DNA of 64,000 nucleotides from Hufsiella ginkgonis (GTDB taxonomy: Bacteria; Bacteroidota; Bacteroidia; Sphingobacteriales; Sphingobacteriaceae): contig NZ_WVHS01000002.1 of NCBI RefSeq assembly GCF_009834915.1, forward strand, positions 620,001 through 684,000, read 5' to 3'. Positions 1 through 64,000 of the stretch are shown here, in pieces. A program made the position numbers and the translations under genes. The notes under the pieces were generated by a model that was not told the origin of the DNA, did no database searches, and saw nothing but the letters and a program-made list of their open reading frames with translations. How positions within the stretch are numbered: the stretch's first letter is position 1; the number at the start of each line of letters is the position of its first letter.

Positions 1-318
1 GACGCTAAATTGAAGCAAAACAAGTATGGACTGCGCGAACATGATGAGCGCGGTGTCGGCGTATGGATCGCGGACGAAAACCTTGACGGCTCGAAGATGC
101 TTGCGCTTCACCGGTCCGTTCCTCCCGGAACCGTGATCAAAGTAACGAATCCGATGACGGGAATAAGCGCTTATGTGAAAGTACTCGGAAAATTCACTGA
201 AAACGAGACTACGAAAGACGTGATCATCGTGATCACCAAAGCAGTAGCCGACCGGATCGGAATATTGGATAAACGTTTCCAGATAACTATCGTATACGGC
301 GTTTCGAATGACAATTAA
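1..318 (+). CDS. LysM/double-psi-barrel-type protein, C-terminal part (5' truncated by window)
   Basis: The frame is open from base 1, so the gene starts outside the window; 105 residues are visible. They look like the C-terminal double-psi beta-barrel (RlpA-like) domain that follows LysM repeats in a Bacteroidota envelope protein. The visible cues are a GVGVWIADENLDG stretch, LALHRSVPPGT, a TNPMTG turn and a VVGKF/VLGKF-type strand ending in an ITKAVADRIGILDKRF segment. No LysM repeat lies inside the window, so that part of the call comes from family knowledge. The protein is likely periplasmic or outer-membrane associated and binds peptidoglycan. Its last 11 nt overlap the uridine kinase start, which suggests co-transcription and translational coupling. 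Confidence 0.65.
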   Translation, partial: DAKLKQNKYGLREHDERGVGVWIADENLDGSKMLALHRSVPPGTVIKVTNPMTGISAYVKVLGKFTENETTKDVIIVITKAVADRIGILDKRFQITIVYGVSNDN

Positions 319-958
319 ACCTTATGTGATCGGCATCGCCGGGGGCAGCGGCTCGGGCAAAACTTTCTTTCTTCATTGCTTCCTGAACCATTTTAATAAA
401 GACGAGGTATGTCTCGTTTCCCAGGATGATTACTATATCCCGGCCGGCGAGATGACACAGGAAGAGAACAAGCTCTACAATTTCGACCTGCCGTCGACCA
501 TTGATGATTCCCATTTTTTGAAGGACATCCAGGATCTTATAGAGGGCAAAACGGTGTATAAAAAAGAATATACTTTTAATAACCCCAATGCCGTTCCTAA
601 GTTGCTGGAGATCAAGCCCGCCCCGGTGCTGATCATTGAAGGGCTCTTTATTCTGCATTTCCAGGAGATCGCCTCGTTAATGGACCTGAAAATCTTTATA
701 GATACCGAAGAGGAGATCGCGCTGAAGCGGCGGTTAAAACGCGACCTGATTGAACGTGGTTATTTCGAGGAAGACGTGATGTACAAATGGATAAATCATG
801 TGATGCCGGCTTACCGTGAATTCTTGTTACCGTACAAGCCGGGCTGCCAAAAAGTGATCACCAATAATACCCACGTTGCCGAAGATATTATCAGGATCAC
901 CGAATCAATTTCGAATGAGCTTCGTGAATCCGTTCTGCCAAAACGGATCGGGGGGTGA
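308..958 (+). CDS. udk: Uridine kinase
   Basis: Cytosolic P-loop kinase of 216 residues, the usual length, phosphorylating uridine or cytidine to the monophosphate in pyrimidine salvage. The Walker A loop GGSGSGKT is at residues 12-19. It is followed by a SQDDYY motif (catalytic Asp region near residue 38), an NFDLPSTID segment, and IIEGLF near residue 115, all typical of Udk. An RLKRD lid-like stretch follows around residue 135. The ATG start overlaps the preceding gene by 11 nt. The stop codon directly abuts that of the convergent alaS gene with no spacer, leaving no room for a separate terminator. Confidence 0.9.
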   Translation: MTIKPYVIGIAGGSGSGKTFFLHCFLNHFNKDEVCLVSQDDYYIPAGEMTQEENKLYNFDLPSTIDDSHFLKDIQDLIEGKTVYKKEYTFNNPNAVPKLLEIKPAPVLIIEGLFILHFQEIASLMDLKIFIDTEEEIALKRRLKRDLIERGYFEEDVMYKWINHVMPAYREFLLPYKPGCQKVITNNTHVAEDIIRITESISNELRESVLPKRIGG

Positions 959-3598
959 TCAGCCCATAAAGGTCCGTGCCTTTTTCAGCACGTTATCCAG
1001 TCCGTTAACATCTTTGCCGCCGGCTGTGGCATAAAACGGCTGGCCGCCGCCGCCGCCCTGGATTTCTTTTGCAAGATCCCTAATGATATTTCCGGCGTGC
1101 AGCCCGCGTTCGTTTACTACATTTTCGCTGATCATTACCGTGATATTCGGCTTTCCATCCAGGTCGGCCACCAGCACCAGGAACAGGTCGGTAACAATGT
1201 CCTTCAGGTTATAAGCCAGGTTTTTGATTGCTTCCGGGTTCGGAAGGTCTACTTTCGCTAAAATGAAGTTTATGCCGTTTACCTGCTCGACCTTATTTAC
1301 CAGGTCATGTTTTAAACCCGCGGCCTTTTCCACGACGCCCTTCTCTAATTCTTTACGCAGCCGGTTATTCTCCTCCAATAAGTTTTCAACCGACTTCGCG
1401 ATCTCTCCGGGATTCTTCAACAGGGTCTTCAGGTCGCTAACCAATGTCAACTGCTGATTAATAAAGATTTCCGAAGTTTCGCCTGTAATGGCTTCGATAC
1501 GCCTCACTCCTGCTGCCACCGCACTTTCAGAAACGATCTTGAAGAAGCCGATCTGGCCGGTAGCCTTCACGTGCGTACCGCCGCAGAGCTCCTTCGAAAA
1601 TTGTTCATCAAAGGTGATCACGCGGACAAAATCTCCATATTTTTCGCCGAACAGGGCAGTTACGCCGCTGCTCACCGCCAATTGATAGGCTACTTCGCGC
1701 TCTTCCCCGAGTGGGATATTCTCACGGACCTTTTCATTCACGATCGCCTCGATCTGCGCGATCTCTTCCCCGGTTACTTTACTAAAATGAGAAAAGTCAA
1801 ATCGCAGGTAGTCTCCGTTAACCAAGGAACCTTTCTGATTCACGTGGGCGCCTAGCACCTGTTTCATAGCGGCATGCAGCAAATGTGTTGCCGTATGGTT
1901 GCTTTCGATATTTGTCCGGCGTTTACCATCAACGATCGCCGTGAGCGCATCGGAAGGGTTGCTGGGCAAACGATCGGCAAAGTGAACGATAAGGCCGTTT
2001 TCCTTTTTCGTATCGGTGATATGAACAATTTCTCCGTTGGGGAACACCAGTTCGCCGGTATCGCCCACCTGGCCACCGCTTTCCGCATAGAAAGGTGTTT
2101 TATCCAGCACCAACTGGTATTGATCCCTGCCTTTCGCCGTCACTTTTCTATATTTAACGATGTGCGCTACCGTTTCACGTTCATCATAACCGGTAAATGT
2201 AACACCCTCATCGTCCCGCAGCAAAAGCCAATCGCCCGTATCAATGGCCGTAGCAGCCCGGGAGCGATTTTTTTGCCCGAGCAGCGCTTGTTCGTACCCG
2301 GCAACATCTACCGTCCATCCTTTTTCACGTGCCATCAGCTCGGTGAGATCGCGGGGGAAACCAAAAGTATCTGAAAGCTCGAAAGCGAACCTACCACTGA
2401 TCACCTGTTCTTCCCCGTGCGAACCGGTTGATGCAGGTTGCGAAATATAATTGTCAAAACGTTGTATGCCGGTTGCGAGCGTCCGTAAAAAGGCGATTTC
2501 CTCCTCCTGTATCACCTTCTGCACAAAATCCTGCTGTGATTCCAGTTCTTTGAAAACCCCTTCAAACTGTTTCGCCAAAATTGGCACCAGCTTATTTAAC
2601 ACCGGCTCTTTAAAGCCGAGGTATTGGTAGGCATATCTTACCGCTCTCCTGAGGATCCGCCTGATCACATATCCAGCTTTATTATTGGACGGCAGCTGGC
2701 CATCGGCAACGGCGAAGGCAATAGCCCGTACATGGTCGGCCATTACGCGCATCGCTATGTCCAGTTTCTCATCCGTTCCATAGGTTACTTTTGCTTCGCT
2801 TGCAACGAATTGGATCAGTGGCTGAAAAACGTCGGTATCATAATTTGACGTTTTTTCCTGCATCACGCGCACCAGCCGCTCCAGGCCCATCCCTGTGTCG
2901 ACATGCTTAGCAGGCAGCGGCTGTAACGAACCATCTTTCAGCCGGTTAAACTGCATGAATACATTATTCCAGATCTCGATCACCTGGGGATCATCGTGGT
3001 TTACGAGGCTTGCGCCATCGCCTTTGGCGCGGCTTCCGGGAGGGCGGCAATCCACATGGATTTCAGAACAAGGCCCACAGGGACCGGTGTCGCCCATTTC
3101 CCAAAAATTGTCTTTTTTATTGCCAAGAATGATCCGTTCGGCCGGCACAAACTGCTTCCACAAATCATACGCTTCCTGGTCGCGGGGAAGCCCTTCTTTC
3201 TCATCGCCCTCGAATACAGTCACATACAGCCGGTCCTCCGGGATCCGATATACTTTAGTGAGCAGTTCCCAACTCCATTCAATGGCTTCTTTTTTAAAGT
3301 AATCGCCGAAGCTCCAATTGCCCAGCATCTCGAACATCGTATGGTGATAAGTATCGATACCTACTTCCTCCAGGTCGTTATGTTTACCCGAAACCCGGAG
3401 GCAGCGCTGGGTATCGGCCACACGCGGATATTTCACGACCGCTTCACCGAGGAAGAGATCTTTAAACTGGTTCATCCCCGCATTGGTGAACATCAGCGTC
3501 GGGTCATCCTTCACAACGATCGGCGCGGATGGCACTACCTGGTGTCCTTTACTTTCAAAAAAATCTAAAAAAGCCTTCCTGATCTCTTTCGTGGTCAT
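959..3598 (-). CDS. alaS: Alanine--tRNA ligase
   Basis: Class II aminoacyl-tRNA synthetase of 879 residues, full length for the family, that charges tRNA-Ala in the cytosol. The order is N-terminal catalytic core (motif 1 near PTLMFTNAGMNQFKD, then GDTGPCGPCSEIH), tRNA-recognition helices, an editing domain with the zinc motif HTATH near residue 566 and CGGTH near residue 672, and a C-terminal DHHA1-type domain ending in the glycine-rich IQGGGGGQPFYATAGG segment. The GGGGGQP loop is the usual AlaRS C-terminal signature. A TAACTTTG -7 box lies 18 nt before the ATG. The start of the upstream MerR gene on the other strand is 112 nt away. Confidence 0.97.
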   Translation of the reverse strand: MTTKEIRKAFLDFFESKGHQVVPSAPIVVKDDPTLMFTNAGMNQFKDLFLGEAVVKYPRVADTQRCLRVSGKHNDLEEVGIDTYHHTMFEMLGNWSFGDYFKKEAIEWSWELLTKVYRIPEDRLYVTVFEGDEKEGLPRDQEAYDLWKQFVPAERIILGNKKDNFWEMGDTGPCGPCSEIHVDCRPPGSRAKGDGASLVNHDDPQVIEIWNNVFMQFNRLKDGSLQPLPAKHVDTGMGLERLVRVMQEKTSNYDTDVFQPLIQFVASEAKVTYGTDEKLDIAMRVMADHVRAIAFAVADGQLPSNNKAGYVIRRILRRAVRYAYQYLGFKEPVLNKLVPILAKQFEGVFKELESQQDFVQKVIQEEEIAFLRTLATGIQRFDNYISQPASTGSHGEEQVISGRFAFELSDTFGFPRDLTELMAREKGWTVDVAGYEQALLGQKNRSRAATAIDTGDWLLLRDDEGVTFTGYDERETVAHIVKYRKVTAKGRDQYQLVLDKTPFYAESGGQVGDTGELVFPNGEIVHITDTKKENGLIVHFADRLPSNPSDALTAIVDGKRRTNIESNHTATHLLHAAMKQVLGAHVNQKGSLVNGDYLRFDFSHFSKVTGEEIAQIEAIVNEKVRENIPLGEEREVAYQLAVSSGVTALFGEKYGDFVRVITFDEQFSKELCGGTHVKATGQIGFFKIVSESAVAAGVRRIEAITGETSEIFINQQLTLVSDLKTLLKNPGEIAKSVENLLEENNRLRKELEKGVVEKAAGLKHDLVNKVEQVNGINFILAKVDLPNPEAIKNLAYNLKDIVTDLFLVLVADLDGKPNITVMISENVVNERGLHAGNIIRDLAKEIQGGGGGQPFYATAGGKDVNGLDNVLKKARTFMG

Positions 3599-3615
3599 TT
3601 TTGGTAAAATTTGTG

Positions 3616-3623
3616 CAAAGTTA
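3616..3623 (-). promoter_or_regulatory. Putative -7 box of alaS promoter
   Basis: Read on the minus strand this is TAACTTTG, an exact match to the Bacteroidota TAnnTTTG box. Transcription would start about 10 nt before the alaS ATG. A clear TTTG -33 element is not visible upstream. Confidence 0.5.
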
Positions 3624-3710
3624 GAAGAATGTTGTAAGAACTTACCCTATCTTCGTTATGTTTTAAGTGAAGCGTTTGACATCAATCTTAAACGTCTAAC
3701 CTCCAACCAA

Positions 3711-4046
3711 ATGCCATATAAAGAACGAGAGATCAGCAAGTTATACTATACGATGGGGGAAGTAACCAGCATGTTCAATGTTAATCCTTCCCAGATCAGG
3801 TTTTACGAGCGGGAATTTGAGATCCTCAATCCCAAAAAAAACAAGAAAGGAAATCGCCTCTTTTCTCCGGAAGACGTAGAAAACCTGAAGGCGATCTTTC
3901 ACCTGGTAAAGGAAAAGGGATTCACTTTACAAGGAGCGAAAGATCACCTGAAAGCAAATCGTACCGACATTAAAGAGAACCAAAAAATCATCGATTCGCT
4001 GGAGCGGCTGAAGGAATTTTTGCTCGGGGTGAAAGAGCAACTTTAG
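3711..4046 (+). CDS. MerR-family transcriptional regulator
   Basis: A 111-residue protein dominated by a MerR winged-helix DNA-binding domain (residues about 10-80): YYTMGEVTSMFNV (helix-turn-helix), then QIRFYEREFEIL, NRLFSPEDVENLKAIFHLVKEKGFTL and a short C-terminal helix. There is no ligand-binding domain, which matches the short MerR proteins common in Bacteroidota. I place the start at ATG 3711. The frame is open further upstream, but that would run into the alaS 5' end on the other strand and add residues unlike the family. The target genes cannot be deduced; the divergent neighbour alaS is probably coincidental. Confidence 0.85.
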   Translation: MPYKEREISKLYYTMGEVTSMFNVNPSQIRFYEREFEILNPKKNKKGNRLFSPEDVENLKAIFHLVKEKGFTLQGAKDHLKANRTDIKENQKIIDSLERLKEFLLGVKEQL

Positions 4047-4073
4047 CTTTAACAATATCTTCCCGACAACCAC

Positions 4074-4955
4074 TTGAAAGTCCTTTTCATTATTAACCCG
4101 AAGTCGGGCACAAATGCCAGGGGAACGCTGGAGCAGTTAATAGCGGAACAGGCGGCATTGGATGATTTTACCTATGTCATCCACAAGATGAGATCGCGTG
4201 ATGAAGAATGGGCTATTCTACAGGATATCGACGCCTGTTCACCAGACATTATCGCTTGTGCTGGAGGAGATGGAACCGTTAACCTGCTGGCGAGGCTGCT
4301 TAACGGGAAATCCATTCCACTTGCGATCATCCCCACTGGTTCCGCAAACGGAATGGCCCGGGAACTCCGCATCGAAAACATAAACACGGCGTTAAAAACC
4401 CTTATCCACGGCCGGAAGAAAAAGATCGACCTTCTTAGCATAAATGGTAAAATCTGTGTGCACCTTGCGGATGTCGGGTTAAATGCCCGCATCGTAAAGC
4501 GATTTGAACATGGCACCTCCCGTGGTCTGTTTACCTACGCCCGTCATTTATTTAGTGAAGTGTTCCTGCTAAGGAAATACACTTTTTATATCACCCACGA
4601 CTTGCAGGAAGTCACCTTTCGTGCTGTTTCACTTACCTTCGCTAATGCGTCAAAATACGGAACAGGTGCAGTGATCAATCCTACCGGAAAGCTTGACGAC
4701 GGAAAATTCGAGTTAGTGATCGTCAAGCCATTTCCCCAGCGAAAGTTACTTTCCATTGTATGGAAGATGTTTAATGGTACGCTCGATACATCGGAGTATG
4801 TGCGGGTGATCAGTTGTGAAAAGGCACTGATCTATTCCAATCGAAGAACGGTGCTGCAGGTTGACGGTGAAGTCATCGGAAAGACCAAACATATCAGGAT
4901 CGAAATGATCCATCAGGCGTTAACCGTAATTATGCCGGAACAGCTAAAGGGTTAA
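4074..4955 (+). CDS. Diacylglycerol/sphingosine-kinase-like lipid kinase (YegS/DgkB type)
   Basis: A 293-residue protein with the DAGK catalytic fold: INPKSGTN near residue 8, the nucleotide-binding loop GGDGTVN near residue 66, and PTGSANGMAREL near residue 85. The C-terminal half is the beta-sandwich domain, with LDDGKFELVIVK and LQVDGEV motifs. Family members phosphorylate diacylglycerol or related lipids at the inner membrane. The substrate here is not identifiable from sequence. The start codon is TTG at 4074, 28 nt after the MerR gene. The gene is followed by a convergent phosphoesterase 17 nt downstream. Confidence 0.85.
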   Translation: MKVLFIINPKSGTNARGTLEQLIAEQAALDDFTYVIHKMRSRDEEWAILQDIDACSPDIIACAGGDGTVNLLARLLNGKSIPLAIIPTGSANGMARELRIENINTALKTLIHGRKKKIDLLSINGKICVHLADVGLNARIVKRFEHGTSRGLFTYARHLFSEVFLLRKYTFYITHDLQEVTFRAVSLTFANASKYGTGAVINPTGKLDDGKFELVIVKPFPQRKLLSIVWKMFNGTLDTSEYVRVISCEKALIYSNRRTVLQVDGEVIGKTKHIRIEMIHQALTVIMPEQLKG

Positions 4956-4971
4956 CCTCAACCGCACAGGT

Positions 4972-6024
4972 TTACATTAACTTTTTTTCAAAGATCCGCT
5001 GTCCTTGTGCGTTTGCCCGGTCGACCGTCCAGGCAGATGTGGTCACCGAGCCGTCATTCTCGAATCGCAGCTTAAAAAAACCCTTACATTTTTGCCCGAA
5101 TTCTAAATGTCGTCCGTTCTGGAGCACATACTTAAGCTTTGATCCCGCCCCGCTTACGATAAAATGGTTAAGGTTCTTGTGAATATATTGAAGGTTATGT
5201 TCATGCCCGGAAGCATAGATCAGGTTAGGGTACCTGGCAAAAAGTTCCTTCAATTTGTTTCGCATACCACGGTAGCGGGGGTGCGACATGTCTTCTTTCG
5301 CTCCCAACCATTTCCGGTATAGTGGCAGCAACGAGCCAATGAAAGGCAAGGGTATATAAGCGTCCGGGTCATACAATGTCAGCGGGAAAATATGATGCTT
5401 CAGCTTAAATTTGCCGCCATGTATGGCATAGCTATATACCGGGTGATGGCCGGCCACTAAAATATGGCGGTGCTTATTTTCTTCGATCATATCCTCAAGC
5501 TGTTTGAAGAAATCATCTTCCGATGAGACACGGCATCCAAACTGTTTACCGACCGGTCGTGGATTTTTCTGCATCCACCATTGTGTATTGATCATGATCA
5601 TCGTTAGATGAGGACTCACATTAAGCTCGGTGGGGCCAGGACAGCCATTGGTTGGCAAGAAAACGTTTTTACCTCCGAAAAGCTTCTCGATGTACTTTTC
5701 CTGCCGAACGATATAATCGTAGCCATTTGATCGTCCCTTATTCCAATCGTGGTTGCCACCGATGAAAACTACTTTACCATGATAATCCTTCAATGCTTCA
5801 TGATGCGCTTTTAACGTAGCTTCCGCATCCTTTCGCAGCAAATGGCCTGGCTCCGGCAAACCGCGGGGGTACACGTTGTCTCCAAGAAAGATCACGGCCG
5901 ATTCCTGTCGGGGAATAAGGTGCGCCTTCAAAGTTTCCAATACAGGGTCCGGTTTTGTGCGGTTAATACCGCCGGTGTCTCCTACCAGAAAAACTTCAAA
6001 GGGTACTGGTATTTCATCGGTCAT
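4972..6024 (-). CDS. Calcineurin-like metallophosphoesterase
   Basis: A 350-residue protein with the full set of metallophosphatase motifs: GDTGG near the start, LGDNVYPRGLP, GGNHDWN, AGHHPVYS and GHEHNL. These supply the Asp, Asn and His ligands of a dinuclear metal centre. No signal peptide is seen, so it is probably cytosolic, although the family includes membrane-associated enzymes. I start it at ATG 6024; an in-frame TTG at 6060 would add 12 residues. It is the last gene of a minus-strand run from the PorV-like gene down. The substrate is unknown. Confidence 0.82.
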   Translation of the reverse strand: MTDEIPVPFEVFLVGDTGGINRTKPDPVLETLKAHLIPRQESAVIFLGDNVYPRGLPEPGHLLRKDAEATLKAHHEALKDYHGKVVFIGGNHDWNKGRSNGYDYIVRQEKYIEKLFGGKNVFLPTNGCPGPTELNVSPHLTMIMINTQWWMQKNPRPVGKQFGCRVSSEDDFFKQLEDMIEENKHRHILVAGHHPVYSYAIHGGKFKLKHHIFPLTLYDPDAYIPLPFIGSLLPLYRKWLGAKEDMSHPRYRGMRNKLKELFARYPNLIYASGHEHNLQYIHKNLNHFIVSGAGSKLKYVLQNGRHLEFGQKCKGFFKLRFENDGSVTTSAWTVDRANAQGQRIFEKKLM

Positions 6025-6079
6025 CAGGCATGCAAGGCTAATTTCATCGAGTGATAACAAGGTTATTTTAAACTTGTTG

Positions 6080-6856
6080 CTACCATGATAACTTTTGCTT
6101 TTCCAGGAATGACTGTATCCCTTTTTTAAAGTCCGCTGTCTCCCGCGATTCTGCGTTTGCTTTTACTGCCTGGTCCAGCGAAGCTTCCATAGAAAGGTCC
6201 CTGGTCGCCCGTAACAGTGATTTAGTTCTCCTGATCGATTCTGCAGATGTTTCGTTGCTCAATTTTACAGCATAGGCGTTCGCTTCCGATGCGATCGAAT
6301 TCCGTTCTGCTATAAAATTAACAAGCCCATACCTGCTTGCCGTATTTGCCGGGACCGTCGCCCCGCTCAACAACAGTTCCGATGCACGCGATTTCCCGAC
6401 CTTATCGACAAGAAAACTGGCGACTATTGCAGGAACAAACCCAATTTTTACTTCCGAATAACCAAAATTTGCCTCAGGTGTGGCGAAAACAAAATCGCAT
6501 ACCGATACAAGTCCGCAACCGCCCGCAATTGCATGCCCCTCTACCTGCGCAATCACGATTTTAGCGGATGACCAGACCGTATACAACATTTCCCTCATCA
6601 AAGCGGAATCTGCCAGGTTCTCGTCGAATGAGTTCTGCTGAAGTTGCTGAAGGTATCCAAGATCTGCGCCGGCACTAAAAATAGTTCCAGTCGCTTTCAG
6701 CAGGATCACCCTGATGTTGTCATCCGATTCCAGCATCGTAAACGCGTTCTTTAACCCAGCGATCATTGCCGGATTCAGCGCATTTCTCTTCTCCGGACGA
6801 TCCAGCGTGAGGTGTGCCACTTTGTCCTGGATATCGATTTTTATCAATTGATTCAT
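6080..6856 (-). CDS. Enoyl-CoA hydratase/isomerase family protein
   Basis: A 258-residue crotonase-fold enzyme. The oxyanion-hole segments are FSAGADL and GHAIAGGCGL, and the glutamate-containing EVKIGFVPA loop aligns with the catalytic region of hydratases. This fits a trans-2-enoyl-CoA hydratase or a methylglutaconyl-CoA hydratase of leucine breakdown; sequence alone does not separate them. The gene starts 1 nt inside the end of comEC (shared base 6856), so it is translationally coupled to it. A metabolic role connected with DNA uptake is not expected, so the coupling is probably positional. Confidence 0.85.
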   Translation of the reverse strand: MNQLIKIDIQDKVAHLTLDRPEKRNALNPAMIAGLKNAFTMLESDDNIRVILLKATGTIFSAGADLGYLQQLQQNSFDENLADSALMREMLYTVWSSAKIVIAQVEGHAIAGGCGLVSVCDFVFATPEANFGYSEVKIGFVPAIVASFLVDKVGKSRASELLLSGATVPANTASRYGLVNFIAERNSIASEANAYAVKLSNETSAESIRRTKSLLRATRDLSMEASLDQAVKANAESRETADFKKGIQSFLEKQKLSW

Positions 6857-9000
6857 TAGCCTTTATTCAACTTTCTCAAAGTTAAGCTTTTGAGATCTAT
6901 CTGCCGGGCCTGGTGTTTCTTTAGTAAATACGTGCGGATATTTAATAGTTTCGCCTCTTCCTGCCATTGCCTGATAAGATATGGCCGGTTACTCCCATCG
7001 ATAATAAACTCCGTCGCTTTCACACCGGATGAAAGCTCCTGCAGAGATACCGCGGGGCTTCCCCTGATCATCACCAGGTCGACGCTGACAGGGTCACGGT
7101 ACCGCCTGGTAATAAACATACTATCGCATATCAGCATCTTAAAATCTCTGAATTTCAGAAAAACCCCGTCTGTAAAAAGAAAACGGTCACTTTTCACTTT
7201 GTTAAACGGAATTCTCTCAATCCAGGCAACGTGCGCAGCGGAAAGGGACGGTTTAACAGAAAAATTGTACAGGTTGTCTGTTTGTAACAGGTCTGTTAAG
7301 ACATAGGCAAATCTGCCCTGTACAAAGCTGATCGCCTGGGCGCCTCTCAGGCTGTACACGATCACGCGCTGTTGTTTTATCGCCGTAAAATGCCTGACAC
7401 TGTTAATAAGCACAAGCAAGCTGATACACACAAGGGCAAGATATTTTGGCAGCAGCTGTCTTTTTATATAATATGCCCCTGTAGCGATCAGCAGCAGGTA
7501 CCATATCAAACATTCCCGGGAGCTGATCCAAAGGCCATCCGCTGTTGCCCAGGGCAGCTTTTCCAGGTACATCAACCCATGGTTCATAAAGGAAATGATC
7601 TTTTCCAAAATCCATCCAAAAGGCTCAAGGACTGACGGCCCCGGCAAGAACAGGAAAAGCAACCCGGCATACATTAAAATCGTCACCGGTAATAAGATAA
7701 AAATATTGCTTATCAGAAAATACACGGGAAACTGGTGAAAATAATAAACGCTAAGCGGAAATGTGGCCAATTGCGCCGCTATGGAAACCGCTGTACAACT
7801 CCAGAGCTTATCCGCTATGCGGTTTTTAAAAAAGATCTTTTCATATACAGCGGGATAGATCGCTATCAATCCAAGCACTGCCAGGTAAGAAAGCTGGAAT
7901 CCTGCGTCGACGAGTAAATACGGGTTATACAGCAGCAGTAAAAAAGCGGAAGTGGTTACCAGGTTGTAACTATTCATATCGCGATTGACCGCTTTTGCAA
8001 TCACTACGAAGCTTAACATTAGCGCAGCCCGACATACTGCCGGGGATAAGCCTGTTAATATAGCATATCCTGCGATCAGAACGATTACCAGCGCCGCGCG
8101 TATTATTCTCAGTGTAATCGACCTGTCCATAAACTTTAATAACATTACAAGTACCAGGAACACAATGCCAACATGCATCCCGGAGACTGATAATACATGT
8201 GTGGTACCTGTTTTCGAGTAGGCATTCACTATTTCACGATCGAGGCCTGCCCGATAACCCAGAATAAGGGTCGACGCCAATGCGGCGGCGTCTGCATCGT
8301 GGATATACGCCGCGTACTTGGCTACCATTTTCTGCCTTATAGCAAACGCCCTGGCAATCAGCGGGCTGCCTGTATCCCGTCTCAATAGCCTCATATCCGC
8401 TCTATTTAAAAACGCCTGGTGATAAATCGCCCTATTCGCCAGGAACTTGCTGTAATCGAATTCCGCAGGATTTAACGCGGTCGCTACTTCCTGGTAAACG
8501 GACGGAACCAGGAACAGATCTCCATATAAAAAAAATGCGGAATCATTTTTTACCATCAGTTGAATTCTCCCGGTCGTTTTATGCAACCTATGGCTACGCA
8601 GCGCGAATATAACCTCGCACTCGAACCGGGTAACAGCGGCTGTTCGGACTGGTTCCGACGAAATCCTAACGACAAACGCGTCCGCTGTTTTATTGCTAAA
8701 ATGAGATCTCTCCATTCGCTCGCAGCGTTCTAAGGTGAGGAAATAGCCTGCAAAAAACAGGCAACCGTATATCGTCAGACCTGGTAACCATCTAAACCTG
8801 TGTAAGCCCCACTCCTGATAAGCCACAACACATAAAAGGACGAATAAAAAGCTAAATAAAACAAGCGATCCCAGCAACGCCTTAAGATACAGATCTCCGC
8901 CCGCCGTTATTGCAGCAACGACTCCTGCCGTCAATGGCAGTAATAAACGAACAAACGGAATTTCGTGCCTTGACATCGACATCATAGCGCAAACCTGCAT
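6856..9000 (-). CDS. comEC: ComEC/Rec2-family DNA-uptake channel protein
   Basis: A 714-residue polytopic inner-membrane protein. An N-terminal hydrophobic block (residues about 15-75) is followed by a soluble DUF4131-like domain with the NPAEFDYSKF motif. Then comes the competence domain with many helices and the signatures HVLSVSGMHVG, TGLSPAVCRAALM and DAGFQLSYLAVLG. These are diagnostic of ComEC, which passes single-stranded DNA into the cytosol during transformation. The C-terminal 180 residues occupy the place of the metallo-beta-lactamase nuclease domain but lack an HxHxDH motif, so that part looks degenerate. The start overlaps the preceding HHH gene by 19 nt; several closely spaced Met codons leave the exact start open. 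Confidence 0.9.
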   Translation of the reverse strand: MQVCAMMSMSRHEIPFVRLLLPLTAGVVAAITAGGDLYLKALLGSLVLFSFLFVLLCVVAYQEWGLHRFRWLPGLTIYGCLFFAGYFLTLERCERMERSHFSNKTADAFVVRISSEPVRTAAVTRFECEVIFALRSHRLHKTTGRIQLMVKNDSAFFLYGDLFLVPSVYQEVATALNPAEFDYSKFLANRAIYHQAFLNRADMRLLRRDTGSPLIARAFAIRQKMVAKYAAYIHDADAAALASTLILGYRAGLDREIVNAYSKTGTTHVLSVSGMHVGIVFLVLVMLLKFMDRSITLRIIRAALVIVLIAGYAILTGLSPAVCRAALMLSFVVIAKAVNRDMNSYNLVTTSAFLLLLYNPYLLVDAGFQLSYLAVLGLIAIYPAVYEKIFFKNRIADKLWSCTAVSIAAQLATFPLSVYYFHQFPVYFLISNIFILLPVTILMYAGLLFLFLPGPSVLEPFGWILEKIISFMNHGLMYLEKLPWATADGLWISSRECLIWYLLLIATGAYYIKRQLLPKYLALVCISLLVLINSVRHFTAIKQQRVIVYSLRGAQAISFVQGRFAYVLTDLLQTDNLYNFSVKPSLSAAHVAWIERIPFNKVKSDRFLFTDGVFLKFRDFKMLICDSMFITRRYRDPVSVDLVMIRGSPAVSLQELSSGVKATEFIIDGSNRPYLIRQWQEEAKLLNIRTYLLKKHQARQIDLKSLTLRKLNKG

Positions 9001-11027
9001 TGTACCTTAAAATCCTGTTTACGATTCCCGGTTATCCGGTCCATGCCTGAGCCAATTTCATCCAGGTGTGTATAACGCGTCACGGCGTAACGAAACCATA
9101 CATCTACGTGGCGGGAGAGCCTGAACCTCAGATTTATGTAAAAACGCGTACCGCTATTTTGGAAGGCCGGTACCGAATACCCATACAAAATATCGTTCTC
9201 GTAAGCGTATACACGGGAATTAAATGAAGGCGTATCAAAAACCGCGAAGCGCATATTGCCTGAAAATCGCGATCCTGCCGGTGCAGCCACAAGATCCTGG
9301 AACATCAGGTAACCGGATTCGGCCGTCGCCGGTCCTTTAGCATACCTTACCCACTCGACCCTGTTGCGAATCTCCAGGTTCCTGGCGAGTTGAAGATCGG
9401 CCTCCAGGCGACAATTACGCTTTTCAACAGGTTGCAGAAAAGTAACGGGCGTATTTTCGTCGCCATTCTCCTCTTTCTTCCTGTTACGATACCTAAAACT
9501 GATCTTTAACGATTTCTTGTAATTATAATTAAGCTGCACGAACTGTTCGTAGCCCTGTGATGGTCCGTCCACCCGGTACCTTAACCAGGGAAACTTAAAA
9601 TAATCCGTATAAGCCTGCAGCTCCAGGTTCCTGTTAAGCGAGATAGACAACCCTTCATAGAGCCCTTTTTCGTTAACCGCGGTACTAGCCTCAGAGACCG
9701 CCTGGTTAAAAAATGAATGGAAATCTTCCTGGTAATTTCTATATAGGACTACCATCGCAATCCCGGGTGAAAGACTTGCTATCGCCCCACAAACGCCGGC
9801 ACCGCCACCCGGATCGCTCTGTGCTGCCTCACCAAAGAAATAAGTATTCCGCCAATTGCACTGAAAGTAAAAGCCATTGTTAACCAGCGAATTACCAGAA
9901 AAAGCATATTTGCTATATTGATAATTACCGGCGGCAATGGAATGATTAAATCTTGTATAATAATTAATGACACCGATTGAAAAATGGGGGGCGGCATATA
10001 CCAGGTTAACTCCCGTCAACCGATGGGTGAGCATTCCCTTTCGATCGGTCTCTGTCCCGGTGCGATGCAACCCGGTCTTGCTGATGGTAGAAACTTCCTT
10101 ATTTTCACCTTCAACTTCCGCATCTTCGTTTCTCGAAGAAATAAATGTAGTAACACCAAATCGTTTCCAGCTTACCGAAGTGGCTGCTCCCCTGAAGAAT
10201 AGTACTTCACCGGCAGAGGAATAGGGTTTCAGTCCTGTTCCCTGCCGGGGAATGGTGGAAATTGCGCCACCTTTTCCAAACGAAGTGCCTGACCATAAAG
10301 AGAGACCTTGCCCGAATTGAAGACTGTAATCTCCGAGAACTATTTTTGTATGGTTCTGCCTGACGAAGATATTTCCCGAGTAAAAATCGAAACCGGCATG
10401 CTGCTTTCCCGAAAAGAATTCTTCCCCAGGATCTTTTTCCATGGTCATCGATACCCCTAACAAGTTCCCGTACTTATAGCGGTACCGGACGGACAGCCGC
10501 GCGGGCGACCCAGGATAAGCACTTACACCGCTGTCGTTGCGGAGATAACCTTGCTGACGTTCAACGATACGACCATAGCTCATCAGCATCTCGTGTTCGC
10601 CGTGCGTGATCATTTTCCCTAAGGTCAATTTACTGAGAGGGTTTACCGGGTGAAGCGCAATAAAAGGTAACATCAGCCTGATCACATCCAGTCCAAAGCC
10701 ATCTAATCCCTGCAGTTCCAGCAGGTCGATAAAAGCGCCGTGCTCGCTTCGATGCGATAAAAGAGCGTTCACCTGCAGGGGAGACAGGAAGCCTAGTTCC
10801 GCCAGCTCGGACCTCGCAGCATCATTCAGATCAACCGGGTGTTTGCGGAGGTAAGCAAGGTGTTCTGCCAGTACTGTATAATCCGCGCTTTCATTTCCAT
10901 ATTCCGCGGCAGCTTCCAACGCTTCTTGTATCGATGGATCTTCGGCGGGGTTATTTTGAGCGGCACCTGTTACCCCCGCGATCAGCAAAAGCGCCATTAC
11001 CTTCAGGACGATCAAATTAGAATTCAT
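8982..11027 (-). CDS. Helix-hairpin-helix protein with predicted beta-barrel C-terminus
   Basis: A 681-residue exported protein. A signal peptide (residues 1-23, ending GAAQ) is followed by tandem helix-hairpin-helix segments (residues about 55-130) with PVDLNDAARSELAELGFLSPLQV and LLELQGLDGFG, similar in kind to the ComEA DNA-binding domain. From about residue 140 to the end the sequence is a succession of alternating aromatic/polar strands, as in an outer-membrane barrel. It sits between a PorV/PorQ-like gene (11 nt overlap) and comEC (19 nt overlap). The HHH part is seen directly. The barrel and a role in DNA capture or passage across the outer membrane are inferences. Similar genes are common in Bacteroidota but poorly characterised. 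Confidence 0.72.
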   Translation of the reverse strand: MNSNLIVLKVMALLLIAGVTGAAQNNPAEDPSIQEALEAAAEYGNESADYTVLAEHLAYLRKHPVDLNDAARSELAELGFLSPLQVNALLSHRSEHGAFIDLLELQGLDGFGLDVIRLMLPFIALHPVNPLSKLTLGKMITHGEHEMLMSYGRIVERQQGYLRNDSGVSAYPGSPARLSVRYRYKYGNLLGVSMTMEKDPGEEFFSGKQHAGFDFYSGNIFVRQNHTKIVLGDYSLQFGQGLSLWSGTSFGKGGAISTIPRQGTGLKPYSSAGEVLFFRGAATSVSWKRFGVTTFISSRNEDAEVEGENKEVSTISKTGLHRTGTETDRKGMLTHRLTGVNLVYAAPHFSIGVINYYTRFNHSIAAGNYQYSKYAFSGNSLVNNGFYFQCNWRNTYFFGEAAQSDPGGGAGVCGAIASLSPGIAMVVLYRNYQEDFHSFFNQAVSEASTAVNEKGLYEGLSISLNRNLELQAYTDYFKFPWLRYRVDGPSQGYEQFVQLNYNYKKSLKISFRYRNRKKEENGDENTPVTFLQPVEKRNCRLEADLQLARNLEIRNRVEWVRYAKGPATAESGYLMFQDLVAAPAGSRFSGNMRFAVFDTPSFNSRVYAYENDILYGYSVPAFQNSGTRFYINLRFRLSRHVDVWFRYAVTRYTHLDEIGSGMDRITGNRKQDFKVQCRFAL

Positions 11028-11820
11028 AACTGATCGATATTTGAGATGAATTGCCCAGGTCAGAACGTATAATGGCCGCGGTATCTATCTTAAATTGCCT
11101 ATACTGAAACCCGGCCCCGCCGGAATAATGAACGGATCCGGTGGTAACGCCTCCCCGAAGCGCAAACCACCTGGCCGGTGTATACTCCAATCCGTAACAC
11201 CACTCGGTTTCCCCGTCGAGCGTTTTCTGAAGTGCAGATGTAACCAGTACCTTGTCGGAGAAAAAACATGATCCTCCAAAACCTATCTTTACGGGGATAC
11301 CTGATGAGAGTTCCCGCACATAACTATTACGAGCGGGATTTGAGACCTGTGCGCCAAACACATACCGCTTGTTCAAAACGTACTGCACTCCCCAGTCTGC
11401 AGACCATGCGGATGCCGTTCCGTAACCTGTTACAGCAACCTGGTGGTAGTTAAAATTTGCTCCTATCAATAACTTCGGGCCGAATCGCTTTCCCACGGCG
11501 AGTCCCGCACGCTGCTCTTTATATCCCGCAAATCCATAACTCCTGATATGTATACCAGTGGTATAACTTTTAACCGGGACCAATATCGCGGCCGCTTGCG
11601 TAGAAAGCACGGGATCCGTCAATATTGATTCCGAAGATACCAGTAATACCGCCTTCCGTATCGCCGCCAACCCCGCGGGGTTCGATATAAGGCTCCATTC
11701 ATCCCGAACGGATACTCCCGACCCTCCCAGGGCACACAACCGTGCGCCCGCATTTGATTGCCCCATTAAATCGGCGGCGCAACCAATAGCGCAAACCGAA
11801 AACAAATACCATTTTGACAT
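11017..11820 (-). CDS. PorV/PorQ-like outer-membrane barrel protein
   Basis: A 267-residue protein with a signal peptide (residues 1-20) and the N-terminal ALGGSGVSVRDEWSLISNPAGLA stretch typical of the PorV/PorQ (UPF0164-like) family. The rest is beta-rich with regularly spaced aromatic residues and ends in Phe, the usual last residue of outer-membrane barrels. Family members include type IX secretion components, but many paralogues are unrelated to secretion, so I do not assign it to that system. It is the first gene of the minus-strand run leading to comEC and overlaps the next gene by 11 nt. Confidence 0.7.
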   Translation of the reverse strand: MSKWYLFSVCAIGCAADLMGQSNAGARLCALGGSGVSVRDEWSLISNPAGLAAIRKAVLLVSSESILTDPVLSTQAAAILVPVKSYTTGIHIRSYGFAGYKEQRAGLAVGKRFGPKLLIGANFNYHQVAVTGYGTASAWSADWGVQYVLNKRYVFGAQVSNPARNSYVRELSSGIPVKIGFGGSCFFSDKVLVTSALQKTLDGETEWCYGLEYTPARWFALRGGVTTGSVHYSGGAGFQYRQFKIDTAAIIRSDLGNSSQISISYEF

Positions 11821-11940
11821 CTCAAATAATTTTCTTCAAAATTAATTAATAACACAAATAAGCAATAAAATTGTTAATAAATTTATCCGTAACATTTATT
11901 ATCCACATTCATCTAAGTGTTAATAAACCCAATAAACCAG

Positions 11941-12600
11941 ATGAAAAAAATCATACTAAGTGCGCTAGCCTTCGTATTTGCCACAGCGGCATTCGCACAG
12001 GAGAAAATCAAAGAGGGTACGATCATTTACACCGTCGAATACCAGTTACCGGACGCAATGAAGCCTTATGCATCTTTTTTTCCGCGCGAAGCAACCGTAT
12101 ATTTCAAAGGTGACTCCGCGAAAAGTGTGCAGGTATCCACCCGGTCGACTACGTCCGTAATTACCGATATCAATGCTTCATTTATGCGCCTGCTGTTAGA
12201 GGCTGGTGTTAAGAAGGTATACGTCAGCTTTACGCCGGCCCAACAGGAAGAAGGATTAATGGCGCTCCCCGAATATGCTTATACCGCCGGAACCGAGACA
12301 AAAACTATCGGTGGCTATAAAGCATTAAAATACGACCAGAAGAACAAAAAGACCGGGGTATCCAGTGAAGCCTGGTTTACGAAAGATGTTTCCGTGGTAC
12401 AAAACTCCCTGACCGCCCAGATCGACGAATCGTTAGGTTTACCACTTGTCTTTACGGCTGCGCAAGCCAACGGATTGACTATCAAAGTAACCTTCAAGGA
12501 ACTTAAAGCCGGCCCTGTTGCTGCGGGCACGTTTTCCACACCGAAGGATTTCCAATCGATCGCTATACAAGATCTCACTAAAATAATGACCGGTGGTTAA
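11941..12600 (+). CDS. Secreted protein of unknown function (DUF4412/GLPGLI-like)
   Basis: A 219-residue protein starting at ATG 11941, with a clear signal peptide (lysines, hydrophobic core, AFAQ cleavage site near residue 20). After cleavage it begins with EGTIIYTVEYQLPDAM. A later GGYKALKYDQ segment and a WFTKDVSV stretch resemble the GLPGLI/DUF4412 family of small periplasmic or outer-membrane-associated beta proteins in Bacteroidota. The family has no established function. The upstream region (11821-11940) is AT-rich and divergent to the PorV-like gene. An alternative start 24 nt upstream is less likely because it would precede the signal-peptide lysines. Confidence 0.65.
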   Translation: MKKIILSALAFVFATAAFAQEKIKEGTIIYTVEYQLPDAMKPYASFFPREATVYFKGDSAKSVQVSTRSTTSVITDINASFMRLLLEAGVKKVYVSFTPAQQEEGLMALPEYAYTAGTETKTIGGYKALKYDQKNKKTGVSSEAWFTKDVSVVQNSLTAQIDESLGLPLVFTAAQANGLTIKVTFKELKAGPVAAGTFSTPKDFQSIAIQDLTKIMTGG

Positions 12601-12648
12601 CCGGTCCTAACATTTGTATCAAGGCTTTTCAACACCTGCATAAAACAG

Positions 12649-12656
12649 TATTTTTG
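12649..12656 (+). promoter_or_regulatory. Putative -7 box for LTA-synthase-like gene
   Basis: TATTTTTG matches TAnnTTTG exactly and ends 5 nt before the ATG, so a transcript from it would have an extremely short or absent leader. Confidence 0.35.
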
Positions 12657-12661
12657 CGGCG

Positions 12662-14527
12662 ATGTTGAAAAGTCTTGTTGTTTTAGGCCGCTATTTTCTT
12701 TTTTGGCTGGTCTTTTTTTTTCTCGACCGGGTCCTGTTCCTGGTTTATTTCCCATCCCGGCTAAAAGGACTGCCGGCGCTCGAGATTTCAAAAACGTTTA
12801 TCTACGGTTTGTGGATGGACGTCTCCATGACCGGTTATATTTGCGTGCTACCTTTATTGGGATTTTTCTTTGCCTGGACAAATCCCAAATTGGAGATTTC
12901 AAAAAAGCCGCTGCAGATCTACACCCGGTTTTGGGTAGCGATATTTGGGATCCTCACGATCGCAAACTTTAACATCTACCGGGAATGGAGTACCAAGATC
13001 AATTTTAAGGCGCTTGACTTCCTGTTCAGCACGCCAAACGAAGCCTTCGCGTCGAGCGCATCCTCCCCGATCTTTTACTCTTTCCTGATCTTCTTTGCGT
13101 TTGCCGCCATAATATTGTGGCTGGAGAAGAAGATCATTATTTACAAGGTACCTGCGTATCCTAAACCGTGGATCCGCGTGGCCTGCTGCGTTTTACTGGC
13201 AGGTATTAATTTCCTGGCGATCCGCGGCGGCTGGCAACTGTCGCCGATGAACGAAAGCATGGCTTATTTTTCCGACAAGCCCTTCCTGAACCACGCGGCC
13301 ATTAATACGGAATGGACACTGATGCGCGACATCCTGAAAAACAAATACGGGAAAAAGAATCCCTATAACTATTTCGCACCCAAAGAATCTGCCCGGGTTG
13401 TCGCTGACCTCTTCAAAACCGACCCGGATAGCAGTCGTATCAATATACTTAGCAATAACCGGCCGAATGTGGTGATCATCATATTAGAAAGTTACACCGC
13501 TGACGTGGTTGAATATCTGGGTGGCGAAAAGGGCATCGATCCTAATATGGAGGCGCTTGGGAAGCAAGGTATTCGCTTTACCAATGCATACGCCGCCGGC
13601 GACCGGACCGATAAAGGCATGATCGCCGTGCTCAGCGGTTTTCCTTCACAGGCGATCAGGAGTATCATCAACTTTAATTCGAAACAAGAGCATCTCCCCG
13701 CTCTTTCCCGTGAGCTTTCATCAAATGGGTACCATACCTCCTTCTATTATGGCGGTGAAAGCGAGTTTTTCAATGTGAAATCGTATATGCTGAGCCATTC
13801 CGTAAAACGACTTGTGGATAAACACGCTTTTAACAGCGCGGATATGAACTCGAAATGGGGTGCCTATGATCACGTGGTTTTTAACAAACAATTACTGGAC
13901 CTGGAAAAAGAACCGCAGCCATTTTTCTCCACCCTGCTAACCCTTACTAACCACGAACCGTTTGAACTTCCCGTTGCTTCGAAGTTTCCGGGGAAAGATA
14001 TTCCTAACAAGTTCAGGAGTACGGCATTCTATGCAGACTCCTGCCTGGGAGATTATTTTCGAAAGGCGAAGAAAGCGCCATGGTATCACAACACATTGTT
14101 CGTAATAGTAGCCGACCACGGACATCACTTGCCTAAAGAGCAGTACGAGATCCATGACCCCCACCGTTTCCGCATTCCTTTGCTGGTGGTCGGAGAACCC
14201 ATTAAAGAGTCCTTTAAAGGTAAGGTGGCCGATAAGATCATGAGTCAAACCGACATCGCCGCTACGTTGCTTGGGCAACTGAACCTTCCGTCTGCCTCAT
14301 TTAAGTGGAGTAAGGATGTATTTAACCCCGGCACGCCCGCTTTCGCATTTTACAACTGGGATAATGGATTCGGTTTTGCGACACCCCAACAGACCATTTC
14401 TTTCGACAATATTGGCAAACACCTGATCTACCGGAAGAACAAAGTTGATAAAAAAACAGATGACTCCCTTTCCAGGGTTGGCAAAGCTTGTATGCAGCAG
14501 GTATTTAGCGACTATATGAACTATTAA
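12662..14527 (+). CDS. LTA synthase family sulfatase-fold membrane protein
   Basis: A 621-residue protein. The N-terminal 200 residues hold about five transmembrane helices. The C-terminal part is an extracytoplasmic alkaline-phosphatase/sulfatase fold with IILESYTADV (metal-binding Glu), GDRTDKGMIAVLSG (presumed nucleophile Thr), a WGAYDH segment and ADHGHHLP (metal ligands Asp and His). Gram-positive homologues make lipoteichoic acid. In Bacteroidota these enzymes are thought to transfer phosphoglycerol- or phosphoethanolamine-like groups to envelope glycans, but the substrate here is unknown. The stop codon region overlaps the convergent ferritin-like gene by 4 nt. Confidence 0.85.
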   Translation: MLKSLVVLGRYFLFWLVFFFLDRVLFLVYFPSRLKGLPALEISKTFIYGLWMDVSMTGYICVLPLLGFFFAWTNPKLEISKKPLQIYTRFWVAIFGILTIANFNIYREWSTKINFKALDFLFSTPNEAFASSASSPIFYSFLIFFAFAAIILWLEKKIIIYKVPAYPKPWIRVACCVLLAGINFLAIRGGWQLSPMNESMAYFSDKPFLNHAAINTEWTLMRDILKNKYGKKNPYNYFAPKESARVVADLFKTDPDSSRINILSNNRPNVVIIILESYTADVVEYLGGEKGIDPNMEALGKQGIRFTNAYAAGDRTDKGMIAVLSGFPSQAIRSIINFNSKQEHLPALSRELSSNGYHTSFYYGGESEFFNVKSYMLSHSVKRLVDKHAFNSADMNSKWGAYDHVVFNKQLLDLEKEPQPFFSTLLTLTNHEPFELPVASKFPGKDIPNKFRSTAFYADSCLGDYFRKAKKAPWYHNTLFVIVADHGHHLPKEQYEIHDPHRFRIPLLVVGEPIKESFKGKVADKIMSQTDIAATLLGQLNLPSASFKWSKDVFNPGTPAFAFYNWDNGFGFATPQQTISFDNIGKHLIYRKNKVDKKTDDSLSRVGKACMQQVFSDYMNY

Positions 14528-15129
14528 GCGACGATCTTCAGCGCTTGCAACCAATCATTGAAAAGCCGGGTCTCGATTTCCACAGCAACATCCGCGAATT
14601 GTTCCCACTCTGTGGAAAACAACCGGAGCTGGTGGAGCATTTCCTCGAGGTGCCCCTCCTCTTCCAGGATGATCGACTTCACATTCACCTTGCTGCCGGT
14701 TTCCTCAAGCACCTCCTGGTAAACGGGATAAAGCGCATCCGCACGCACCTCAATCGCGTAGGTAACCAATAGGTATGCGGCAAAGCGAAGCTCCGCGCCC
14801 GAGAGACTTAACGTTGCTTTTAGATACCGGCAAACCTCTACGTCCAGTTTGTTCAGGTAAAAGCGGCTTTCTCCGGGTGCGAGCAAGTACTCATCGCGGT
14901 AGTCCGGGCAAGTTACCGGGGATAGCTTATCGATCTGTTTTTTTAGATAGTAAGCGTGCCGGTGTTCTTCTGCCGCGTGTTTTAAGATGATCAAGGTAAC
15001 CGCAGTTTTATGTTCCGAAGCCGAGATCTTGCGTGCCCCGGTATTTTCCATCAACGAAAGTGTATTCAGCCAACGCGCATGCCGCACAGGATTATTTACA
15101 ATTGGTTGAAGGATCGATTTAAGCTCCAT
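14524..15129 (-). CDS. Predicted diiron ferritin-like protein next to bioA
   Basis: A 201-residue, all-helical protein that I cannot assign to a named family. It contains the complete diiron carboxylate pattern of ferritin-like four-helix bundles: Glu28 (helix A), Glu55-x-x-His58 in AAEEHRHAYY (helix B), Glu127 in YAIEVRAD (helix C) and Glu157-x-x-His160 in LEEEGHLEEM (helix D). No signal peptide or membrane segment is present, so it is cytosolic. It lies 23 nt downstream of bioA and is the last gene of a four-gene minus-strand run. A role in iron handling, oxygen chemistry or a biotin-linked oxidation are all possible; the location only suggests the last. Confidence 0.7.
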   Translation of the reverse strand: MELKSILQPIVNNPVRHARWLNTLSLMENTGARKISASEHKTAVTLIILKHAAEEHRHAYYLKKQIDKLSPVTCPDYRDEYLLAPGESRFYLNKLDVEVCRYLKATLSLSGAELRFAAYLLVTYAIEVRADALYPVYQEVLEETGSKVNVKSIILEEEGHLEEMLHQLRLFSTEWEQFADVAVEIETRLFNDWLQALKIVA

Positions 15130-15152
15130 AAAGTAAATGTTGATAACTATTG

Positions 15153-16448
15153 TTAAAACCGGGCCAGTGCCTCTTCGATTTTGGTGTAAATATAGTCCAG
15201 CTCCTTTTCATTAATACAATAAGGAGGCATCACATAAATAATATTTCCGAGGGGACGAAGTATGATGCCTTCGCCCAGGAAGAAATTGTACAGTTCGTCT
15301 CTTAAACTATTAAAATAAGAGGTATCGCCGCCGGTTTCCCATTCAAGCGCAAGGATAGTCCCGGTATGGCGCACTTCCTTAAGCTTAGGGTGACCGTTGA
15401 TCTTCTCCTTAAACGACCCGTGTTTTTCCACAACCAGTTTAATGTTACTGCGCGTTTCTTCCTCTTGCAGGATATCAAGGCTGGCGAGCGCGGATGCGCA
15501 GGCTACCGGGTTGGCAGTAAAAGAATGCCCGTGGAACAGCGTTTTGAGCTTATCATCCGAGAGAAAAGCGCGATAAATGCGATCGGTGCAAGAAGTGACG
15601 CCCAATGCCATCGTTCCGCCGGTCAGCCCTTTTGAGAGACACATAATATCGGCGCGGTTCACAAGGTGCTCCATGGCAAAAAGCTTGCCGGTACGGCCGA
15701 ACCCCGTCATCACTTCATCAGCTATTACCAGGATGTCGTTTTCTTTGCAGATGGCAACCAGTTCATCCAGGTGTCCCGGGTCGTGCATCAGCATTCCTCC
15801 TGCCCCTTGTACCAGGGGCTCGAAGATCAGGGCTGCAGCCTTTCCTTTCAAGGCGGTTACCTGCTTACGGATTGCCGCGAGATTTTCGCCATTGGGTGCA
15901 TCTATATGGTCAACCCCGAACAGCAGCCGGTCAAACGGACCGGTAAACGCACTGCGGGCGCTCACGGCCATCGCCCCGAACGTATCGCCATGATACGAAT
16001 TTTTAAGCGCGATCACCCTGGTGCGCTGCTCACCCTGGTTGGCCCAAAACTGGAAGCACATTTTAAGCGCCACTTCCACCGCGGTAGAGCCGTTATCCGA
16101 ATAAAAGATCTTTTGCTGCCCGGAAGGTAATATGCCTATCAAACGCTCTGCCAGCGCAACCGCACCCGGATGTGTAAACCCGGCAAAAATAACATGCTCC
16201 AACGTGTGCAGCTGTTCTGCTACCCTGGCCGCAATGTATGGATGTGAATGTCCATGGATATTTACCCACCACGATGATACGGCGTCGATATACCGGTTTC
16301 CAAGTTCATCTTCCAGGTAAACGCCGCTCCCTTTAACGATAGGAATAGGCGGAAGCGCCGTTTTCATTTGGGTGTACGGGTGCCAGATAACGGACTGGTC
16401 GCGGCTTACTAACGACGAACGGGACCGTTCAAATTCATTCATGATCAA
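15153..16448 (-). CDS. bioA: Adenosylmethionine--8-amino-7-oxononanoate aminotransferase
   Basis: PLP-dependent class III aminotransferase of 431 residues that converts 8-amino-7-oxononanoate to 7,8-diaminononanoate in biotin synthesis, using S-adenosylmethionine as amino donor. Features visible are WHPYTQMK near residue 20, the SSWWVNIHGHSHPYI segment, the DEVMTGFGRTG PLP-binding loop and LSKGLTGG with the presumed Schiff-base lysine. WHPYTQ and SSWW are characteristic of BioA rather than other class III enzymes. The start overlaps the NUDIX gene by 14 nt; an in-frame Met at codon 3 is an equally good start. No other biotin gene is in the window. Confidence 0.93.
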   Translation of the reverse strand: MIMNEFERSRSSLVSRDQSVIWHPYTQMKTALPPIPIVKGSGVYLEDELGNRYIDAVSSWWVNIHGHSHPYIAARVAEQLHTLEHVIFAGFTHPGAVALAERLIGILPSGQQKIFYSDNGSTAVEVALKMCFQFWANQGEQRTRVIALKNSYHGDTFGAMAVSARSAFTGPFDRLLFGVDHIDAPNGENLAAIRKQVTALKGKAAALIFEPLVQGAGGMLMHDPGHLDELVAICKENDILVIADEVMTGFGRTGKLFAMEHLVNRADIMCLSKGLTGGTMALGVTSCTDRIYRAFLSDDKLKTLFHGHSFTANPVACASALASLDILQEEETRSNIKLVVEKHGSFKEKINGHPKLKEVRHTGTILALEWETGGDTSYFNSLRDELYNFFLGEGIILRPLGNIIYVMPPYCINEKELDYIYTKIEEALARF

Positions 16449-16911
16449 TATAATTTGGTAAACTGCCCAGGTTAAAGCTTTCCTGCAGGAGTTCGATCAC
16501 CCGTTGGTCGGTTGGGAAGGTGGCGTCATCGCCGCACAGCTCCGGGATCGGTCGCCAGCGAAACGCCTGCAAAATATCGCCCGTACCGTCAAAGTCAAAT
16601 ATCTTATCCTTGAAATTGAGGTTTAATTCATGCAAGGGGCGCACCAGGTAGTATACGCTGATGATCTGGCTTTCATTAAATGCCGATTTCACAAAAAAAT
16701 CCGTTGTGTAAAAGTGACGGAGCACCTCGATATCCGCCTGGCATTCCTCCATAAACTCGCGTTTGAGGCCATCGGCCAACCCCTCCCCGTATTCGAGTCC
16801 TCCGCCCGGGAACTTGCTGAAACGAACTCCATATTCTTCTTCATCGCTGATAAGCACCTGGTTGAAACGGTTGATCAGCAGGCCGTACACCCTTACGTTA
16901 AAAAGATACAT
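16435..16911 (-). CDS. NUDIX hydrolase
   Basis: A 158-residue protein with a NUDIX box in the GGGLEYGEG...REFMEECQ region (residues about 36-57), which gives the GX5EX7REUXEE core with its metal-binding glutamates. The family hydrolyses nucleoside diphosphates linked to another moiety; the substrate cannot be read from sequence. It is encoded between a CDF transporter (14 nt gap) and bioA (14 nt overlap), so it is probably part of one transcript. The short C-terminal extension contains a WRPIPEL stretch seen in several Bacteroidota NUDIX proteins. Confidence 0.88.
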   Translation of the reverse strand: MYLFNVRVYGLLINRFNQVLISDEEEYGVRFSKFPGGGLEYGEGLADGLKREFMEECQADIEVLRHFYTTDFFVKSAFNESQIISVYYLVRPLHELNLNFKDKIFDFDGTGDILQAFRWRPIPELCGDDATFPTDQRVIELLQESFNLGSLPNYIDHE

Positions 16912-16925
16912 AACAGCTCGTCGGT

Positions 16926-17900
16926 TTATTCAAAATGTTTGTGGTTACGCGTTACGTTATTCATTGTCCACACAATATCCAGCCTTTGTTCCTCGCTTCG
17001 TACAGGGCAGCCTTTCACCCTGCAATAATGGCAACAAGCCGGCAGACATGGGTCGGCATGAATAAAAAACTCCGTCCTGATACTGCTCTTCTCGTTCACT
17101 ACGGCATCGATCTGCGAAATCTCTTCGTGAACGTGGTTCAGGTCAAGGTAATAGGGCAACGTTACATGGCAATCTATATGAAGCTCATGCCCGTATTGCT
17201 GTGTGCGCAGGTTATGCACGTCTATCCAGGCATCGTGCCGGTTGGCATTCAACACATTCACCAGGCTCGTCACTTTCTCGAAGTCCGATTCATCCATTAG
17301 CCCTGCCACGGACCTCCGGACCAGCTTATAGCCGTTAAAAATTATATACACGCCCAACCCGATGGAAATGACGCTATCGAGGTAATTTATCTTAGTAACA
17401 ACGATCAGCAACAGGCCGATAACGAGACCTAAGCTGCTGTAAGCATCGGTTTGGAGGTGCTTACCGTCGGCATATAACGTAAAGGAGTGATATTTTTTAC
17501 TTTCTTTGACGAGAAAATATCCCAAAACAAAGTTAATGACACCCGTGAAAGCTATGATCAACGCGCCATCCATCAGGTCTTTAACCGCTTCCGGGTAGAA
17601 CAAATTATACACAGACTTAAATATCACCAGTATCCCGGCGGTAAGGATCAGCGCACCCTCTACAAACATGGAAAAGAACTCTACCTTACCATGCCCGTAA
17701 GGGTGATTTACATCCCTCGGCTGTGCCGAAAGGTAAATACTATAAAAGGCGAAAGCGCTGGCAAGCACGTTCACGATGCTCTCCGCTGCATCGGTAAGGA
17801 TGGCATTGGAGGAAGTGATCATGTAAGCGCCGAATTTTCCCAGCATCAGCAAGGCGCTGACGACTAGGGAAAGAAGAATAATTTTTTTCGGTGAATGCAA
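16926..17900 (-). CDS. Cation diffusion facilitator family transporter with cysteine-rich C-terminus
   Basis: A 324-residue inner-membrane cation/proton antiporter. Six transmembrane helices lie in residues 1-210, with the metal-site segments SSNAILTDAAES in helix 2 and DGKHLQTDAYSS in helix 5, and the NHPYGHGKVE loop typical of CDF proteins. A cytosolic ferredoxin-like domain follows, with HDAWIDVHNLRTQQYG and HELHIDCHV. The last 45 residues carry an unusual cluster, CLPACCHYCRVKGC, five cysteines plus a histidine that could bind metal. The transported ion is uncertain (Zn, Fe, Mn or Co). It heads the run containing NUDIX, bioA and the diiron protein. Confidence 0.87.
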   Translation of the reverse strand: MHSPKKIILLSLVVSALLMLGKFGAYMITSSNAILTDAAESIVNVLASAFAFYSIYLSAQPRDVNHPYGHGKVEFFSMFVEGALILTAGILVIFKSVYNLFYPEAVKDLMDGALIIAFTGVINFVLGYFLVKESKKYHSFTLYADGKHLQTDAYSSLGLVIGLLLIVVTKINYLDSVISIGLGVYIIFNGYKLVRRSVAGLMDESDFEKVTSLVNVLNANRHDAWIDVHNLRTQQYGHELHIDCHVTLPYYLDLNHVHEEISQIDAVVNEKSSIRTEFFIHADPCLPACCHYCRVKGCPVRSEEQRLDIVWTMNNVTRNHKHFE

Positions 17901-17920
17901 ACTACTGTTTAAAACAAGTG

Positions 17921-17928
17921 CAAAGCTA
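17921..17928 (-). promoter_or_regulatory. Putative -7 box upstream of the CDF gene
   Basis: Minus-strand TAGCTTTG matches TAnnTTTG exactly, 20 nt before the ATG. It could drive the CDF-NUDIX-bioA-ferritin-like run. No clear -33 box. Confidence 0.45.
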
Positions 17929-17969
17929 ATCTATTCTTATAATCGTATATAATTGTTTACGACACAATC

Positions 17970-18806
17970 ATGAAAAAACAAGGGATCCCTGTGTTAACCT
18001 ACCATGCGGTCGCAGATCATGCAGGGCCAGGGATACATCCGGTACATGTAAGTGTTGAATCTTTCCGCGAGCAAATGAGCTGGTTAGCCGAAAACGGCTA
18101 CCGGACACTCACCACCCCCCAATTACTTGAACGGATAAGAAACAACCAGGCAGACGGCAAGTTTGTAACAATTACCTTCGATGACGGTTACTTCTCCCTG
18201 CTTAAACACGTAACACCTATCTTACAGGCTTATAACTTTAGAGCGACGCTTTTTTTAACAACGGCGGTAGTGGGAAGTAACGTTAACAGTTTACCGCTTG
18301 CAGGGGAAATATCATATCCACCCGGTGACAGGCCGCTGACATGGGAAGAACTGCGCATCATGGAAAACACATGCTGGGACATCCAGGCGCATGGACACCG
18401 GCACTTCGCGCACAATGCACTATCATACGGAGATTTGATGAATGAGATCGTTTGCTGTAAGGATGAATTGGCACAACATTTATCGCGTAAAGTCATACAT
18501 TATGCCTTTCCCTATGGAAAATACAGCACGCTGGTATTAAACACGCTGACGAAAACCGGTTTTGAGGCAGGCTTTTCAGTGCATCCGGGATTTGCCAAAA
18601 ACAGCTCCGACCTGAGAAGGATCCCGCGGGTGGGCGTAAACCTGTCGGACACGCTTGAATTATTCGCCACCAAAGTAACAACAGGTTATAGCAGCATAGA
18701 AGAAAAAGTTATTGCAAAATTAAGATGGTCTGTCTTCCGGCACACACAGTTAAAAGACTTCCTGAAATCGGTGAAGGACAAACTGGCCGGAACAAATAAA
18801 AACTAA
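17970..18806 (+). CDS. Polysaccharide deacetylase family protein
   Basis: A 278-residue NodB-homology protein. The first metal/catalytic motif is TFDDGY (residues about 69-74), followed by an AHGHRHFAHN segment supplying the histidine ligands near residue 137, and HYAFPYGKYS with the conserved motif-3 region. Enzymes of this family remove N- or O-acetyl groups from chitin, peptidoglycan or capsular glycans. No obvious signal peptide is present, unlike many secreted deacetylases, so it may act on a cytosolic glycan intermediate. The glycosyltransferase gene 29 nt downstream supports a joint role in surface-polysaccharide assembly. Confidence 0.85.
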   Translation: MKKQGIPVLTYHAVADHAGPGIHPVHVSVESFREQMSWLAENGYRTLTTPQLLERIRNNQADGKFVTITFDDGYFSLLKHVTPILQAYNFRATLFLTTAVVGSNVNSLPLAGEISYPPGDRPLTWEELRIMENTCWDIQAHGHRHFAHNALSYGDLMNEIVCCKDELAQHLSRKVIHYAFPYGKYSTLVLNTLTKTGFEAGFSVHPGFAKNSSDLRRIPRVGVNLSDTLELFATKVTTGYSSIEEKVIAKLRWSVFRHTQLKDFLKSVKDKLAGTNKN

Positions 18807-18835
18807 AAGCGGCAATAGCAGGTATATATAGCAGA

Positions 18836-19630
18836 ATGACAGCGCATACCTTCGAAAATATTACGCTCCTGGTAACGCATTATAACCGCAGCAGCTCGCT
18901 CGAACGGCTATTATCGGCCATGAAGATGCATGGACTGGGATTCGCCGGGATAATCGTATCCGACGACGGGAGCAGCCAGGAACATTTTCAAAAACTGACC
19001 GATCTCGCCGCGGTGTACAATTTTACCTTAGTGGGCACGGAAGTGAACGGGGGACTTGGCTACAACATCAATAAAGGGCAAGATGCCGTAAAAACACCGT
19101 TTACTTTATATGTACAGGAGGATTTTATCCCCTCCGGCCGTTTCGCAACGGTGCTGGCAGATTCTGTTGCCTTATTTAATGCCGACCAGGACCTTGACCT
19201 GGTAAGGTATTTCGCGAATTTCAGGTTTCCTTATATGAAGAACTTCAAAAAAGGTTTCTCGAAATTACTGGTACCTATCTTTGCGCTCGACTACCACAAG
19301 ATCTACGCTTACAGCGACAATCCGCACCTGCGAAGAAGTACCTTCTTTGAAAAGTTCGGGAGATACCGCGAAGGCCTCACCGGCGACCGAACAGAGTATT
19401 ACATGTGTATCTCTTTTATTAAGAACAAGGGAAAAGCGGTGCTTTACAACGGTTTTAAAACCTTATTTAAACACGTGAACACCCCCAGCGAGAGAAGTAC
19501 CATGCGGCGGGAAAGCTGGAGATCGCATGACAACCCGGTATTGGCATTCGTTCGAAACGCTTACCGGCAGGTACGATATAACTACGATATCCTGTTTAAA
19601 CTGACACTGATCTCAGCTCTTTACTACTAG
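18836..19630 (+). CDS. Glycosyltransferase, GT-A fold (family 2-like)
   Basis: A 264-residue protein with the N-terminal GT-A nucleotide-sugar fold: LLVTHYNRSSSLERLLSAM, then the VSDDGSS motif near residue 42 and a LYVQEDF stretch near residue 97 in the place of a DxD metal motif. The C-terminal half is not strongly characteristic. It follows the polysaccharide deacetylase gene after 29 nt in the same direction, so both probably act on one glycan. Donor and acceptor are unknown. There is no transmembrane segment, so it would act in the cytosol or at the inner face of the membrane. Confidence 0.78.
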   Translation: MTAHTFENITLLVTHYNRSSSLERLLSAMKMHGLGFAGIIVSDDGSSQEHFQKLTDLAAVYNFTLVGTEVNGGLGYNINKGQDAVKTPFTLYVQEDFIPSGRFATVLADSVALFNADQDLDLVRYFANFRFPYMKNFKKGFSKLLVPIFALDYHKIYAYSDNPHLRRSTFFEKFGRYREGLTGDRTEYYMCISFIKNKGKAVLYNGFKTLFKHVNTPSERSTMRRESWRSHDNPVLAFVRNAYRQVRYNYDILFKLTLISALYY

Positions 19631-19683
19631 TTAGCCGCTTTTTCGAAAAAGTGAAATTTATTCAGCGTTTAGGTCGTTGTTTA

Positions 19684-19691
19684 TATATTTG
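19684..19691 (+). promoter_or_regulatory. Putative -7 box of the aminotransferase promoter
   Basis: TATATTTG, exact TAnnTTTG match 18 nt before the chosen ATG. It supports the downstream start at 19710 over an earlier in-frame TTG at 19677, which would lie upstream of this box. Confidence 0.5.
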
Positions 19692-19709
19692 CATTTTTAT
19701 AAAAAGCAT

Positions 19710-20930
19710 ATGGCAATTTTATCAGACAGAATAAATAACCTCGACGAATCCGCTACCATAAAAATGGCTAAGCTTGGTCGCGAGCTGGCGGCAAAAGGCG
19801 TGGATGTGATCAGCCTCAGCCTGGGAGAAACTGATTTTTTTACCCCGGATTTCGTGAAAGACGCTGCAAAAGAAGCCATTGACAAAAACTTTTCCTACTA
19901 TACACCGGTTGCTGGGTACCCCGAACTGAGAAAATCCATCGCTGCCAAGCTAAAACGTGAAAATAACCTTGATTATGAATTCGACCAGATCGTGGTATCC
20001 ACCGGCGCGAAACAATCGTTGGCCAATGCCATTCTTTGCCTGGTGAATCCTGGAGATGAAGTGGTGATCCCAACTCCTTATTGGGTTTCTTATTCAGAAT
20101 TGGTAAAGCTCGCAGAAGGAAAATCGGTATTTATCAACACCAGCATCGATACGGATTTCAAGATCACTCCTGCCGAACTGGAGGCAGTGATCACGCCACA
20201 AACAAAGCTTTTCATGTTCTCGTCGCCAAACAATCCTACGGGGGCCGTTTATAGCCGCGAGGAATTGGCCGCATTGGTAAAAGTATTCGAAAAACATCCT
20301 GATATCTTTATCATCTCCGACGAGATCTACGAGCACATCAACTTTCTCGACAAACACGTTTCTATCGCCGAATTTGAAAGCGTAAAAGACCGTGTTATCA
20401 TCATCAACGGGCTATCAAAAGCGTACGCGATGACAGGCTGGCGTATCGGTTACTCTGCCAGCAGCAAGGAAATTGCCGCAGCCTGCGATAAACTCCAGAG
20501 CCAGATCACTTCCGGCACCTGTTCGATCACCCAGAAAGCAGGCGTTGCCGCATACGAAGGCGGACTGGATACTATTAAGGAAATGAGAGAGGTTTTTCTG
20601 CGTCGCCGCGACCTTGTTTACGGCCTCCTGAAAGAGATCCAGGGCGTGAAAGTGAATCTCCCGGATGGTGCATTTTACTTCTTCCCGGATGTAAGTTCCT
20701 TTTTTGGCAGCATTACGACTGATGGCGACGTAATAAAAAATGCCGGCGATCTTGCACTTTACCTGCTAAATGTGGGCCACGTGGCCACCGTAAGCGGCGA
20801 TTCCTTCGGAGATCCTGCCTCTATCCGCATTTCATACGCAGCGGCCGATGATAAACTGGTCGAAGCCGTTAAACGTATAAAATTTGCACTGGAAGGATTG
20901 AAGAATGAAAAAGCTGTTCCGGCAATTTAA
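19710..20930 (+). CDS. PLP-dependent aspartate/prephenate-type aminotransferase (class I/II)
   Basis: A 406-residue fold-type I aminotransferase. Signatures are YTPVAGYPELRKSIA near the substrate loop, FSSPNNPTGAVYS, ISDEIYEHINF with the cofactor Asp/Tyr, and NGLSKAYAMTGWRIGY carrying the Schiff-base lysine. A C-terminal SIRISYA arginine binds the substrate carboxylate. This is the subgroup that includes bacterial aspartate aminotransferase (1b) and prephenate/tyrosine aminotransferases. Exact substrate preference cannot be read. The start at ATG 19710 is supported by an upstream -7 box. The last 26 nt overlap the heptose-kinase gene, which suggests co-transcription. Confidence 0.9.
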   Translation: MAILSDRINNLDESATIKMAKLGRELAAKGVDVISLSLGETDFFTPDFVKDAAKEAIDKNFSYYTPVAGYPELRKSIAAKLKRENNLDYEFDQIVVSTGAKQSLANAILCLVNPGDEVVIPTPYWVSYSELVKLAEGKSVFINTSIDTDFKITPAELEAVITPQTKLFMFSSPNNPTGAVYSREELAALVKVFEKHPDIFIISDEIYEHINFLDKHVSIAEFESVKDRVIIINGLSKAYAMTGWRIGYSASSKEIAAACDKLQSQITSGTCSITQKAGVAAYEGGLDTIKEMREVFLRRRDLVYGLLKEIQGVKVNLPDGAFYFFPDVSSFFGSITTDGDVIKNAGDLALYLLNVGHVATVSGDSFGDPASIRISYAAADDKLVEAVKRIKFALEGLKNEKAVPAI

Positions 20931-21891
20931 TGACCTCACCATCCTTGTAGTCGGCGATGTGATGCTCGACACTTACCTCTGGGGAAACGTCGATCGTATA
21001 TCTCCGGAAGCTCCCGTGCCTGTGGTGTCCGTAAAAAAGAAAGAATCGCGACTGGGAGGCGCGGCGAACGTAGTCCTTAACGTAATGGCACTCGGTGCAA
21101 CTCCGCTGGTTTGTACGGCCATTGGCGATGATACCGCCGGAGACGAGATCCTGGACATCATCCGCGGCAAACAACTTTCTGACGAAGGAATTATCCAGGT
21201 TACCGGGAGACCTACGACGGTGAAAACACGTGTGATCGCCCAGGGCCAACAAATTGTACGTATCGATTCTGAGACAGAAAAGCAATTGCAGGAAGCCGAT
21301 TCACGGGCACTTACCAATAAGATCATTGCGCTGCTCGATAAACGCCGGGTGGATGCCATCATATTCGAAGATTACGATAAAGGCGTCATCTCGCCGGAAA
21401 TGATCCATGAGATTGTAACGTTAGGCAACCAGCGTAATATTATTACGGTGGTTGATCCTAAAAAACGAAACTTCCTTGATTACCATAATGTTACGCTCTT
21501 TAAACCTAACCTTAAAGAGTTGAGAGAAGGGCTCAAGATGGAAATAGTTCCCGGCGATCACCAACAGCTCGAGGCTGCGGTAACTAAACTGCAAAAGACG
21601 TTAAACGCATCGCTTGTGATGGTCACACTCTCTGAAGCCGGGGTGTATATGAGCTCCAAAACAGATAAACGCCTCTTGCCGGCTCATGTGCGTGATATTT
21701 CGGATGTATCTGGAGCGGGCGACACCGTTATTGCCACCGCTACCTGCTGCCTGGCTGCCGGCGCTGACGAATTTACGGCTGCCGCCATCGCCAATCTTGC
21801 GGGCGGCTTGGTATGTGAGCACACCGGCGTGGTGCCAATCGACAAGGAGCATTTACAGGCGGAAGCCAGTAAGATTCTGGGTAACCATTAA
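20905..21891 (+). CDS. rfaE1: D-glycero-beta-D-manno-heptose-7-phosphate kinase (RfaE domain I)
   Basis: A 328-residue ribokinase-fold (PfkB) enzyme equal to the kinase half of E. coli HldE/RfaE. It phosphorylates heptose-7-phosphate at O-1 in ADP-heptose synthesis for the LPS inner core. Visible motifs: GDVMLDTYLWGNVDRISPEAPVPVV (N-terminal sugar-binding region), SRLGGAANV, and the C-terminal anion-hole/base DVSGAGDTVIA near residue 270. The adenylyltransferase half is absent, so a separate domain II protein would be required elsewhere. kdsB at 29962 is another LPS-core gene in the same window. Confidence 0.88.
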   Translation: MKKLFRQFNDLTILVVGDVMLDTYLWGNVDRISPEAPVPVVSVKKKESRLGGAANVVLNVMALGATPLVCTAIGDDTAGDEILDIIRGKQLSDEGIIQVTGRPTTVKTRVIAQGQQIVRIDSETEKQLQEADSRALTNKIIALLDKRRVDAIIFEDYDKGVISPEMIHEIVTLGNQRNIITVVDPKKRNFLDYHNVTLFKPNLKELREGLKMEIVPGDHQQLEAAVTKLQKTLNASLVMVTLSEAGVYMSSKTDKRLLPAHVRDISDVSGAGDTVIATATCCLAAGADEFTAAAIANLAGGLVCEHTGVVPIDKEHLQAEASKILGNH

Positions 21892-21911
21892 TTCAAGAAC
21901 GAAAACTTCGC

Positions 21912-23162
21912 TTACTTACTGCGGATCGCCTCCACCGGGTCTAATCTCGCCGCCATAAATGCAGGGATAAATCCTGAAAGGAGGCCGATCAGCGTGCACG
22001 TTATAAAGGTGATGATCACTTTCCCAAAGTCGACTACAATTGTTATGTCGGCAGCCAGCTTGGTAATGAACGCCAGCAGGTAAACCATTCCAAGACCTAT
22101 CACCCCTCCCATCAGGCACAATAGGATGGCTTCGATCAGGAACTGGAACATGATAAAATAGTTCTTCGCGCCAAGCGATTTTTGAATACCGATGATGTTG
22201 GTACGCTCCTTTACAGAAACGAACATGATGTTGGCAATGCCAAAACCGCCAACGAGTACGGACAACCCGCCGATAAACAACCCGGCAATATTAACGATCC
22301 CGAACATTACGTCGAGCTGAGCGGTCAGCATCGTTGTTTTATTTAACGAAAAATCATCATCCTCTTTTGGGTTCAGCCTGCGAATAGACCGCATAAGGCC
22401 TTTAAGCTCGCTCTCGAGTTCTTCTACCGAAACGTTTTCTTTGCCCTTTACGGTGATCTGGGGGCCGTACCGGTCGCTCTTGATATCAATCACGCCGCGC
22501 ACGAAATTCAACGGGAGTAAAATGGTTTTATCCGGAGAGACATCCAGCATGTCCTCCCCTTCGCGTTGAAATACGCCGATCACGGTCACTTTCCGGCCTA
22601 GCACATTGATCACCTTGCCCAATGGTGCGGCGTTGGGGAACAAACCATCGGCGATATCGCTGCCTATAATGGCAACAGGGCTTCCAGCCCTGGATTCCGA
22701 CTCGGTGAAATACCTGCCGTCCTGGAACTCAACGGTCCGCGTTTTATAGTAATCATGCGAAGCGGCAGAAAGCTGTGCGCCCTCAACACTGTTGCTTTTA
22801 TATTTAACCATGCGGCCGCCCATCCCGATCTCGAAGGCTACCCCTTCAGCGCCTTCTATACGCTCTACCAGCCGTTCATAATCCTTTAATTGCGGGCTGG
22901 GCCTGTTCATATATTTCCACCATGGAAAACCGCTATCGAAGATCCACGGCCATTTTTGAACGTAAATGGTGTTACTGCCCAGTTTATCCACACTCGCCTG
23001 GAGGTTGTTCCTTAATGTGTCTACCGCAGAAAACACACCGATAATTGTCATGATCCCGATGGTAATCCCGATCAACGACAAAAATGCGCGTAATTTATTC
23101 TGCCGCAACGCATCGAACGCGAAGCTGATGCTCTCCAGGAAAAGTTTGAGAAATAAGATCAT
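21912..23162 (-). CDS. MacB-like ABC transporter permease (FtsX family)
   Basis: A 416-residue permease. One N-terminal transmembrane helix (SLIGITIGIMTIIGVFSAV) is followed by a large MacB-type periplasmic domain (residues about 50-270) and three C-terminal helices with GGFGIANIMFVSVKERTNIIGIQKSLGA, the FtsX signature. It ends ARLDPVEAIR. Such proteins export peptides, lipoproteins or antibiotics through mechanotransmission and need an ATPase. None is adjacent. A fitting one lies at 26370-27134, about 3 kb away on the same strand with several plus-strand genes between them. Start is ATG 23162; an earlier in-frame start would add 21 atypical residues. Confidence 0.88.
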   Translation of the reverse strand: MILFLKLFLESISFAFDALRQNKLRAFLSLIGITIGIMTIIGVFSAVDTLRNNLQASVDKLGSNTIYVQKWPWIFDSGFPWWKYMNRPSPQLKDYERLVERIEGAEGVAFEIGMGGRMVKYKSNSVEGAQLSAASHDYYKTRTVEFQDGRYFTESESRAGSPVAIIGSDIADGLFPNAAPLGKVINVLGRKVTVIGVFQREGEDMLDVSPDKTILLPLNFVRGVIDIKSDRYGPQITVKGKENVSVEELESELKGLMRSIRRLNPKEDDDFSLNKTTMLTAQLDVMFGIVNIAGLFIGGLSVLVGGFGIANIMFVSVKERTNIIGIQKSLGAKNYFIMFQFLIEAILLCLMGGVIGLGMVYLLAFITKLAADITIVVDFGKVIITFITCTLIGLLSGFIPAFMAARLDPVEAIRSK

Positions 23163-23271
23163 AATGCTTAGACCAAAGGTACTTAAAAACGTTACAGGTA
23201 GTTGTGTAAAACAGTTTAAAGGCAAACAAAATCAGCATTTTATACTTACTAAATTAACGATAATTTTTTTT

Positions 23272-23279
23272 TAAATTTG
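23272..23279 (+). promoter_or_regulatory. Putative -7 box of queA promoter
   Basis: TAAATTTG, an exact TAnnTTTG match 27 nt before the queA ATG, in an AT-rich divergent region. No convincing -33 box. Confidence 0.45.
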
Positions 23280-23306
23280 CGCCCTGAAATTCAATAAGCT
23301 ATACGT

Positions 23307-24356
23307 ATGAAATTATCCCAGTTCAAGTTCGATCTTCCGGAGTCCTTAATTGCTCATAAGCCCGCAGACGCACGTGACGAAGCTCGTTTGCTCGTTCTCG
23401 ATCGTAAAACAGGAGCCATTGAGCATAAAATCTTCAAGGATATTCTTGGTTATTTCGACGAGAACGACGTGATGATCCTGAACAATACCAAGGTTTTCCC
23501 TGCGCGCATGTACGGTAATAAGGAAAAAACCGGCGCCACCATCGAGGTTTTCCTGCTTCGTGAGCTAAACAATGAGCTCCGCCTGTGGGACGTCCTGGTA
23601 GATCCGGCACGGAAGATCCGCGTGGGCAATAAACTATATTTCGGCGACGACGACCTGTTGGTTGCTGAAGTTGTAGACAATACCACCTCCCGCGGCCGTA
23701 CGATCCGGTTCCTGTTCGACGGTACGGATGAAGAATTCCGCCGCAACATCGAGATCCTAGGCGAAACACCACTTCCTAAATACATTAAAAGAAAAGCCAC
23801 CGCGGAGGACAAAGAGCGTTACCAGACTATTTTCGCGTCTGTAGAAGGTGCTGTGGCCGCTCCTACTGCCGGTTTACACTTCAGCCGCGAGCTGATGAAA
23901 CGCCTTGAATTAAAGGGCGTAGAGTTTGCTGAAGTAACCCTCCACGTGGGTCTCGGTACATTCCGGGCGGTGGAAGTAGAAGATCTGACCAAACATAAGA
24001 TGGATTCCGAGCAGTTCATCATCCGGCAAAAAGACGCTGACATCGTAAACAAGGCACTCGATAACAAACACAGGATCTGTGCAGTGGGCACCACCAGCAT
24101 GCGCGCCATCGAATCTGCTGTATCTGCAAATCGTACGTTAAAAACGGCAAACGACTGGACCAGCAAATTTATCTTCCCGCCCTACGAGTTCAGTATTGCG
24201 AACAGCATGATCACTAACTTTCACACACCCGAATCAACGCTGCTGATGATGGTTAGCGCCTTCGGCGGATATGAGCACGTAATGCGTGCATATGAAGTAG
24301 CCGTAAAAGAGAAATATCGCTTTTATAGCTATGGTGATGCGATGCTGATCATTTAG
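23307..24356 (+). CDS. queA: tRNA preQ1(34) S-adenosylmethionine ribosyltransferase-isomerase
   Basis: A 349-residue QueA, full length. The enzyme moves the ribosyl part of S-adenosylmethionine onto preQ1 in tRNA to form epoxyqueuosine. Signatures are [22 protein letters not shown] at the N-terminus, [48 protein letters not shown], and the C-terminal [20 protein letters not shown]. It is transcribed from its own promoter region and is followed by ispD after 71 nt, a gap that contains degenerate heptad repeats. Confidence 0.95.
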
Positions 24357-24364
24357 CCATCAGG

Positions 24365-24412
24365 AATGAGTAATCATTAGCCATGAGTAATCAGTAGCCA
24401 GTAACCAGTTTC
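24365..24412. repeat. Degenerate heptad repeat in queA-ispD gap
   Basis: On the minus strand this reads as a run of heptamers related to CTGGTTA, CTGGCTA, CTGATTA, CTCATGG. It belongs to the RCTGAYA heptad family found in at least five other gaps of the window. It is the most degenerate of the set. Confidence 0.5.
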
Positions 24413-24427
24413 CTGTTAAACCGGCCC

Positions 24428-25141
24428 ATGAAATACTACGCCATTATCGTTGCAGGCGGATCCGGAAGCCGCATGGGCTCCGAAATCCCGAAACAATTTT
24501 TGCAGGTTGCGGGGAAACCGGTGCTCATGCACACGATCGAAGCGTTCTATTATTCTGATTTCCGGCCAGGTATTTTGCTGGTTTTGCCTTCCGGGCATCA
24601 TGACTATTGGTCTAGGCTATGCATGCAAGCCGGGTTTACGGTCCCTGTTACCCTCGTGGCCGGCGGCGAGCAACGTTTTCATTCCGTTAAAAACGCCCTG
24701 GAAACGATCACAGAAGAATCCGTGATCGCCATACACGATGCAGTCAGGCCAGTTATCAGCAATAAGATCATCAGCAATACTTTCCGTATTGCCGAAGAAG
24801 GGGGCAACGCCATCGTAGCGATCCCAAGCAAGGATTCGATAAGGCAGGTTAACGCCGATGGCCATTCGGTAGCGCTCGACCGGAAGAACATATTCCTGGT
24901 ACAAACGCCGCAAACATTTCGTTCCGGGATTTTAAAGGCAGCTTATACACAGGCCTTCAGCCCCGAGTTTACCGACGATGCTTCGGTAGTAGAGAAATCC
25001 GGCATCGCCATTAACCTGGTCGAGGGCGACCCCGACAATCTCAAGATCACCTTCCCAGGTGACCTGCTGATCGCCGAATGGCTATTGGCAAAAAAAAATC
25101 CGGCTCAGGCGCCGGATTCAATCATTAGCATACCGGGTTAA
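24428..25141 (+). CDS. ispD: 2-C-methyl-D-erythritol 4-phosphate cytidylyltransferase
   Basis: A 237-residue cytosolic nucleotidyltransferase of the MEP isoprenoid pathway, making CDP-ME from CTP. Motifs: IIVAGGSGSRMGSEIPKQFL (CTP-binding loop), AIHDAVRPVIS near residue 100, and LVQTPQTF near residue 158, followed by VEGDPDNLKITFPGDL. The last 15 or so residues (NPAQAPDSI region) are encoded by a sequence that on the other strand forms a perfect stem with a T-tract, so this tail may be shaped by the neighbour's terminator. The stop overlaps that of the convergent small membrane protein by 3 nt. Confidence 0.94.
   Translation: MKYYAIIVAGGSGSRMGSEIPKQFLQVAGKPVLMHTIEAFYYSDFRPGILLVLPSGHHDYWSRLCMQAGFTVPVTLVAGGEQRFHSVKNALETITEESVIAIHDAVRPVISNKIISNTFRIAEEGGNAIVAIPSKDSIRQVNADGHSVALDRKNIFLVQTPQTFRSGILKAAYTQAFSPEFTDDASVVEKSGIAINLVEGDPDNLKITFPGDLLIAEWLLAKKNPAQAPDSIISIPG
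25090..25118 (-). terminator. Intrinsic terminator of the small membrane protein gene, inside ispD 3' end
   Basis: Minus strand: perfect 8-bp stem AATCCGGC / GCCGGATT with a 6-nt loop, followed by a run of nine T. It lies 20 nt past the stop of the minus-strand gene at 25138 and entirely within the ispD coding region. Confidence 0.8.
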
Positions 25142-25284
25142 CCCCTGATCACTCTAAGCAATACTGCAACAATTGCAATAACCAGGAGAACGTGGATAAT
25201 TCCACCAGTATAAAAATTCCCCAGGAAGCTGATTGCCCAGATGATTACCAGAACCACAGCGATGACATAAAGTAAATTTCCCAT
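25138..25284 (-). CDS. Small two-helix membrane protein (lmo0937 family)
   Basis: A 48-residue protein from ATG 25284, too short for most gene finders. It begins MGNLLYVIAVVLVIIW, has a central GNFYTGG turn and a second hydrophobic stretch HVLLVIAIVAVLLRVI before RG and the stop. This two-helix hairpin with a glycine turn is the pattern of the lmo0937 family, widespread in Bacteroidota and Firmicutes and often stress-associated, with no known biochemical role. It overlaps the ispD stop by 3-4 nt and has its own intrinsic terminator within ispD. The 142 nt upstream are AT-rich and hold no recognisable promoter match. Confidence 0.82.
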   Translation of the reverse strand: MGNLLYVIAVVLVIIWAISFLGNFYTGGIIHVLLVIAIVAVLLRVIRG

Positions 25285-25400
25285 GATTTTATTTTTTTAA
25301 GTAGCTAGATTAGATGAATTAATTACAGTAATACGTAAAACAGGTCATTTGTTTTTAGTTCCTCACAAAAATTTTCTCCACAAGTAATATTGCTTAAAAT

Positions 25401-25422
25401 AAAAAAGCCCTTTCCAGGGCTT
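25401..25422 (-). terminator. Intrinsic terminator after the DUF2795-type gene
   Basis: Minus strand: stem AAGCCC / GGGCTT around a 6-nt loop, followed by a six-T tract. It starts 5 nt past the stop codon at 25427. Confidence 0.8.
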
Positions 25423-25426
25423 CAGT

Positions 25427-25648
25427 TTAGTATTCGTCTTCATTAAAGAAGAAGTCGTCTTTGGTAGGATAATCCGGCCAAATCTCCTCGATGTTTTCGT
25501 AAGGCTCACCATCATCCTCCAGCGCCTGTAAATTTTCAATCACTTCCACAGGAGCTCCGGAACGAATCGCGTAGTCAATCAGTTCATCTTTGGTTGCCGG
25601 CCAGGGTGCATCTTCAAGATGCGATGCCAATTCTAATGTCCAGTACAT
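25427..25648 (-). CDS. DUF2795-type small acidic protein
   Basis: A 73-residue acidic protein with MYWTLELASHL, APWPATKDELIDYAIRSGAP and IEEIWPDYPT followed by an acidic tail. It matches my memory of a highly conserved Bacteroidota protein classed with DUF2795, whose function is unknown. The central KDELIDYAIRSG helix resembles DUF2795 repeats. It is a monocistronic unit, with a TACTTTTG -7 box upstream and an intrinsic terminator directly downstream, so it is probably well expressed on its own. Confidence 0.75.
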   Translation of the reverse strand: MYWTLELASHLEDAPWPATKDELIDYAIRSGAPVEVIENLQALEDDGEPYENIEEIWPDYPTKDDFFFNEDEY

Positions 25649-25677
25649 ATTCTTAGAATTTATATTTAGATTTTCCG

Positions 25678-25685
25678 CAAAAGTA
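25678..25685 (-). promoter_or_regulatory. Putative -7 box of DUF2795-type gene
   Basis: Minus-strand TACTTTTG, an exact TAnnTTTG match 29 nt before the ATG in a very AT-rich region. Confidence 0.5.
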
Positions 25686-25728
25686 TAATAAAAAAAATAA
25701 GATTATAAAAAAGTTTTTAACAGGATTT

Positions 25729-26277
25729 TCAGATGACCGGAAGCCACTGATTTTCAGAGATTCCGCTATCAAAACAAAGCTTCCTGGCTAACACGAACAG
25801 GTAATCGCTGAGCCTGTTCAGGTAAATTATCACCTCCTCATCTACTTCCTCCGTTTCGGCCAGGTGTACTGTTATACGTTCCGCCCTGCGGCAAACTACC
25901 CTGGCCAGGTGGCAATACGATACGGTGGTATTGCCTCCCGGGAGGACGAAATGCCGGAGCTCAGGAAGCACCAGGCCCATCTCATCCATCTCATTTTCCA
26001 GCTTCGTAATGTCGGCACTATTGAGCTCCGGGAGCTTCATCTTCGATTTCCCGGGCGCGGAAGCCAGCGAAGAACCGATCACAAACAGCCTGTCCTGCAC
26101 TTCCTTAAGCAACAACTTATAAGATGGAGCGATATCCTGGTCGCGGATCAGGCCTATATAGGCGTTCAGTTCGTCGACGGTTCCGTAACTTTCGATCCGC
26201 AGGTCGTATTTCGGAACACGTACGCCGCCAATAAGGGAGGTGTAGCCTTTATCGCCGGTCCGGGTATAGATCTTCAT
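25729..26277 (-). CDS. pduO: Cob(I)yrinic acid a,c-diamide adenosyltransferase, PduO type
   Basis: A 182-residue ATP:cob(I)alamin adenosyltransferase making adenosylcobalamin. Signatures: the N-terminal YTRTGDKGYTSLIGG ATP-binding stretch, YGTVDELNAYIG, and the C-terminal CRRAERITVHL and YLNRLSDYLFVLAR motifs, which are diagnostic of the PduO class. Cobalamin is needed in Bacteroidota for methylmalonyl-CoA mutase and ribonucleotide reductase. The gene is preceded on the minus strand by a heptad-repeat gap and then by the ABC ATPase gene, so the two may share a transcript. Confidence 0.93.
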   Translation of the reverse strand: MKIYTRTGDKGYTSLIGGVRVPKYDLRIESYGTVDELNAYIGLIRDQDIAPSYKLLLKEVQDRLFVIGSSLASAPGKSKMKLPELNSADITKLENEMDEMGLVLPELRHFVLPGGNTTVSYCHLARVVCRRAERITVHLAETEEVDEEVIIYLNRLSDYLFVLARKLCFDSGISENQWLPVI

Positions 26278-26278
26278 G

Positions 26279-26368
26279 GGTGTCAGTAATCAGTTGTCAG
26301 TAAACGATCGTCAGTCATCCCCGGCATACAGGAACTGATTACCGGCAACTGCCCGACGGTAACTGCTA
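26279..26368. repeat. Heptad repeat cluster between ABC ATPase and pduO
   Basis: On the minus strand the segment contains CTGACAA, CTGATTA and CTGACAC heptads next to the pduO start, plus a CAGTTGCCGGTAATCAGTT part further upstream. A GGAACTGATTACCGG core resembles the spacer of the copies at 43.2 and 55.5 kb. Confidence 0.55.
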
Positions 26369-26369
26369 A

Positions 26370-27134
26370 TTAAATATTCTCAAAATCATCGCCCTTTGCT
26401 TTGATATTTTCGAGACGCGGGGAAACTGTTTTAATATTTTCGTTTAAGTAGTCATTTTCGATCAGCCCATCGCGCATACGCACAATGCGGTGAGCATGCT
26501 GGGCGATGTCTTCCTCATGTGTTACAAGGATGATGGTATTTCCCTTGGAGTGGATCTCTTCGAGCAAGCCCATGATCTCTACCGAGGTTTTGGTATCGAG
26601 GTTACCCGTAGGCTCATCAGCCAGGATAATTGAAGGGTCGTTGATAAGTGCACGGGCCACCGCGACACGCTGACGTTGTCCGCCTGAAAGCTCATTTGGC
26701 TTATGCTCCACGCGATTGCCGAGACCCACGTTCTCGAGGGCTTTTTGAGCACGTGCCTCGCGGTCGGATTTTTTTACACCCGAATATACCAGCGGCAGCG
26801 CCACGTTATCCAGGGAGGAAGAGCGCGGAAGCAGGTTAAATGTCTGGAAAACGAAGCCGATCTCTTTGTTCCTCACTTCGGCGAGCTCATTTTCAGACAT
26901 CTGGCTCACGTTAATGCCATTCAGCGTATACTCCCCCTTGGTAGGCGTATCCAGGCAGCCAAGGATATTCATCAGGGTTGATTTCCCGGAACCGGAAGGA
27001 CCCATCAGGGCCACGAATTCTCCTTTTTGTATGGTAAGGCTCACGGATTTCAGCGCGTGGATCGTTTCTGACCCGATGACATATTTACGCCCGATTTCTT
27101 TGATAGTGATAAGGTTTTCGGTCTGCTTAGGCAT
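26370..27134 (-). CDS. ABC transporter ATP-binding protein (MacB/LolD type)
   Basis: A 254-residue ABC ATPase. Walker A is GPSGSGKST near residue 45, the Q-loop FQTFNLL follows, the signature is [15 protein letters not shown], and Walker B is [11 protein letters not shown]. The spacing and the [17 protein letters not shown] segment fit the MacB/LolD group, which pairs with FtsX-type permeases. A candidate partner is the permease at 21912-23162. An extension of about 25 residues follows the usual C-terminus. The next gene upstream is gatC, 45 nt away. Confidence 0.92.
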
Positions 27135-27179
27135 TTTTTTTGGGTTTAGACGCTGGGGCGTATTGGTTTGTTACAACTC

Positions 27180-27467
27180 TTACCGGATCACTTTAGCGAC
27201 CTTGAAATATTTACCATCCTGCGTGGGTGCGTTACGCAGGGCGTCTGCAACGGTGATTTCCTGCTTCACTACATCGTCGCGGTAAACGTTCACTTCGTCG
27301 GTGAGGTAAATAAGCGGCTCGACACCCGTTGTATCCAGTTCATTCAGCTTGTCCATGAAACTAAGAATATTATTCATATCCTCCAATAGCGCTTCCTTTT
27401 CGGATTCATTTACTTCAAGGCGTGCCAGGTGGGCGATCCGGTTAATGGTATTATGGTCTATATTCAT
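27180..27467 (-). CDS. gatC: Asp/Glu-tRNA amidotransferase subunit C
   Basis: A 95-residue GatC that joins GatA and GatB in the complex converting Glu-tRNA-Gln (and Asp-tRNA-Asn) to the amide. Characteristic are IAHLARLEVNESEKEAL, a central MNNILSFMDKLNELDTTGVEPL segment and a C-terminal LRNAPTQDGKYFKVAKVI. It starts 4 nt before the end of the acyltransferase gene (ATGA-type overlap), so the two are translationally coupled. gatA and gatB are not in the window. Confidence 0.93.
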   Translation of the reverse strand: MNIDHNTINRIAHLARLEVNESEKEALLEDMNNILSFMDKLNELDTTGVEPLIYLTDEVNVYRDDVVKQEITVADALRNAPTQDGKYFKVAKVIR

Positions 27468-28195
27468 TTCTTCTTAAACTCGGTGTCGATAATGTTGTGT
27501 ACGCGATCGCGCAATGCATCGGCATCATCTACGGTTAAACCAGTCGTAAAGATCGGCTTATGTACGCAAATATCGCAAATTCCCGGTCGCGAGCCATAGG
27601 TCTTGCCATCGTCCCACACTTTTTTCCAGGCATCGGTGATAGTCACCGGCAAAATCGGTATATTCAGTTCAATAGCCAGGCGGAACGGGCCGTTCTTAAA
27701 CGGATCCAGCGAAGGCGGAAAATGTTCGGGAATCTTTCCTTCCGGGAAGATCACCAGGCTGATCCCTTGCTGCAGGTACTCTCCCGCCCGCTTGAATGCC
27801 CTGAACGACGAGATTTTGCTGTCACGGTTAAAAGGAATGTCGATCGTCTTGAAAAATATCGCGGTAACAGGGTTTTTCAGCAGTGTATCCTTTCCAAGGA
27901 AGGCATAATTGCCCGGAATTAAACAAGCCATGCCAGTAATATCGAGGTTCGAGGTATGGTTGGGGCAAACGATGTAACATTGCGACCAGTCTATTTGCTT
28001 TTCGTAGCGGTATTTGTAAAAGATCCCGACGGCGGCCGAGCTCAGGAAACCGAAAATACGGCGGACGCGATTTAAGCGATCATATCGTTCGGGCTTCCTC
28101 GAATAATAATAAAGCCACGGATACAGCAAGATAAAAAAAAACATCAGGCTGATCGCGCTGGCATAAAAGTGCACCCTTTTCAAAAATCGCTTCAT
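27464..28195 (-). CDS. plsC: 1-acyl-sn-glycerol-3-phosphate acyltransferase
   Basis: A 243-residue membrane-bound acyltransferase of phosphatidic acid synthesis. An N-terminal hydrophobic helix (residues about 12-30) precedes the catalytic HX4D motif in CPNHTSNLD near residue 80 and the FPEGKIP motif near residue 150. The start is placed at ATG 28195. An in-frame TTG three codons upstream falls inside a TATTTTTG -7 box and is unlikely. The 3' end overlaps gatC by 4 nt. It is divergent from trpS with about 40 nt between starts. Confidence 0.88.
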   Translation of the reverse strand: MKRFLKRVHFYASAISLMFFFILLYPWLYYYSRKPERYDRLNRVRRIFGFLSSAAVGIFYKYRYEKQIDWSQCYIVCPNHTSNLDITGMACLIPGNYAFLGKDTLLKNPVTAIFFKTIDIPFNRDSKISSFRAFKRAGEYLQQGISLVIFPEGKIPEHFPPSLDPFKNGPFRLAIELNIPILPVTITDAWKKVWDDGKTYGSRPGICDICVHKPIFTTGLTVDDADALRDRVHNIIDTEFKKK

Positions 28196-28201
28196 AGCTC
28201 T

Positions 28202-28209
28202 CAAAAATA
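28202..28209 (-). promoter_or_regulatory. Putative -7 box of plsC-gatC
   Basis: Minus-strand TATTTTTG, an exact TAnnTTTG match ending 7 nt before ATG 28195. Transcription would begin at or next to the start codon, so the message may be leaderless. Confidence 0.4.
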
Positions 28210-28235
28210 TAAAAAATACTTACTTTCGCCGATGT

Positions 28236-29231
28236 ATGGAAACTGTTGTCAGCGGCATCCGGAGTACCGGAAAATTACACCTGGGAAATTATTACGGAGC
28301 GGTTAAAAACTTTGTGAAAATGCAGGATGAATACCGTTGCTTTTTCTTTATCGCCGACTATCATTCACTAACCACCCATCCCACTCCCGCGAATCTTCAC
28401 GGGAATGTTAAACAGGTATTGATCGAATACCTGGCGGCTGGTATCGACCCGGAAAAGGCAACGATCTTCGTACAGTCGGATATTCCCGAAGTATCCGAAC
28501 TTTACCTGTACCTGAACATGAACGCTTACCTGGGCGAACTGGAGCGCAGCACTTCTTTTAAAGACAAGGTCCGTGCGCAACCAGATAATGTGAACGCCGG
28601 CCTGCTTACTTACCCGGTACTGATGGCGGCTGATATCCTTATCCACCGCGCGGTTAAAGTGCCGGTAGGAAAAGACCAAGAGCAACACCTGGAAATGTCG
28701 CGCACCTTTGCAAACCGCTTTAACAGGCTCTATAAAACGGATTATTTCCCCGAACCTTACGCATTTAACTTCACCAGTAAGCTCGTTAAGATCCCCGGGC
28801 TTGACGGTAAGGGAAAAATGGGAAAATCGGAAGGTGAAGCAAATGCGGTTTTCCTGTCGGACACCCCGGAGATCATCCGTAAAAAGGTGATGCGCGCGGT
28901 AACAGACGCAGGCCCCGTGGAAAACAATTCAGTTAAACCCGAAGCCGTTCAAAACCTGTTCGACCTGATGAAGGTAGTTTCCGCGCAAGAAACCTGCGAT
29001 CATTTTGAAAGCGCTTATAACACCTGCCGGATCCGCTACGGCGACCTGAAAAAACAACTGGCCGAAGACATGGTCCTGGCTACGGCGCCCGTGCGCGAAC
29101 GCATCCGCGAGATCGCCGAAAACACAACCTACCTCCGCGAAGTTGCCCGTTATGGCGCCGTAAAAGCGCGTGAAAGTGCTTCGAAAACTATCCGCGACGT
29201 ACGCGAGATCATCGGATTTAAAAATTTTTAA
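28236..29231 (+). CDS. trpS: Tryptophan--tRNA ligase
   Basis: A 331-residue class I aminoacyl-tRNA synthetase, normal length for bacterial TrpRS. The HIGH-type motif is HLGN in STGKLHLGNYYG, and the KMSKS equivalent is KMGKSEG near residue 193. GKDQEQHLEMSRTFANRFN binds the adenylate site. The segment TACTTTCG about 15 nt before the ATG is one base off the -7 consensus and may be its promoter. The gene is followed by a near-perfect heptad array before the deoxynucleoside kinase. Confidence 0.95.
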   Translation: METVVSGIRSTGKLHLGNYYGAVKNFVKMQDEYRCFFFIADYHSLTTHPTPANLHGNVKQVLIEYLAAGIDPEKATIFVQSDIPEVSELYLYLNMNAYLGELERSTSFKDKVRAQPDNVNAGLLTYPVLMAADILIHRAVKVPVGKDQEQHLEMSRTFANRFNRLYKTDYFPEPYAFNFTSKLVKIPGLDGKGKMGKSEGEANAVFLSDTPEIIRKKVMRAVTDAGPVENNSVKPEAVQNLFDLMKVVSAQETCDHFESAYNTCRIRYGDLKKQLAEDMVLATAPVRERIREIAENTTYLREVARYGAVKARESASKTIRDVREIIGFKNF

Positions 29232-29253
29232 CCTATATTGACTTGCAATTCCA

Positions 29254-29316
29254 GCTGACAACTGACAACTGACAACTGATAACTGATAACTGATAACTGA
29301 TAACTGACAACTGATA
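29254..29316 (+). repeat. Near-perfect array of nine heptamers (ACTGAYA) between trpS and a nucleoside kinase
   Basis: Nine uninterrupted 7-nt units: one GCTGACA, then ACTGACA or ACTGATA eight times, differing only at position 6. It begins 22 nt after the trpS stop and ends 8 nt before the next ATG. It is the cleanest copy of the heptad family in the window. Confidence 0.9.
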
Positions 29317-29324
29317 CCTAAAAT

Positions 29325-29939
29325 ATGCACATCGCCATTGTCGGTAACATCGGTGCCGGAAAAACAACGCTCACACAATTACTTTCCAAGCACCTCGGAT
29401 GGGAACCGCAATACGAAGCGGTAGATCATAACCCCTACCTGGAAGACTTTTACAGCGACATGAAACGCTGGAGCTTCAACCTGCAGATCTATTTCCTGAA
29501 CAGCCGTTTTCAGCAGATCGTGGAAATCCAGAAACAGCTGCATAATATTGTACAGGACCGTACCATTTACGAGGATGCCTATATTTTCGCAGAAAACCTG
29601 CATGAAATGGGACTGATGACCAGCCGCGACTACGAGAACTACCGCTCGATATTCGAAAATATAACCTCGTTCATCAAACCGCCCGACTTGCTGATCTACC
29701 TTCGCGCATCCGTGCCTACGCTGGTGAACAATATCCAGCGGCGCGGACGCGAATACGAGGCCGGCATCCGGCTGGATTACCTATCCAAGCTGAACGATAA
29801 ATACAAAAAATGGATCGACGGATACAAGGAGGGAAAACTGCTGGTGCTTGACAAGGATAAGCTCGATTTTGCCAACAACCCCGAAGATCTCGGATTTATT
29901 ATCCAATCGATCGAGCGGGAAATGCACGGATTGTTTTGA
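29325..29939 (+). CDS. Deoxynucleoside kinase
   Basis: A 204-residue cytosolic kinase of the dNK/dGK/dAK family that salvages deoxynucleosides. The P-loop GNIGAGKTTL is at residues 7-16. DRTIYEDAYIF near residue 80 provides the ERS/DRS-type motif and EYEAGIRLDYLSKLNDKY the lid arginines. The substrate (dA, dG or dC) cannot be chosen from sequence. It starts 8 nt after a heptad array and is followed by kdsB after 22 nt. Confidence 0.88.
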   Translation: MHIAIVGNIGAGKTTLTQLLSKHLGWEPQYEAVDHNPYLEDFYSDMKRWSFNLQIYFLNSRFQQIVEIQKQLHNIVQDRTIYEDAYIFAENLHEMGLMTSRDYENYRSIFENITSFIKPPDLLIYLRASVPTLVNNIQRRGREYEAGIRLDYLSKLNDKYKKWIDGYKEGKLLVLDKDKLDFANNPEDLGFIIQSIEREMHGLF

Positions 29940-29961
29940 GGTTATACGCGTCACGTCAAAC

Positions 29962-30714
29962 ATGAAGACACTCGGAATTATACCCGCACGTTATGCTTCT
30001 ACAAGGTTCCCGGGAAAGCCGCTGGCGGATATCCTGGGCAAAAGCATGATCAGGCGTGTATACGAGCAAGCATCAAAATCTACCGGCCTTGCTGAAGTGG
30101 TGGTAGCCACGGATGATGAACGGATACTGCAGCACGTACACGACTTTGGCGGTCGCGCCATCCTTACGTCTCCCGTTCACCAGAGCGGTACCGACCGTTG
30201 CGCGGAAGTGCTCGGGGAACTACCGGCGTTTGATACGGTGGTGAACATCCAGGGCGACGAACCTTTTATTGACCCGCGGCAGATCGACCTGCTTTGCACC
30301 TGTTTTGCCGACCCCGGTACGCAACTGGCCACGCTTGCCAAAAAGATCTCCTCTACCGATGAGTTATTGAATCCCAATAGCCCCAAAGTGGTGCTAAACC
30401 ATGTTTCCAACGCGATCTATTTCAGCCGCGCGCCTATTCCTTACCTTCGGGGGCAGGAACAGGAAAGCTGGCACCTGAAACACGCCTACTACAAGCATAT
30501 CGGCATTTACGGTTACCGGGCGGAGGCGTTAAAAGCGATCACCAGGCTCCCCGTTTCCCCGCTTGAAAAAGCAGAAGCACTTGAGCAGCTACGGTGGATT
30601 GAAAATGGATTCCCCATCCGCGTAGCCATTACCGAGCTCGAGACCCTGGCGGTAGATACGCCTGAAGACCTTCAGCGTATCCTGGTGAACCTGGACATTA
30701 TGAAGAATATTTAG
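29962..30714 (+). CDS. kdsB: 3-deoxy-manno-octulosonate cytidylyltransferase
   Basis: A 250-residue KdsB that activates Kdo as CMP-Kdo for LPS inner-core synthesis. Signatures: IIPARYASTRFPGKPL at the N-terminus, VVVATDDERI, NIQGDEPFI near residue 95, YFSRAPIPYLR, and HIGIYGYRAEAL. I start it at ATG 29962. The frame is open another 38 codons upstream, inside the kinase gene, but those residues do not belong to the family. It joins rfaE1 as an LPS-core gene in this window. Confidence 0.94.
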   Translation: MKTLGIIPARYASTRFPGKPLADILGKSMIRRVYEQASKSTGLAEVVVATDDERILQHVHDFGGRAILTSPVHQSGTDRCAEVLGELPAFDTVVNIQGDEPFIDPRQIDLLCTCFADPGTQLATLAKKISSTDELLNPNSPKVVLNHVSNAIYFSRAPIPYLRGQEQESWHLKHAYYKHIGIYGYRAEALKAITRLPVSPLEKAEALEQLRWIENGFPIRVAITELETLAVDTPEDLQRILVNLDIMKNI

Positions 30715-30772
30715 CCGCCGGTTGGCAAACTTTTGCCTTCTCTTCCAGTTAAAATATGATCAGTGTTCGCCT

Positions 30773-32110
30773 ATGCAGGTAAAATTCATGCAGCCGCTAT
30801 TCTATATCGTCAGTCTCCTGGCGGTGGCCTGCCTGTATAGTTGCGGCACTACCGGCCAGGGCGGCTTGTTTAACAAAAAAAGCCCTCGTGACCTGTATGG
30901 TCAGCGGCTTACTGATGCGGGCCTCCACGAAACCGCGTTGGGCCGTGCCTGGTTCGACGCCGCCGCAAAAAGCCTCGCAAGCCCCCTTCCGATCACCCTC
31001 CCCTATAAAGAAGCCGGGTACTTCTCCGCCGAAAGGGCGCAGGCGACCGGGTTCTCCTTCAGCGCAAAGCGCGGACAAAAAATATTGATCAGCCTGGAGA
31101 AAAAGCCGGTGTCCAACTTCAGCATTTACCTTGATCTCTGGCGGGGCGCCGGCGACGGAAATCCTCCGAAACACCTCGCCGCTGCAGATACGGGTAAAAC
31201 CATCCTGGAATACGAGATCGAAGATGATCTCGGGTATGTGCTCACCCTGCAGCCGGAGCTGCTGCGTGGCGGCGAATACACCTTAACGATCACTGCCGGG
31301 CCATCGATCGGTTTCCCGTTAAAGCGGGCCAACCGGAACCAGGTGCAAAGCTTTTGGGGCGTTGAGCGCGATGCAGGCGCCCGGAAACATGAAGGCGTGG
31401 ATATCTTCTCCTCCTTCCGTACGCCCGTTATCGCAGCCGCGGATGGGATGGTAAGCCATGTTACCATCAATAACCTGGGCGGAAAGGTCGTTTTTATGCG
31501 TCCCTCGGAAAAGCGATACACGCTGTATTACGCGCACCTGGATTCGCAGTTGGTGGGCGACGGGCAACTGGTGAAACAGGGCGATACCCTTGGGCTGATG
31601 GGGAATACCGGTAATGCCGTGAACACACCTCCGCACCTTCATTTTGGCATTTACACCAATTCAGGCGCGGTAGATCCCTTCCCGTTTATCGATCCGCTGA
31701 TCAGGGAGCCGCCCGCCATCGGCGTTCCCTCTTCGCAATTGGGTAAAACTGCGCGGTTAAACAGGAAGGTCACATTCTCCACGCCTGCGGCGGAGATGAC
31801 ACAGCCGCAGGAACTCCCGGTGAATACCCTGCTGAGACTGGAAGCAGCTTCGGGGAACCGCTACACAGTTACGCTGCCGGATGGCCGGACAGGTTATGTA
31901 GCAGGCTCGGCGATTACGCCCGGTACCGCAGCAATCCGGAAATACAACTTAAAAAACGCCGTGCCGCTGTTCGACCGGCCGGATACTTCAGCGGCCAGGA
32001 TGTCGGTTCTTAAAGCCGGTGATCCGGTCCAGGTAGCGGGTATTTTCAACACGTTCGAATATGTGATATCGGGTGAACTGCGGGGATGGATCCACCGCGC
32101 CGCCCGGTAA
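30773..32110 (+). CDS. M23-family peptidase lipoprotein (LytM domain)
   Basis: A 445-residue predicted lipoprotein. The signal peptide ends in the lipobox LYSC (Cys about residue 23). A middle region of about 170 residues is followed by the LytM peptidase domain with HEGVDIF (zinc His and Asp) and HLHFGIY (HxH), near residues 205-290. The C-terminus holds two SH3-like segments with YTVTLPDGRTGYVAGSA. The zinc motifs look intact, so an active murein endopeptidase is likely. I use ATG 30773; ATG 30788 is equally possible, and an upstream TTG is less likely because it would bury the signal peptide. Confidence 0.85.
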   Translation: MQVKFMQPLFYIVSLLAVACLYSCGTTGQGGLFNKKSPRDLYGQRLTDAGLHETALGRAWFDAAAKSLASPLPITLPYKEAGYFSAERAQATGFSFSAKRGQKILISLEKKPVSNFSIYLDLWRGAGDGNPPKHLAAADTGKTILEYEIEDDLGYVLTLQPELLRGGEYTLTITAGPSIGFPLKRANRNQVQSFWGVERDAGARKHEGVDIFSSFRTPVIAAADGMVSHVTINNLGGKVVFMRPSEKRYTLYYAHLDSQLVGDGQLVKQGDTLGLMGNTGNAVNTPPHLHFGIYTNSGAVDPFPFIDPLIREPPAIGVPSSQLGKTARLNRKVTFSTPAAEMTQPQELPVNTLLRLEAASGNRYTVTLPDGRTGYVAGSAITPGTAAIRKYNLKNAVPLFDRPDTSAARMSVLKAGDPVQVAGIFNTFEYVISGELRGWIHRAAR

Positions 32111-32180
32111 TATCCGGGTTTATTCCGAAAAAAATTTACAATCTTTATAACTAATAGCCTTAAACCTGTATCTGGTGTTT

Positions 32181-33167
32181 ATGCAAAAATCAGGAAAGAT
32201 TGTCATCTATATCCTCATCGGGATATTTGTGATTGTTGGCGCACTGCTCGGCTTCGTTAAAACAGCACTCCCCAATGTTGGAGACGCGCCTTCGTTAAAA
32301 ATAACCGCTACCCCCCAACGATTGGAACGCGGAAAATACCTGGCCAACCACATTACAGTGTGTATCGACTGCCATTCGTCACGCCAGTGGGACACCTTCG
32401 CAGCCCCGCTTGATACTACAACCATTGGCGCCGGCGGCGAGAAGTTCGATCAATCTATGGGATTCCCGGGTACTTTTTATGCGCCCAACATAACGCCACA
32501 GCACCTGGGCAGCTGGACGGACGGCGAATTGCTTCGCGCCATCACCACAGGCGTGAGCAAAGACGGGCACGCGCTTTTCCCGGTGATGCCCTACCTCGGC
32601 TTCGGGAGGATGGACCAGGAAGACGTTTACTCGATCATTGCATACATCCGCTCATTGCCGGCAAAAAACAATGAACCGGGTACCTCAAACCCCGATTTCC
32701 CGATGAATTTCATCATTAATACCATTCCTGCCAAAGCCTCTTTCGCGAAAATGCCGCCCAAAACAGACACCGTGCAATATGGCGGCTACCTGGTAAATGC
32801 GGCCGGCTGCGGCGAGTGCCACACCAAACAGGAAAAAGGACAAAAAATCAAAGGAATGGAATTTGCCGGCGGGTTCGAATTCAACCTGCCCGGCGGAGCT
32901 ATTTATTCTGCAAATATCACGCCCGACGTAAAAACCGGCATCGGCAGCTGGACCCGTGAGCAATTTGTAAGTCGTTTTAAAATGTATACCGATAGCGCTT
33001 ATCATGCCCGAAAAATAAATCCCGGTGACTTTCAAACCATTATGCCCTGGGTAATGTACAGCGGCATGGATGCTGCCGATCTGGAATCTATTTATGCTTA
33101 TCTTAAAACGCTAAAGCCCATTAACAACACAGTAACGCGGTTTAAACCCGTTAATAAGGGCAGGTAG
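32181..33167 (+). CDS. Diheme cytochrome c
   Basis: A 328-residue exported or membrane-anchored protein. An N-terminal hydrophobic helix (residues 5-27) precedes two c-type heme sites, CIDCH near residue 53 and CGECH near residue 210. Both follow a GKYL/GGYL helix as in the alcohol-dehydrogenase cytochrome subunit type, and LGFGRMDQED and QTIMPW segments could provide axial methionines. It probably carries electrons in the periplasm; the partner dehydrogenase is not adjacent. A GTG start two codons upstream is possible. pbpC follows after 7 nt, so the two may be co-transcribed. Confidence 0.88.
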   Translation: MQKSGKIVIYILIGIFVIVGALLGFVKTALPNVGDAPSLKITATPQRLERGKYLANHITVCIDCHSSRQWDTFAAPLDTTTIGAGGEKFDQSMGFPGTFYAPNITPQHLGSWTDGELLRAITTGVSKDGHALFPVMPYLGFGRMDQEDVYSIIAYIRSLPAKNNEPGTSNPDFPMNFIINTIPAKASFAKMPPKTDTVQYGGYLVNAAGCGECHTKQEKGQKIKGMEFAGGFEFNLPGGAIYSANITPDVKTGIGSWTREQFVSRFKMYTDSAYHARKINPGDFQTIMPWVMYSGMDAADLESIYAYLKTLKPINNTVTRFKPVNKGR

Positions 33168-33174
33168 CCTTTTC

Positions 33175-35562
33175 ATGAAGAAAATCCTGGATCTTAAGCG
33201 CCGGCGGACATGGTACCTGCTAACAGCGGTATTACTGGCTATCGCATTCTGGTTCAGCCTGCCCGATCCGCTGTTTACGTCACCGTATTCTTACGTGATC
33301 GAAGACTCAAAGGGCGTCCTGCTTGGGGCTTCCATCGCCGCCGACGGCCAATGGAGGTTCCAGGCGGGCGGCAAAGTCCCGGTCAAATTCGGGCAGTGTA
33401 TTATCGCCTTCGAGGATACCCGTTTCCGTTACCATCCCGGGTTCGACCCGATCGCTATGGCACGCGCCATCCGGCAGAACAGCGGAAAACAGCGCATAAT
33501 AAGCGGCGGAAGTACCCTCACCATGCAGGTGATCCGCCTCAGCCGGCAAAAACGGCGCAACTTATGGCAGAAACTGGTGGAAGTAATTCTTGCCGTACGG
33601 CTGGAGCTCACCTATTCCAAAGACGAGATCCTCGGCTTGTACGCCGCAAACGCACCATTCGGTACAAACGTGATCGGCCTCGATGCTGCGTCGTGGCGGT
33701 ATTTCGGACGCGGTCCCGCAAACCTTTCCTGGGGTGAAGCCGCCACCCTGGCCGTGCTTCCTAACGCACCCTCCCTGATCCACCCGGGACGCAACCGCGA
33801 AAGGCTCCGCTTAAAACGGAACCGCCTGCTGGACAAGCTGGTCAGGCAACATGTGATCGACAAGGGAACGGCCGCACTCGCTAAACTAGAGCCTATTCCC
33901 GATCGTCCCCTGCCCCTGCCACGCAGAGCGCCTCACCTGCTCGACCGCTTTAAAAAGGACTTCGCTTCAAGCGATTCCGCGCGGGTAAAAACCACCCTGG
34001 ATGGTGATCTCCAACGACAAGTGAACGCGGTAATTAATCGCTATCACCAGCAGTTTAAAGCAAATGGGATCAACAACGCTGCCGCACTGGTGGTGGAAGT
34101 GGAGACCGGGAACGTACTTGCCTACGTCGGGAATATCTCCGCTCCCGGCGATACCGAGATGCAGGGAGATGTGGACATGATCCCTGCGCTGAGAAGCCCG
34201 GGAAGCACCCTGAAGCCCCTGCTTTACGCCTCGATGCTGGCGGGCGGCCAATTGCTGCCGGATGCATTGATCCCCGATATTCCTACACAGATCGGCGGCT
34301 ATTCTCCCAGGAACTTCGACCTTGGATATGACGGCGCCATCCCCGCCTCGAGGGCATTAAGCCGCTCGCTGAATATTCCGGCAGTAAAAATGCTGCAGCA
34401 GTATAAATATCAGCGATTTTACCAGCAGCTAAAAAGATTGGGCATCACGTCGTTAAACAAACCAGCGGATTTCTACGGACTCTCACTCATCCTGGGAGGC
34501 TGCGAAACATCGATGTGGGAGCTTTCCGGTGTTTACGCGAGCATGGCCAGGACGCTCGATCATTACGGAGCCAATCACGCGAAATATGATCCCAATGATT
34601 TCCGCATGCCGCGGTATATTTCCGGGCGACAACCGGCCAGGGCCGCCAGCCCGGTAGCTCAAGGCGTAGCGGGTATCGACTACGCATCCGCCTGGTTCAC
34701 CTTTAATGCCATGCAGGAAGTAATGCGGCCCGGGGAAGAGGGTTTATGGCAGCAATTCGCGTCGTCGAGGAAAGTCGCCTGGAAAACAGGTACCAGTTTT
34801 GGCTTCCGCGATGGATGGGCCATCGGTCTCACTCCTTCCCATGTAATTTGCGTATGGGTTGGCAACGCCGATGGCGAGGGGCGTCCCGGCCTAACCGGGA
34901 TTGAAACGGCAGCACCCGTACTGTTCGAACTATTTAACCTGCTGCCTGCCTCCGGATGGTTCGAGGGGCCGGCTGATTTCCTGGTACAAGTGCCTGTTTG
35001 CCGCCAAAGCGGCTATCGCGCCGGCCCGAACTGCCCCGATAAAGAGCAAAAATATATCCCTGCTGCGGGGATAAAAACATCGTCATGTCCCTGGCATCAA
35101 TTGGTTCACCTGGATCAAACGGGCAGATTCCAGGTAAGCTCCGAATGTGAATCGCCTTCGGCGATGATTCACAGGCCCTGGTTCGTGCTGCCACCGGCGA
35201 TGGAATATTACTACAAGCTGCGCCATAGCGACTACCTGGAGCTTCCCCCGTTTAAACCCGGTTGCCCGGACGCAGGCGCCACCCGCCAGATGGAATTGAT
35301 CTACCCGAAGAACGACGCCAAAGTATATATCCCCATCGAGATCTCAGGCGAGCGGGGGAACGTGATCTTTAATGCGGCTCACCGGATGCGACATACGCGG
35401 ATCTTCTGGCACCTCGACGACCAGTACCTTGCCACAACCACTGATTTTCACCAGGTATCACTCAGCCCTCCGCCCGGTAAACACACCATCACATTGGTCG
35501 ATGAGAAAGGGAACCGCCTGGTGCAGGTGTTCGAGGTACTTGATAAAGAAAAAGACAGGTAA
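33175..35562 (+). CDS. pbpC: Penicillin-binding protein 1C
   Basis: A 795-residue bifunctional peptidoglycan synthase. An N-terminal transmembrane helix precedes the GT51 transglycosylase domain (EDTRFRYHPGFDP, GGSTLTMQVIRL) at residues about 60-240. The transpeptidase domain has the SxxK motif in SPGSTLKPLLY, SLN in SRSLNIPAV, and KTG in KTGTSFGFRDGWA. The C-terminal 110 residues are the BiPBP_C domain of the PBP1C class. The alpha-2-macroglobulin gene that often accompanies pbpC in other bacteria is absent; the upstream gene is a cytochrome c. Confidence 0.93.
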   Translation: MKKILDLKRRRTWYLLTAVLLAIAFWFSLPDPLFTSPYSYVIEDSKGVLLGASIAADGQWRFQAGGKVPVKFGQCIIAFEDTRFRYHPGFDPIAMARAIRQNSGKQRIISGGSTLTMQVIRLSRQKRRNLWQKLVEVILAVRLELTYSKDEILGLYAANAPFGTNVIGLDAASWRYFGRGPANLSWGEAATLAVLPNAPSLIHPGRNRERLRLKRNRLLDKLVRQHVIDKGTAALAKLEPIPDRPLPLPRRAPHLLDRFKKDFASSDSARVKTTLDGDLQRQVNAVINRYHQQFKANGINNAAALVVEVETGNVLAYVGNISAPGDTEMQGDVDMIPALRSPGSTLKPLLYASMLAGGQLLPDALIPDIPTQIGGYSPRNFDLGYDGAIPASRALSRSLNIPAVKMLQQYKYQRFYQQLKRLGITSLNKPADFYGLSLILGGCETSMWELSGVYASMARTLDHYGANHAKYDPNDFRMPRYISGRQPARAASPVAQGVAGIDYASAWFTFNAMQEVMRPGEEGLWQQFASSRKVAWKTGTSFGFRDGWAIGLTPSHVICVWVGNADGEGRPGLTGIETAAPVLFELFNLLPASGWFEGPADFLVQVPVCRQSGYRAGPNCPDKEQKYIPAAGIKTSSCPWHQLVHLDQTGRFQVSSECESPSAMIHRPWFVLPPAMEYYYKLRHSDYLELPPFKPGCPDAGATRQMELIYPKNDAKVYIPIEISGERGNVIFNAAHRMRHTRIFWHLDDQYLATTTDFHQVSLSPPPGKHTITLVDEKGNRLVQVFEVLDKEKDR

Positions 35563-35598
35563 ATCATTCTACAGATATTTTTGTTATTGCTTCAACCT

Positions 35599-36756
35599 AT
35601 GACGATAAAAGAACTCCCTATCACCGTAAAACGATCATTGGAGCTATTGGGATTGTTCCTGGTGGGTACGCTGCTGGTGATCGGCAAGGGGATTATTATG
35701 CCGTTGCTCATGGCGTTCTTTATCAGTATCGTGATGCTGCCGGTATTCCAGTTCTTTAGAAAAAGAAAATTCCCGGAGGCGTTGTCCATTGGCATGTGCA
35801 TCCTGATCCTTCTAATCATAATTGGGGGAATAACCTGGTTTTTTTCGTCGCAGGTGGCAAACCTCGTAGCTGATTTTCCGCAGATCCGTAAAAATGTGTC
35901 GGTGCACCTGAATTCGCTGAGCCGCTGGATCAACGATGTAAGCAATTTCTCGACAACAGAGCAACTTGATTTTATCCGCGACCAAAGCAACAAACTGCTG
36001 AATTTTGCTTCCGCCCTGCTCGGTGGCGCCGCAGGGTCCGTATCCTCTATGCTGGTATTTATGGGGTTGTTACCGATCTATATTTACCTGCTGCTGTTTT
36101 ATAAAAACCTGCTGCTGAGGTTCGTATTCCTATGGTTTCCTGAAAGCCATCACCCAAAAGTGAAAGAAGCCATGCTCGAAACAAAGGTGATCATTAAAAG
36201 CTACCTGATCGGGCTGCTGATCCAGATCACGTATGTCACTGTGCTGCTTGGCGGGATCCTGATGATCATCGGCATTAAACACGCCCTGCTGATCGCCGTG
36301 ATTTTCGCATTCCTTAACCTCATCCCCTATGTGGGCGCGCTGATCGGGAACCTGCTGGGTGTATTGCTCACGCTTACCTCATCGCCCGACTTGCTGCCGA
36401 TCATTTATGTACTGGCCAGCATCGCATTCGTGCAGTTCCTCGATAACAACATCCTGATGCCGCGGATCGTCGGCTCGAAAGTAAGGATCAACGCCCTGGG
36501 AGCCATTGTTGGCGTTTTCCTGGGAGGGAGCCTGGCAGGGATCTCCGGGATGTTCCTGGCATTGCCAATAATCGCGATATTAAAAGTGGTTTTCGACCGC
36601 TCGGAAATGTTCAGGCACTGGGGCGTATTACTGGGCGACGAACGACCGCTGCAAAGCCCGATGACCGTTCCCGAGCTCCGTTCGGCCGATGAAAAGGTAC
36701 AGGAAAAGCTCGAAAAGCAGAACAAGATCAAGCATACCGGGAAAAAGGACGCCTAA
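35599..36756 (+). CDS. AI-2E family transporter (PerM-like)
   Basis: A 385-residue polytopic membrane protein with about eight helices. Family signatures are LFLVGTLLVIGKGIIMPLL, the WFFSSQVANLVADFP loop followed by an extracytoplasmic helical stretch, and the C-terminal GVLLTL, FVQFLDNNILMPRIVGSKVRINALG and GGSLAGISGMFLALP. Members include transporters of AI-2, Na/Li or glycolate-like solutes; the substrate here is open. The start is ATG 35599. The 3' end overlaps the convergent proA by 4 nt. Confidence 0.87.
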   Translation: MTIKELPITVKRSLELLGLFLVGTLLVIGKGIIMPLLMAFFISIVMLPVFQFFRKRKFPEALSIGMCILILLIIIGGITWFFSSQVANLVADFPQIRKNVSVHLNSLSRWINDVSNFSTTEQLDFIRDQSNKLLNFASALLGGAAGSVSSMLVFMGLLPIYIYLLLFYKNLLLRFVFLWFPESHHPKVKEAMLETKVIIKSYLIGLLIQITYVTVLLGGILMIIGIKHALLIAVIFAFLNLIPYVGALIGNLLGVLLTLTSSPDLLPIIYVLASIAFVQFLDNNILMPRIVGSKVRINALGAIVGVFLGGSLAGISGMFLALPIIAILKVVFDRSEMFRHWGVLLGDERPLQSPMTVPELRSADEKVQEKLEKQNKIKHTGKKDA

Positions 36757-38006
36757 CGTGTTTGTCCCGCACCACGGACCACCCATTTTTCGGTAACCAG
36801 TTTTTCCAGTGCAAACGGTCCGCGTGCGTGCAGCTTTTGCGTAGAAATGCCTATTTCGGCCCCTAAACCGAATACGCTTCCATCGGTAAAACGGGTGGAA
36901 GCATTCACGTACACGGCGGCGGCGTCCACTTCTTCGAGGAAATCGTCACCCAACCGGGCGTCCTGTGTTAGAATCGCCTCAGAATGCCTGGAAGAATACT
37001 TAGCGATATGCGCAATGGCTTCACGGGAGTTTTCCACCACTTTTACCGAACATTTATAATCGAGGAATTCTCTCCCGAAATCTTCCGGCGACGCCGCAAA
37101 AAGATGTGGATAACCCGTTTCTTTTAACAACGGCAAGGCGGCTTCATCCGCAAAAATATCCACATGCCAGGGCAGCAGCGCCGGGGCGAGCAATGTGAGG
37201 AACTTTTCAGCTATATTCCTGTCTACCAACACCGTATCGAGCGCATTACAAACAGAAGGCCTCGAAACTTTAGCGTTAACGACAACGATAACTGCATCCT
37301 CCAGCCGGGCTGAACTTTCCACATAAGTATGACATACGCCGGCGCCGGTTTCGATAACGGGTACACGAGAGTGCTCTCTTACGTACTCTATCAGCTGCTG
37401 CGAACCGCGCGGAATAATGATATCCACATACCTAACCGCGCCAAGCATCTCCAGGATCAATTCCCGTCCGGGCGGAAGTAGCTGTACCGCATTTTTGTTC
37501 ATCCCCGATTCTTCGAGCGCCGAGCGGACCAGGTTAACAAGCACGGTATTGGTGGCAAAGGCATCCGAACCACCACGGAGTAAGCACGCATTTCCAGACC
37601 GGAGGCATAAGGCGGCTACATCAACGGTAACGTTGGGGCGCGACTCATAGATCACCCCTACCACACCCAACGGCACCGTCTTCTTCAGGATATGCAGCCC
37701 ATTGCTGTTTGTGCGTTCTAAAAGCACCTGGTTAGCGGGGTCAGCCAGGCCTGCGACTTCCCGTACGCTGGCAGCGAGGTCGCCGATCCGTTGTCCGGTT
37801 AACAGCAGCCGGTCTTTTTTTGGATCTGTATCGTCCATTTTCGCCAGGTCCTCCCGGTTTGCTGCCATAATGCTGGCGGCGTTTCCAAGGATCCCGTCCG
37901 CTAACCTCCGGAGTACCCGCTGCTTATCGGCATCCGAAAGTTTTTTCACCTCAGACGAGGCGCTCCTGGCGTCTTCCAATATCTGCTGAATGGTGGTGGT
38001 AATCAT
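36753..38006 (-). CDS. proA: Gamma-glutamyl phosphate reductase
   Basis: A 417-residue NADPH-dependent aldehyde-dehydrogenase-fold enzyme that reduces gamma-glutamyl phosphate to glutamate semialdehyde in proline synthesis. Signatures: KTVPLGVVGVIYESRPNVTVD, NACLLRGGSDA, IPRGSQQLI, and the catalytic Cys in RPSVCNALDT near residue 252, then TRFTDGSVFGLGAEIGISTQKLHARGP. proB lies 3 nt upstream in the same direction, the classic proBA pair. The stop codon overlaps the convergent transporter gene by 4 nt. Confidence 0.96.
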   Translation of the reverse strand: MITTTIQQILEDARSASSEVKKLSDADKQRVLRRLADGILGNAASIMAANREDLAKMDDTDPKKDRLLLTGQRIGDLAASVREVAGLADPANQVLLERTNSNGLHILKKTVPLGVVGVIYESRPNVTVDVAALCLRSGNACLLRGGSDAFATNTVLVNLVRSALEESGMNKNAVQLLPPGRELILEMLGAVRYVDIIIPRGSQQLIEYVREHSRVPVIETGAGVCHTYVESSARLEDAVIVVVNAKVSRPSVCNALDTVLVDRNIAEKFLTLLAPALLPWHVDIFADEAALPLLKETGYPHLFAASPEDFGREFLDYKCSVKVVENSREAIAHIAKYSSRHSEAILTQDARLGDDFLEEVDAAAVYVNASTRFTDGSVFGLGAEIGISTQKLHARGPFALEKLVTEKWVVRGAGQTR

Positions 38007-38009
38007 TTC

Positions 38010-39044
38010 TTATAACAATACGAGGTCATCGGCATGCGCCACTTCAATATTCTGGAGACGGGAACCGGAAACCAGCGTTTCCGACGAGATCTTCGCCCGG
38101 CCGACTGCCACTACCACCTCCTGGTCATCCACGATTTCGAATACCTCTCCACACTCAAATTTCTCGATCACCCGGCTTATCCCAACTGCGAGCAAACTAT
38201 GGCGGTTTCGTAAAGCCTTGCACGCCCCGGCATCGGCTTCCACCCGACCGGTAACCAGGCTTCCGCTGGCGAGCCACTTCTTCCGCGCCGGCATGGCACA
38301 TTCCTGGGGAAGACAGACGGTTCCGGTTTCTTCGTTCATGGCTTTTAAGATCCCGTCCGCCGTACGTATGCCAAAAATCACTACTTTAATGCCCATCCTG
38401 GTGGCCAAACGTGCGAAGGTGAGTTTAGATACCATGCCCCCCAGCCCGACCGCCGACTTGCTGGTATCGGCCAACGCCAGCGCTTGCTTACCGATCTCTT
38501 CAATGCGCGGTACCACCTGGCCGTTCTTATCGAGCACCCCCGGCACCGACGTACTGAATAACAGCAGCGAGGCGCCAAAACCAACGGCGATTAACGTTGC
38601 GAGCTCATCGTTGTCGGAAAACTTAAGTTCCACGTCACTCACCACGTCATTTTCATTGGCGATGGGGATCACACCGTTTTTCCAGAGCTCCCCGTACGTA
38701 CGCTGCAATTGCAGGAACTGGCTGCGGTTAGAAAAATGTCCCCGCTCGCACAAACTCTGCGCAATAGGGATCCCGTAAGGTTCGAAATAATGGGAATACC
38801 TGTTCAGCAACAATGGATTGCCGATGGATGCCGCCGCCTTCCGCTCACTGATACTGCCAGAATAATTTCGGATATGTTTTTTCCCCGCTGTAACCGCGCC
38901 CGAAGAAACCAATACGATGCGATACGCTTTATGCACATCCGCAACCTGCCTCGCAATCTCCGCCATTACTGTTTCATCGAGCCCTCCCTGCCGGGTAGTA
39001 ATTGATGCCGTTCCGAATTTTATAACTAATATTGGTAGTGCCAA
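38010..39044 (-). CDS. proB: Glutamate 5-kinase
   Basis: A 344-residue amino-acid-kinase-fold enzyme, slightly shorter than E. coli ProB (367). It carries out the first, feedback-inhibited step of proline synthesis. Motifs: IKFGTASIT near the start, VLVSSGAVTAGK, NENDVVSDVELKFSDNDELATLIA, and the GLGGMVSKL phosphate loop. The last 80 residues (VTGRVEADAGA to the end) form a PUA-like domain. The TAAGTTTG -7 box 20 nt upstream would start a short-leader transcript through proBA. Confidence 0.94.
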   Translation of the reverse strand: MALPILVIKFGTASITTRQGGLDETVMAEIARQVADVHKAYRIVLVSSGAVTAGKKHIRNYSGSISERKAAASIGNPLLLNRYSHYFEPYGIPIAQSLCERGHFSNRSQFLQLQRTYGELWKNGVIPIANENDVVSDVELKFSDNDELATLIAVGFGASLLLFSTSVPGVLDKNGQVVPRIEEIGKQALALADTSKSAVGLGGMVSKLTFARLATRMGIKVVIFGIRTADGILKAMNEETGTVCLPQECAMPARKKWLASGSLVTGRVEADAGACKALRNRHSLLAVGISRVIEKFECGEVFEIVDDQEVVVAVGRAKISSETLVSGSRLQNIEVAHADDLVLL

Positions 39045-39064
39045 TTTATCGATAATTAAAAGAG

Positions 39065-39072
39065 CAAACTTA
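39065..39072 (-). promoter_or_regulatory. Putative -7 box of proBA
   Basis: Minus-strand TAAGTTTG, an exact TAnnTTTG match 20 nt before the proB ATG. No clear TTTG -33 box at the expected distance. Confidence 0.45.
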
Positions 39073-39292
39073 ATTAAATTTGCCTATAAAATTAGTAGAC
39101 TAACATATTAATGTTTTATATGTATTTATTTCGTACAGGTAACGAAATGTTTTAAAAAACGTAAAAAAGTGCATTAAACTCGTAAATTTGGTTACACATC
39201 CATTTCCTATGCCAATTTCAAGGAAAATGGTTTTTTATCAGGCGTTGTAACATTTAATGTTGATTATTGGTCTACTTTTATAAAATACAGGC

Positions 39293-39682
39293 ATGAGAAA
39301 AGCCTTCATCATCGATGATGATCCGATCCATCAAAAAATCGCGCAGATCATGCTTAACAAGCATAAGCTGTTTGATGAATACACCAGCTACACCGAGGCT
39401 ATCTATGCGCTTGAGTACTTAAAAGACCACAAGGATATACCGGATAATTTGCCGGATGTCATCCTACTGGACCTGAATATGCCTGTGCTGAACGGCTGGG
39501 GCTTCCTCGATCAGTATGAAACGCTGATGCCCGATCTTGCGAAAAAAGCCGATATCTATATCGTATCATCCTCTGTGGACCAGAATGACAAGCTGCGTTC
39601 AAAAGCCTATTCCTACGTAAAAGGATTTATCTCGAAGCCTATCTCTTCTGCGCTGCTGGTGTCACTTTTAAAGGTAGATTAA
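39293..39682 (+). CDS. Single-domain response regulator
   Basis: A 129-residue CheY-like receiver with no output domain. The acidic pocket is IDDDP (residues 7-11), the phospho-acceptor Asp is in VILLDLNMPVLNG near residue 61, the switch Ser/Thr region is YIVSSSV, and the conserved Lys is in GFISKPIS. It acts by protein contact with a kinase, phosphotransfer protein or effector. No kinase is adjacent, so its partner is unknown. A gap of 557 nt follows, occupied by a promoter, riboswitch and leader ORF for metX. Confidence 0.92.
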   Translation: MRKAFIIDDDPIHQKIAQIMLNKHKLFDEYTSYTEAIYALEYLKDHKDIPDNLPDVILLDLNMPVLNGWGFLDQYETLMPDLAKKADIYIVSSSVDQNDKLRSKAYSYVKGFISKPISSALLVSLLKVD

Positions 39683-39836
39683 GGTCCGCATTTACCGGTC
39701 TCCCTTATACCTGCATATCCGCCGGCGGGTTTTCGCTTTCACCGGATTACCCCAGTCCCCAACCTTTGCTGCACACAATTACCAACAAAATAACTTACTG
39801 TTTTTCAACTAGTTAAGTTTTGCTTGAAAATTATAT

Positions 39837-39868
39837 TTTGTTTTTACTAACCAAGCATCCTATATTTG
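39837..39868 (+). promoter_or_regulatory. Promoter of the metX-hom operon
   Basis: TTTG at 39837-39840, a 20-nt spacer, then TATATTTG at 39861-39868: an exact Bacteroidota -33/-7 pair. Transcription would begin about 39875, some 45 nt before the riboswitch. The 154 nt between the preceding gene and this promoter hold only a short GC-rich palindrome near 39720 and nothing else recognisable. Confidence 0.7.
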
Positions 39869-39921
39869 GAATATTATTTGGTAGCAATACCAATCCTATC
39901 AGGCCCCTTAATGAGGTTTTG

Positions 39922-40030
39922 ATTTATAAAGAAGTGGTGAGAGACAGGCTCCGAGACCCACTGACAACCCCCCTGAGTATTTGGGGAAGGTGCCAAATCC
40001 TGTCCTGGTAAGAACCGGGAAAATATAAAT
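39922..40030 (+). ncRNA. SAM riboswitch (SAM-I clan)
   Basis: A conserved SAM-binding aptamer upstream of methionine genes. The closing stem is ATTTATA (39922-39928) with TATAAAT (40024-40030). The GACAGG / CCTGTC stem pairs 39943-39948 with 39999-40004. The CTGACAACC core and a CCCC/GGGG hairpin (39970-39986) follow, then the diagnostic AAGGTGCCAAATCC segment (39987-40000) and a final hairpin CTGG-loop-CCGG near 40005-40019. SAM binding would lower expression of metX and hom. No T-tract terminator follows, so control may be translational or act through the leader ORF that begins 12 nt downstream. Confidence 0.85.
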
Positions 40031-40041
40031 GTTTTAAAACC

Positions 40042-40110
40042 ATGAAAAAGGAAACACCAAGAGACTTTTCGATTCGCACCACTTCCGTGATGTGTTGTTG
40101 CATGTGCTAA
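40042..40110 (+). CDS. Cys/Met-rich leader peptide (putative)
   Basis: A 22-codon ORF with an ATG start, 12 nt after the riboswitch. It begins MKKETPRDFS and ends with six codons MCCCMC directly before the TAA stop. Four of the last five residues are cysteine and Met occurs twice near the end, an extreme bias in the two sulfur amino acids whose pathway starts at metX downstream. This is the layout of a translational leader whose ribosome stalls when Cys- or Met-tRNA is scarce. The remaining 129 nt to metX show no obvious terminator stem. Too short for ordinary gene finders; expression is not proven. Confidence 0.6.
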   Translation: MKKETPRDFSIRTTSVMCCCMC

Positions 40111-40239
40111 CAAGCCAGGCCTGCTGATCGTCCCGCTTCCCGGTTCACAGATTCAGCGCTTTGCGGCGGAGACAGCGTATTACAACCCGCTCAGCTTCAA
40201 CCAACCAGTCACATTGCGATTAAAAGTCAGATTTTATTT

Positions 40240-41301
40240 ATGAGCCAGGTACACGTTTACAAGCATAACCGACCCTTCGAACTCGAAAACGGGAAAATTA
40301 TTCAAGATCTCGAAATTGCCTACCATACTTACGGCAAGGTCAACGAAAAAAAAGACAATATCGTTTGGGTTTGCCATGCGTTAACGGCCAACGCCGATGT
40401 GTTCGACTGGTGGAAAGGACTTTTTGGCGACAACGCCTTGTTTAACCCCGCGGAGCATTTTATCATCTGCGCCAATATTATCGGCTCGCCCTATGGCACC
40501 ACGCATCCGTTAAGCATTAACGAAGCAACCGGGCAGCCGTATTACCTCTCATTCCCGCAATTCACCATACGTGATCTCGCAGCGGCGCACCAGTTGCTGG
40601 CCGATCACCTTGACTTCGATACGATCAGTATCCTTATCGGGGGATCGCTTGGCGGGCAGCAGGCGATGGAATGGAGTATCGCCGAACCTGGCAGGATCCT
40701 AAAATTGATCTTGCTGGCTACCAATGCACAGCATTCTCCATGGGGAATCGCTTTTAATGAAAGTCAGCGGCTGGCCATTACCAGCGACCGTACTTTTTTT
40801 GCTAAGAAACCAGATGGCGGAAGCAAAGGGCTAAAAACCGCACGAAGCATTGCGCTGCTCTCCTACCGCACGTACGAAACGTATGCAATATCGCAGCAGG
40901 AGATCTCGCTGGATAAATCCGACCAGTTTAAGGCGTCTTCTTACCAGAACTACCAGGGCGAAAAACTGGTAAAACGTTTCGACGCATTTAGCTACTGGTA
41001 CCTTAGCAAAGCGATGGACAGCCATAATGTAGGCCGGAAACGTGAATCGGTGGAAAACGCACTTCATCGCATAAAAGCCAAAACACTGGTAATCGCCATT
41101 AATTCAGACCTGCTTTTTCCGCCGGATGAGCAAAAATACCTGGCGAAACACATCAAGGGCGCCGATTATACCGAGATCAATTCGTTTTACGGGCATGATG
41201 GTTTCCTGGTGGAGACCGGTGTGATCGCCAAGGCGATCGGTATCTTTTTAAAACAGGTAGATTCGGATAAAGACGTGATCACTTTACATAAAATAGCATA
41301 A
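40240..41301 (+). CDS. metX: Homoserine O-acetyltransferase
   Basis: A 353-residue alpha/beta-hydrolase-fold transferase that acetylates homoserine, the first committed step of methionine synthesis. Signatures: WVCHALTANADVFDWW, NIIGSPYGTTHP, IGGSLGGQQAMEW with the nucleophile Ser near residue 134, and the catalytic His in YGHDGFLVE near the C-terminus. Some family members use succinyl-CoA; the length and sequence here fit the MetX type, and the acyl donor is not proven. It is preceded by a SAM riboswitch and a Cys/Met leader ORF and followed by hom after 18 nt. Confidence 0.93.
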   Translation: MSQVHVYKHNRPFELENGKIIQDLEIAYHTYGKVNEKKDNIVWVCHALTANADVFDWWKGLFGDNALFNPAEHFIICANIIGSPYGTTHPLSINEATGQPYYLSFPQFTIRDLAAAHQLLADHLDFDTISILIGGSLGGQQAMEWSIAEPGRILKLILLATNAQHSPWGIAFNESQRLAITSDRTFFAKKPDGGSKGLKTARSIALLSYRTYETYAISQQEISLDKSDQFKASSYQNYQGEKLVKRFDAFSYWYLSKAMDSHNVGRKRESVENALHRIKAKTLVIAINSDLLFPPDEQKYLAKHIKGADYTEINSFYGHDGFLVETGVIAKAIGIFLKQVDSDKDVITLHKIA

Positions 41302-41319
41302 CATTAAGGCACATCGATA

Positions 41320-42558
41320 ATGAGTAAAAAATTAACGCTTGGTTTGTTTGGGTTTGGCGTGGTGGGACAAGGCTTGTATGACATCATACGGAGTAAAAAC
41401 CTGAACCTTACGATCAGGAAGATCGCTATTAAGAACCCGGGCAAACAACGTTCACTTCCCGGGCATTTGTTTACGACCGACAGTCACGAAATTTTGAACG
41501 ACCCCGAGATCAACACCGTTGTTGAGTTGATCAACGATGCAGATGCCGCTTACGAAATCGTTACCACGGCACTCCGAAGCGGGAAAAACGTGGTATCGGC
41601 CAACAAAAAAATGATCGCCAATCACCTGCAGGAACTTGTTGCGATCCAGGAGACATACGGAACCTCTCTCCTTTACGAAGGTGCGGTTTGCGGAAGCATC
41701 CCGATTATTCGGAACCTGGAGGAATATTATGACAATGAGCTGCTTTATTCGTTACGCGGAATTTTTAACGGGTCATCCAATTATATCCTGTCAAAGATCT
41801 TTAACGAGAACCTTGGATACGACACGGCATTAAAACAGGCGCAGGACCTCGGCTTTGCCGAAACGGACCCGATCATGGACGTTGGCGGCTTCGATCCGAA
41901 ATTTAAGCTTGCCATCGCCACCGCGCATGCATACGGACTGTTTATCCACCCGGATAACATCCTAAATGTGGGGATCCAAAACCTTTCCGCCCAGGATATT
42001 CAATACGCGCGGGAGAAAAATTATAAGATCAAACTCGTTCCAACGGCACTTAAGTCAAGCGAAACCGGGGTTGTACTATATGTATTGCCTAAACTGATCC
42101 GCAATGATGATTTTCTCTACAATGTAGAAAACGAATACAACGGCGTGATCGTACAGGCCGCATTCGCGGATCAGCAATTTTTCTTCGGAAAAGGCGCCGG
42201 CGGGCACCCAACAGGTTCTGCCGTGCTTTCCGACATCGCCGCGCTGCGGTACGACTACCATTACGAGTACAAAAAACACCAGCAGCCCAATGCGCTTGTA
42301 CAAACGAACGATCATGAGCTGAACGTATACCTGCGTTATACCGACGAATTCCAGCTGGAAAAACTAGAATTCGAGGACATTACCGAGCGGTTCTACACGC
42401 ATAATTTCCGGTATGTAACGGGGACGATCAAGCTGGCAAACCTGGTTAAGCACCAGGACGAGCTCCGTAAGCCAGGGATATTTATCGCCGAAACAGGCAA
42501 TAAAACTCTCCAGGGAGGCCCGGGCGAATTTGCCGAGCTCCAGGAAGCGGAATATTAA
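41320..42558 (+). CDS. hom: Homoserine dehydrogenase
   Basis: A 412-residue enzyme reducing aspartate semialdehyde to homoserine, the substrate of MetX. The NAD(P)-binding loop is GLFGFGVVGQGL at the N-terminus; SANKKMIANH, GAVCGSIPIIRNLEE, RGIFNGSSNYILSK and AETDPIMDVGGFD are conserved catalytic segments, and KGAGGHPTGSAVLSDI follows. A C-terminal extension of about 80 residues is not a standard ACT domain that I can recognise. Co-transcription with metX puts both under the SAM riboswitch. A bidirectional terminator lies about 30 nt downstream. Confidence 0.92.
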   Translation: MSKKLTLGLFGFGVVGQGLYDIIRSKNLNLTIRKIAIKNPGKQRSLPGHLFTTDSHEILNDPEINTVVELINDADAAYEIVTTALRSGKNVVSANKKMIANHLQELVAIQETYGTSLLYEGAVCGSIPIIRNLEEYYDNELLYSLRGIFNGSSNYILSKIFNENLGYDTALKQAQDLGFAETDPIMDVGGFDPKFKLAIATAHAYGLFIHPDNILNVGIQNLSAQDIQYAREKNYKIKLVPTALKSSETGVVLYVLPKLIRNDDFLYNVENEYNGVIVQAAFADQQFFFGKGAGGHPTGSAVLSDIAALRYDYHYEYKKHQQPNALVQTNDHELNVYLRYTDEFQLEKLEFEDITERFYTHNFRYVTGTIKLANLVKHQDELRKPGIFIAETGNKTLQGGPGEFAELQEAEY

Positions 42559-42590
42559 GATCTTAGTTGTTTTGTTTATTTAGTAGTGAG

Positions 42591-42617
42591 AAAAAGGCGC
42601 TTAAAAGGCGCCTTTTT
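42591..42617. terminator. Bidirectional intrinsic terminator between hom and the FKBP gene
   Basis: A perfect 10-bp stem AAAAAGGCGC / GCGCCTTTTT with a 7-nt loop, T-rich after the stem on both strands. It lies in the 86-nt gap between the convergent genes. Confidence 0.85.
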
Positions 42618-42644
42618 ATTGTTAGTTGCAATACCTGGAATCAA

Positions 42645-43142
42645 TTAGTGGCCGTGTTGTCCGTCGATACCATGTGCATGGCCGTGAGCAAGTTCCTCTT
42701 CCGTAGCTTTACGCACCTCGAGTATCTTTCCTATAAAATGCAGGTCCTGGCCGGCCATGGGGTGATTGAGGTCAACCGTTACCGAAATGTCGGTTAAACC
42801 GGTTACCTGGCCCCTGAACTGGTTACCGTTGTTATCCTGTAAAGGAAGTACGGCGCCGATTTCGGGAATTTCGTCTCCGCCAAACATATCCAGTGGAAGC
42901 TCAGCGATCGCATCTTCATCCTTCCCGCCATAGGCTTCTTCGGCGGCTAACTGAAAATCGTAAGTATCACCGGTGGAGAGGCCACTTAAATTCTCTTCAA
43001 ATTTTGGAAGCATCATGCCTGCTCCGTAAAGAAACACCAATGGGTTTGCTTCGTCAGCTTTTTCAACAAATGTTTCTTCTCCGTCTTGGGTGGTGTACAG
43101 ATCGTACGTGAGCGCCACTACGCTTTTTGGTTCTATTGTCAT
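42645..43142 (-). CDS. SlyD-like FKBP-type peptidyl-prolyl isomerase
   Basis: A 165-residue protein with the FKBP core and an inserted flap of the SlyD class: VVALTYDLYTTQDGEETFVEKA, LVFLYGAGMMLPKFEENLSGLSTGD, AEEAYGGKDEDAIAELP and VTVDLNHPMAGQDLHFIGKILEV. The tail HGHAHGIDGQHGH is histidine-rich, as in SlyD, which binds nickel and other metals there. It is expected to act as a cytosolic folding helper and metallochaperone. It is monocistronic, with a bidirectional terminator downstream. Confidence 0.9.
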   Translation of the reverse strand: MTIEPKSVVALTYDLYTTQDGEETFVEKADEANPLVFLYGAGMMLPKFEENLSGLSTGDTYDFQLAAEEAYGGKDEDAIAELPLDMFGGDEIPEIGAVLPLQDNNGNQFRGQVTGLTDISVTVDLNHPMAGQDLHFIGKILEVRKATEEELAHGHAHGIDGQHGH

Positions 43143-43158
43143 AATATCTTTTGTTGTT

Positions 43159-43233
43159 TAATCAGCTGTCAGGTACAGGTCGCCAGTTCCTTTAAGTTTG
43201 TCGCCGGAAACTGATCACTGGTCACTGATCGCT
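43159..43233. repeat. Heptad repeat hairpin between FKBP and DUF255 genes
   Basis: Left part carries CAGCTGTCAGGT... and right part ACTGATCACTGGTCACTGATCGC, about a CAGTTCCTTTAA spacer shared with the copy at 55.4 kb. The two halves are partly complementary. The right half contains the last codons and TGA stop of the minus-strand DUF255 gene. Confidence 0.6.
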
Positions 43234-45240
43234 AATTTGTTCCAATGCCTCTGCCACTTCACTAACCGGCAATTGGCAGGTTCTGTTTTTGCAGACGAAT
43301 ATTTTAGTCTCCGGGAGCCACTTGTCGGCGAGCAAAGGTAACGTTCCTGTTTTACCACCAAAAAGAATTTTGTTAGGAACATAATGGGTGGCCAGTTCTT
43401 GTCTCTTTTCCATGGATCCCTGGCCGGTTATGGCGATCTCGTACAACCCAAACACTTCAAACAGCAATAAACCGGCCCAGTTGGAATAAGAGGACCCGTA
43501 ACCTTTGATATGCGGAAACACATTGGCAAGCATCTGCCTGGCAGTGGCTACGTACTTATCGTCGTTAAACAAGTGTCCCAGCCGGTACAGGTTATGTGCC
43601 ATCATCGAGTTTGACGAAGGGATCACATTATCCATGATCTCGAGCTTCCTGGCGATGAGTGCTTTATCTCCCGCGGAGGTGTAAAAGAACAGGCCGGATT
43701 GCCGGTCAAAAAAATGAGCGATGGCGTAGTCAGCCAGCTTTCGCGCATCTGATAACCAGTTCTCATCAAAAGTCGCCTCGTACAGGGCGATGAAACCGTC
43801 GATGATAAATGCGTAATCGTCCAGGAAGCCGGCCCCGTTCCAACCTTCGCCAGGGCTCGCCTGGTATAATCTTTTGATCGAATTATCCGGAAGCACCAGG
43901 TGTTCTTTTACGAACCTGGCATTTTTCAGGGCGGAGTCCAGGAAAGGTCTTTCGGCAAATGCGTCGTAAGCGTCCACCAGGCCCCTTATCATCAACCCGT
44001 TCCATGACGCCAGTATCTTGTTATCCAGGCCCGGCCTGATGCGTGTATCGCGATAGCGGGCAACTTTATCTTTAGCCCTTGCCAGTATCTTAAGCATTTC
44101 TGTTTCCGGCATACCAAGCTTATGGGCCACAGCGCTATCGTCCTCTTTTCTTTTGAAAATATTCGTGTGCTCTTCCTGCCAGTTCCCCGTTTCCGTTACG
44201 TTAAAATAAGTACTGAACACGGGTTCGTCCCCGCCCAGGAGCTCCTGCAGCTCACTTCGTGTAAACGTATAGAACTTACCCTCGGTCCCTTCGCTATCTG
44301 CATCGAGTGCGGAATAAAAACCGCCTTCGGGCGAGGTCATCTCGCGTTCGAGCCAGTCAAGCGTCTCGAACACCACCTGTTTATACAGCGGATCGCCACA
44401 ATACCGGTATCCTTCTGCGTACAGGCTTACAAGCTGTGCATTATCATATAACATTTTCTCGAAATGGGGCACGTGCCACTCGCCGTCCACCGAGTACCGG
44501 GCAAAGCCCCCGCCAATATGGTCATAGATCCCGCCATAAGCCATTTTCTCCAGGGTAAGCCTGGCTACCAGGTTGGCGGCATCGTCCTCCATTAACCAAG
44601 CGTACCGAAACATAAATTGCCAGTTATTGGGCAATGGAAATTTTGGCGCCCGGTTATACCCGCCCGCCGTAGTATCGAAATAACGCTTCCAGGGTGTGAA
44701 AATATCTTCAAGATGGCGGGTGGTATAAAGATCCACCGGTTCCGCTATGCCTGGGATCTCGCTATTGCGGATGCCTTCAGTAAGGCGTTCCGCGTACTCC
44801 ACAGCTTCTGCGGGCCGGTCGCGCCAGAATGCGGAGAGGTTAAGCAGCAGGTTCTTCCAGTCGCCATTGCGAAAATAAGTACCGCCGTATACCGGACGCT
44901 GATCGGGCAGGCAAAAACAATTCAACGGCCACCCGCCGCCGCCTGTCATCAGCTGAACGGCGTACATGTAAACCTGGTCGATGTCCGGACGCTCCTCCCG
45001 GTCGATCTTGATGCACACAAAATGTGCATTCATGATAGCGGCAACGGATTCGTCTTCAAAACTTTCGTGTTCCATTACATGGCACCAGTGGCAGGCTGAA
45101 TACCCGATGCTCACCAGGATCAGCTTATTTTCTTTTACTGCCAAATCGAGCGCTTCATCTCCCCATGGATACCAGTTTACCGGGTTGTGGGCGTGCTGCT
45201 GCAGGTAAGGCGACGTTTCGCCGATGAGTTTATTAGGCAT
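43222..45240 (-). CDS. Thioredoxin-domain protein, DUF255 (YyaL/SSP411 type)
   Basis: A 672-residue protein. The N-terminal DUF255 thioredoxin-like domain starts with [18 protein letters not shown] and has the [14 protein letters not shown] active-site motif near residue 50. A long alpha/alpha barrel follows (residues about 200-670), with [27 protein letters not shown] and FHVP-like [15 protein letters not shown] segments similar to N-acylglucosamine-2-epimerase-like folds. No signal peptide. The biochemical role of the family is unknown. The last residues ISDQ and the stop codon fall inside a heptad repeat, so the C-terminus may have been changed by the repeat. Confidence 0.88.
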
Positions 45241-45280
45241 AGTAACTGTTATAAAGGTAAAGGTTGGAATGTGGAAATGT

Positions 45281-45313
45281 TTTGCAACTTTTGAAAAAGT
45301 GTGGCTAGTTTTG
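45281..45313 (+). promoter_or_regulatory. Promoter of the dipeptide epimerase gene
   Basis: TTTG at 45281-45284, a 21-nt spacer and TAGTTTTG at 45306-45313, matching both Bacteroidota boxes. It ends 17 nt before ATG 45331 and supports that start. Confidence 0.6.
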
Positions 45314-45330
45314 AAACGCCATCGTCATTT

Positions 45331-46428
45331 ATGCTTATCACGCACATCGAAATCTACCGTTTCAGTATCAAAATGCATCCGTTCGTTATCGCCACGGGAA
45401 CCATGTTTTATGCGCAGAACGTATTTATCCGCGTGTATACCAACCAAGGTTTTTACGGCGTAGGGGAATGCTCTGCATTCCCGATGATCGTCGGGGAAAC
45501 CCAGGACACCTGCCTGGCGATGGCAAAAGATTTCGCTGCCTTGTGGAAAGGAAAAGACCCGCTCGATATACCGGCCAGGATGCAGGAGCTCCATGATTTT
45601 ACTGCCGGCAACGCCACTATCAAAAGCGCGTTTGATATGGCATTATACGACATCGCCGCCAAGGCGGAAAACCAACCCTTATACCGGTTTCTCGGCGGGG
45701 CCAGGCGTACAATTGAAACCGATATCACGGTAGGTATTGCCGCTGCCGGAGAAATGGCGGCAAAGGCAGCGCATTTTATAGAGATGGGCGCCACTAAGCT
45801 TAAAATTAAGTTGGGAAAAAACGCTGCCCAGGATATTAACCGGGTGAAGGCCATCAGACAGTCGGTGGGCGAAGCGCCGGTTATCCGTATTGATGCCAAC
45901 CAGGGCTGGGACTTCGAAGACGCGGCCACCGCCTTAAAAGGCATGGAGCCTTATAACATACAGTTTTGTGAGCAGCCAATGCGAAAATGGAATGACCACC
46001 GTCTTGCTGAACTGCGGAGAGCTACGGCCATTAAGATCATGGCAGATGAAAGCTGCTTCGATCATCATGATGCCGGGCGACTGGCTGCCGCCGAAGCATG
46101 CGACTACATCAACATCAAATTCTCCAAATCAGGCGGGATACTGGAGGCGCTCAAAATTCACGAGCTATCGAAAAAAGCCGGCATCCCCTGTATGATCGGG
46201 GGAATGCTCGAAAGCCGGATCGCGCTTAGCGCCAAGCTACACTTTGCTTACGCTTGCAGCGGTATCGTCTTTCATGACATGGATACCTGTATGCTCGGCC
46301 ATCTCGAAGATCCCTGCGAGGGCGGCATACGGTTCAGCGGTTTCTTGCTCGACATTGAAGATACACCCGGAATTGGCGCGGATGCCAATGAAGCGTTTCT
46401 TCAGAAATGTGAAAAGATCGTTATTTAA
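45331..46428 (+). CDS. Dipeptide (L-Ala-D/L-Glu-type) epimerase, enolase superfamily
   Basis: A 365-residue enolase-superfamily enzyme. Catalytic and metal residues are seen in order: the KxK motif in TKLKIKLG, the first metal Asp in RIDANQGW, Glu in FCEQPM, Asp in MADESCF, and the second-base lysine in NIKFSKSGGI. This pattern is that of the muconate-lactonizing/dipeptide epimerase group, which epimerises L-Ala-D-Glu from murein turnover; other dipeptides are possible. It is convergent with an M20 dipeptidase (4 nt overlap at the ends), which fits murein-peptide recycling. Start ATG 45331 is supported by a promoter upstream. Confidence 0.88.
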   Translation: MLITHIEIYRFSIKMHPFVIATGTMFYAQNVFIRVYTNQGFYGVGECSAFPMIVGETQDTCLAMAKDFAALWKGKDPLDIPARMQELHDFTAGNATIKSAFDMALYDIAAKAENQPLYRFLGGARRTIETDITVGIAAAGEMAAKAAHFIEMGATKLKIKLGKNAAQDINRVKAIRQSVGEAPVIRIDANQGWDFEDAATALKGMEPYNIQFCEQPMRKWNDHRLAELRRATAIKIMADESCFDHHDAGRLAAAEACDYINIKFSKSGGILEALKIHELSKKAGIPCMIGGMLESRIALSAKLHFAYACSGIVFHDMDTCMLGHLEDPCEGGIRFSGFLLDIEDTPGIGADANEAFLQKCEKIVI

Positions 46429-47801
46429 TTTGCTTTCATCAGCGCCGCATAGTATTTGTGAAATAACGGGATCGTTTCTATACCCTTGTAAAAATTTGCC
46501 ACATCGAACTTTTCGTTTGGCGAATGGAGGTTGTCACTATCTAGACCGAACCCCATAAGCACCGTCTTTATGCCAAGCTCCTGTTCAAAAAGCGACACGA
46601 TGGGTATACTTCCACCTCCGCGCGTAGGAATAGGCTTCTTACCAAAGGCTTCCTCAACGGCTTTTTCCGCTGCCCGGAACGCTATACTGTCGGTTGGTGT
46701 TACCACCGGTTCGCCGCCATGATGCGGGGTGATCTTTACCTTCACGTAAGGAGGAGCGATCTTTTCAAAGTGCGTCTTAAACAGTTCGAATATCTTGCCT
46801 GACTGCTGGTGAGGCACCAGCCGCATCGAGATCTTGGCATTGGCCTTTGACGGCAGCACCGTTTTGGCGCCCTCACCGATATAGCCGCTCCAGATACCGT
46901 TCACCTCAAGGGTCGGGCGGGTACCAGTGCGCTCTATCGTGGTGTAACCCTCTTCGCCCCAAAGCGCGTTCACGCCGAGGTCAGCTTTGTACGCGTCTTC
47001 ATCGTAGGGTGCCTGGTTCAGCGCATCCCGCTCGGCGGCACTTAGATCGTCAACGTCATCGTAGAACCCGGGAATGGTAATGCGATTCTGATCATCGTGC
47101 AGCGACGCGATCATTTTTGCCAGGATGGTGGCAGGATTTGCAACCGCACCGCCGTAAACGCCTGAATGGAGGTCGCGATCCGGGCCGGTGACTTCCACTT
47201 CGAGATAAGTAAGACCGCGTAAACCGGTTTCAAGGGAAGGATGTTCCAGGCTGATCATCGCGGTGTCGGAGATCAGTACCACATCAGCCTTAAGGCGCTC
47301 TTTTTCTGCGCCGACAAAGATCCCCAGGTTATTAGAGCCGACTTCTTCCTCGCCTTCTATCATGAACTTAATGTTGCAGGGCAGCGTGCCTGTTTCTATC
47401 ATCAGTTCAAATGCTTTTACGTGCATGTAAAACTGGCCTTTATCGTCACAGGCGCCGCGCGCGAAGATCTTGCCGTCGCGGATAACAGGCTCAAATGGCG
47501 GCGTTTCCCATAACTCCAGCGGGTCTGGCGGTTGTACGTCGTAATGGCCATATACCAGCACCGTCGGCAACGCCGGATCAATGATCTTCTCGCCAAAAAC
47601 GATTGGATATCCCGCCGTAGCACACACTTCTACGTGCTCTGCACCGGCTTCTGTCAGCTTTGCGGCAACGTAGGCGGCGGTGCTCAATACATCGGCTTTG
47701 TACTTTGGATCCGCACTCACGGACGGGAATTTAAGCAGCTCGAATAGTTCATCCAGAAAACGCTGCTTGTTATCGGCTATATATTGTTTGATATTTTGCA
47801 T
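46425..47801 (-). CDS. M20-family metallodipeptidase
   Basis: A 458-residue dizinc peptidase of the PepV/CNDP-like group. Metal ligands and base are visible: GHYDVQP (His, Asp), GACDDKGQ (bridging Asp), EGEEEVGS (catalytic Glu and Glu ligand), ISDTAM and, at the end, LDSDNLHSPNEKF. The lid domain is at residues about 200-350. It has no signal peptide and should cleave small peptides in the cytosol. The TATATTTG promoter box upstream and the convergent epimerase gene suggest separate expression with a linked function. Confidence 0.9.
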   Translation of the reverse strand: MQNIKQYIADNKQRFLDELFELLKFPSVSADPKYKADVLSTAAYVAAKLTEAGAEHVEVCATAGYPIVFGEKIIDPALPTVLVYGHYDVQPPDPLELWETPPFEPVIRDGKIFARGACDDKGQFYMHVKAFELMIETGTLPCNIKFMIEGEEEVGSNNLGIFVGAEKERLKADVVLISDTAMISLEHPSLETGLRGLTYLEVEVTGPDRDLHSGVYGGAVANPATILAKMIASLHDDQNRITIPGFYDDVDDLSAAERDALNQAPYDEDAYKADLGVNALWGEEGYTTIERTGTRPTLEVNGIWSGYIGEGAKTVLPSKANAKISMRLVPHQQSGKIFELFKTHFEKIAPPYVKVKITPHHGGEPVVTPTDSIAFRAAEKAVEEAFGKKPIPTRGGGSIPIVSLFEQELGIKTVLMGFGLDSDNLHSPNEKFDVANFYKGIETIPLFHKYYAALMKAN

Positions 47802-47818
47802 GTCAATAGGGTTTACGG

Positions 47819-47847
47819 CAAATATATAACTTCTGCTTATGAGGCAA
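47819..47847 (-). promoter_or_regulatory. Promoter of the M20 dipeptidase gene
   Basis: Minus strand: TTG at 47847-47845, an 18-nt spacer, then TATATTTG ending at 47819. The -7 box ends 17 nt before the ATG. It lies in the 85-nt gap that also ends the IGTWD peptide array, so the array transcript could read into this gene. Confidence 0.6.
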
Positions 47848-47886
47848 GAAGAACATCCCGCGTAAACAGATGAAACCCGGTAACTG

Positions 47887-48060
47887 TTAATCCCAGGTGC
47901 CGATTTCTTTCGAGATCAATACTTCTGCCTGCGGCAGGGTCTTCCTGATCCCGATGACTTGTTTGCCAGCTGGTTTTGCAGGATGGTCCTTAGCTAAAGT
48001 TGTAAAGCCTAAAATGGCTGTCAATACTGCTGCTGAACTTAAAATGGCGATCTTTTTCAT
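47887..48060 (-). CDS. IGTWD-family exported peptide A
   Basis: A 57-residue protein. It has a signal peptide (MKKIAILSS, hydrophobic core, cleavage near TLAK) without a lipobox cysteine. The mature part is short and ends exactly in EIGTWD before the stop. A VIGIRK segment 12 residues earlier resembles the VLKIKK of the neighbouring lipoproteins. It is the last of seven tandem small genes, about 70 nt after the previous one. I do not recognise the family; the shared motif is the only link. Function unknown. Confidence 0.7.
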   Translation of the reverse strand: MKKIAILSSAAVLTAILGFTTLAKDHPAKPAGKQVIGIRKTLPQAEVLISKEIGTWD

Positions 48061-48128
48061 GATTGTTATCGTTGAGCGTTATTAATATGATGCGTTAATT
48101 GATGGCATTGATAATAAATGTTGAACTA

Positions 48129-48296
48129 TTACAGATTGCCAGTGCTGCCTGAATCTATCCTCCCGTCCCAGGTACCGATGTCGCGGATATCCGCTACTTT
48201 CTTGATCTTTAAGACCGGTTGAGCTGCTTCTTCCTTTTTGCACGAGGTGAATGCGATCCCTGAAAGGATGATGAGGGCAAGTGTTGTCTTTTTCAT
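48129..48296 (-). CDS. IGTWD-family small lipoprotein B
   Basis: A 55-residue predicted lipoprotein. The signal peptide MKKTTLALIILSGIAFTSC ends in the lipobox FTSC (Cys19). A charged linker KKEEAAQP follows, then the core VLKIKKVADIRDIGTWD at residues 28-44. Its tail GRIDSGSTGNL differs from the other copies, so its 3' end is diverged. It is the penultimate gene of the array. The lipid anchor should place the peptide in the outer membrane or the periplasmic face of the inner membrane. Function unknown. Confidence 0.75.
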   Translation of the reverse strand: MKKTTLALIILSGIAFTSCKKEEAAQPVLKIKKVADIRDIGTWDGRIDSGSTGNL

Positions 48297-48348
48297 GTTG
48301 TTTTAATCGTTAAGGTGTTAATAACTTATTTTACTGGTCTGTTGATAA

Positions 48349-48510
48349 TTACGGGTTGCTGAGGGAATCGCTTCTTCCGTCCCAGGTACCGATGTCGCGG
48401 ATGTCCGCTACTTTCTTGATCTTCAAGACCGGTTGAGCTGCTTCTTCTTTTTTGCACGAGGTGAATGCGATCCCTGAAAGGATGATGAGGGCAAATGCTG
48501 TCTTTTTCAT
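48349..48510 (-). CDS. IGTWD-family small lipoprotein C
   Basis: A 53-residue lipoprotein nearly identical to B, D and E. Signal peptide with lipobox FTSC (Cys19), linker KKEEAAQP, core VLKIKKVADIRDIGTWD, tail GRSDSLSNP. Codons GTC/ATC-type synonymous changes separate it from its neighbours while the core peptide is unchanged. It is the third of five lipoprotein copies counted from the promoter-distal end. No terminator separates it from its neighbours, so the array is probably one transcript. Confidence 0.75.
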   Translation of the reverse strand: MKKTAFALIILSGIAFTSCKKEEAAQPVLKIKKVADIRDIGTWDGRSDSLSNP

Positions 48511-48560
48511 GTGTTTTAATCGTTAAGGTGTTAATAACTTATTTACTGGTCTGTTGATGA

Positions 48561-48722
48561 TTACGGGTTGCTGAGGGAATCGCTTCTTCCGTCCCAGGTA
48601 CCTATGTCGCGGATGTCCGATACTTTCTTGATCTTTAAGACCGGTTGAGCTGCTTCTTCTTTTTTGCACGAAGTGAATGCGATCCCTGAAAGGATGATGA
48701 GGGCAAATGCTGTCTTTTTCAT
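48561..48722 (-). CDS. IGTWD-family small lipoprotein D
   Basis: A 53-residue lipoprotein like C, with a single core replacement: VSDIRDIGTWD in place of VADIRDIGTWD. The lipobox FTSC, KKEEAAQP linker and GRSDSLSNP tail are unchanged. This is the only non-synonymous difference that I see within the core region among copies B to F. Confidence 0.75.
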   Translation of the reverse strand: MKKTAFALIILSGIAFTSCKKEEAAQPVLKIKKVSDIRDIGTWDGRSDSLSNP

Positions 48723-48774
48723 GTTGTTTTAATCGTTAAGGTGTTAATAACTTATTTTGCTGGTCTGTTGATAA

Positions 48775-48936
48775 TTACGGGTTGCTGAGGGAATCGCTTC
48801 TTCCGTCCCAGGTACCTATGTCGCGGATATCCGCTACTTTCTTGATCTTTAAGACCGGTTGAGCTGCTTCTTCTTTTTTGCACGAGGTGAATGCGATCCC
48901 TGAAAGGATGATGAGGGCGAATGCTGTCTTTTTCAT
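48775..48936 (-). CDS. IGTWD-family small lipoprotein E
   Basis: A 53-residue lipoprotein with the same amino-acid sequence as copy C but several synonymous base differences (for example in the Asp-Ile and Ile-Gly codons). Lipobox FTSC at Cys19, core VLKIKKVADIRDIGTWD. It is the first lipoprotein of the second 426-bp module read from the promoter side. Confidence 0.75.
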   Translation of the reverse strand: MKKTAFALIILSGIAFTSCKKEEAAQPVLKIKKVADIRDIGTWDGRSDSLSNP

Positions 48937-48986
48937 GTGTTTTAATCGTTAAGGTGTTAATAACTTATTTACTGGTCTGTTGATAA

Positions 48987-49148
48987 TTACGGGTTGCTGA
49001 GGGAATCGCTTCTTCCGTCCCAGGTACCGATGTCGCGGATGTCCGCTACTTTTTTGATCTTCAAGACCGGTTGAGCTGTTTCTTCTTTTTTGCAGGAAAC
49101 CAGGGCAAATCCCATTACAATGCATAATGCAAGCGCATGTTTTTTCAT
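48987..49148 (-). CDS. IGTWD-family small lipoprotein F
   Basis: A 53-residue lipoprotein whose signal peptide differs from the other copies (MKKHALALCIVMGFALVSC, lipobox LVSC), while the mature part is almost the same: linker KKEETAQP, core VLKIKKVADIRDIGTWD, tail GRSDSLSNP. The abrupt change at the lipobox suggests recombination or gene conversion among copies, leaving an older signal sequence here. It is the first lipoprotein after gene G. Confidence 0.75.
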   Translation of the reverse strand: MKKHALALCIVMGFALVSCKKEETAQPVLKIKKVADIRDIGTWDGRSDSLSNP

Positions 49149-49201
49149 GTTAATTTTTGAATGAATGAATAAATAGATAAGTAGAATATACGGGATGTAT
49201 A

Positions 49202-49336
49202 TTAATCCCAGGTCCCGATCGTACGGGATTCAACGAGCGTTTTTATGTGTAATACCCGGAAAGAAACCTTTTTATTTTTCCGGGGAGCGGCAGAAGCGAT
49301 CACGACAACGAGTAGAGAGAGTGCTAATTTTTTCAT
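49202..49336 (-). CDS. IGTWD-family exported peptide G (promoter-proximal)
   Basis: A 44-residue protein, the first gene after the array promoter. The N-terminus MKKLALSLLVVVIASAAP is a signal peptide without a lipobox. The mature part contains VLHIKTLVESRTIGTWD and ends exactly at Asp, aligning with the lipoprotein core VLKIKKVADIRDIGTWD. The conserved positions are VL-IK and IGTWD; those between vary. Like copy A it has no tail after IGTWD. The promoter lies about 27 nt upstream. Function unknown. Confidence 0.7.
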   Translation of the reverse strand: MKKLALSLLVVVIASAAPRKNKKVSFRVLHIKTLVESRTIGTWD

Positions 49337-49351
49337 GAGCTTTAGATGGAT

Positions 49352-49401
49352 TTTGAGGTTAACTAAATTAATATTTTCTCTAGAAGTACCTCAAAGTTAA
49401 C
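49352..49401. promoter_or_regulatory. Inverted repeat and paired GTTAAC palindromes in the divergent region
   Basis: TTTGAGGT (49352-49359) and ACCTCAAA (49388-49395) form an 8-bp inverted repeat with a 28-nt loop. GTTAAC palindromes sit at 49358-49363 and 49396-49401. The repeat overlaps the -33 and -7 boxes of the peptide array, so it may be an operator. The rest of the 148-nt gap up to 49485 is AT-rich and contains a possible weak promoter for the kinase (TTTG at 49431). Confidence 0.45.
49363..49395 (-). promoter_or_regulatory. Putative promoter of the IGTWD peptide array
   Basis: Minus strand: TTTG (49395-49392), a 21-nt spacer, then TAATTTAG (49370-49363), one base off TAnnTTTG. Transcription would start about 20 nt before the first peptide gene. 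Confidence 0.5.
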
Positions 49402-49484
49402 GCTTTAAATTTTTTAGTGATTAAATAATATTTGATTATTTTTATTACGTAAACTTATCCTTTAGTGTTTCGTAAAACCTGCTG

Positions 49485-50954
49485 ATGAAGATCTTTAATT
49501 TTTTAGTGTTCCTCTTCCTTATTTGTACTTCTTCAACAGGTTATGGGTCATCAGTCGCCTATGAAGGCACCAAAGAGGACACTTCACGGGTTATCGAGCT
49601 GAATATACTGGGAAATAACAGCCGCTTAACCGATCCGCAACAAACCCTGGAGTATGCCAACCTAGCATTGGCACTGGCCAGGAAGCTTAATTACGACAAC
49701 GGTATCGCCGAGGCGTACCGCGTAAAAGGGATCGGGAATTATTACAAGTTCCAAACCGACAGCGCCGTTCAGAACTACCTTGAATCACTTAATTATTTTT
49801 CCCGGAGCGGGAACCTCGGCGGCCAGGCAAAAGTGTATAACAACATCGGTAACTTGTACCTCACGATGACCAAGGACTATGGTAACGCCCTTACTTACTT
49901 TAGGAAAGCATTCGTGATCGCCAAGAAATTGAACCTGCAAAGCCTGATCGCCGGTTTATACCTGAACATCGCTTCTACTTATCAGCGGCAGAATTTTTAT
50001 ACCAAATCGCTGGAGTACTACGGAAAAAGCTATGCGCTTTTTACCGAGCTCAAGATCACCACGGGGATCACCCAGTGTCTTCAAAACCTGAGCGCCGTTC
50101 ATAAAAAACTGGGCCACCTGGAAACTGCCGAGAAATACGCGTTAGAGGCCATCGAAAAAGCAAAGGCCGTGGACGAGAACTTCACCGTTGCCAGTACTAA
50201 CCTCACGCTATCAGGCATTTATGTAACGATGGGAAAATACAGGGAAGCACAAAAGGCCATCGATGAGGGACGTGAATATGCGGGTACCGATAAGAATTTT
50301 AAACGCGACTTCCTGGTGATTTCCTATACCCTTGAAAGCAAGCGGAACAACTATAAAAAAGCGTTCGAGTACCTCCAGCAGGTGTATAAAGAGGAAAGCG
50401 AATTATATTCCAACGATGCATCAGAGAAGTACAAACTGCAGGAGGCCAAGAACAAACAGGAACAGATCCAGAAAGAGAACGAGCTTACTATCGAGCGGCA
50501 AAAGAACAACATCCTGTTCGTTTGGGCCAGCGTGATCGTGTCCGTGCTGCTGGTAGTGGTGATCGTGCTGCTTACCGGGAACGTGCGGAAGAAAGCCAAG
50601 ACCAACAAACAGCTTACCGCCCTGAACCTGGAGATCTCTACGCAGAAGGAAAATCTCGACCGCATTAACCACAACCTCGAGGAAATTATCGACGAGCGTA
50701 CGCGCGACCTGAAGATCAAGAACAAAAAGCTCTCCGAATATTCGTCGCACCTCTCGCACCAGATCCGCGGCCCCGTGGCTACGCTGAAAGGGTTGATGAA
50801 CCTTGATAAAGAGGGGCTGATCGATAAAGATGAAGTGATCCAGCAAATGGAAAAATGCGTAAACGACATCGACGACAAAATCCTTCACATTAACGACATG
50901 CTGCACGATCCTCACAAGTACGGCTTCAAAAGCGAACTGCATAAAGATCTCTGA
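49485..50954 (+). CDS. TPR sensor-kinase-like protein lacking the ATPase domain
   Basis: A 489-residue protein. Signal peptide at residues 1-22, then about six periplasmic tetratricopeptide repeats (residues about 40-320) with segments such as AKVYNNIGNLYLTM, LIAGLYLNIASTYQRQ and YYGKSYALF. One transmembrane helix (residues about 343-365) leads to a coiled coil and a dimerisation/phosphoacceptor segment SHLSHQIRGPVATLKGLMNL with the H-box histidine near residue 424. The protein ends about 60 residues later with no HATPase domain; the next gene begins 50 nt on, so no hidden frame could supply it. It is divergent from the IGTWD array. It might be a receptor working through another kinase. Confidence 0.82.
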   Translation: MKIFNFLVFLFLICTSSTGYGSSVAYEGTKEDTSRVIELNILGNNSRLTDPQQTLEYANLALALARKLNYDNGIAEAYRVKGIGNYYKFQTDSAVQNYLESLNYFSRSGNLGGQAKVYNNIGNLYLTMTKDYGNALTYFRKAFVIAKKLNLQSLIAGLYLNIASTYQRQNFYTKSLEYYGKSYALFTELKITTGITQCLQNLSAVHKKLGHLETAEKYALEAIEKAKAVDENFTVASTNLTLSGIYVTMGKYREAQKAIDEGREYAGTDKNFKRDFLVISYTLESKRNNYKKAFEYLQQVYKEESELYSNDASEKYKLQEAKNKQEQIQKENELTIERQKNNILFVWASVIVSVLLVVVIVLLTGNVRKKAKTNKQLTALNLEISTQKENLDRINHNLEEIIDERTRDLKIKNKKLSEYSSHLSHQIRGPVATLKGLMNLDKEGLIDKDEVIQQMEKCVNDIDDKILHINDMLHDPHKYGFKSELHKDL

Positions 50955-50979
50955 TCCCTCCATTCTTCGTTCCTTTTCT

Positions 50980-50987
50980 TACTTTTG
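50980..50987 (+). promoter_or_regulatory. Putative -7 box of the helicase gene
   Basis: TACTTTTG, an exact TAnnTTTG match 20 nt before ATG 51008. No clear -33 box. Confidence 0.45.
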
Positions 50988-51007
50988 ACCTCTAATTTTT
51001 GACGGAG

Positions 51008-53293
51008 ATGGATTATTTACAGGGTTTAAACTATTCACAGCAAGAGGCGGTAAAACAAACAGAAGGCCCCGTAATGATCGTAGCCGGCGCAGGGTCCGGC
51101 AAAACACGCGTGATCACTTACCGGGTGGCGCACCTGGTCCGAAAGAACGTAGATCCCTTTAACATACTGGTGCTTACGTTTACCAACAAAGCAGCTAAAG
51201 AGATGCGCGAACGTATTACGAAGGTGGTTGGCGCCGAGGCAAAAAACATCTGGATGGGTACCTTTCACTCGGTGTTTGCCAAGATCCTGCGCGTTGAAGC
51301 CGCCAAGATCGGTTATCCCGGCAATTTTACGATCTATGATACCGACGACAGCAAAAGCCTGCTCCGCGCGATCCTGAAGGAACAACAACTGGACGACAAG
51401 CTTTATAACGCCAATTTTGTGTATAACCGGATCTCTTCGGCCAAGAATAACCTGATCTCCCCCGCCGAATACCTCAATAATGAGCATATCCAGGCCGAAG
51501 ACTTTTCCAGCGGAAGAGGAAAACTGGGCGAGCTTTACCAGCTGTATGCCGCGCGCTGTTTTAAAGCCGGCGCGATGGATTTCGACGACCTGCTGTTTAA
51601 AACAAATGTGCTGCTGCGCGAACACCCGGAAACCCTTTATAAATACCAGAACAAATTTAAATACCTGATGGTAGACGAGTACCAGGACACTAACTTCTCC
51701 CAATACCTGATCGTAAAGAAGCTCGCCGCCATCCACGAAAACATTTGTGTGGTGGGCGACGATGCGCAGAGTATTTACGCTTTCCGCGGAGCGAATATCC
51801 AGAACATCCTCAACTTCGAGAAAGACTATCCCGATCTGAAAGTGTTTAAACTGGAGCAGAATTACCGGTCGACGCAAAATATCGTGAACGTGGCCAACAG
51901 CATTATTGCCAACAACAAGAACCAGTTAAAGAAAACCGTTTATTCTGAGAATGAAACCGGCGACAAGATCAAAGTGGTTCGCGCCTTCAGCGATAACGAG
52001 GAAGGCAAGATCGTAGCGGAAGCGATCGTGCAGGACCGCTCGGTGAAAGGCCTGAAATACCATGATTTCGCCATCCTATACCGCACCAACGCACAGTCGC
52101 GCGCCATGGAAGAAGCCCTCCGTAAGCTCAACGTGCCCTATAAAATATATGGCGGGCTCTCGTTCTACCAGCGCAAGGAGATTAAGGACCTTATCGCGTA
52201 TTTCCGGCTTACGTTTAACCCGAACGACGAGGAAGCAATTAAACGCGTGATCAATTATCCGCGTCGCGGGATCGGTGACACCTCCGTTGAGCGGATCATC
52301 ATCGCCGCCGATCAGCACCAGCTCACCCTGTGGGAAGTGATTGCGGATGCCCATAAATACCTCGATTCGCGCACCGCGGGGGCAATTGCCAACTTTGGCA
52401 CGCTGGTACAGAGCTTCCCGGTGCTGGCTAAAACCCATACGGCTTATGATGCGGCGCTGCATATCGCGCAGCATTCCGGCCTGTTAAAAGACCTCCACGA
52501 AGACAAATCGGTGGAGGGCCTCAGCCGTTACGAAAACATCCAGGAGCTGCTGAACGGGATCAAGGAATTCAGCGAACGCGAAGACATCGAAAATAAAGGC
52601 CTCGATATCTTTATGCAGGATGTGGCGCTGCTTACCAACGACGATAACGACAAAAACCCGAACGCGGATACCGTTTCCCTCATGACCATTCACTCGGCGA
52701 AGGGATTGGAGTTCCAGCAGGTGTTCGTAGTGGGCCTGGAGGAGAACCTCTTCCCTTCGCAGATGTCGCTTAATTCGCGCACGGACCTCGAGGAAGAACG
52801 CCGGTTGTTCTACGTGGCCATCACCCGTGCCGAGAAGAAACTGACGCTCTGTTACGCCACCTCCCGTTACCGCTGGGGTACGCTTACCAGCTGCGAGCCC
52901 AGTCGTTTTATCGACGAGATCGACCCAAAATACCTCGAGCTCGACTTCAAACAGCCACAAAAACCTTCCGGGAACCCGTTCTTTGACGACGAACGGGCCG
53001 CCTGGTCCGGCAAGCCCTCACCCGCTAAAGAAGATACCTTTGGCAAACCCAAACCGGCCGCCATGGCCAAAACCACGTCCATTCTTCCTAAAGCACATGT
53101 GCCGAGCCCGGGCTTTGCCGCGTCAGACACCTCGGACCTGCAGGTTGGGATGGAAGTTGAGCACGAACGCTTCGGTTTCGGCAAGGTGATCAGCCTGGAA
53201 GGCAACAAACCGGATATAAAAGCGACGATCTTTTTTAAAGAGTTGGGTCAGAAACAATTGCTGTTAAAATTTGCCAAATTACGGATCGTGTAA
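51008..53293 (+). CDS. pcrA: UvrD/PcrA-type ATP-dependent DNA helicase
   Basis: A 761-residue superfamily 1A helicase. Motifs in order: AGAGSGKTRVITYRVAH (I), MGTFHSVFAKILR (Ib), VDEYQDTN (II), GDDAQSIYAFRGA (III), LEQNYRST (IV), VSLMTIHSAKGLEF (V) and EERRLFYVAITRAEK (VI). The C-terminal 100 residues hold a PcrA-like tail with VGMEVEHERFGFGKVISLEG, the RNA-polymerase-binding type of Tudor-like domain. It unwinds DNA in mismatch and nucleotide-excision repair. Start at ATG 51008; a TTG three codons earlier is possible. Confidence 0.94.
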   Translation: MDYLQGLNYSQQEAVKQTEGPVMIVAGAGSGKTRVITYRVAHLVRKNVDPFNILVLTFTNKAAKEMRERITKVVGAEAKNIWMGTFHSVFAKILRVEAAKIGYPGNFTIYDTDDSKSLLRAILKEQQLDDKLYNANFVYNRISSAKNNLISPAEYLNNEHIQAEDFSSGRGKLGELYQLYAARCFKAGAMDFDDLLFKTNVLLREHPETLYKYQNKFKYLMVDEYQDTNFSQYLIVKKLAAIHENICVVGDDAQSIYAFRGANIQNILNFEKDYPDLKVFKLEQNYRSTQNIVNVANSIIANNKNQLKKTVYSENETGDKIKVVRAFSDNEEGKIVAEAIVQDRSVKGLKYHDFAILYRTNAQSRAMEEALRKLNVPYKIYGGLSFYQRKEIKDLIAYFRLTFNPNDEEAIKRVINYPRRGIGDTSVERIIIAADQHQLTLWEVIADAHKYLDSRTAGAIANFGTLVQSFPVLAKTHTAYDAALHIAQHSGLLKDLHEDKSVEGLSRYENIQELLNGIKEFSEREDIENKGLDIFMQDVALLTNDDNDKNPNADTVSLMTIHSAKGLEFQQVFVVGLEENLFPSQMSLNSRTDLEEERRLFYVAITRAEKKLTLCYATSRYRWGTLTSCEPSRFIDEIDPKYLELDFKQPQKPSGNPFFDDERAAWSGKPSPAKEDTFGKPKPAAMAKTTSILPKAHVPSPGFAASDTSDLQVGMEVEHERFGFGKVISLEGNKPDIKATIFFKELGQKQLLLKFAKLRIV

Positions 53294-53319
53294 AGAACGC
53301 TTGATTCCGAAAATTTATT

Positions 53320-53327
53320 TAAATTTG
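53320..53327 (+). promoter_or_regulatory. Putative -7 box of the DUF4290-murA operon
   Basis: TAAATTTG, exact TAnnTTTG match, with a TTG 16 nt upstream as a possible -33 element. It lies 66 nt before the DUF4290 start. Confidence 0.45.
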
Positions 53328-53393
53328 TAACATAACCCCTATTTCTAAAACTATCCGGCTCCCCGGTACTTTTATAGATACTTAAATTATCTC

Positions 53394-54110
53394 ATGAATT
53401 TTGATTACAACACCACAAGGAAGAAATTGCTCCTTGCTGAATACGGCCGTAACGTGCAAAACATGGTCGCCTATATTTGTGCGCTCGAAAACAAGGACGA
53501 GCGCAACGCTTACGCCCAGGTAGTGATCGACCTGATGGGTTTCCTGAACCCGCATTTGCGCGACGTAGCCGACTTTAAACATAAACTATGGGACCACTTG
53601 CACATCATCTCCGACTTTAAGATCGATGTGGACTCCCCCTACCCGAAACCATCCGAAGACGCCATCCATTTTAAACCGAACCCGATGCCATACCCGCAGC
53701 GGCGCATCAGGTATAAGCATTATGGAAAAACCATCGAAGTGATGATCGATAAAGCGAGGCAAATTGAAGATGCCGACCGCAAACAGCACATGGTGCAGTC
53801 TATTGCCAATTTTATGAAGATGGCGTATGTTACCTGGAACAAAGATTCGGTAGCCGACGAAACCATCCTGAGCGATCTGAAAGAGCTTTCCAAGGGTGAA
53901 TTGTCATTACAGGAGAACGTGAATCTCACCAAAGTGGAGTTCCGTACTCCGCCCCCGGGAAGCGGCCGCCCGCGTCCGGCGAACCAGAACCAGAACAATA
54001 AAGGGCGCCAGAACAACGGCAACGGCAGCAACAATAACCGCAGCAACAACACAGGCGGCGGGCAAAACAGGCAACGTAACGGCAACAATAACCCCGGAAA
54101 AAGATACTAA
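53394..54110 (+). CDS. DUF4290 family protein with Asn/Gly/Arg-rich tail
   Basis: A 238-residue protein. The N-terminal 175 residues match DUF4290, a Bacteroidota family: NTTRKKLLLAEYGRNVQNMV, LMGFLNPHLRDVADFKHKLWDHLHI and RYKHYGKTIEVMID. The remaining 55 residues are low-complexity and basic, dominated by Asn, Gly and Arg, as in RNA-binding tails. No function is established. It overlaps murA by a single base (stop TAA with ATG), so it is translationally coupled to cell-wall synthesis. Confidence 0.85.
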   Translation: MNFDYNTTRKKLLLAEYGRNVQNMVAYICALENKDERNAYAQVVIDLMGFLNPHLRDVADFKHKLWDHLHIISDFKIDVDSPYPKPSEDAIHFKPNPMPYPQRRIRYKHYGKTIEVMIDKARQIEDADRKQHMVQSIANFMKMAYVTWNKDSVADETILSDLKELSKGELSLQENVNLTKVEFRTPPPGSGRPRPANQNQNNKGRQNNGNGSNNNRSNNTGGGQNRQRNGNNNPGKRY

Positions 54111-55435
54111 TGAGCGCATTTGAAATCCGCGGCGGAACACCACTGAAAGGCGAGATTATTCCCCAGGGGGCCAAGAACGAGGCATTACAAGTGATCTCCG
54201 CAGTGCTGTTAACCGCAGAAAAAGTAACGATCAGCAACATCCCGGATATCAAGGACGTAAACAAGCTTATCGAACTACTGGGTGATCTGGGTGTGAAAGT
54301 CGACAAGCTAAGCAAAGACACTTACGCCTTCGAAGCCGCCAATATCGATCTCGATTTTTTTCATTCAGACGCCTTCCGGTCGAAAGGCGGCAGCCTCCGC
54401 GGCTCCATCATGATCGTAGGGCCGCTGCTTGCCCGGTACGGCAAAGCAGCGATCCCAAAACCGGGCGGCGACAAGATCGGAAGAAGAAGACTTGACACGC
54501 ATTTTCTCGGTTTCGAGAAACTGGGTGCTAAATTTAACTATCATCCCGAAACTGGCTTTTTCAACGTGGATGCCAGCAACCTCCAGGGAACCTATATCCT
54601 GCTTGACGAAGCGTCGGTAACCGGCACCGCTAATATCGTGATGGCCGCCGTACGCGCAAAAGGCACCACCACCATTTATAATGCCGCGTGCGAGCCTTAC
54701 CTGCAGCAACTTTGCAAAATGCTGAATCGCATGGGCGCTAAGATTTCCGGCATCGGCTCTAACCTGCTCACCATCGAAGGCGTAGACAGCCTTGGCGGTA
54801 CGGAACACCGCTTGCTGCCGGATATGATCGAGATCGGTTCCTTTATTGGATTAGCCGCTATGACCGGCTCCGAGATCACCATTAAAAATGTGCAATTCAA
54901 GGAACTTGGGCTTATACCGGAGGTTTTCCGGCGTATGGGCATCCGGTTCGAGGTAAAAGACGACGACATTTATATCCCTGCACAGGACAGCTACGAGATC
55001 GAAACATTTATCGACGGCTCTATCATGACCATCGCCGATGCGCCATGGCCAGGCTTCACCCCGGATCTGCTGAGTATCATCCTCGTAGTGGCTACACAGG
55101 CTAAAGGCAATGTGCTCATCCACCAGAAAATGTTTGAAAGCCGGCTGTTCTTCGTAGACAAGCTGATCGACATGGGCGCGCAGATCATCCTTTGCGACCC
55201 GCACCGCGCGACCGTAATGGGCCTTAACAAACAAGCCAGCCTGCGCGGGATCGAAATGACTTCACCTGATATCAGGGCCGGCGTTTCACTGCTCATTGCC
55301 GCCTTATCGGCCAACGGCCGCTCCATCATCTACAATATCGAACAGATCGAACGCGGTTACCAGGACATCGATACCCGCCTTAGGGCACTCGGCGCCGACA
55401 TCAGGAGGATTGAGGCGGCACCTAAAGGGCACTAA
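54110..55435 (+). CDS. murA: UDP-N-acetylglucosamine 1-carboxyvinyltransferase with Asp in place of the active-site Cys
   Basis: A 441-residue enolpyruvyl transferase performing the first committed step of peptidoglycan synthesis in the cytosol. It has the two-domain inside-out barrel motifs: GEIIPQGAKNEALQVISA, SMIVGPLLARYG, a PGGDKIGRRRLDTH loop, and the ASVTGTANIVMAAV and MIEIGSFIGLAA segments. In the loop that normally reads GGCxIGxRP, the Cys (E. coli Cys115) is replaced by Asp121. In other bacteria such a replacement prevents fosfomycin alkylation, so intrinsic fosfomycin resistance is expected. It is coupled to the DUF4290 gene by a 1-nt overlap. Confidence 0.95.
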   Translation: MSAFEIRGGTPLKGEIIPQGAKNEALQVISAVLLTAEKVTISNIPDIKDVNKLIELLGDLGVKVDKLSKDTYAFEAANIDLDFFHSDAFRSKGGSLRGSIMIVGPLLARYGKAAIPKPGGDKIGRRRLDTHFLGFEKLGAKFNYHPETGFFNVDASNLQGTYILLDEASVTGTANIVMAAVRAKGTTTIYNAACEPYLQQLCKMLNRMGAKISGIGSNLLTIEGVDSLGGTEHRLLPDMIEIGSFIGLAAMTGSEITIKNVQFKELGLIPEVFRRMGIRFEVKDDDIYIPAQDSYEIETFIDGSIMTIADAPWPGFTPDLLSIILVVATQAKGNVLIHQKMFESRLFFVDKLIDMGAQIILCDPHRATVMGLNKQASLRGIEMTSPDIRAGVSLLIAALSANGRSIIYNIEQIERGYQDIDTRLRALGADIRRIEAAPKGH

Positions 55436-55440
55436 CCCTT

Positions 55441-55592
55441 GTCAGTTATCAGTGATCAGTTGTCAGTAGTCAGTTCCTTTAAAGCGCGATAAAGCAACTG
55501 ACTACTGATTACCGATAACTACCACTGATTACTGACTACTGATTACTGACAACTGATTACTGATTACTGATAACTGACAACTGGCCACCGAT
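55441..55592. repeat. Inverted heptad repeat cluster between murA and sucD
   Basis: A left arm of CAGTTATCAGTGATCAGTT type heptads (minus-sense) is followed by a CCTTTAAAGCGCGATAAAG spacer and a longer right arm of ACTGACT, ACTGATT, ACTGACA, ACTGATA heptads. The innermost 13 bases AACTGACTACTGA pair exactly across the spacer, so the transcript can form a long hairpin just after the murA stop. Confidence 0.8.
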
Positions 55593-55607
55593 AACTTACA
55601 CAAACAG

Positions 55608-55638
55608 TTTGCCGATCCCCTCGTTTTTCCTAGCTTTG
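55608..55638 (+). promoter_or_regulatory. Promoter of sucD
   Basis: TTTG at 55608-55611, a 19-nt spacer and TAGCTTTG at 55631-55638: a textbook Bacteroidota promoter, 19 nt before the sucD ATG. Confidence 0.75.
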
Positions 55639-55657
55639 CGGTACTAAAATCCGATCC

Positions 55658-56539
55658 ATGAGCGTACTAGTTAATAAAGATTCAAAAGTTATCGTCCAGG
55701 GCTTTACCGGCAATGAAGGAACCTATCACGCATCGCAAATGATAGCGTACGGAACGCAGGTTGTTGGTGGTGTAACTCCCGGCAAAGGCGGACAGCAGCA
55801 CCTCGAGCGTCCCGTGTTTAATACTGTGAAAGATGCGGTCGTTGAAACCGGCGCCGATGTGTCCATCATTTTCGTACCTCCGGCATTTGCGGCCGATGCG
55901 ATCATGGAAGCTGCAGAAGCAGGTATAAAGGTTATTGTTTGTATTACCGAGGGTATCCCCACAAAGGATATGATCCAGGTAAAAGAATATATCAAGGATC
56001 GCGACACCCGGTTGATCGGCCCGAACTGCCCGGGAATCATCACCGCCGACGAGGCGAAAATCGGCATCATGCCCGGCTTCATCTTCAGAAAGGGCTCTAT
56101 CGGTGTGGTGTCGAAATCAGGAACGCTTACTTACGAAGCGGTAGACCAGGTAGTGAAAGCCGGCCTTGGCATCACCACCGCGATCGGTATCGGCGGAGAT
56201 CCGATCATCGGTACACCCACCAAACAGGCGGTTGAGCTGTTAATGAACGACCCTGAAACAGAAGGCATTATCATGATCGGCGAAATCGGTGGCGGCATGG
56301 AAGCGGAAGCCGCACGCTGGATTAAAGAACATGGCACCAAACCGGTCGTCGGGTTTATCGCCGGACAGACAGCGCCTCCGGGACGCCGTATGGGACACGC
56401 AGGGGCGATCGTTGGCGGCGCCGATGATACTGCAGCAGCAAAAATGAAGATCATGAGCGAGTGCGGGATCCGTGTAGTAGAATCTCCTGCAGAGATCGGT
56501 GCAGCAATGGCAGAAGAGATCGCAAAACTGAGAGCATAA
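55658..56539 (+). CDS. sucD: Succinyl-CoA ligase alpha subunit
   Basis: A 293-residue subunit of the TCA-cycle enzyme that makes ATP or GTP from succinyl-CoA. Signatures: [21 protein letters not shown] for CoA binding, [32 protein letters not shown], and the phosphohistidine loop [13 protein letters not shown] near residue 245. It has its own strong promoter and terminator; sucC is not next to it, which is common in Bacteroidota. Confidence 0.96.
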
Positions 56540-56580
56540 CAGGTCAGCGGGCATTAGTCTGAGTTTTGTCATAAGTTATT

Positions 56581-56609
56581 AACCCCGGGCGCTAACCCTG
56601 GGGTTTTTT
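56581..56609 (+). terminator. Intrinsic terminator after sucD
   Basis: Stem AACCCC-GGG / CCC-T-GGGGTT with a single bulge and a 6-nt loop, followed by TTTTTT, 42 nt after the sucD stop. Confidence 0.85.
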
Positions 56610-56638
56610 CGTACTATTAATAAACAGAGAACCCTCTT

Positions 56639-57103
56639 ATGAAACATTTTCTTTGCCTCCTCAGTTGTATTTTTACACTGACCGCCTGTGCTCAAAAAAA
56701 CGATAAACCTAAGGCCCAGACCCCTCCAATTAAAGACAAAATGAACTGGAATAAATTAACTCCCGAAGAAGAACGTGTGATCGTACACAAAGGAACGGAA
56801 TATCCCGGAACCGGTAAATTACTTAACAACAAAGAGAAAGGAACGTACGTCTGCAGAAGATGCAATGCACCGCTCTACCGCTCGGAAACCAAATTCGATT
56901 CGCATTGCGGATGGCCTAGCTTTGACGATGAAATTAAAGGCGCGGTAAAACGGGTGCCCGATCCGGATGGCATGCGCGTAGAGATCACCTGCAACCACTG
57001 CGGGGCACATTTAGGCCATGTTTTCACCGGCGAAGGATTTACTGCAAAGGATACCCGCCATTGCGTAAATTCCATATCTATGGCATTTGTTCCTGATAAA
57101 TAA
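56639..57103 (+). CDS. msrB: Peptide-methionine (R)-S-oxide reductase, lipoprotein form
   Basis: A 154-residue MsrB that reduces methionine-R-sulfoxide in proteins. The N-terminus is a signal peptide with lipobox LTAC (Cys about 17), so the enzyme is exported and lipidated rather than cytosolic. Zinc cysteines are in YVCRRCNAP and EITCNHCGAHLG. The catalytic cysteine is in TRHCVNSISMAFVP, where RHCVN replaces the more common RFCVN. Periplasmic MsrB forms often sit alone, as here. The start is ATG 56639, about 30 nt after the sucD terminator. Confidence 0.93.
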   Translation: MKHFLCLLSCIFTLTACAQKNDKPKAQTPPIKDKMNWNKLTPEEERVIVHKGTEYPGTGKLLNNKEKGTYVCRRCNAPLYRSETKFDSHCGWPSFDDEIKGAVKRVPDPDGMRVEITCNHCGAHLGHVFTGEGFTAKDTRHCVNSISMAFVPDK

Positions 57104-57192
57104 ATAAATTAAATCCGGATAATTATTATTTTCGTAATTTGAATGGAGTAGGTGCGCCTATCGGGGCGCTTACTTAACGCCTCATTTACATT

Positions 57193-57996
57193 ATGCTATC
57201 CGATCCTATCAAGAAAAACAATGTTACTATTTCAGGCAACCTTCTATCAGGTTCCACGCTGATCTTTTCTCACGGTTTTGGTACCGATCAAACATCCTGG
57301 ACAAGGGTGGTCCCAGCTTTCGAGCAAGATCACCGCGTCATTCGTTATGACAATACCGGCGGCGGAAAAGCCGATCCGGATGCTTTCAGCCCCAACAAGT
57401 ACGATACGCTCGATAGCTATGCAGACGACCTGGTGGATATCTGCGAATCTCTCCGGGTCCGCGATGCGGTAATGATCGCCCACTCGGTGAGCGGGATGAT
57501 AAGCCTCATCACCTCATTGAGGAACCCGGAATATTTTAAAAAGATCGTCCTGGTGGGCGCTTCGCCCCGGTATCTCAATGATATCCCTTACATAGGCGGG
57601 CTCAACCAATCAGACCTCGAAGACCTCTACCAGGCTATGAACAATAACTACTTTGCCTGGGTAAGCGGTTTCGCCGCGATGGCGATGGAGAATCCCGAAA
57701 ACCCGCAGCTGGCAGAATCTTTTGCCAGTACACTGGCCAGCATCCGGCCGGATATTGCGCAATCGGTCGCCAAGGTGATCTTCGAATCCGACTATCGTCA
57801 CCTCTTGAAGGACGTGGATACCAGCACGCTGATCCTGCAGACCGAACATGATATCGCCGTGCCGCGCGAAACGGCAGAATATCTTCACCGCCACATAAAA
57901 GACAGTAAACTGGCGATCATTGATGCCCGGGGGCACTTTCCGCAGATCAGCGCGCCGGCAGAGATCATTAAAGCAATTAAAGAATTTATCGGTTAA
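57193..57996 (+). CDS. RsbQ-like alpha/beta hydrolase
   Basis: A 267-residue hydrolase of the RsbQ/KAI2/DAD2 lineage. The triad is Ser98 in AHSVSGM, Asp220 in QTEHDIAVP and His248 in ARGHFP, nearly the same numbering as RsbQ (Ser96, Asp219, His247). The SHGFGTDQTSW oxyanion-hole segment and the HR-RYDNTGGG stretch are typical. In Bacillus RsbQ acts with the PAS-domain phosphatase RsbP in energy-stress signalling, and plant relatives perceive small ligands. Here the next gene, 2 nt downstream, is a GAF/PAS hybrid kinase, so a hydrolase-sensor pair is likely. The ligand is unknown. Confidence 0.88.
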   Translation: MLSDPIKKNNVTISGNLLSGSTLIFSHGFGTDQTSWTRVVPAFEQDHRVIRYDNTGGGKADPDAFSPNKYDTLDSYADDLVDICESLRVRDAVMIAHSVSGMISLITSLRNPEYFKKIVLVGASPRYLNDIPYIGGLNQSDLEDLYQAMNNNYFAWVSGFAAMAMENPENPQLAESFASTLASIRPDIAQSVAKVIFESDYRHLLKDVDTSTLILQTEHDIAVPRETAEYLHRHIKDSKLAIIDARGHFPQISAPAEIIKAIKEFIG

Positions 57997-57998
57997 CG

Positions 57999-60461
57999 TT
58001 GAACCTGCTTGCAGATACATATCGGTTAAAGCGGCGGCTTCAACTAATGACCGGGCTTTCCAAAGCGCGTGAACATACCGGGCTGACGGATATATACCGC
58101 GACGCCACCCTTGCGCTTTATGAAGCTTCGGGCGCCAGCTCGATCGCCCTTGCCAGGATTGAAGACCGGATTACCGTGAAAACGCTTTACAGCATTCCCG
58201 GCAATCCGCCGTCGGCTATTATCGATGCGGTGATCATGCACGATATCTGTGACTCCGGGGCGATCGACATCCGTAAATCTCCCCTCGCCGGAAGCACTGG
58301 TACGCTGGTCTACCTTCCCTTTTGTGAGAAAGGTGAAAACGGTGCTTTCATACTCTGCTTTGAAAAGCTCCCCGAAAATGACGAAGCTTTCCGTGAGTTC
58401 CTGGCAAGCAGCCTCAGCGGTTTGAACGAAACCATCCGGCTGGCGAAAACCTATTATGCGGCAGAGGAGCTCACCACGCGTTTTAACGCCATATTGGGAA
58501 CCGTCCCGCAAGGTGTGGTCTTTATAGACGATACCGGGAAAAATACCTGGGCCAACGCGGTCGCTACCGCCCTATTGGGCGTAAACCGTCACCAGAACGA
58601 ACCGGTAGTGATTGCCCGTGCTATGACCGACCTGCGAAATGCGGCCGTAAACCAGGCGGAAATCGCTGCCGAAGGCGCCCGGCTGTTCAGCTCGCCCGAG
58701 CGCAGTATCAGGAACTGGAAATGGATCTATGGCGACCCCGTAAATATGGTGCTCAGCGTGGCCTGCTCACCTACCGTATCCCGGAACGTAAAAGGCATGC
58801 TTTGGGTGTTCGATGACATTACCGAACTATACCTCGCCAACGAGTCGCTGAAGGAACTGAACATCGAGCTGGCGGAGAAACGCAAGATAGCCGACGACCA
58901 GAACCGTGCAAAATCCGACTTCCTGGCAAACATGAGCCACGAGATCCGCACACCCATGAACGGGGTGATCGGTATGACCAGCTTGTTAACCGGCACCGAC
59001 CTCGATACCGAGCAGCGTGAATACGTAGAAACTATCCGCATCAGCGGCGACACGCTGCTTTCCCTGATCAACGATATCCTCGATTTTTCGAAGATCGAAT
59101 CCGGTAAGCTGGAGCTCGAAAAGTATCCGTTCCAACTAAGTACGGTGATCGAAGAAACGTACGACCTCCTGTCGGTAAAAGCCAACGAAAAACATCTCGA
59201 CCTGCTGTACTTCATTGATTCGAACGTGCCTGCCGGGATCATAGGTGATATTACCCGGGTAAGACAGATCCTGGTGAACCTGGTGTCGAACGGAATTAAG
59301 TTCACCCAGACCGGCGAAATTCTCATTAACGTGCGCACCCTCGAACAGGAAGACGATAATTACCGCATCGGGTTTACCGTAAAAGACACCGGGATCGGGA
59401 TTCCGGAAGATAAGTTTCACCGGTTGTTCCAGAGCTTCTCGCAGGTCGACTCGTCGACCACCCGCAAATTCGGCGGTACCGGCCTCGGCCTGGCTATCTG
59501 CCAGCGCCTCATCAGCATGATGGAAGGGCATATCCGCGTAGAAAGCGAGGTCGGCAAAGGCTCCGAGTTCATTTTCGACATTAAGGTAAAAGGGAATCGC
59601 TCAGCGGAATTGCCGGGCACATCCGACCGCAAAAGCCAGGCCATGGTAACCGGGAAGAAGCTCCTGATCCTCGACGACAATGAAACCAACCTGAAGATCC
59701 TGAAAAGGCACTGCGAGCTATGGGGAATGGAGGCGTCGGTATTTATGCATTATAAAGCGGCGGTAGATTCGATCGCACATAACGCTTACGACCTGGCGAT
59801 CATCGACATGATCATGCCCGAAATTGACGGCGTAGATGTGGCACACATTATCAAGAGCCGCTATGCCAACCACAATCTGCCGATAGTACTCTTTTCCTCT
59901 GCGGGAAATGTGGCGATGAAAGGCGCGCGCGAACAGAACCTGTTTGCGGCAGTACTTTCTAAGCCGTTAAAATATAATGTACTGTATAAGATCCTCGTGA
60001 ACATTCTTTCGGCACATACCATAACCGAAACGCCTGAAGAGGCGGCGGAGGCGCGGCCCGAAGAAGAGATCTTTAAGTTCGGGATCCTGGTGGCAGAAGA
60101 TAACGACATCAACCAGAAGCTTATCCGCCGTGCGCTGGAGAAACTGGGCTATTCCAGCGACGTGGTGTTTAACGGGCTCGAAGTGGGAAATGCCTTTAAA
60201 ATGAATTACTACCCGCTGGTGTTTATGGACGTGAACATGCCCGAAATGGATGGCTATGAAGCCACTCGTCACCTCGTAGAAAACTTTCCCGGTAATAAGC
60301 CCGTGATCATAGCCATGACTGCCAACGCCATGGATGGCGACCGAGACGAGGCGATCTCCGCGGGGATGGACGACTATATCAGTAAGCCCTTTAAGATCCA
60401 GGACATCAAAGACAAGCTCGATAAATGGGTACCGGAGATCAAAAATCGCCTGACTAAATAA
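57999..60461 (+). CDS. Hybrid sensor histidine kinase with two receiver domains
   Basis: An 820-residue soluble protein. An N-terminal GAF-like sensor (residues about 20-155) is followed by a PAS-type domain (about 165-285), a coiled coil, the dimerisation H-box MSHEIRTPMNGVIGM with His near residue 313, and an ATPase domain with GTGLGLAICQRLISMM. Two receivers follow, with phospho-acceptor Asp in LAIIDMIMPE and VFMDVNMPE and KPL/KPF lysines. No output domain. It is encoded 2 nt after the RsbQ-like gene. The start is TTG 57999; an in-frame ATG at 58047 is an alternative. Confidence 0.88.
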   Translation: MNLLADTYRLKRRLQLMTGLSKAREHTGLTDIYRDATLALYEASGASSIALARIEDRITVKTLYSIPGNPPSAIIDAVIMHDICDSGAIDIRKSPLAGSTGTLVYLPFCEKGENGAFILCFEKLPENDEAFREFLASSLSGLNETIRLAKTYYAAEELTTRFNAILGTVPQGVVFIDDTGKNTWANAVATALLGVNRHQNEPVVIARAMTDLRNAAVNQAEIAAEGARLFSSPERSIRNWKWIYGDPVNMVLSVACSPTVSRNVKGMLWVFDDITELYLANESLKELNIELAEKRKIADDQNRAKSDFLANMSHEIRTPMNGVIGMTSLLTGTDLDTEQREYVETIRISGDTLLSLINDILDFSKIESGKLELEKYPFQLSTVIEETYDLLSVKANEKHLDLLYFIDSNVPAGIIGDITRVRQILVNLVSNGIKFTQTGEILINVRTLEQEDDNYRIGFTVKDTGIGIPEDKFHRLFQSFSQVDSSTTRKFGGTGLGLAICQRLISMMEGHIRVESEVGKGSEFIFDIKVKGNRSAELPGTSDRKSQAMVTGKKLLILDDNETNLKILKRHCELWGMEASVFMHYKAAVDSIAHNAYDLAIIDMIMPEIDGVDVAHIIKSRYANHNLPIVLFSSAGNVAMKGAREQNLFAAVLSKPLKYNVLYKILVNILSAHTITETPEEAAEARPEEEIFKFGILVAEDNDINQKLIRRALEKLGYSSDVVFNGLEVGNAFKMNYYPLVFMDVNMPEMDGYEATRHLVENFPGNKPVIIAMTANAMDGDRDEAISAGMDDYISKPFKIQDIKDKLDKWVPEIKNRLTK

Positions 60462-60468
60462 CAATAAG

Positions 60469-60476
60469 TATCTTTG
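60469..60476 (+). promoter_or_regulatory. Putative -7 box of mazG
   Basis: TATCTTTG, exact TAnnTTTG match ending 6 nt before ATG 60483. Transcription would begin at or beside the start codon, so the mRNA may be leaderless. Confidence 0.4.
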
Positions 60477-60482
60477 GCCCTT

Positions 60483-61292
60483 ATGCCAAATAACCCGATC
60501 CCCGCCACCGGCGACTCTCCAGCCACCGCCTTCGGGCGACTGCTCACCATTATGAATACCCTGCGCGAGCAATGTCCCTGGGATAAGAAACAGACCATGG
60601 AAACGCTTCGCCACCTTACCATCGAAGAAACATACGAGCTCTCTGACGCCATCCTGGAAGGAAACATGCAGGAGATTAAAAAGGAGATCGGCGACCTGAT
60701 GCTGCACCTGGTATTTTATGCCAGGATAGGCTCGGAAACCGGTGACTTCGATATCCAGGGCGTGCTGAACGGGATCTGCGAGAAGCTGATCACCCGTCAT
60801 CCCCATATTTACGGCGAAACCAGCGTAAACGATGAAGCGGATGTAAAACGCAACTGGGAACAGATCAAACTGCGTGAAGGCAATAAATCGGTGCTGGCAG
60901 GTGTGCCGGGCTCTTTGCCATCGCTGGTAAAAGCGGCCAGGATACAGGAAAAAGCGGCCGGCGTAGGGTTCGACTGGGAGGAAAAACAACAGGTTTGGGC
61001 AAAGGTGGAAGAAGAGCTGAAGGAATTCCGCGATGAATTTAACATTGAAGGTGATATAGCCGACCACGAAAAAGCCGAAGCCGAATTTGGTGATGTGTTA
61101 TTCTCCCTGGTTAATTACGCCCGTTTTGTGAATATCAACCCCGAAAACGCGCTGGAAAAGACCAATAAAAAGTTCATCAAGCGCTTCCAATACCTGGAAA
61201 ACAAATCGAAGGAAAACGGGAAAGAACTGAAAGATATGACGCTGGAAGAAATGGACGTGTTCTGGAACGAAGCGAAAAGAACCGACAGCTGA
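60483..61292 (+). CDS. mazG: Nucleoside triphosphate pyrophosphohydrolase MazG
   Basis: A 269-residue protein with two MazG domains. The first has the metal-binding motif in CPWDKKQTMETLRHLTIEETYELSDAI and EIGDLMLHLVFYARI; the second in FGDVLFSLVNYARFV. MazG hydrolyses NTPs and lowers ppGpp-related signals in some bacteria; a housecleaning role is likely here. The stop codon TGA falls within the first heptad of the repeat cluster that follows. Start is ATG 60483; an earlier in-frame TTG lies inside the -7 box and is rejected. Confidence 0.93.
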   Translation: MPNNPIPATGDSPATAFGRLLTIMNTLREQCPWDKKQTMETLRHLTIEETYELSDAILEGNMQEIKKEIGDLMLHLVFYARIGSETGDFDIQGVLNGICEKLITRHPHIYGETSVNDEADVKRNWEQIKLREGNKSVLAGVPGSLPSLVKAARIQEKAAGVGFDWEEKQQVWAKVEEELKEFRDEFNIEGDIADHEKAEAEFGDVLFSLVNYARFVNINPENALEKTNKKFIKRFQYLENKSKENGKELKDMTLEEMDVFWNEAKRTDS

Positions 61293-61370
61293 TTGCCGGT
61301 GGCTGAACGCTGATAGCTGAACGCTGATAGCTGATTGCTGATCGCTCATAGCCGATCGCTGACATCTCCT
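61290..61370 (+). repeat. Heptad repeats (GCTGANN) after mazG
   Basis: Consecutive 7-nt units GCTGAAC, GCTGATA, GCTGAAC, GCTGATA, GCTGATT, GCTGATC, GCTCATA, GCCGATC, GCTGACA. It is a G-initial variant of the ACTGAYA family at 29.3 and 55.5 kb. The first unit supplies the mazG stop codon. Confidence 0.8.
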
Positions 61371-61426
61371 AGCTAAAAACTTCTCCTCTCCTGTTACTTT
61401 TCCCCCCAAACATCGTACTAGTAAAC

Positions 61427-61852
61427 ATGAGATTAATAAAAACAGGCATTGCCGCCTGTATTGCACTTGGAACCGGTGCCTGCAGCCACAAAGTGACGAC
61501 GCCCCAGAAATTTGAAGGACTATACAGCGGGGAGTTCCGGTATTACAATCCGCAAAGTAACGCCAGCGCGCAAAGCGCACCCATAACAGTCTCTTTTTCA
61601 GGATATATTTACGATGCCACGGGCGCTCCCGACAAGAAGCCGGCCGGTGGCTCGGGGACATTTTCCATGGAAGGAAACAAAGTAAAGTTCGAAGAAAAAA
61701 GCATGTGGACAGCAGACTTCGACTGGAACATGATCCTTAAAGGTACTTACGACTACCAGGTAAAAGCGGATAGCCTGATCCTGACAAAAACAGCCGAACA
61801 AGGCGACAATAAGTATCCGACGATCTATCGTTATGCTTTGAAAAAAAATTGA
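61427..61852 (+). CDS. Putative lipoprotein of unknown function
   Basis: A 141-residue exported protein. The signal peptide MRLIKTGIAACIALGTGAC carries a cysteine at residue 19 but a weak lipobox (TGAC), so lipidation is uncertain. The mature part has FEGLYSGEFRYYNPQ, SGTFSMEGNKVKFEEK and LKGTYDYQVKADSLILTK strands, which look like a small lipocalin- or copper-resistance-like beta-barrel. I do not recognise a named family. It sits 14 nt before the ECF sigma gene in the same direction. Confidence 0.6.
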   Translation: MRLIKTGIAACIALGTGACSHKVTTPQKFEGLYSGEFRYYNPQSNASAQSAPITVSFSGYIYDATGAPDKKPAGGSGTFSMEGNKVKFEEKSMWTADFDWNMILKGTYDYQVKADSLILTKTAEQGDNKYPTIYRYALKKN

Positions 61853-61866
61853 TGGTATAGATCTGC

Positions 61867-62427
61867 ATGGCCATAACACCTGGCATTTCCGAGGCTGAGC
61901 TCATCCGGAAATGTAAAAAAGGCGATTTAAAGTCACAGGAACTGCTATATAAACAGTTCTATGGCTATGCCATGGGTGTTGGCCTGCGTTACCTCGATGA
62001 CCGGGACGACGTACTCGAGATCGTAAATGATGCCTTCATCAAAGTATTTAAGTCAATCTCTACCTTTAACGAAGACCTGTCGTTTAAAGCCTGGTTCAGG
62101 AAAGTGCTGGTAAATACGGCCCTCGACAGGCGGAGAAAGAACGGCAGGCAGGTGGCTATTACCGATATTGAGGATGCGGCACATGTGGGCAGCCAGCATA
62201 CACACATCGAGGTCATGTCTGCGAGAGACATTTTGAACCTGCTCAGTATCCTGCCGGAAGCACAGCGGACCATTTTCAACCTCTTTGAAATTGACGGGTA
62301 CAGCCATGAGGAGATCGGGAATATGCTTGGGATCCCCGCCAGCTCCTCTCGTGTTTACCTCGGAAGGGCAAAGGATAAATTAAAAAAGGCGATAATAAAT
62401 CAGCATATGTACAATGGATCCATTTGA
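61867..62427 (+). CDS. ECF-type RNA polymerase sigma factor
   Basis: A 186-residue sigma factor with region 2 (YGYAMGVGLRYLDDRDDVLEIVNDAFIKVF, then a FKAWFRKVLVNTALDRRRKN -10-recognition stretch) and region 4 (LPEAQRTIFNLFEIDGYSHEEIGNMLGIPASSSRVYLGRAKDKL). It directs RNA polymerase to a small regulon, usually under control of a membrane anti-sigma factor. The next gene overlaps it by 14 nt and has an anti-sigma-like architecture, which supports co-regulation. Confidence 0.92.
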   Translation: MAITPGISEAELIRKCKKGDLKSQELLYKQFYGYAMGVGLRYLDDRDDVLEIVNDAFIKVFKSISTFNEDLSFKAWFRKVLVNTALDRRRKNGRQVAITDIEDAAHVGSQHTHIEVMSARDILNLLSILPEAQRTIFNLFEIDGYSHEEIGNMLGIPASSSRVYLGRAKDKLKKAIINQHMYNGSI

Positions 62428-63901
62428 CAAGAAACTTGCTGACCACATCCGCGATGTCTTCGATGATTATTCGGAAGACGGCGCCGCTGAAGGTTGGCAG
62501 GAGCTGCGCAAAAAATACCCGGAGCGCGATAATCGTCGCCCGCTGGTATGGTGGCTGAGCAGCGCCGCCGCTATTTTGGTCGTGGGTGCCGCTACGTGGC
62601 TGTCCATACCTGTTAACTCACCTGTTAAAAAGACCGGCAGTGAAACCGCAGCCACGAAATATAATCAACCTTCGCCGGCCCCGGGCGATAGCTCCGCCCA
62701 CATCGCCCGGGGGACTGTAAAAACCGCCACGCTGCCGGCAAAGGAGCCAGGTAACATGAGTACTAAAACAACTGAACGATCAGCATTAAACAAATCAACC
62801 GCTACCGGGCCTGTTAAGATCGCAAATGCGGCGAACCGGGTAAGAAACAAGGAAAATACGATAATTAAGCCCGAAGAAGGCCACCCAGACCAGGTTGTTA
62901 AATCGCCCGCAGCCAGTTTACCAACCAGTCCTGATGCAATAGCCGGCGTTCGCGCGCAGGTGCAGCTCCCTTACCTGCCCGGTGCACCGGTAACCTCTGC
63001 GGGAGCCGAGCTTTCTCCCGGGGAATTTGAGAAAATACTTGGGAACCGGGTGGCTTCATTAGATATTATCCCGGCAATTCCGGTAGCAAACAACAGCATA
63101 CAGCCGGCGGTTGTTCAGCCGTTAACCTCCGTGGTAGTTGCTCACACCAGGCTACAGGGAACACTTGATTCGGCCCGTGCCTTACCGCCGCTCCCGCCCG
63201 CCATCGCCAGGACAATCAAACAGCCTAAATTTCCTTTCGGGATCTATGCAGCGAGCTTTTTCAGCTATGCCAACGGAAGTACCAGCCAGCTGAACCTGAG
63301 CGCAGGCATAACTTCCGATTTTAAGTTATCGCCACGGTTAAAGTTGTCGACCGGTATCGGCCTGGCACGTAACGACCTCTCGTTTGAGCGGGGTGTGCCG
63401 CAATCGTCATCCAATTTGTTTTCCACTGCCGCTAACCCGGCCCAGCTGGCGCAAAACGGTTTATACGGTAATAGCGGCCAGTCGTTTTACCTGGCGCTCG
63501 ACAGCTATGATGCGCATTTTATCGGGCTTGATTTGCCGGTCAACCTGAAATACACATTCCCGCAGCGCAAGTACCAGTTTTTCATGTCGGCAGGACTCAG
63601 TTCGTATACGTTCATCGACGAGAAATATGTAACGAGCTATAGCGTCATCACACCCGGCACGAACGCGGGAATGGCCGCCACTAATTTACCCCTGCAGGAA
63701 ACGGTGAACAAATCATTCAGCACGTTCGACGTCGCGGGCACGCTGAACTTATCGGTCGGGTTCGGTTACCCTGTGGGGAAAAAAGCTGGCTTATCCGTGG
63801 AGCCGTTCCTTAAATACCCGCTGAAGGGAATGGGATACGAAAAGATCCCGTTTGGTTCCGGCGGTGTTTCCTTAAAGTTCAACTTCAACCGGGGAAAATA
63901 A
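62414..63901 (+). CDS. Anti-sigma-like membrane protein with C-terminal beta-barrel-like domain
   Basis: A 495-residue protein overlapping the sigma gene by 14 nt. Residues 1-45 are acidic and cytosol-like (DKKLADHIRDVFDDYSED), followed by one transmembrane helix (about residues 46-66, LSSAAAILVVGAATWLSIPV). A long Pro/Thr/Ala-rich linker runs to about residue 270. The last 220 residues have alternating aromatic strands (FGIYAASFFSYANGS, LNLSAGITSDFKLSPRLKLSTG, YDAHFIGLDLPVNLKYTF, GGVSLKFNF), typical of outer-membrane barrels. The two-part build suggests an anti-sigma factor that spans the envelope. Function is inferred from position and architecture. Confidence 0.72.
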   Translation: MDPFDKKLADHIRDVFDDYSEDGAAEGWQELRKKYPERDNRRPLVWWLSSAAAILVVGAATWLSIPVNSPVKKTGSETAATKYNQPSPAPGDSSAHIARGTVKTATLPAKEPGNMSTKTTERSALNKSTATGPVKIANAANRVRNKENTIIKPEEGHPDQVVKSPAASLPTSPDAIAGVRAQVQLPYLPGAPVTSAGAELSPGEFEKILGNRVASLDIIPAIPVANNSIQPAVVQPLTSVVVAHTRLQGTLDSARALPPLPPAIARTIKQPKFPFGIYAASFFSYANGSTSQLNLSAGITSDFKLSPRLKLSTGIGLARNDLSFERGVPQSSSNLFSTAANPAQLAQNGLYGNSGQSFYLALDSYDAHFIGLDLPVNLKYTFPQRKYQFFMSAGLSSYTFIDEKYVTSYSVITPGTNAGMAATNLPLQETVNKSFSTFDVAGTLNLSVGFGYPVGKKAGLSVEPFLKYPLKGMGYEKIPFGSGGVSLKFNFNRGK

Positions 63902-63907
63902 GCGGCG

Positions 63908-64000
63908 CTATTTAAATGCGATCGCTTTAACAGGTGCGATCCTTGTAACCAATGTCGACGGAAGCAGCATCACCAGCAGACAAATGGCGAGCGTGCCAAG
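63908..64000 (-). CDS. FtsX-type ABC permease, C-terminal end (truncated by window)
   Basis: On the minus strand the last 30 codons of a gene entering from the right edge are visible: a hydrophobic stretch LAICLLVMLLPSTLVTRIA followed by PVKAIAFK and a TAG stop. The PVxAI(R/A)F ending is the usual C-terminus of FtsX-type permeases, including the one at 21912-23162 (DPVEAIR). The rest of the gene lies outside the window, so the call rests on 30 residues only. Confidence 0.5.
   Translation of the reverse strand, partial: LGTLAICLLVMLLPSTLVTRIAPVKAIAFK

Follow-up and report, generated by a model that had tools for sequence, protein, structure and literature searches.

A SAM riboswitch upstream of metX in Hufsiella ginkgonis is predicted to regulate a Cys/Met attenuator leader peptide

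The 5′ region of metX in Hufsiella ginkgonis poses the question of what a very short open reading frame (ORF) that ends in cysteine and methionine codons is doing directly behind a SAM riboswitch. Our comparative analysis makes it likely that the ORF regulated by this riboswitch is a Cys/Met attenuator leader peptide. Cells would then probably read SAM together with Cys/Met supply in one RNA, and SAM probably controls whether the leader itself is translated. We also lean, with rather less assurance, towards the more specific proposal that the start codon of the attenuator leader is the riboswitch’s direct target, such that SAM would decide whether the leader is read and Cys/Met-tRNA how far the ribosome gets. 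The Bacteroidota make little use of Shine-Dalgarno sites, and we know of few attenuators that have been worked out in this group.

The window referred to throughout is the whole 64,000-nt stretch of the H. ginkgonis genome that was analyzed (NZ_WVHS01000002.1, positions 620,001 to 684,000); its relevant features are given in Table 1. An original prediction, made from the sequence of the window, had placed a 22-codon ORF ending in MCCCMC between a SAM riboswitch and metX. Both coordinates and codons were confirmed: the ORF reads MKKETPRDFSIRTTSVMCCCMC, with its ATG at 40042, a TAA stop at 40108-40110, and four Cys and two Met as the final six codons. It does lie just behind the aptamer, at a spacing of ten bases (aptamer end 40031, leader ATG 40042) and not the 12 nt first given. 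An ATG ORF with at least four Cys+Met in its last ten residues was found in 0/3000 dinucleotide shuffles of 40032-40239, and among the short ATG ORFs (8-60 aa) of the whole window, 336 on the plus strand and 425 on the minus strand, the leader alone has at least five. Clustering of pathway amino acid codons near the leader end, as in attenuators of the trp/his type, is present.

Table 1. Features of the metX 5′ region and the genes behind it, in positions of the window
Feature	Position	Strand	Basis
Bacteroidota-type promoter match, TTTG-N20-TATATTTG	39837..39868	+	pattern match to consensus
5′-end hairpin U1, TTGGTA-GCAA-TACCAA	39878..39893	+	fold; similar hairpins of other sequence in relatives
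P0 5′ strand, GGTTTT	39915..39920	+	pairing statistics; weak in named set
SAM-I aptamer, A/U-rich P1 (GATTTATAA / ATATAAATG)	39921..40031	+	Rfam match, 77.2 bits
P0 3′ strand, AAAACC, adjoining leader AUG	40036..40041	+	pairing statistics
Leader ORF, MKKETPRDFSIRTTSVMCCCMC	40042..40110	+	ORF and translation; equal arrangement in relatives
Met/Cys control codons (putative), ATG TGT TGT TGC ATG TGC	40090..40107	+	codon reading; position profile from stop
Leader-to-metX spacer	40111..40239	+	no terminator found; local structure unremarkable
metX, homoserine O-acetyltransferase	40240..41301	+	family profile fit
hom, homoserine dehydrogenase	41320..42558	+	family profile fit

The aptamer was identified as a match to RF00162 well above the gathering score (44.4 bits), and SAM binding is predicted. 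The promoter pattern, which we take to be of the Bacteroidota type, occurs 4 times in the window vs 1.10 expected. A TAnnTTTG element lies 23-62 nt upstream of the aptamer in 30/33 loci of one set, and within 75 nt of it in 44/76 loci, and no more, of the named set described below. With an aptamer and a predicted promoter upstream, the leader ORF is predicted not to be leaderless. Near the predicted mRNA 5′ end, the GNRA-capped hairpin U1 recurs, with differing sequence, before leader-class aptamers, at a weak folding signal (mean z -0.58, SE 0.12, 77 sequences); a hairpin directly upstream of P1 (U2) gave no signal (z -0.13). At gathering scores, cmscan detected no T-box in the window or at any of the 80 named loci, and a relaxed search of 8 leader loci (up to E = 1) detected none either.

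Both genes downstream of the leader fit their expected families by profile, in agreement with the predicted metX-hom pair, although MetX scores under NCBIfam’s own cut-offs while fitting the homoserine O-acetyltransferase family. The best match to metY in this genome is only 42% identical, across part of the query. The genome contains four SAM aptamers, with leaders at metX and at a SusC-like receptor and none at iscS or metH. The second leader (L002:1714-1773, MKFFTCLSAPLVTASMHCC) ends in MHCC and has a SAM aptamer on one side and a SusC/RagA-type TonB receptor on the other; receptor-type leaders recur in relatives, with endings such as FRMRMPC and SSLCCCCCC. A search of the same genome for other short ORFs ending in CCC, in which 30/83 pattern matches were examined, yielded 3 short ATG ORFs, each of them overlapping a long frame.

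Conservation was assessed in a named set of 80 loci that were retrieved via MetX, each of which has exactly one Rfam SAM aptamer. Measured from the exact aptamer end, an ATG ORF starts at -3 to +10 nt in 80/80. This proximal ORF has at least three Cys+Met in its last ten residues in 79/80 (the exception is L049) and at least four in 75/80; a pattern scan found at least four in 74/79, vs 0.22 expected from shuffles. The first long gene after these aptamers is metY in 76/80 and metX-like in 4/80. Relatives that keep the riboswitch without the ORF had been named in the original prediction as evidence against it, and 79/80 named relatives retain both. Conservation of the leader in relatives, which is expected of an attenuator, is also seen in a second family (below).

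A family sample comprised 150 aptamers among the matches listed for 151 family genomes. Downstream gene classes were assigned from N-terminal patterns, with an HMM check on the receptor of L002 only. Among the matches listed, a tail of at least three Cys+Met was found in 45/55 metY loci (1.27 expected from shuffles), 5/6 metX loci, 10/10 of a TonB-receptor-like class and 6/22 of the unclassified “other” loci, a class that took in five metY loci (L121, L140, L148, L159, L172) and the receptor-like L093, L094 and L103. At the iscS, metH, metE, ahpC, TlpA-like and hom riboswitches of the family, a leader was found in 0/57 among the matches listed. The tail criterion was missed by 10/55 metY and 1/6 metX loci among the matches listed; L214 and L215 scored 0 where the gene finder had taken an overlapping frame as the gene, and the other misses are mostly leaders of RMR type, whose last ten residues hold one or two Cys/Met. 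These belong to one genus whose leaders retain chiefly Met near the end (RMR). In one genome, L121, the usual TAG register of the RMR-type leader is lost and the leader reads to a later stop, and the following stem sequence is retained. The exceptions to the leader rule in the family sample are L229 and L175, the latter having no leader. A further 118 aptamers were listed, of which 117 were taken (G056, at a contig end, was left out). Outside the family, a leader was present in 1/89 sampled loci among the matches listed. In the second family, which belongs to the same class, it was present at 9/13 A/U-P1 loci and 0/16 others among the matches listed (30 loci, with L374 not placed). These counts are not independent, because the loci share ancestry and some genomes sit in both samples.

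The presence of the leader is tied to a particular P1 helix. In the family sample, among the matches listed, the AUG lies 5-11 nt past the aptamer in 57/63 proximal leaders, and P1 reads TATAAA in 61/62 proximal-leader aptamers vs 4/73 without a leader, the leaderless-locus aptamers having mostly a GATAA P1 (60/73); L086 and L157, for which exact ends were lacking, are outside these distance and P1 counts. The P1 of the named set is TATAA[AG] in 59/80, otherwise A/U-rich in 21/80 and GATAAG in 0/80, with a mean of 9% G+C. Among the matches listed, mean P1 duplex energy is -3.5 kcal/mol for the TATAA[AG] class (85 loci) vs -6.6 for the others (152), and an ATG stands at the leader position in 83/85 vs 35/152; the class omits P1s written AGATAAAT, such as that of L175, which were counted with the others. 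Another twelve leaders, which precede receptor-like genes, are 69-132 nt away from aptamers that do not have the A/U-rich TATAAA P1 and must therefore be gated differently.

In many loci, P1 is extended by a helix, P0, in which the bases before P1 pair with those before the leader AUG (GGUUUU/AAAACC in the window, GGUCUU/AAGACU elsewhere). Over 77 loci of two families among the matches listed, own partners pair at a mean of -2.80 vs -1.87 for permuted partners (sd 0.14), a value reached in 0/2000 permutations. Among the matches listed for the family, at least 4 bp ending 0-2 nt before the AUG were found in 43/60 loci (permuted mean 31.7, maximum 40 in 1000 runs), and P0 fails in 17/60; its two sequence types are matched in 43 loci and mismatched in 1, with 16 unclassified (p about 1e-10 if shared ancestry is disregarded). 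The P0 signal is weak in the named set, which is rich in Pedobacter (32/64 own vs 26.9 permuted, with 48/1000 permutations reaching 32) and in the second family (5/14 vs 2.3, reached by 28/1000, among the matches listed). No count is based on a separate P0 alignment of 42/60 unique family loci, which were picked after P0 had been seen. The position of P1 near the leader AUG is general, and P0 is not. At L175, the metY start replaces the leader, 10 nt past the aptamer and with equal P0 pairing, which is possibly an ancestral or reduced form of the arrangement.

The conserved tail could in principle reflect an RNA element only, in which it is the structure around the tail that is conserved, with the Cys/Met codons a side effect of pairing. 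The CMCCCIQ codons of Pedobacter-type loci do form a hairpin (in helix 1, 3/7 pairs are changed on both sides and 91.9% of cells are paired), and the N-terminal peptide is poorly conserved, with weak coding selection (over 26 disjoint pairs, synonymous changes number 62/199 in frame vs 47/165 and 32/182 out of frame). However, among the matches listed, wherever at least four of seven codons are TGY, the cluster shares its frame with the proximal ATG (32/32 loci), despite leader lengths that range from 16 to 49 codons, and clusters of at least three do so in 48/53, compared with 2/9 at other riboswitches. Moreover, TGT and TGC are both in use (278 and 242, respectively, within the ten final codons across 131 leaders), and the various genera and the second family reach Cys/Met-rich ends via different sequences (CMCCCIQ, CICMCCCC, CCCPCCC, GPCCCCCCY). 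We therefore regard an explanation by RNA structure only as very unlikely.

Between genera, only the Cys/Met end is retained; the remainder of the peptide drifts, and Cys+Met cluster within the final eight codons (Cys in 69% and 71% of leaders at the third and fourth codons from the stop, Met in 58% at the sixth). Since tail order varies and the remaining peptide drifts, codon-by-codon sensing fits better than a defined arrest peptide. A related possibility is that the Cys-rich end of the nascent peptide binds metal or is oxidized, and that arrest reports thiol, metal or redox state and not tRNA charging. Runs of six Cys exist (L105, L375), and genes with peroxiredoxin-like and cysteine desulfurase-like N-terminal motifs also lie behind SAM riboswitches, yet the enrichment extends to Met, the order of residues is not conserved, the RMR leaders retain chiefly Met, and most leaders precede metY or metX, all of which renders such sensing highly improbable. 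It is also conceivable that translation of the leader is all that matters, with a short ORF extending SAM control to a distant gene by coupling or Rho protection (polarity relief) and the Cys/Met end being secondary. Four loci that combine an A/U-P1 riboswitch with a short ORF directly past the aptamer, before metY, have no Cys tail (L288, L305, L360, L361), and metY itself begins 10 nt past the aptamer at L175; retention of the tail in 79/80 named loci, where it would be unneeded for translation alone, makes this reading unlikely.

A Cys/Met attenuator leader under SAM control would work as follows. When SAM is bound, the A/U-rich stretch before the leader AUG would be held in P1 and, in loci that have it, P0, and leader initiation would be poor, as position and covariation suggest; at low SAM, the weak P1 would open and the leader would be translated. 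When Cys-tRNA or Met-tRNA is short, the ribosome would stall in the codon cluster of the last eight or so codons, to judge from conservation of the tail, and its position would set whether the post-stop RNA structure forms and hence metY/metX expression. Low SAM and low Cys/Met would each favor expression. Two inputs to metX-hom had been predicted; co-conservation of leader and riboswitch supports both, but they look serial and not parallel, because P1 (with P0 where present) covers the start region of the leader itself. If true, a riboswitch and a translated sensor together form a compact serial gate at this locus, with the logic NOT SAM AND short of Cys or Met, and the readout of a stalled ribosome without an intrinsic terminator becomes directly testable. 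The arrangement would also single out dozens of candidate small ORFs, together with a SAM-I subclass that has a weak A/U-rich P1.

The least certain step is the readout after the stop, for which Rho-dependent or intrinsic termination, mRNA decay and translation are candidate outputs. The only terminator-like site picked up in a scan of 39690-40300 (39717-39730) precedes the promoter match. Folding of 40032-40260 was not unusual vs shuffles (z +1.25), and the post-stop segment of the window was less stable than its shuffles (z +1.08). The original prediction had seen no terminator stem here and suggested folding 40111-40239; scan and folding likewise show none downstream of the aptamer, with a segment no better than shuffles. 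Its expectation of a non-classical mechanism also holds, most loci having no classical terminator. The intrinsic terminator and competing antiterminator of an attenuator were thus not found after the aptamer in the window. As the spacer is unremarkable and the genus of the window is represented by one genome, the readout step is unsupported in the window. In relatives, post-stop RNA folds better than shuffles (mean z -1.95, SE 0.11; 128 leaders, 121 distinct, among the matches listed), and its first paired base lies 0-11 nt past the stop in the middle 80% of loci, close enough for a ribosome on the last codons to reach. The leaders analyzed yielded no output shared by every locus.

The groups of leaders differ in this RNA. 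Pedobacter-type loci have three covarying hairpins (68 double-changed cells vs 23.1 shuffled), the first of which overlies the Cys codons; two other measures of the same alignment were unremarkable, namely pairs with double changes (10 vs 7.8, reached by 58/500 shuffles) and pair types (27 vs 24.3, reached by 40/500). The three-hairpin RNA follows the leader stop, as at L038:2402-2506, with AAATCTTCC...GGAAGG and then YCCC...GGGRTACGC; in L206 and L224 it has no Rfam match, the SAM aptamer being the sole match. Terminator-like stems occur in 7/22 of a Mucilaginibacter-like group vs 3.0 shuffled (suggestive only) and in 2/8 RMR-type leaders vs 1.0, and are not enriched in Pedobacter-type (3/52 vs 8.6) or mixed loci (5/39 vs 4.6). 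In at least 4/7 Mucilaginibacter-like cases (L076, L135, and the near-identical L195 and L196) the stem joins Met-Cys codons to post-stop bases, and in 19 Mucilaginibacter-like loci pairing of the Met-Cys codons with the next hairpin’s 5′ arm is better than with shuffled arms (z -1.15, SE 0.25); the corresponding pairing in Pedobacter-type loci is worse than shuffled (z +0.81). A Mucilaginibacter-like alignment, A2, was excluded from counting with its hairpin arms out of register. Two candidate outputs were rejected. A general intrinsic terminator was scored on 121 distinct leaders with 8 shuffles each and a threshold of -5 kcal/mol, and enrichment was not general. Base pairing between the leader and the metX start appears in the lowest-energy fold of the window (GACUUUU with AAAAGUC) and has a mean z of -0.06 over 128 leaders.

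Systems resembling parts of this arrangement have been described. Polycysteine short ORFs of mycobacteria have Cys codons near the stop, precede sulfur genes and have no conserved terminator hairpin (PMC1262725, a 2005 prediction; Canestrari 2020, via PMC9094748); the window leader shares the Cys run near the stop and the lack of a conserved terminator. The mycobacterial ORFs are leaderless, by the title of Canestrari 2020 (via PMC9094748), and lie before cys or cbs genes with no riboswitch mentioned in the sections cited, whereas the window leader has a SAM aptamer just upstream and Met enrichment. Tandem SAM-I/T-box(Met) RNAs before metX and metY, with a predicted NOT-SAM-AND-starvation logic (PMC9481103), have SAM and tRNA-charging inputs, genes and a predicted logic equal to those proposed here; according to the cited sections, the T-box RNA binds tRNA directly, whereas in the window a translating ribosome would sense charging. 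A Xanthomonas SAM-I riboswitch senses uncharged initiator tRNA and exerts mainly translational control of met genes (PMC7270179); it too has two inputs in one SAM-I leader, as proposed for the window, but the tRNA binds the expression platform and the abstract makes no mention of a leader peptide. The uORFC-8-2 motif before cysS of Rhodobacterales has tandem Cys codons and proposed attenuation (PMC8632094). It resembles the window in its Cys-codon uORF but is consistent with an intrinsic terminator, belongs to another group and gene, and has no riboswitch named in the cited sections. At the Sinorhizobium metA SAM-II riboswitch, SAM controls a ribosome-binding site close to the aptamer and also translation farther away (PMC9373788); there AUG1 is in frame with AUG2, which starts metA, and is unused in its natural context, and the cited sections mention no control codons. 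Both kinds of component are known, and a riboswitch acting on the start of a leader peptide would be the new element. In the open-access literature, searched by titles and abstract openings and with most subscription papers outside its scope, no report that links a SAM riboswitch to a Cys/Met leader was found.

Two observations concern neighboring regulation. SAM riboswitches of this family also precede genes with peroxiredoxin-, TlpA- and cysteine desulfurase-like N-terminal motifs (L101, L109, L117, L128, L138, L205 and others), to our knowledge an unusual spread of targets for SAM-I. A Mucilaginibacter genome carries a segment matching Rfam’s leucine operon leader (RF00512; L071:8710-8867, 53.1 bits vs 50), which is possibly another leader-peptide attenuator in the group.
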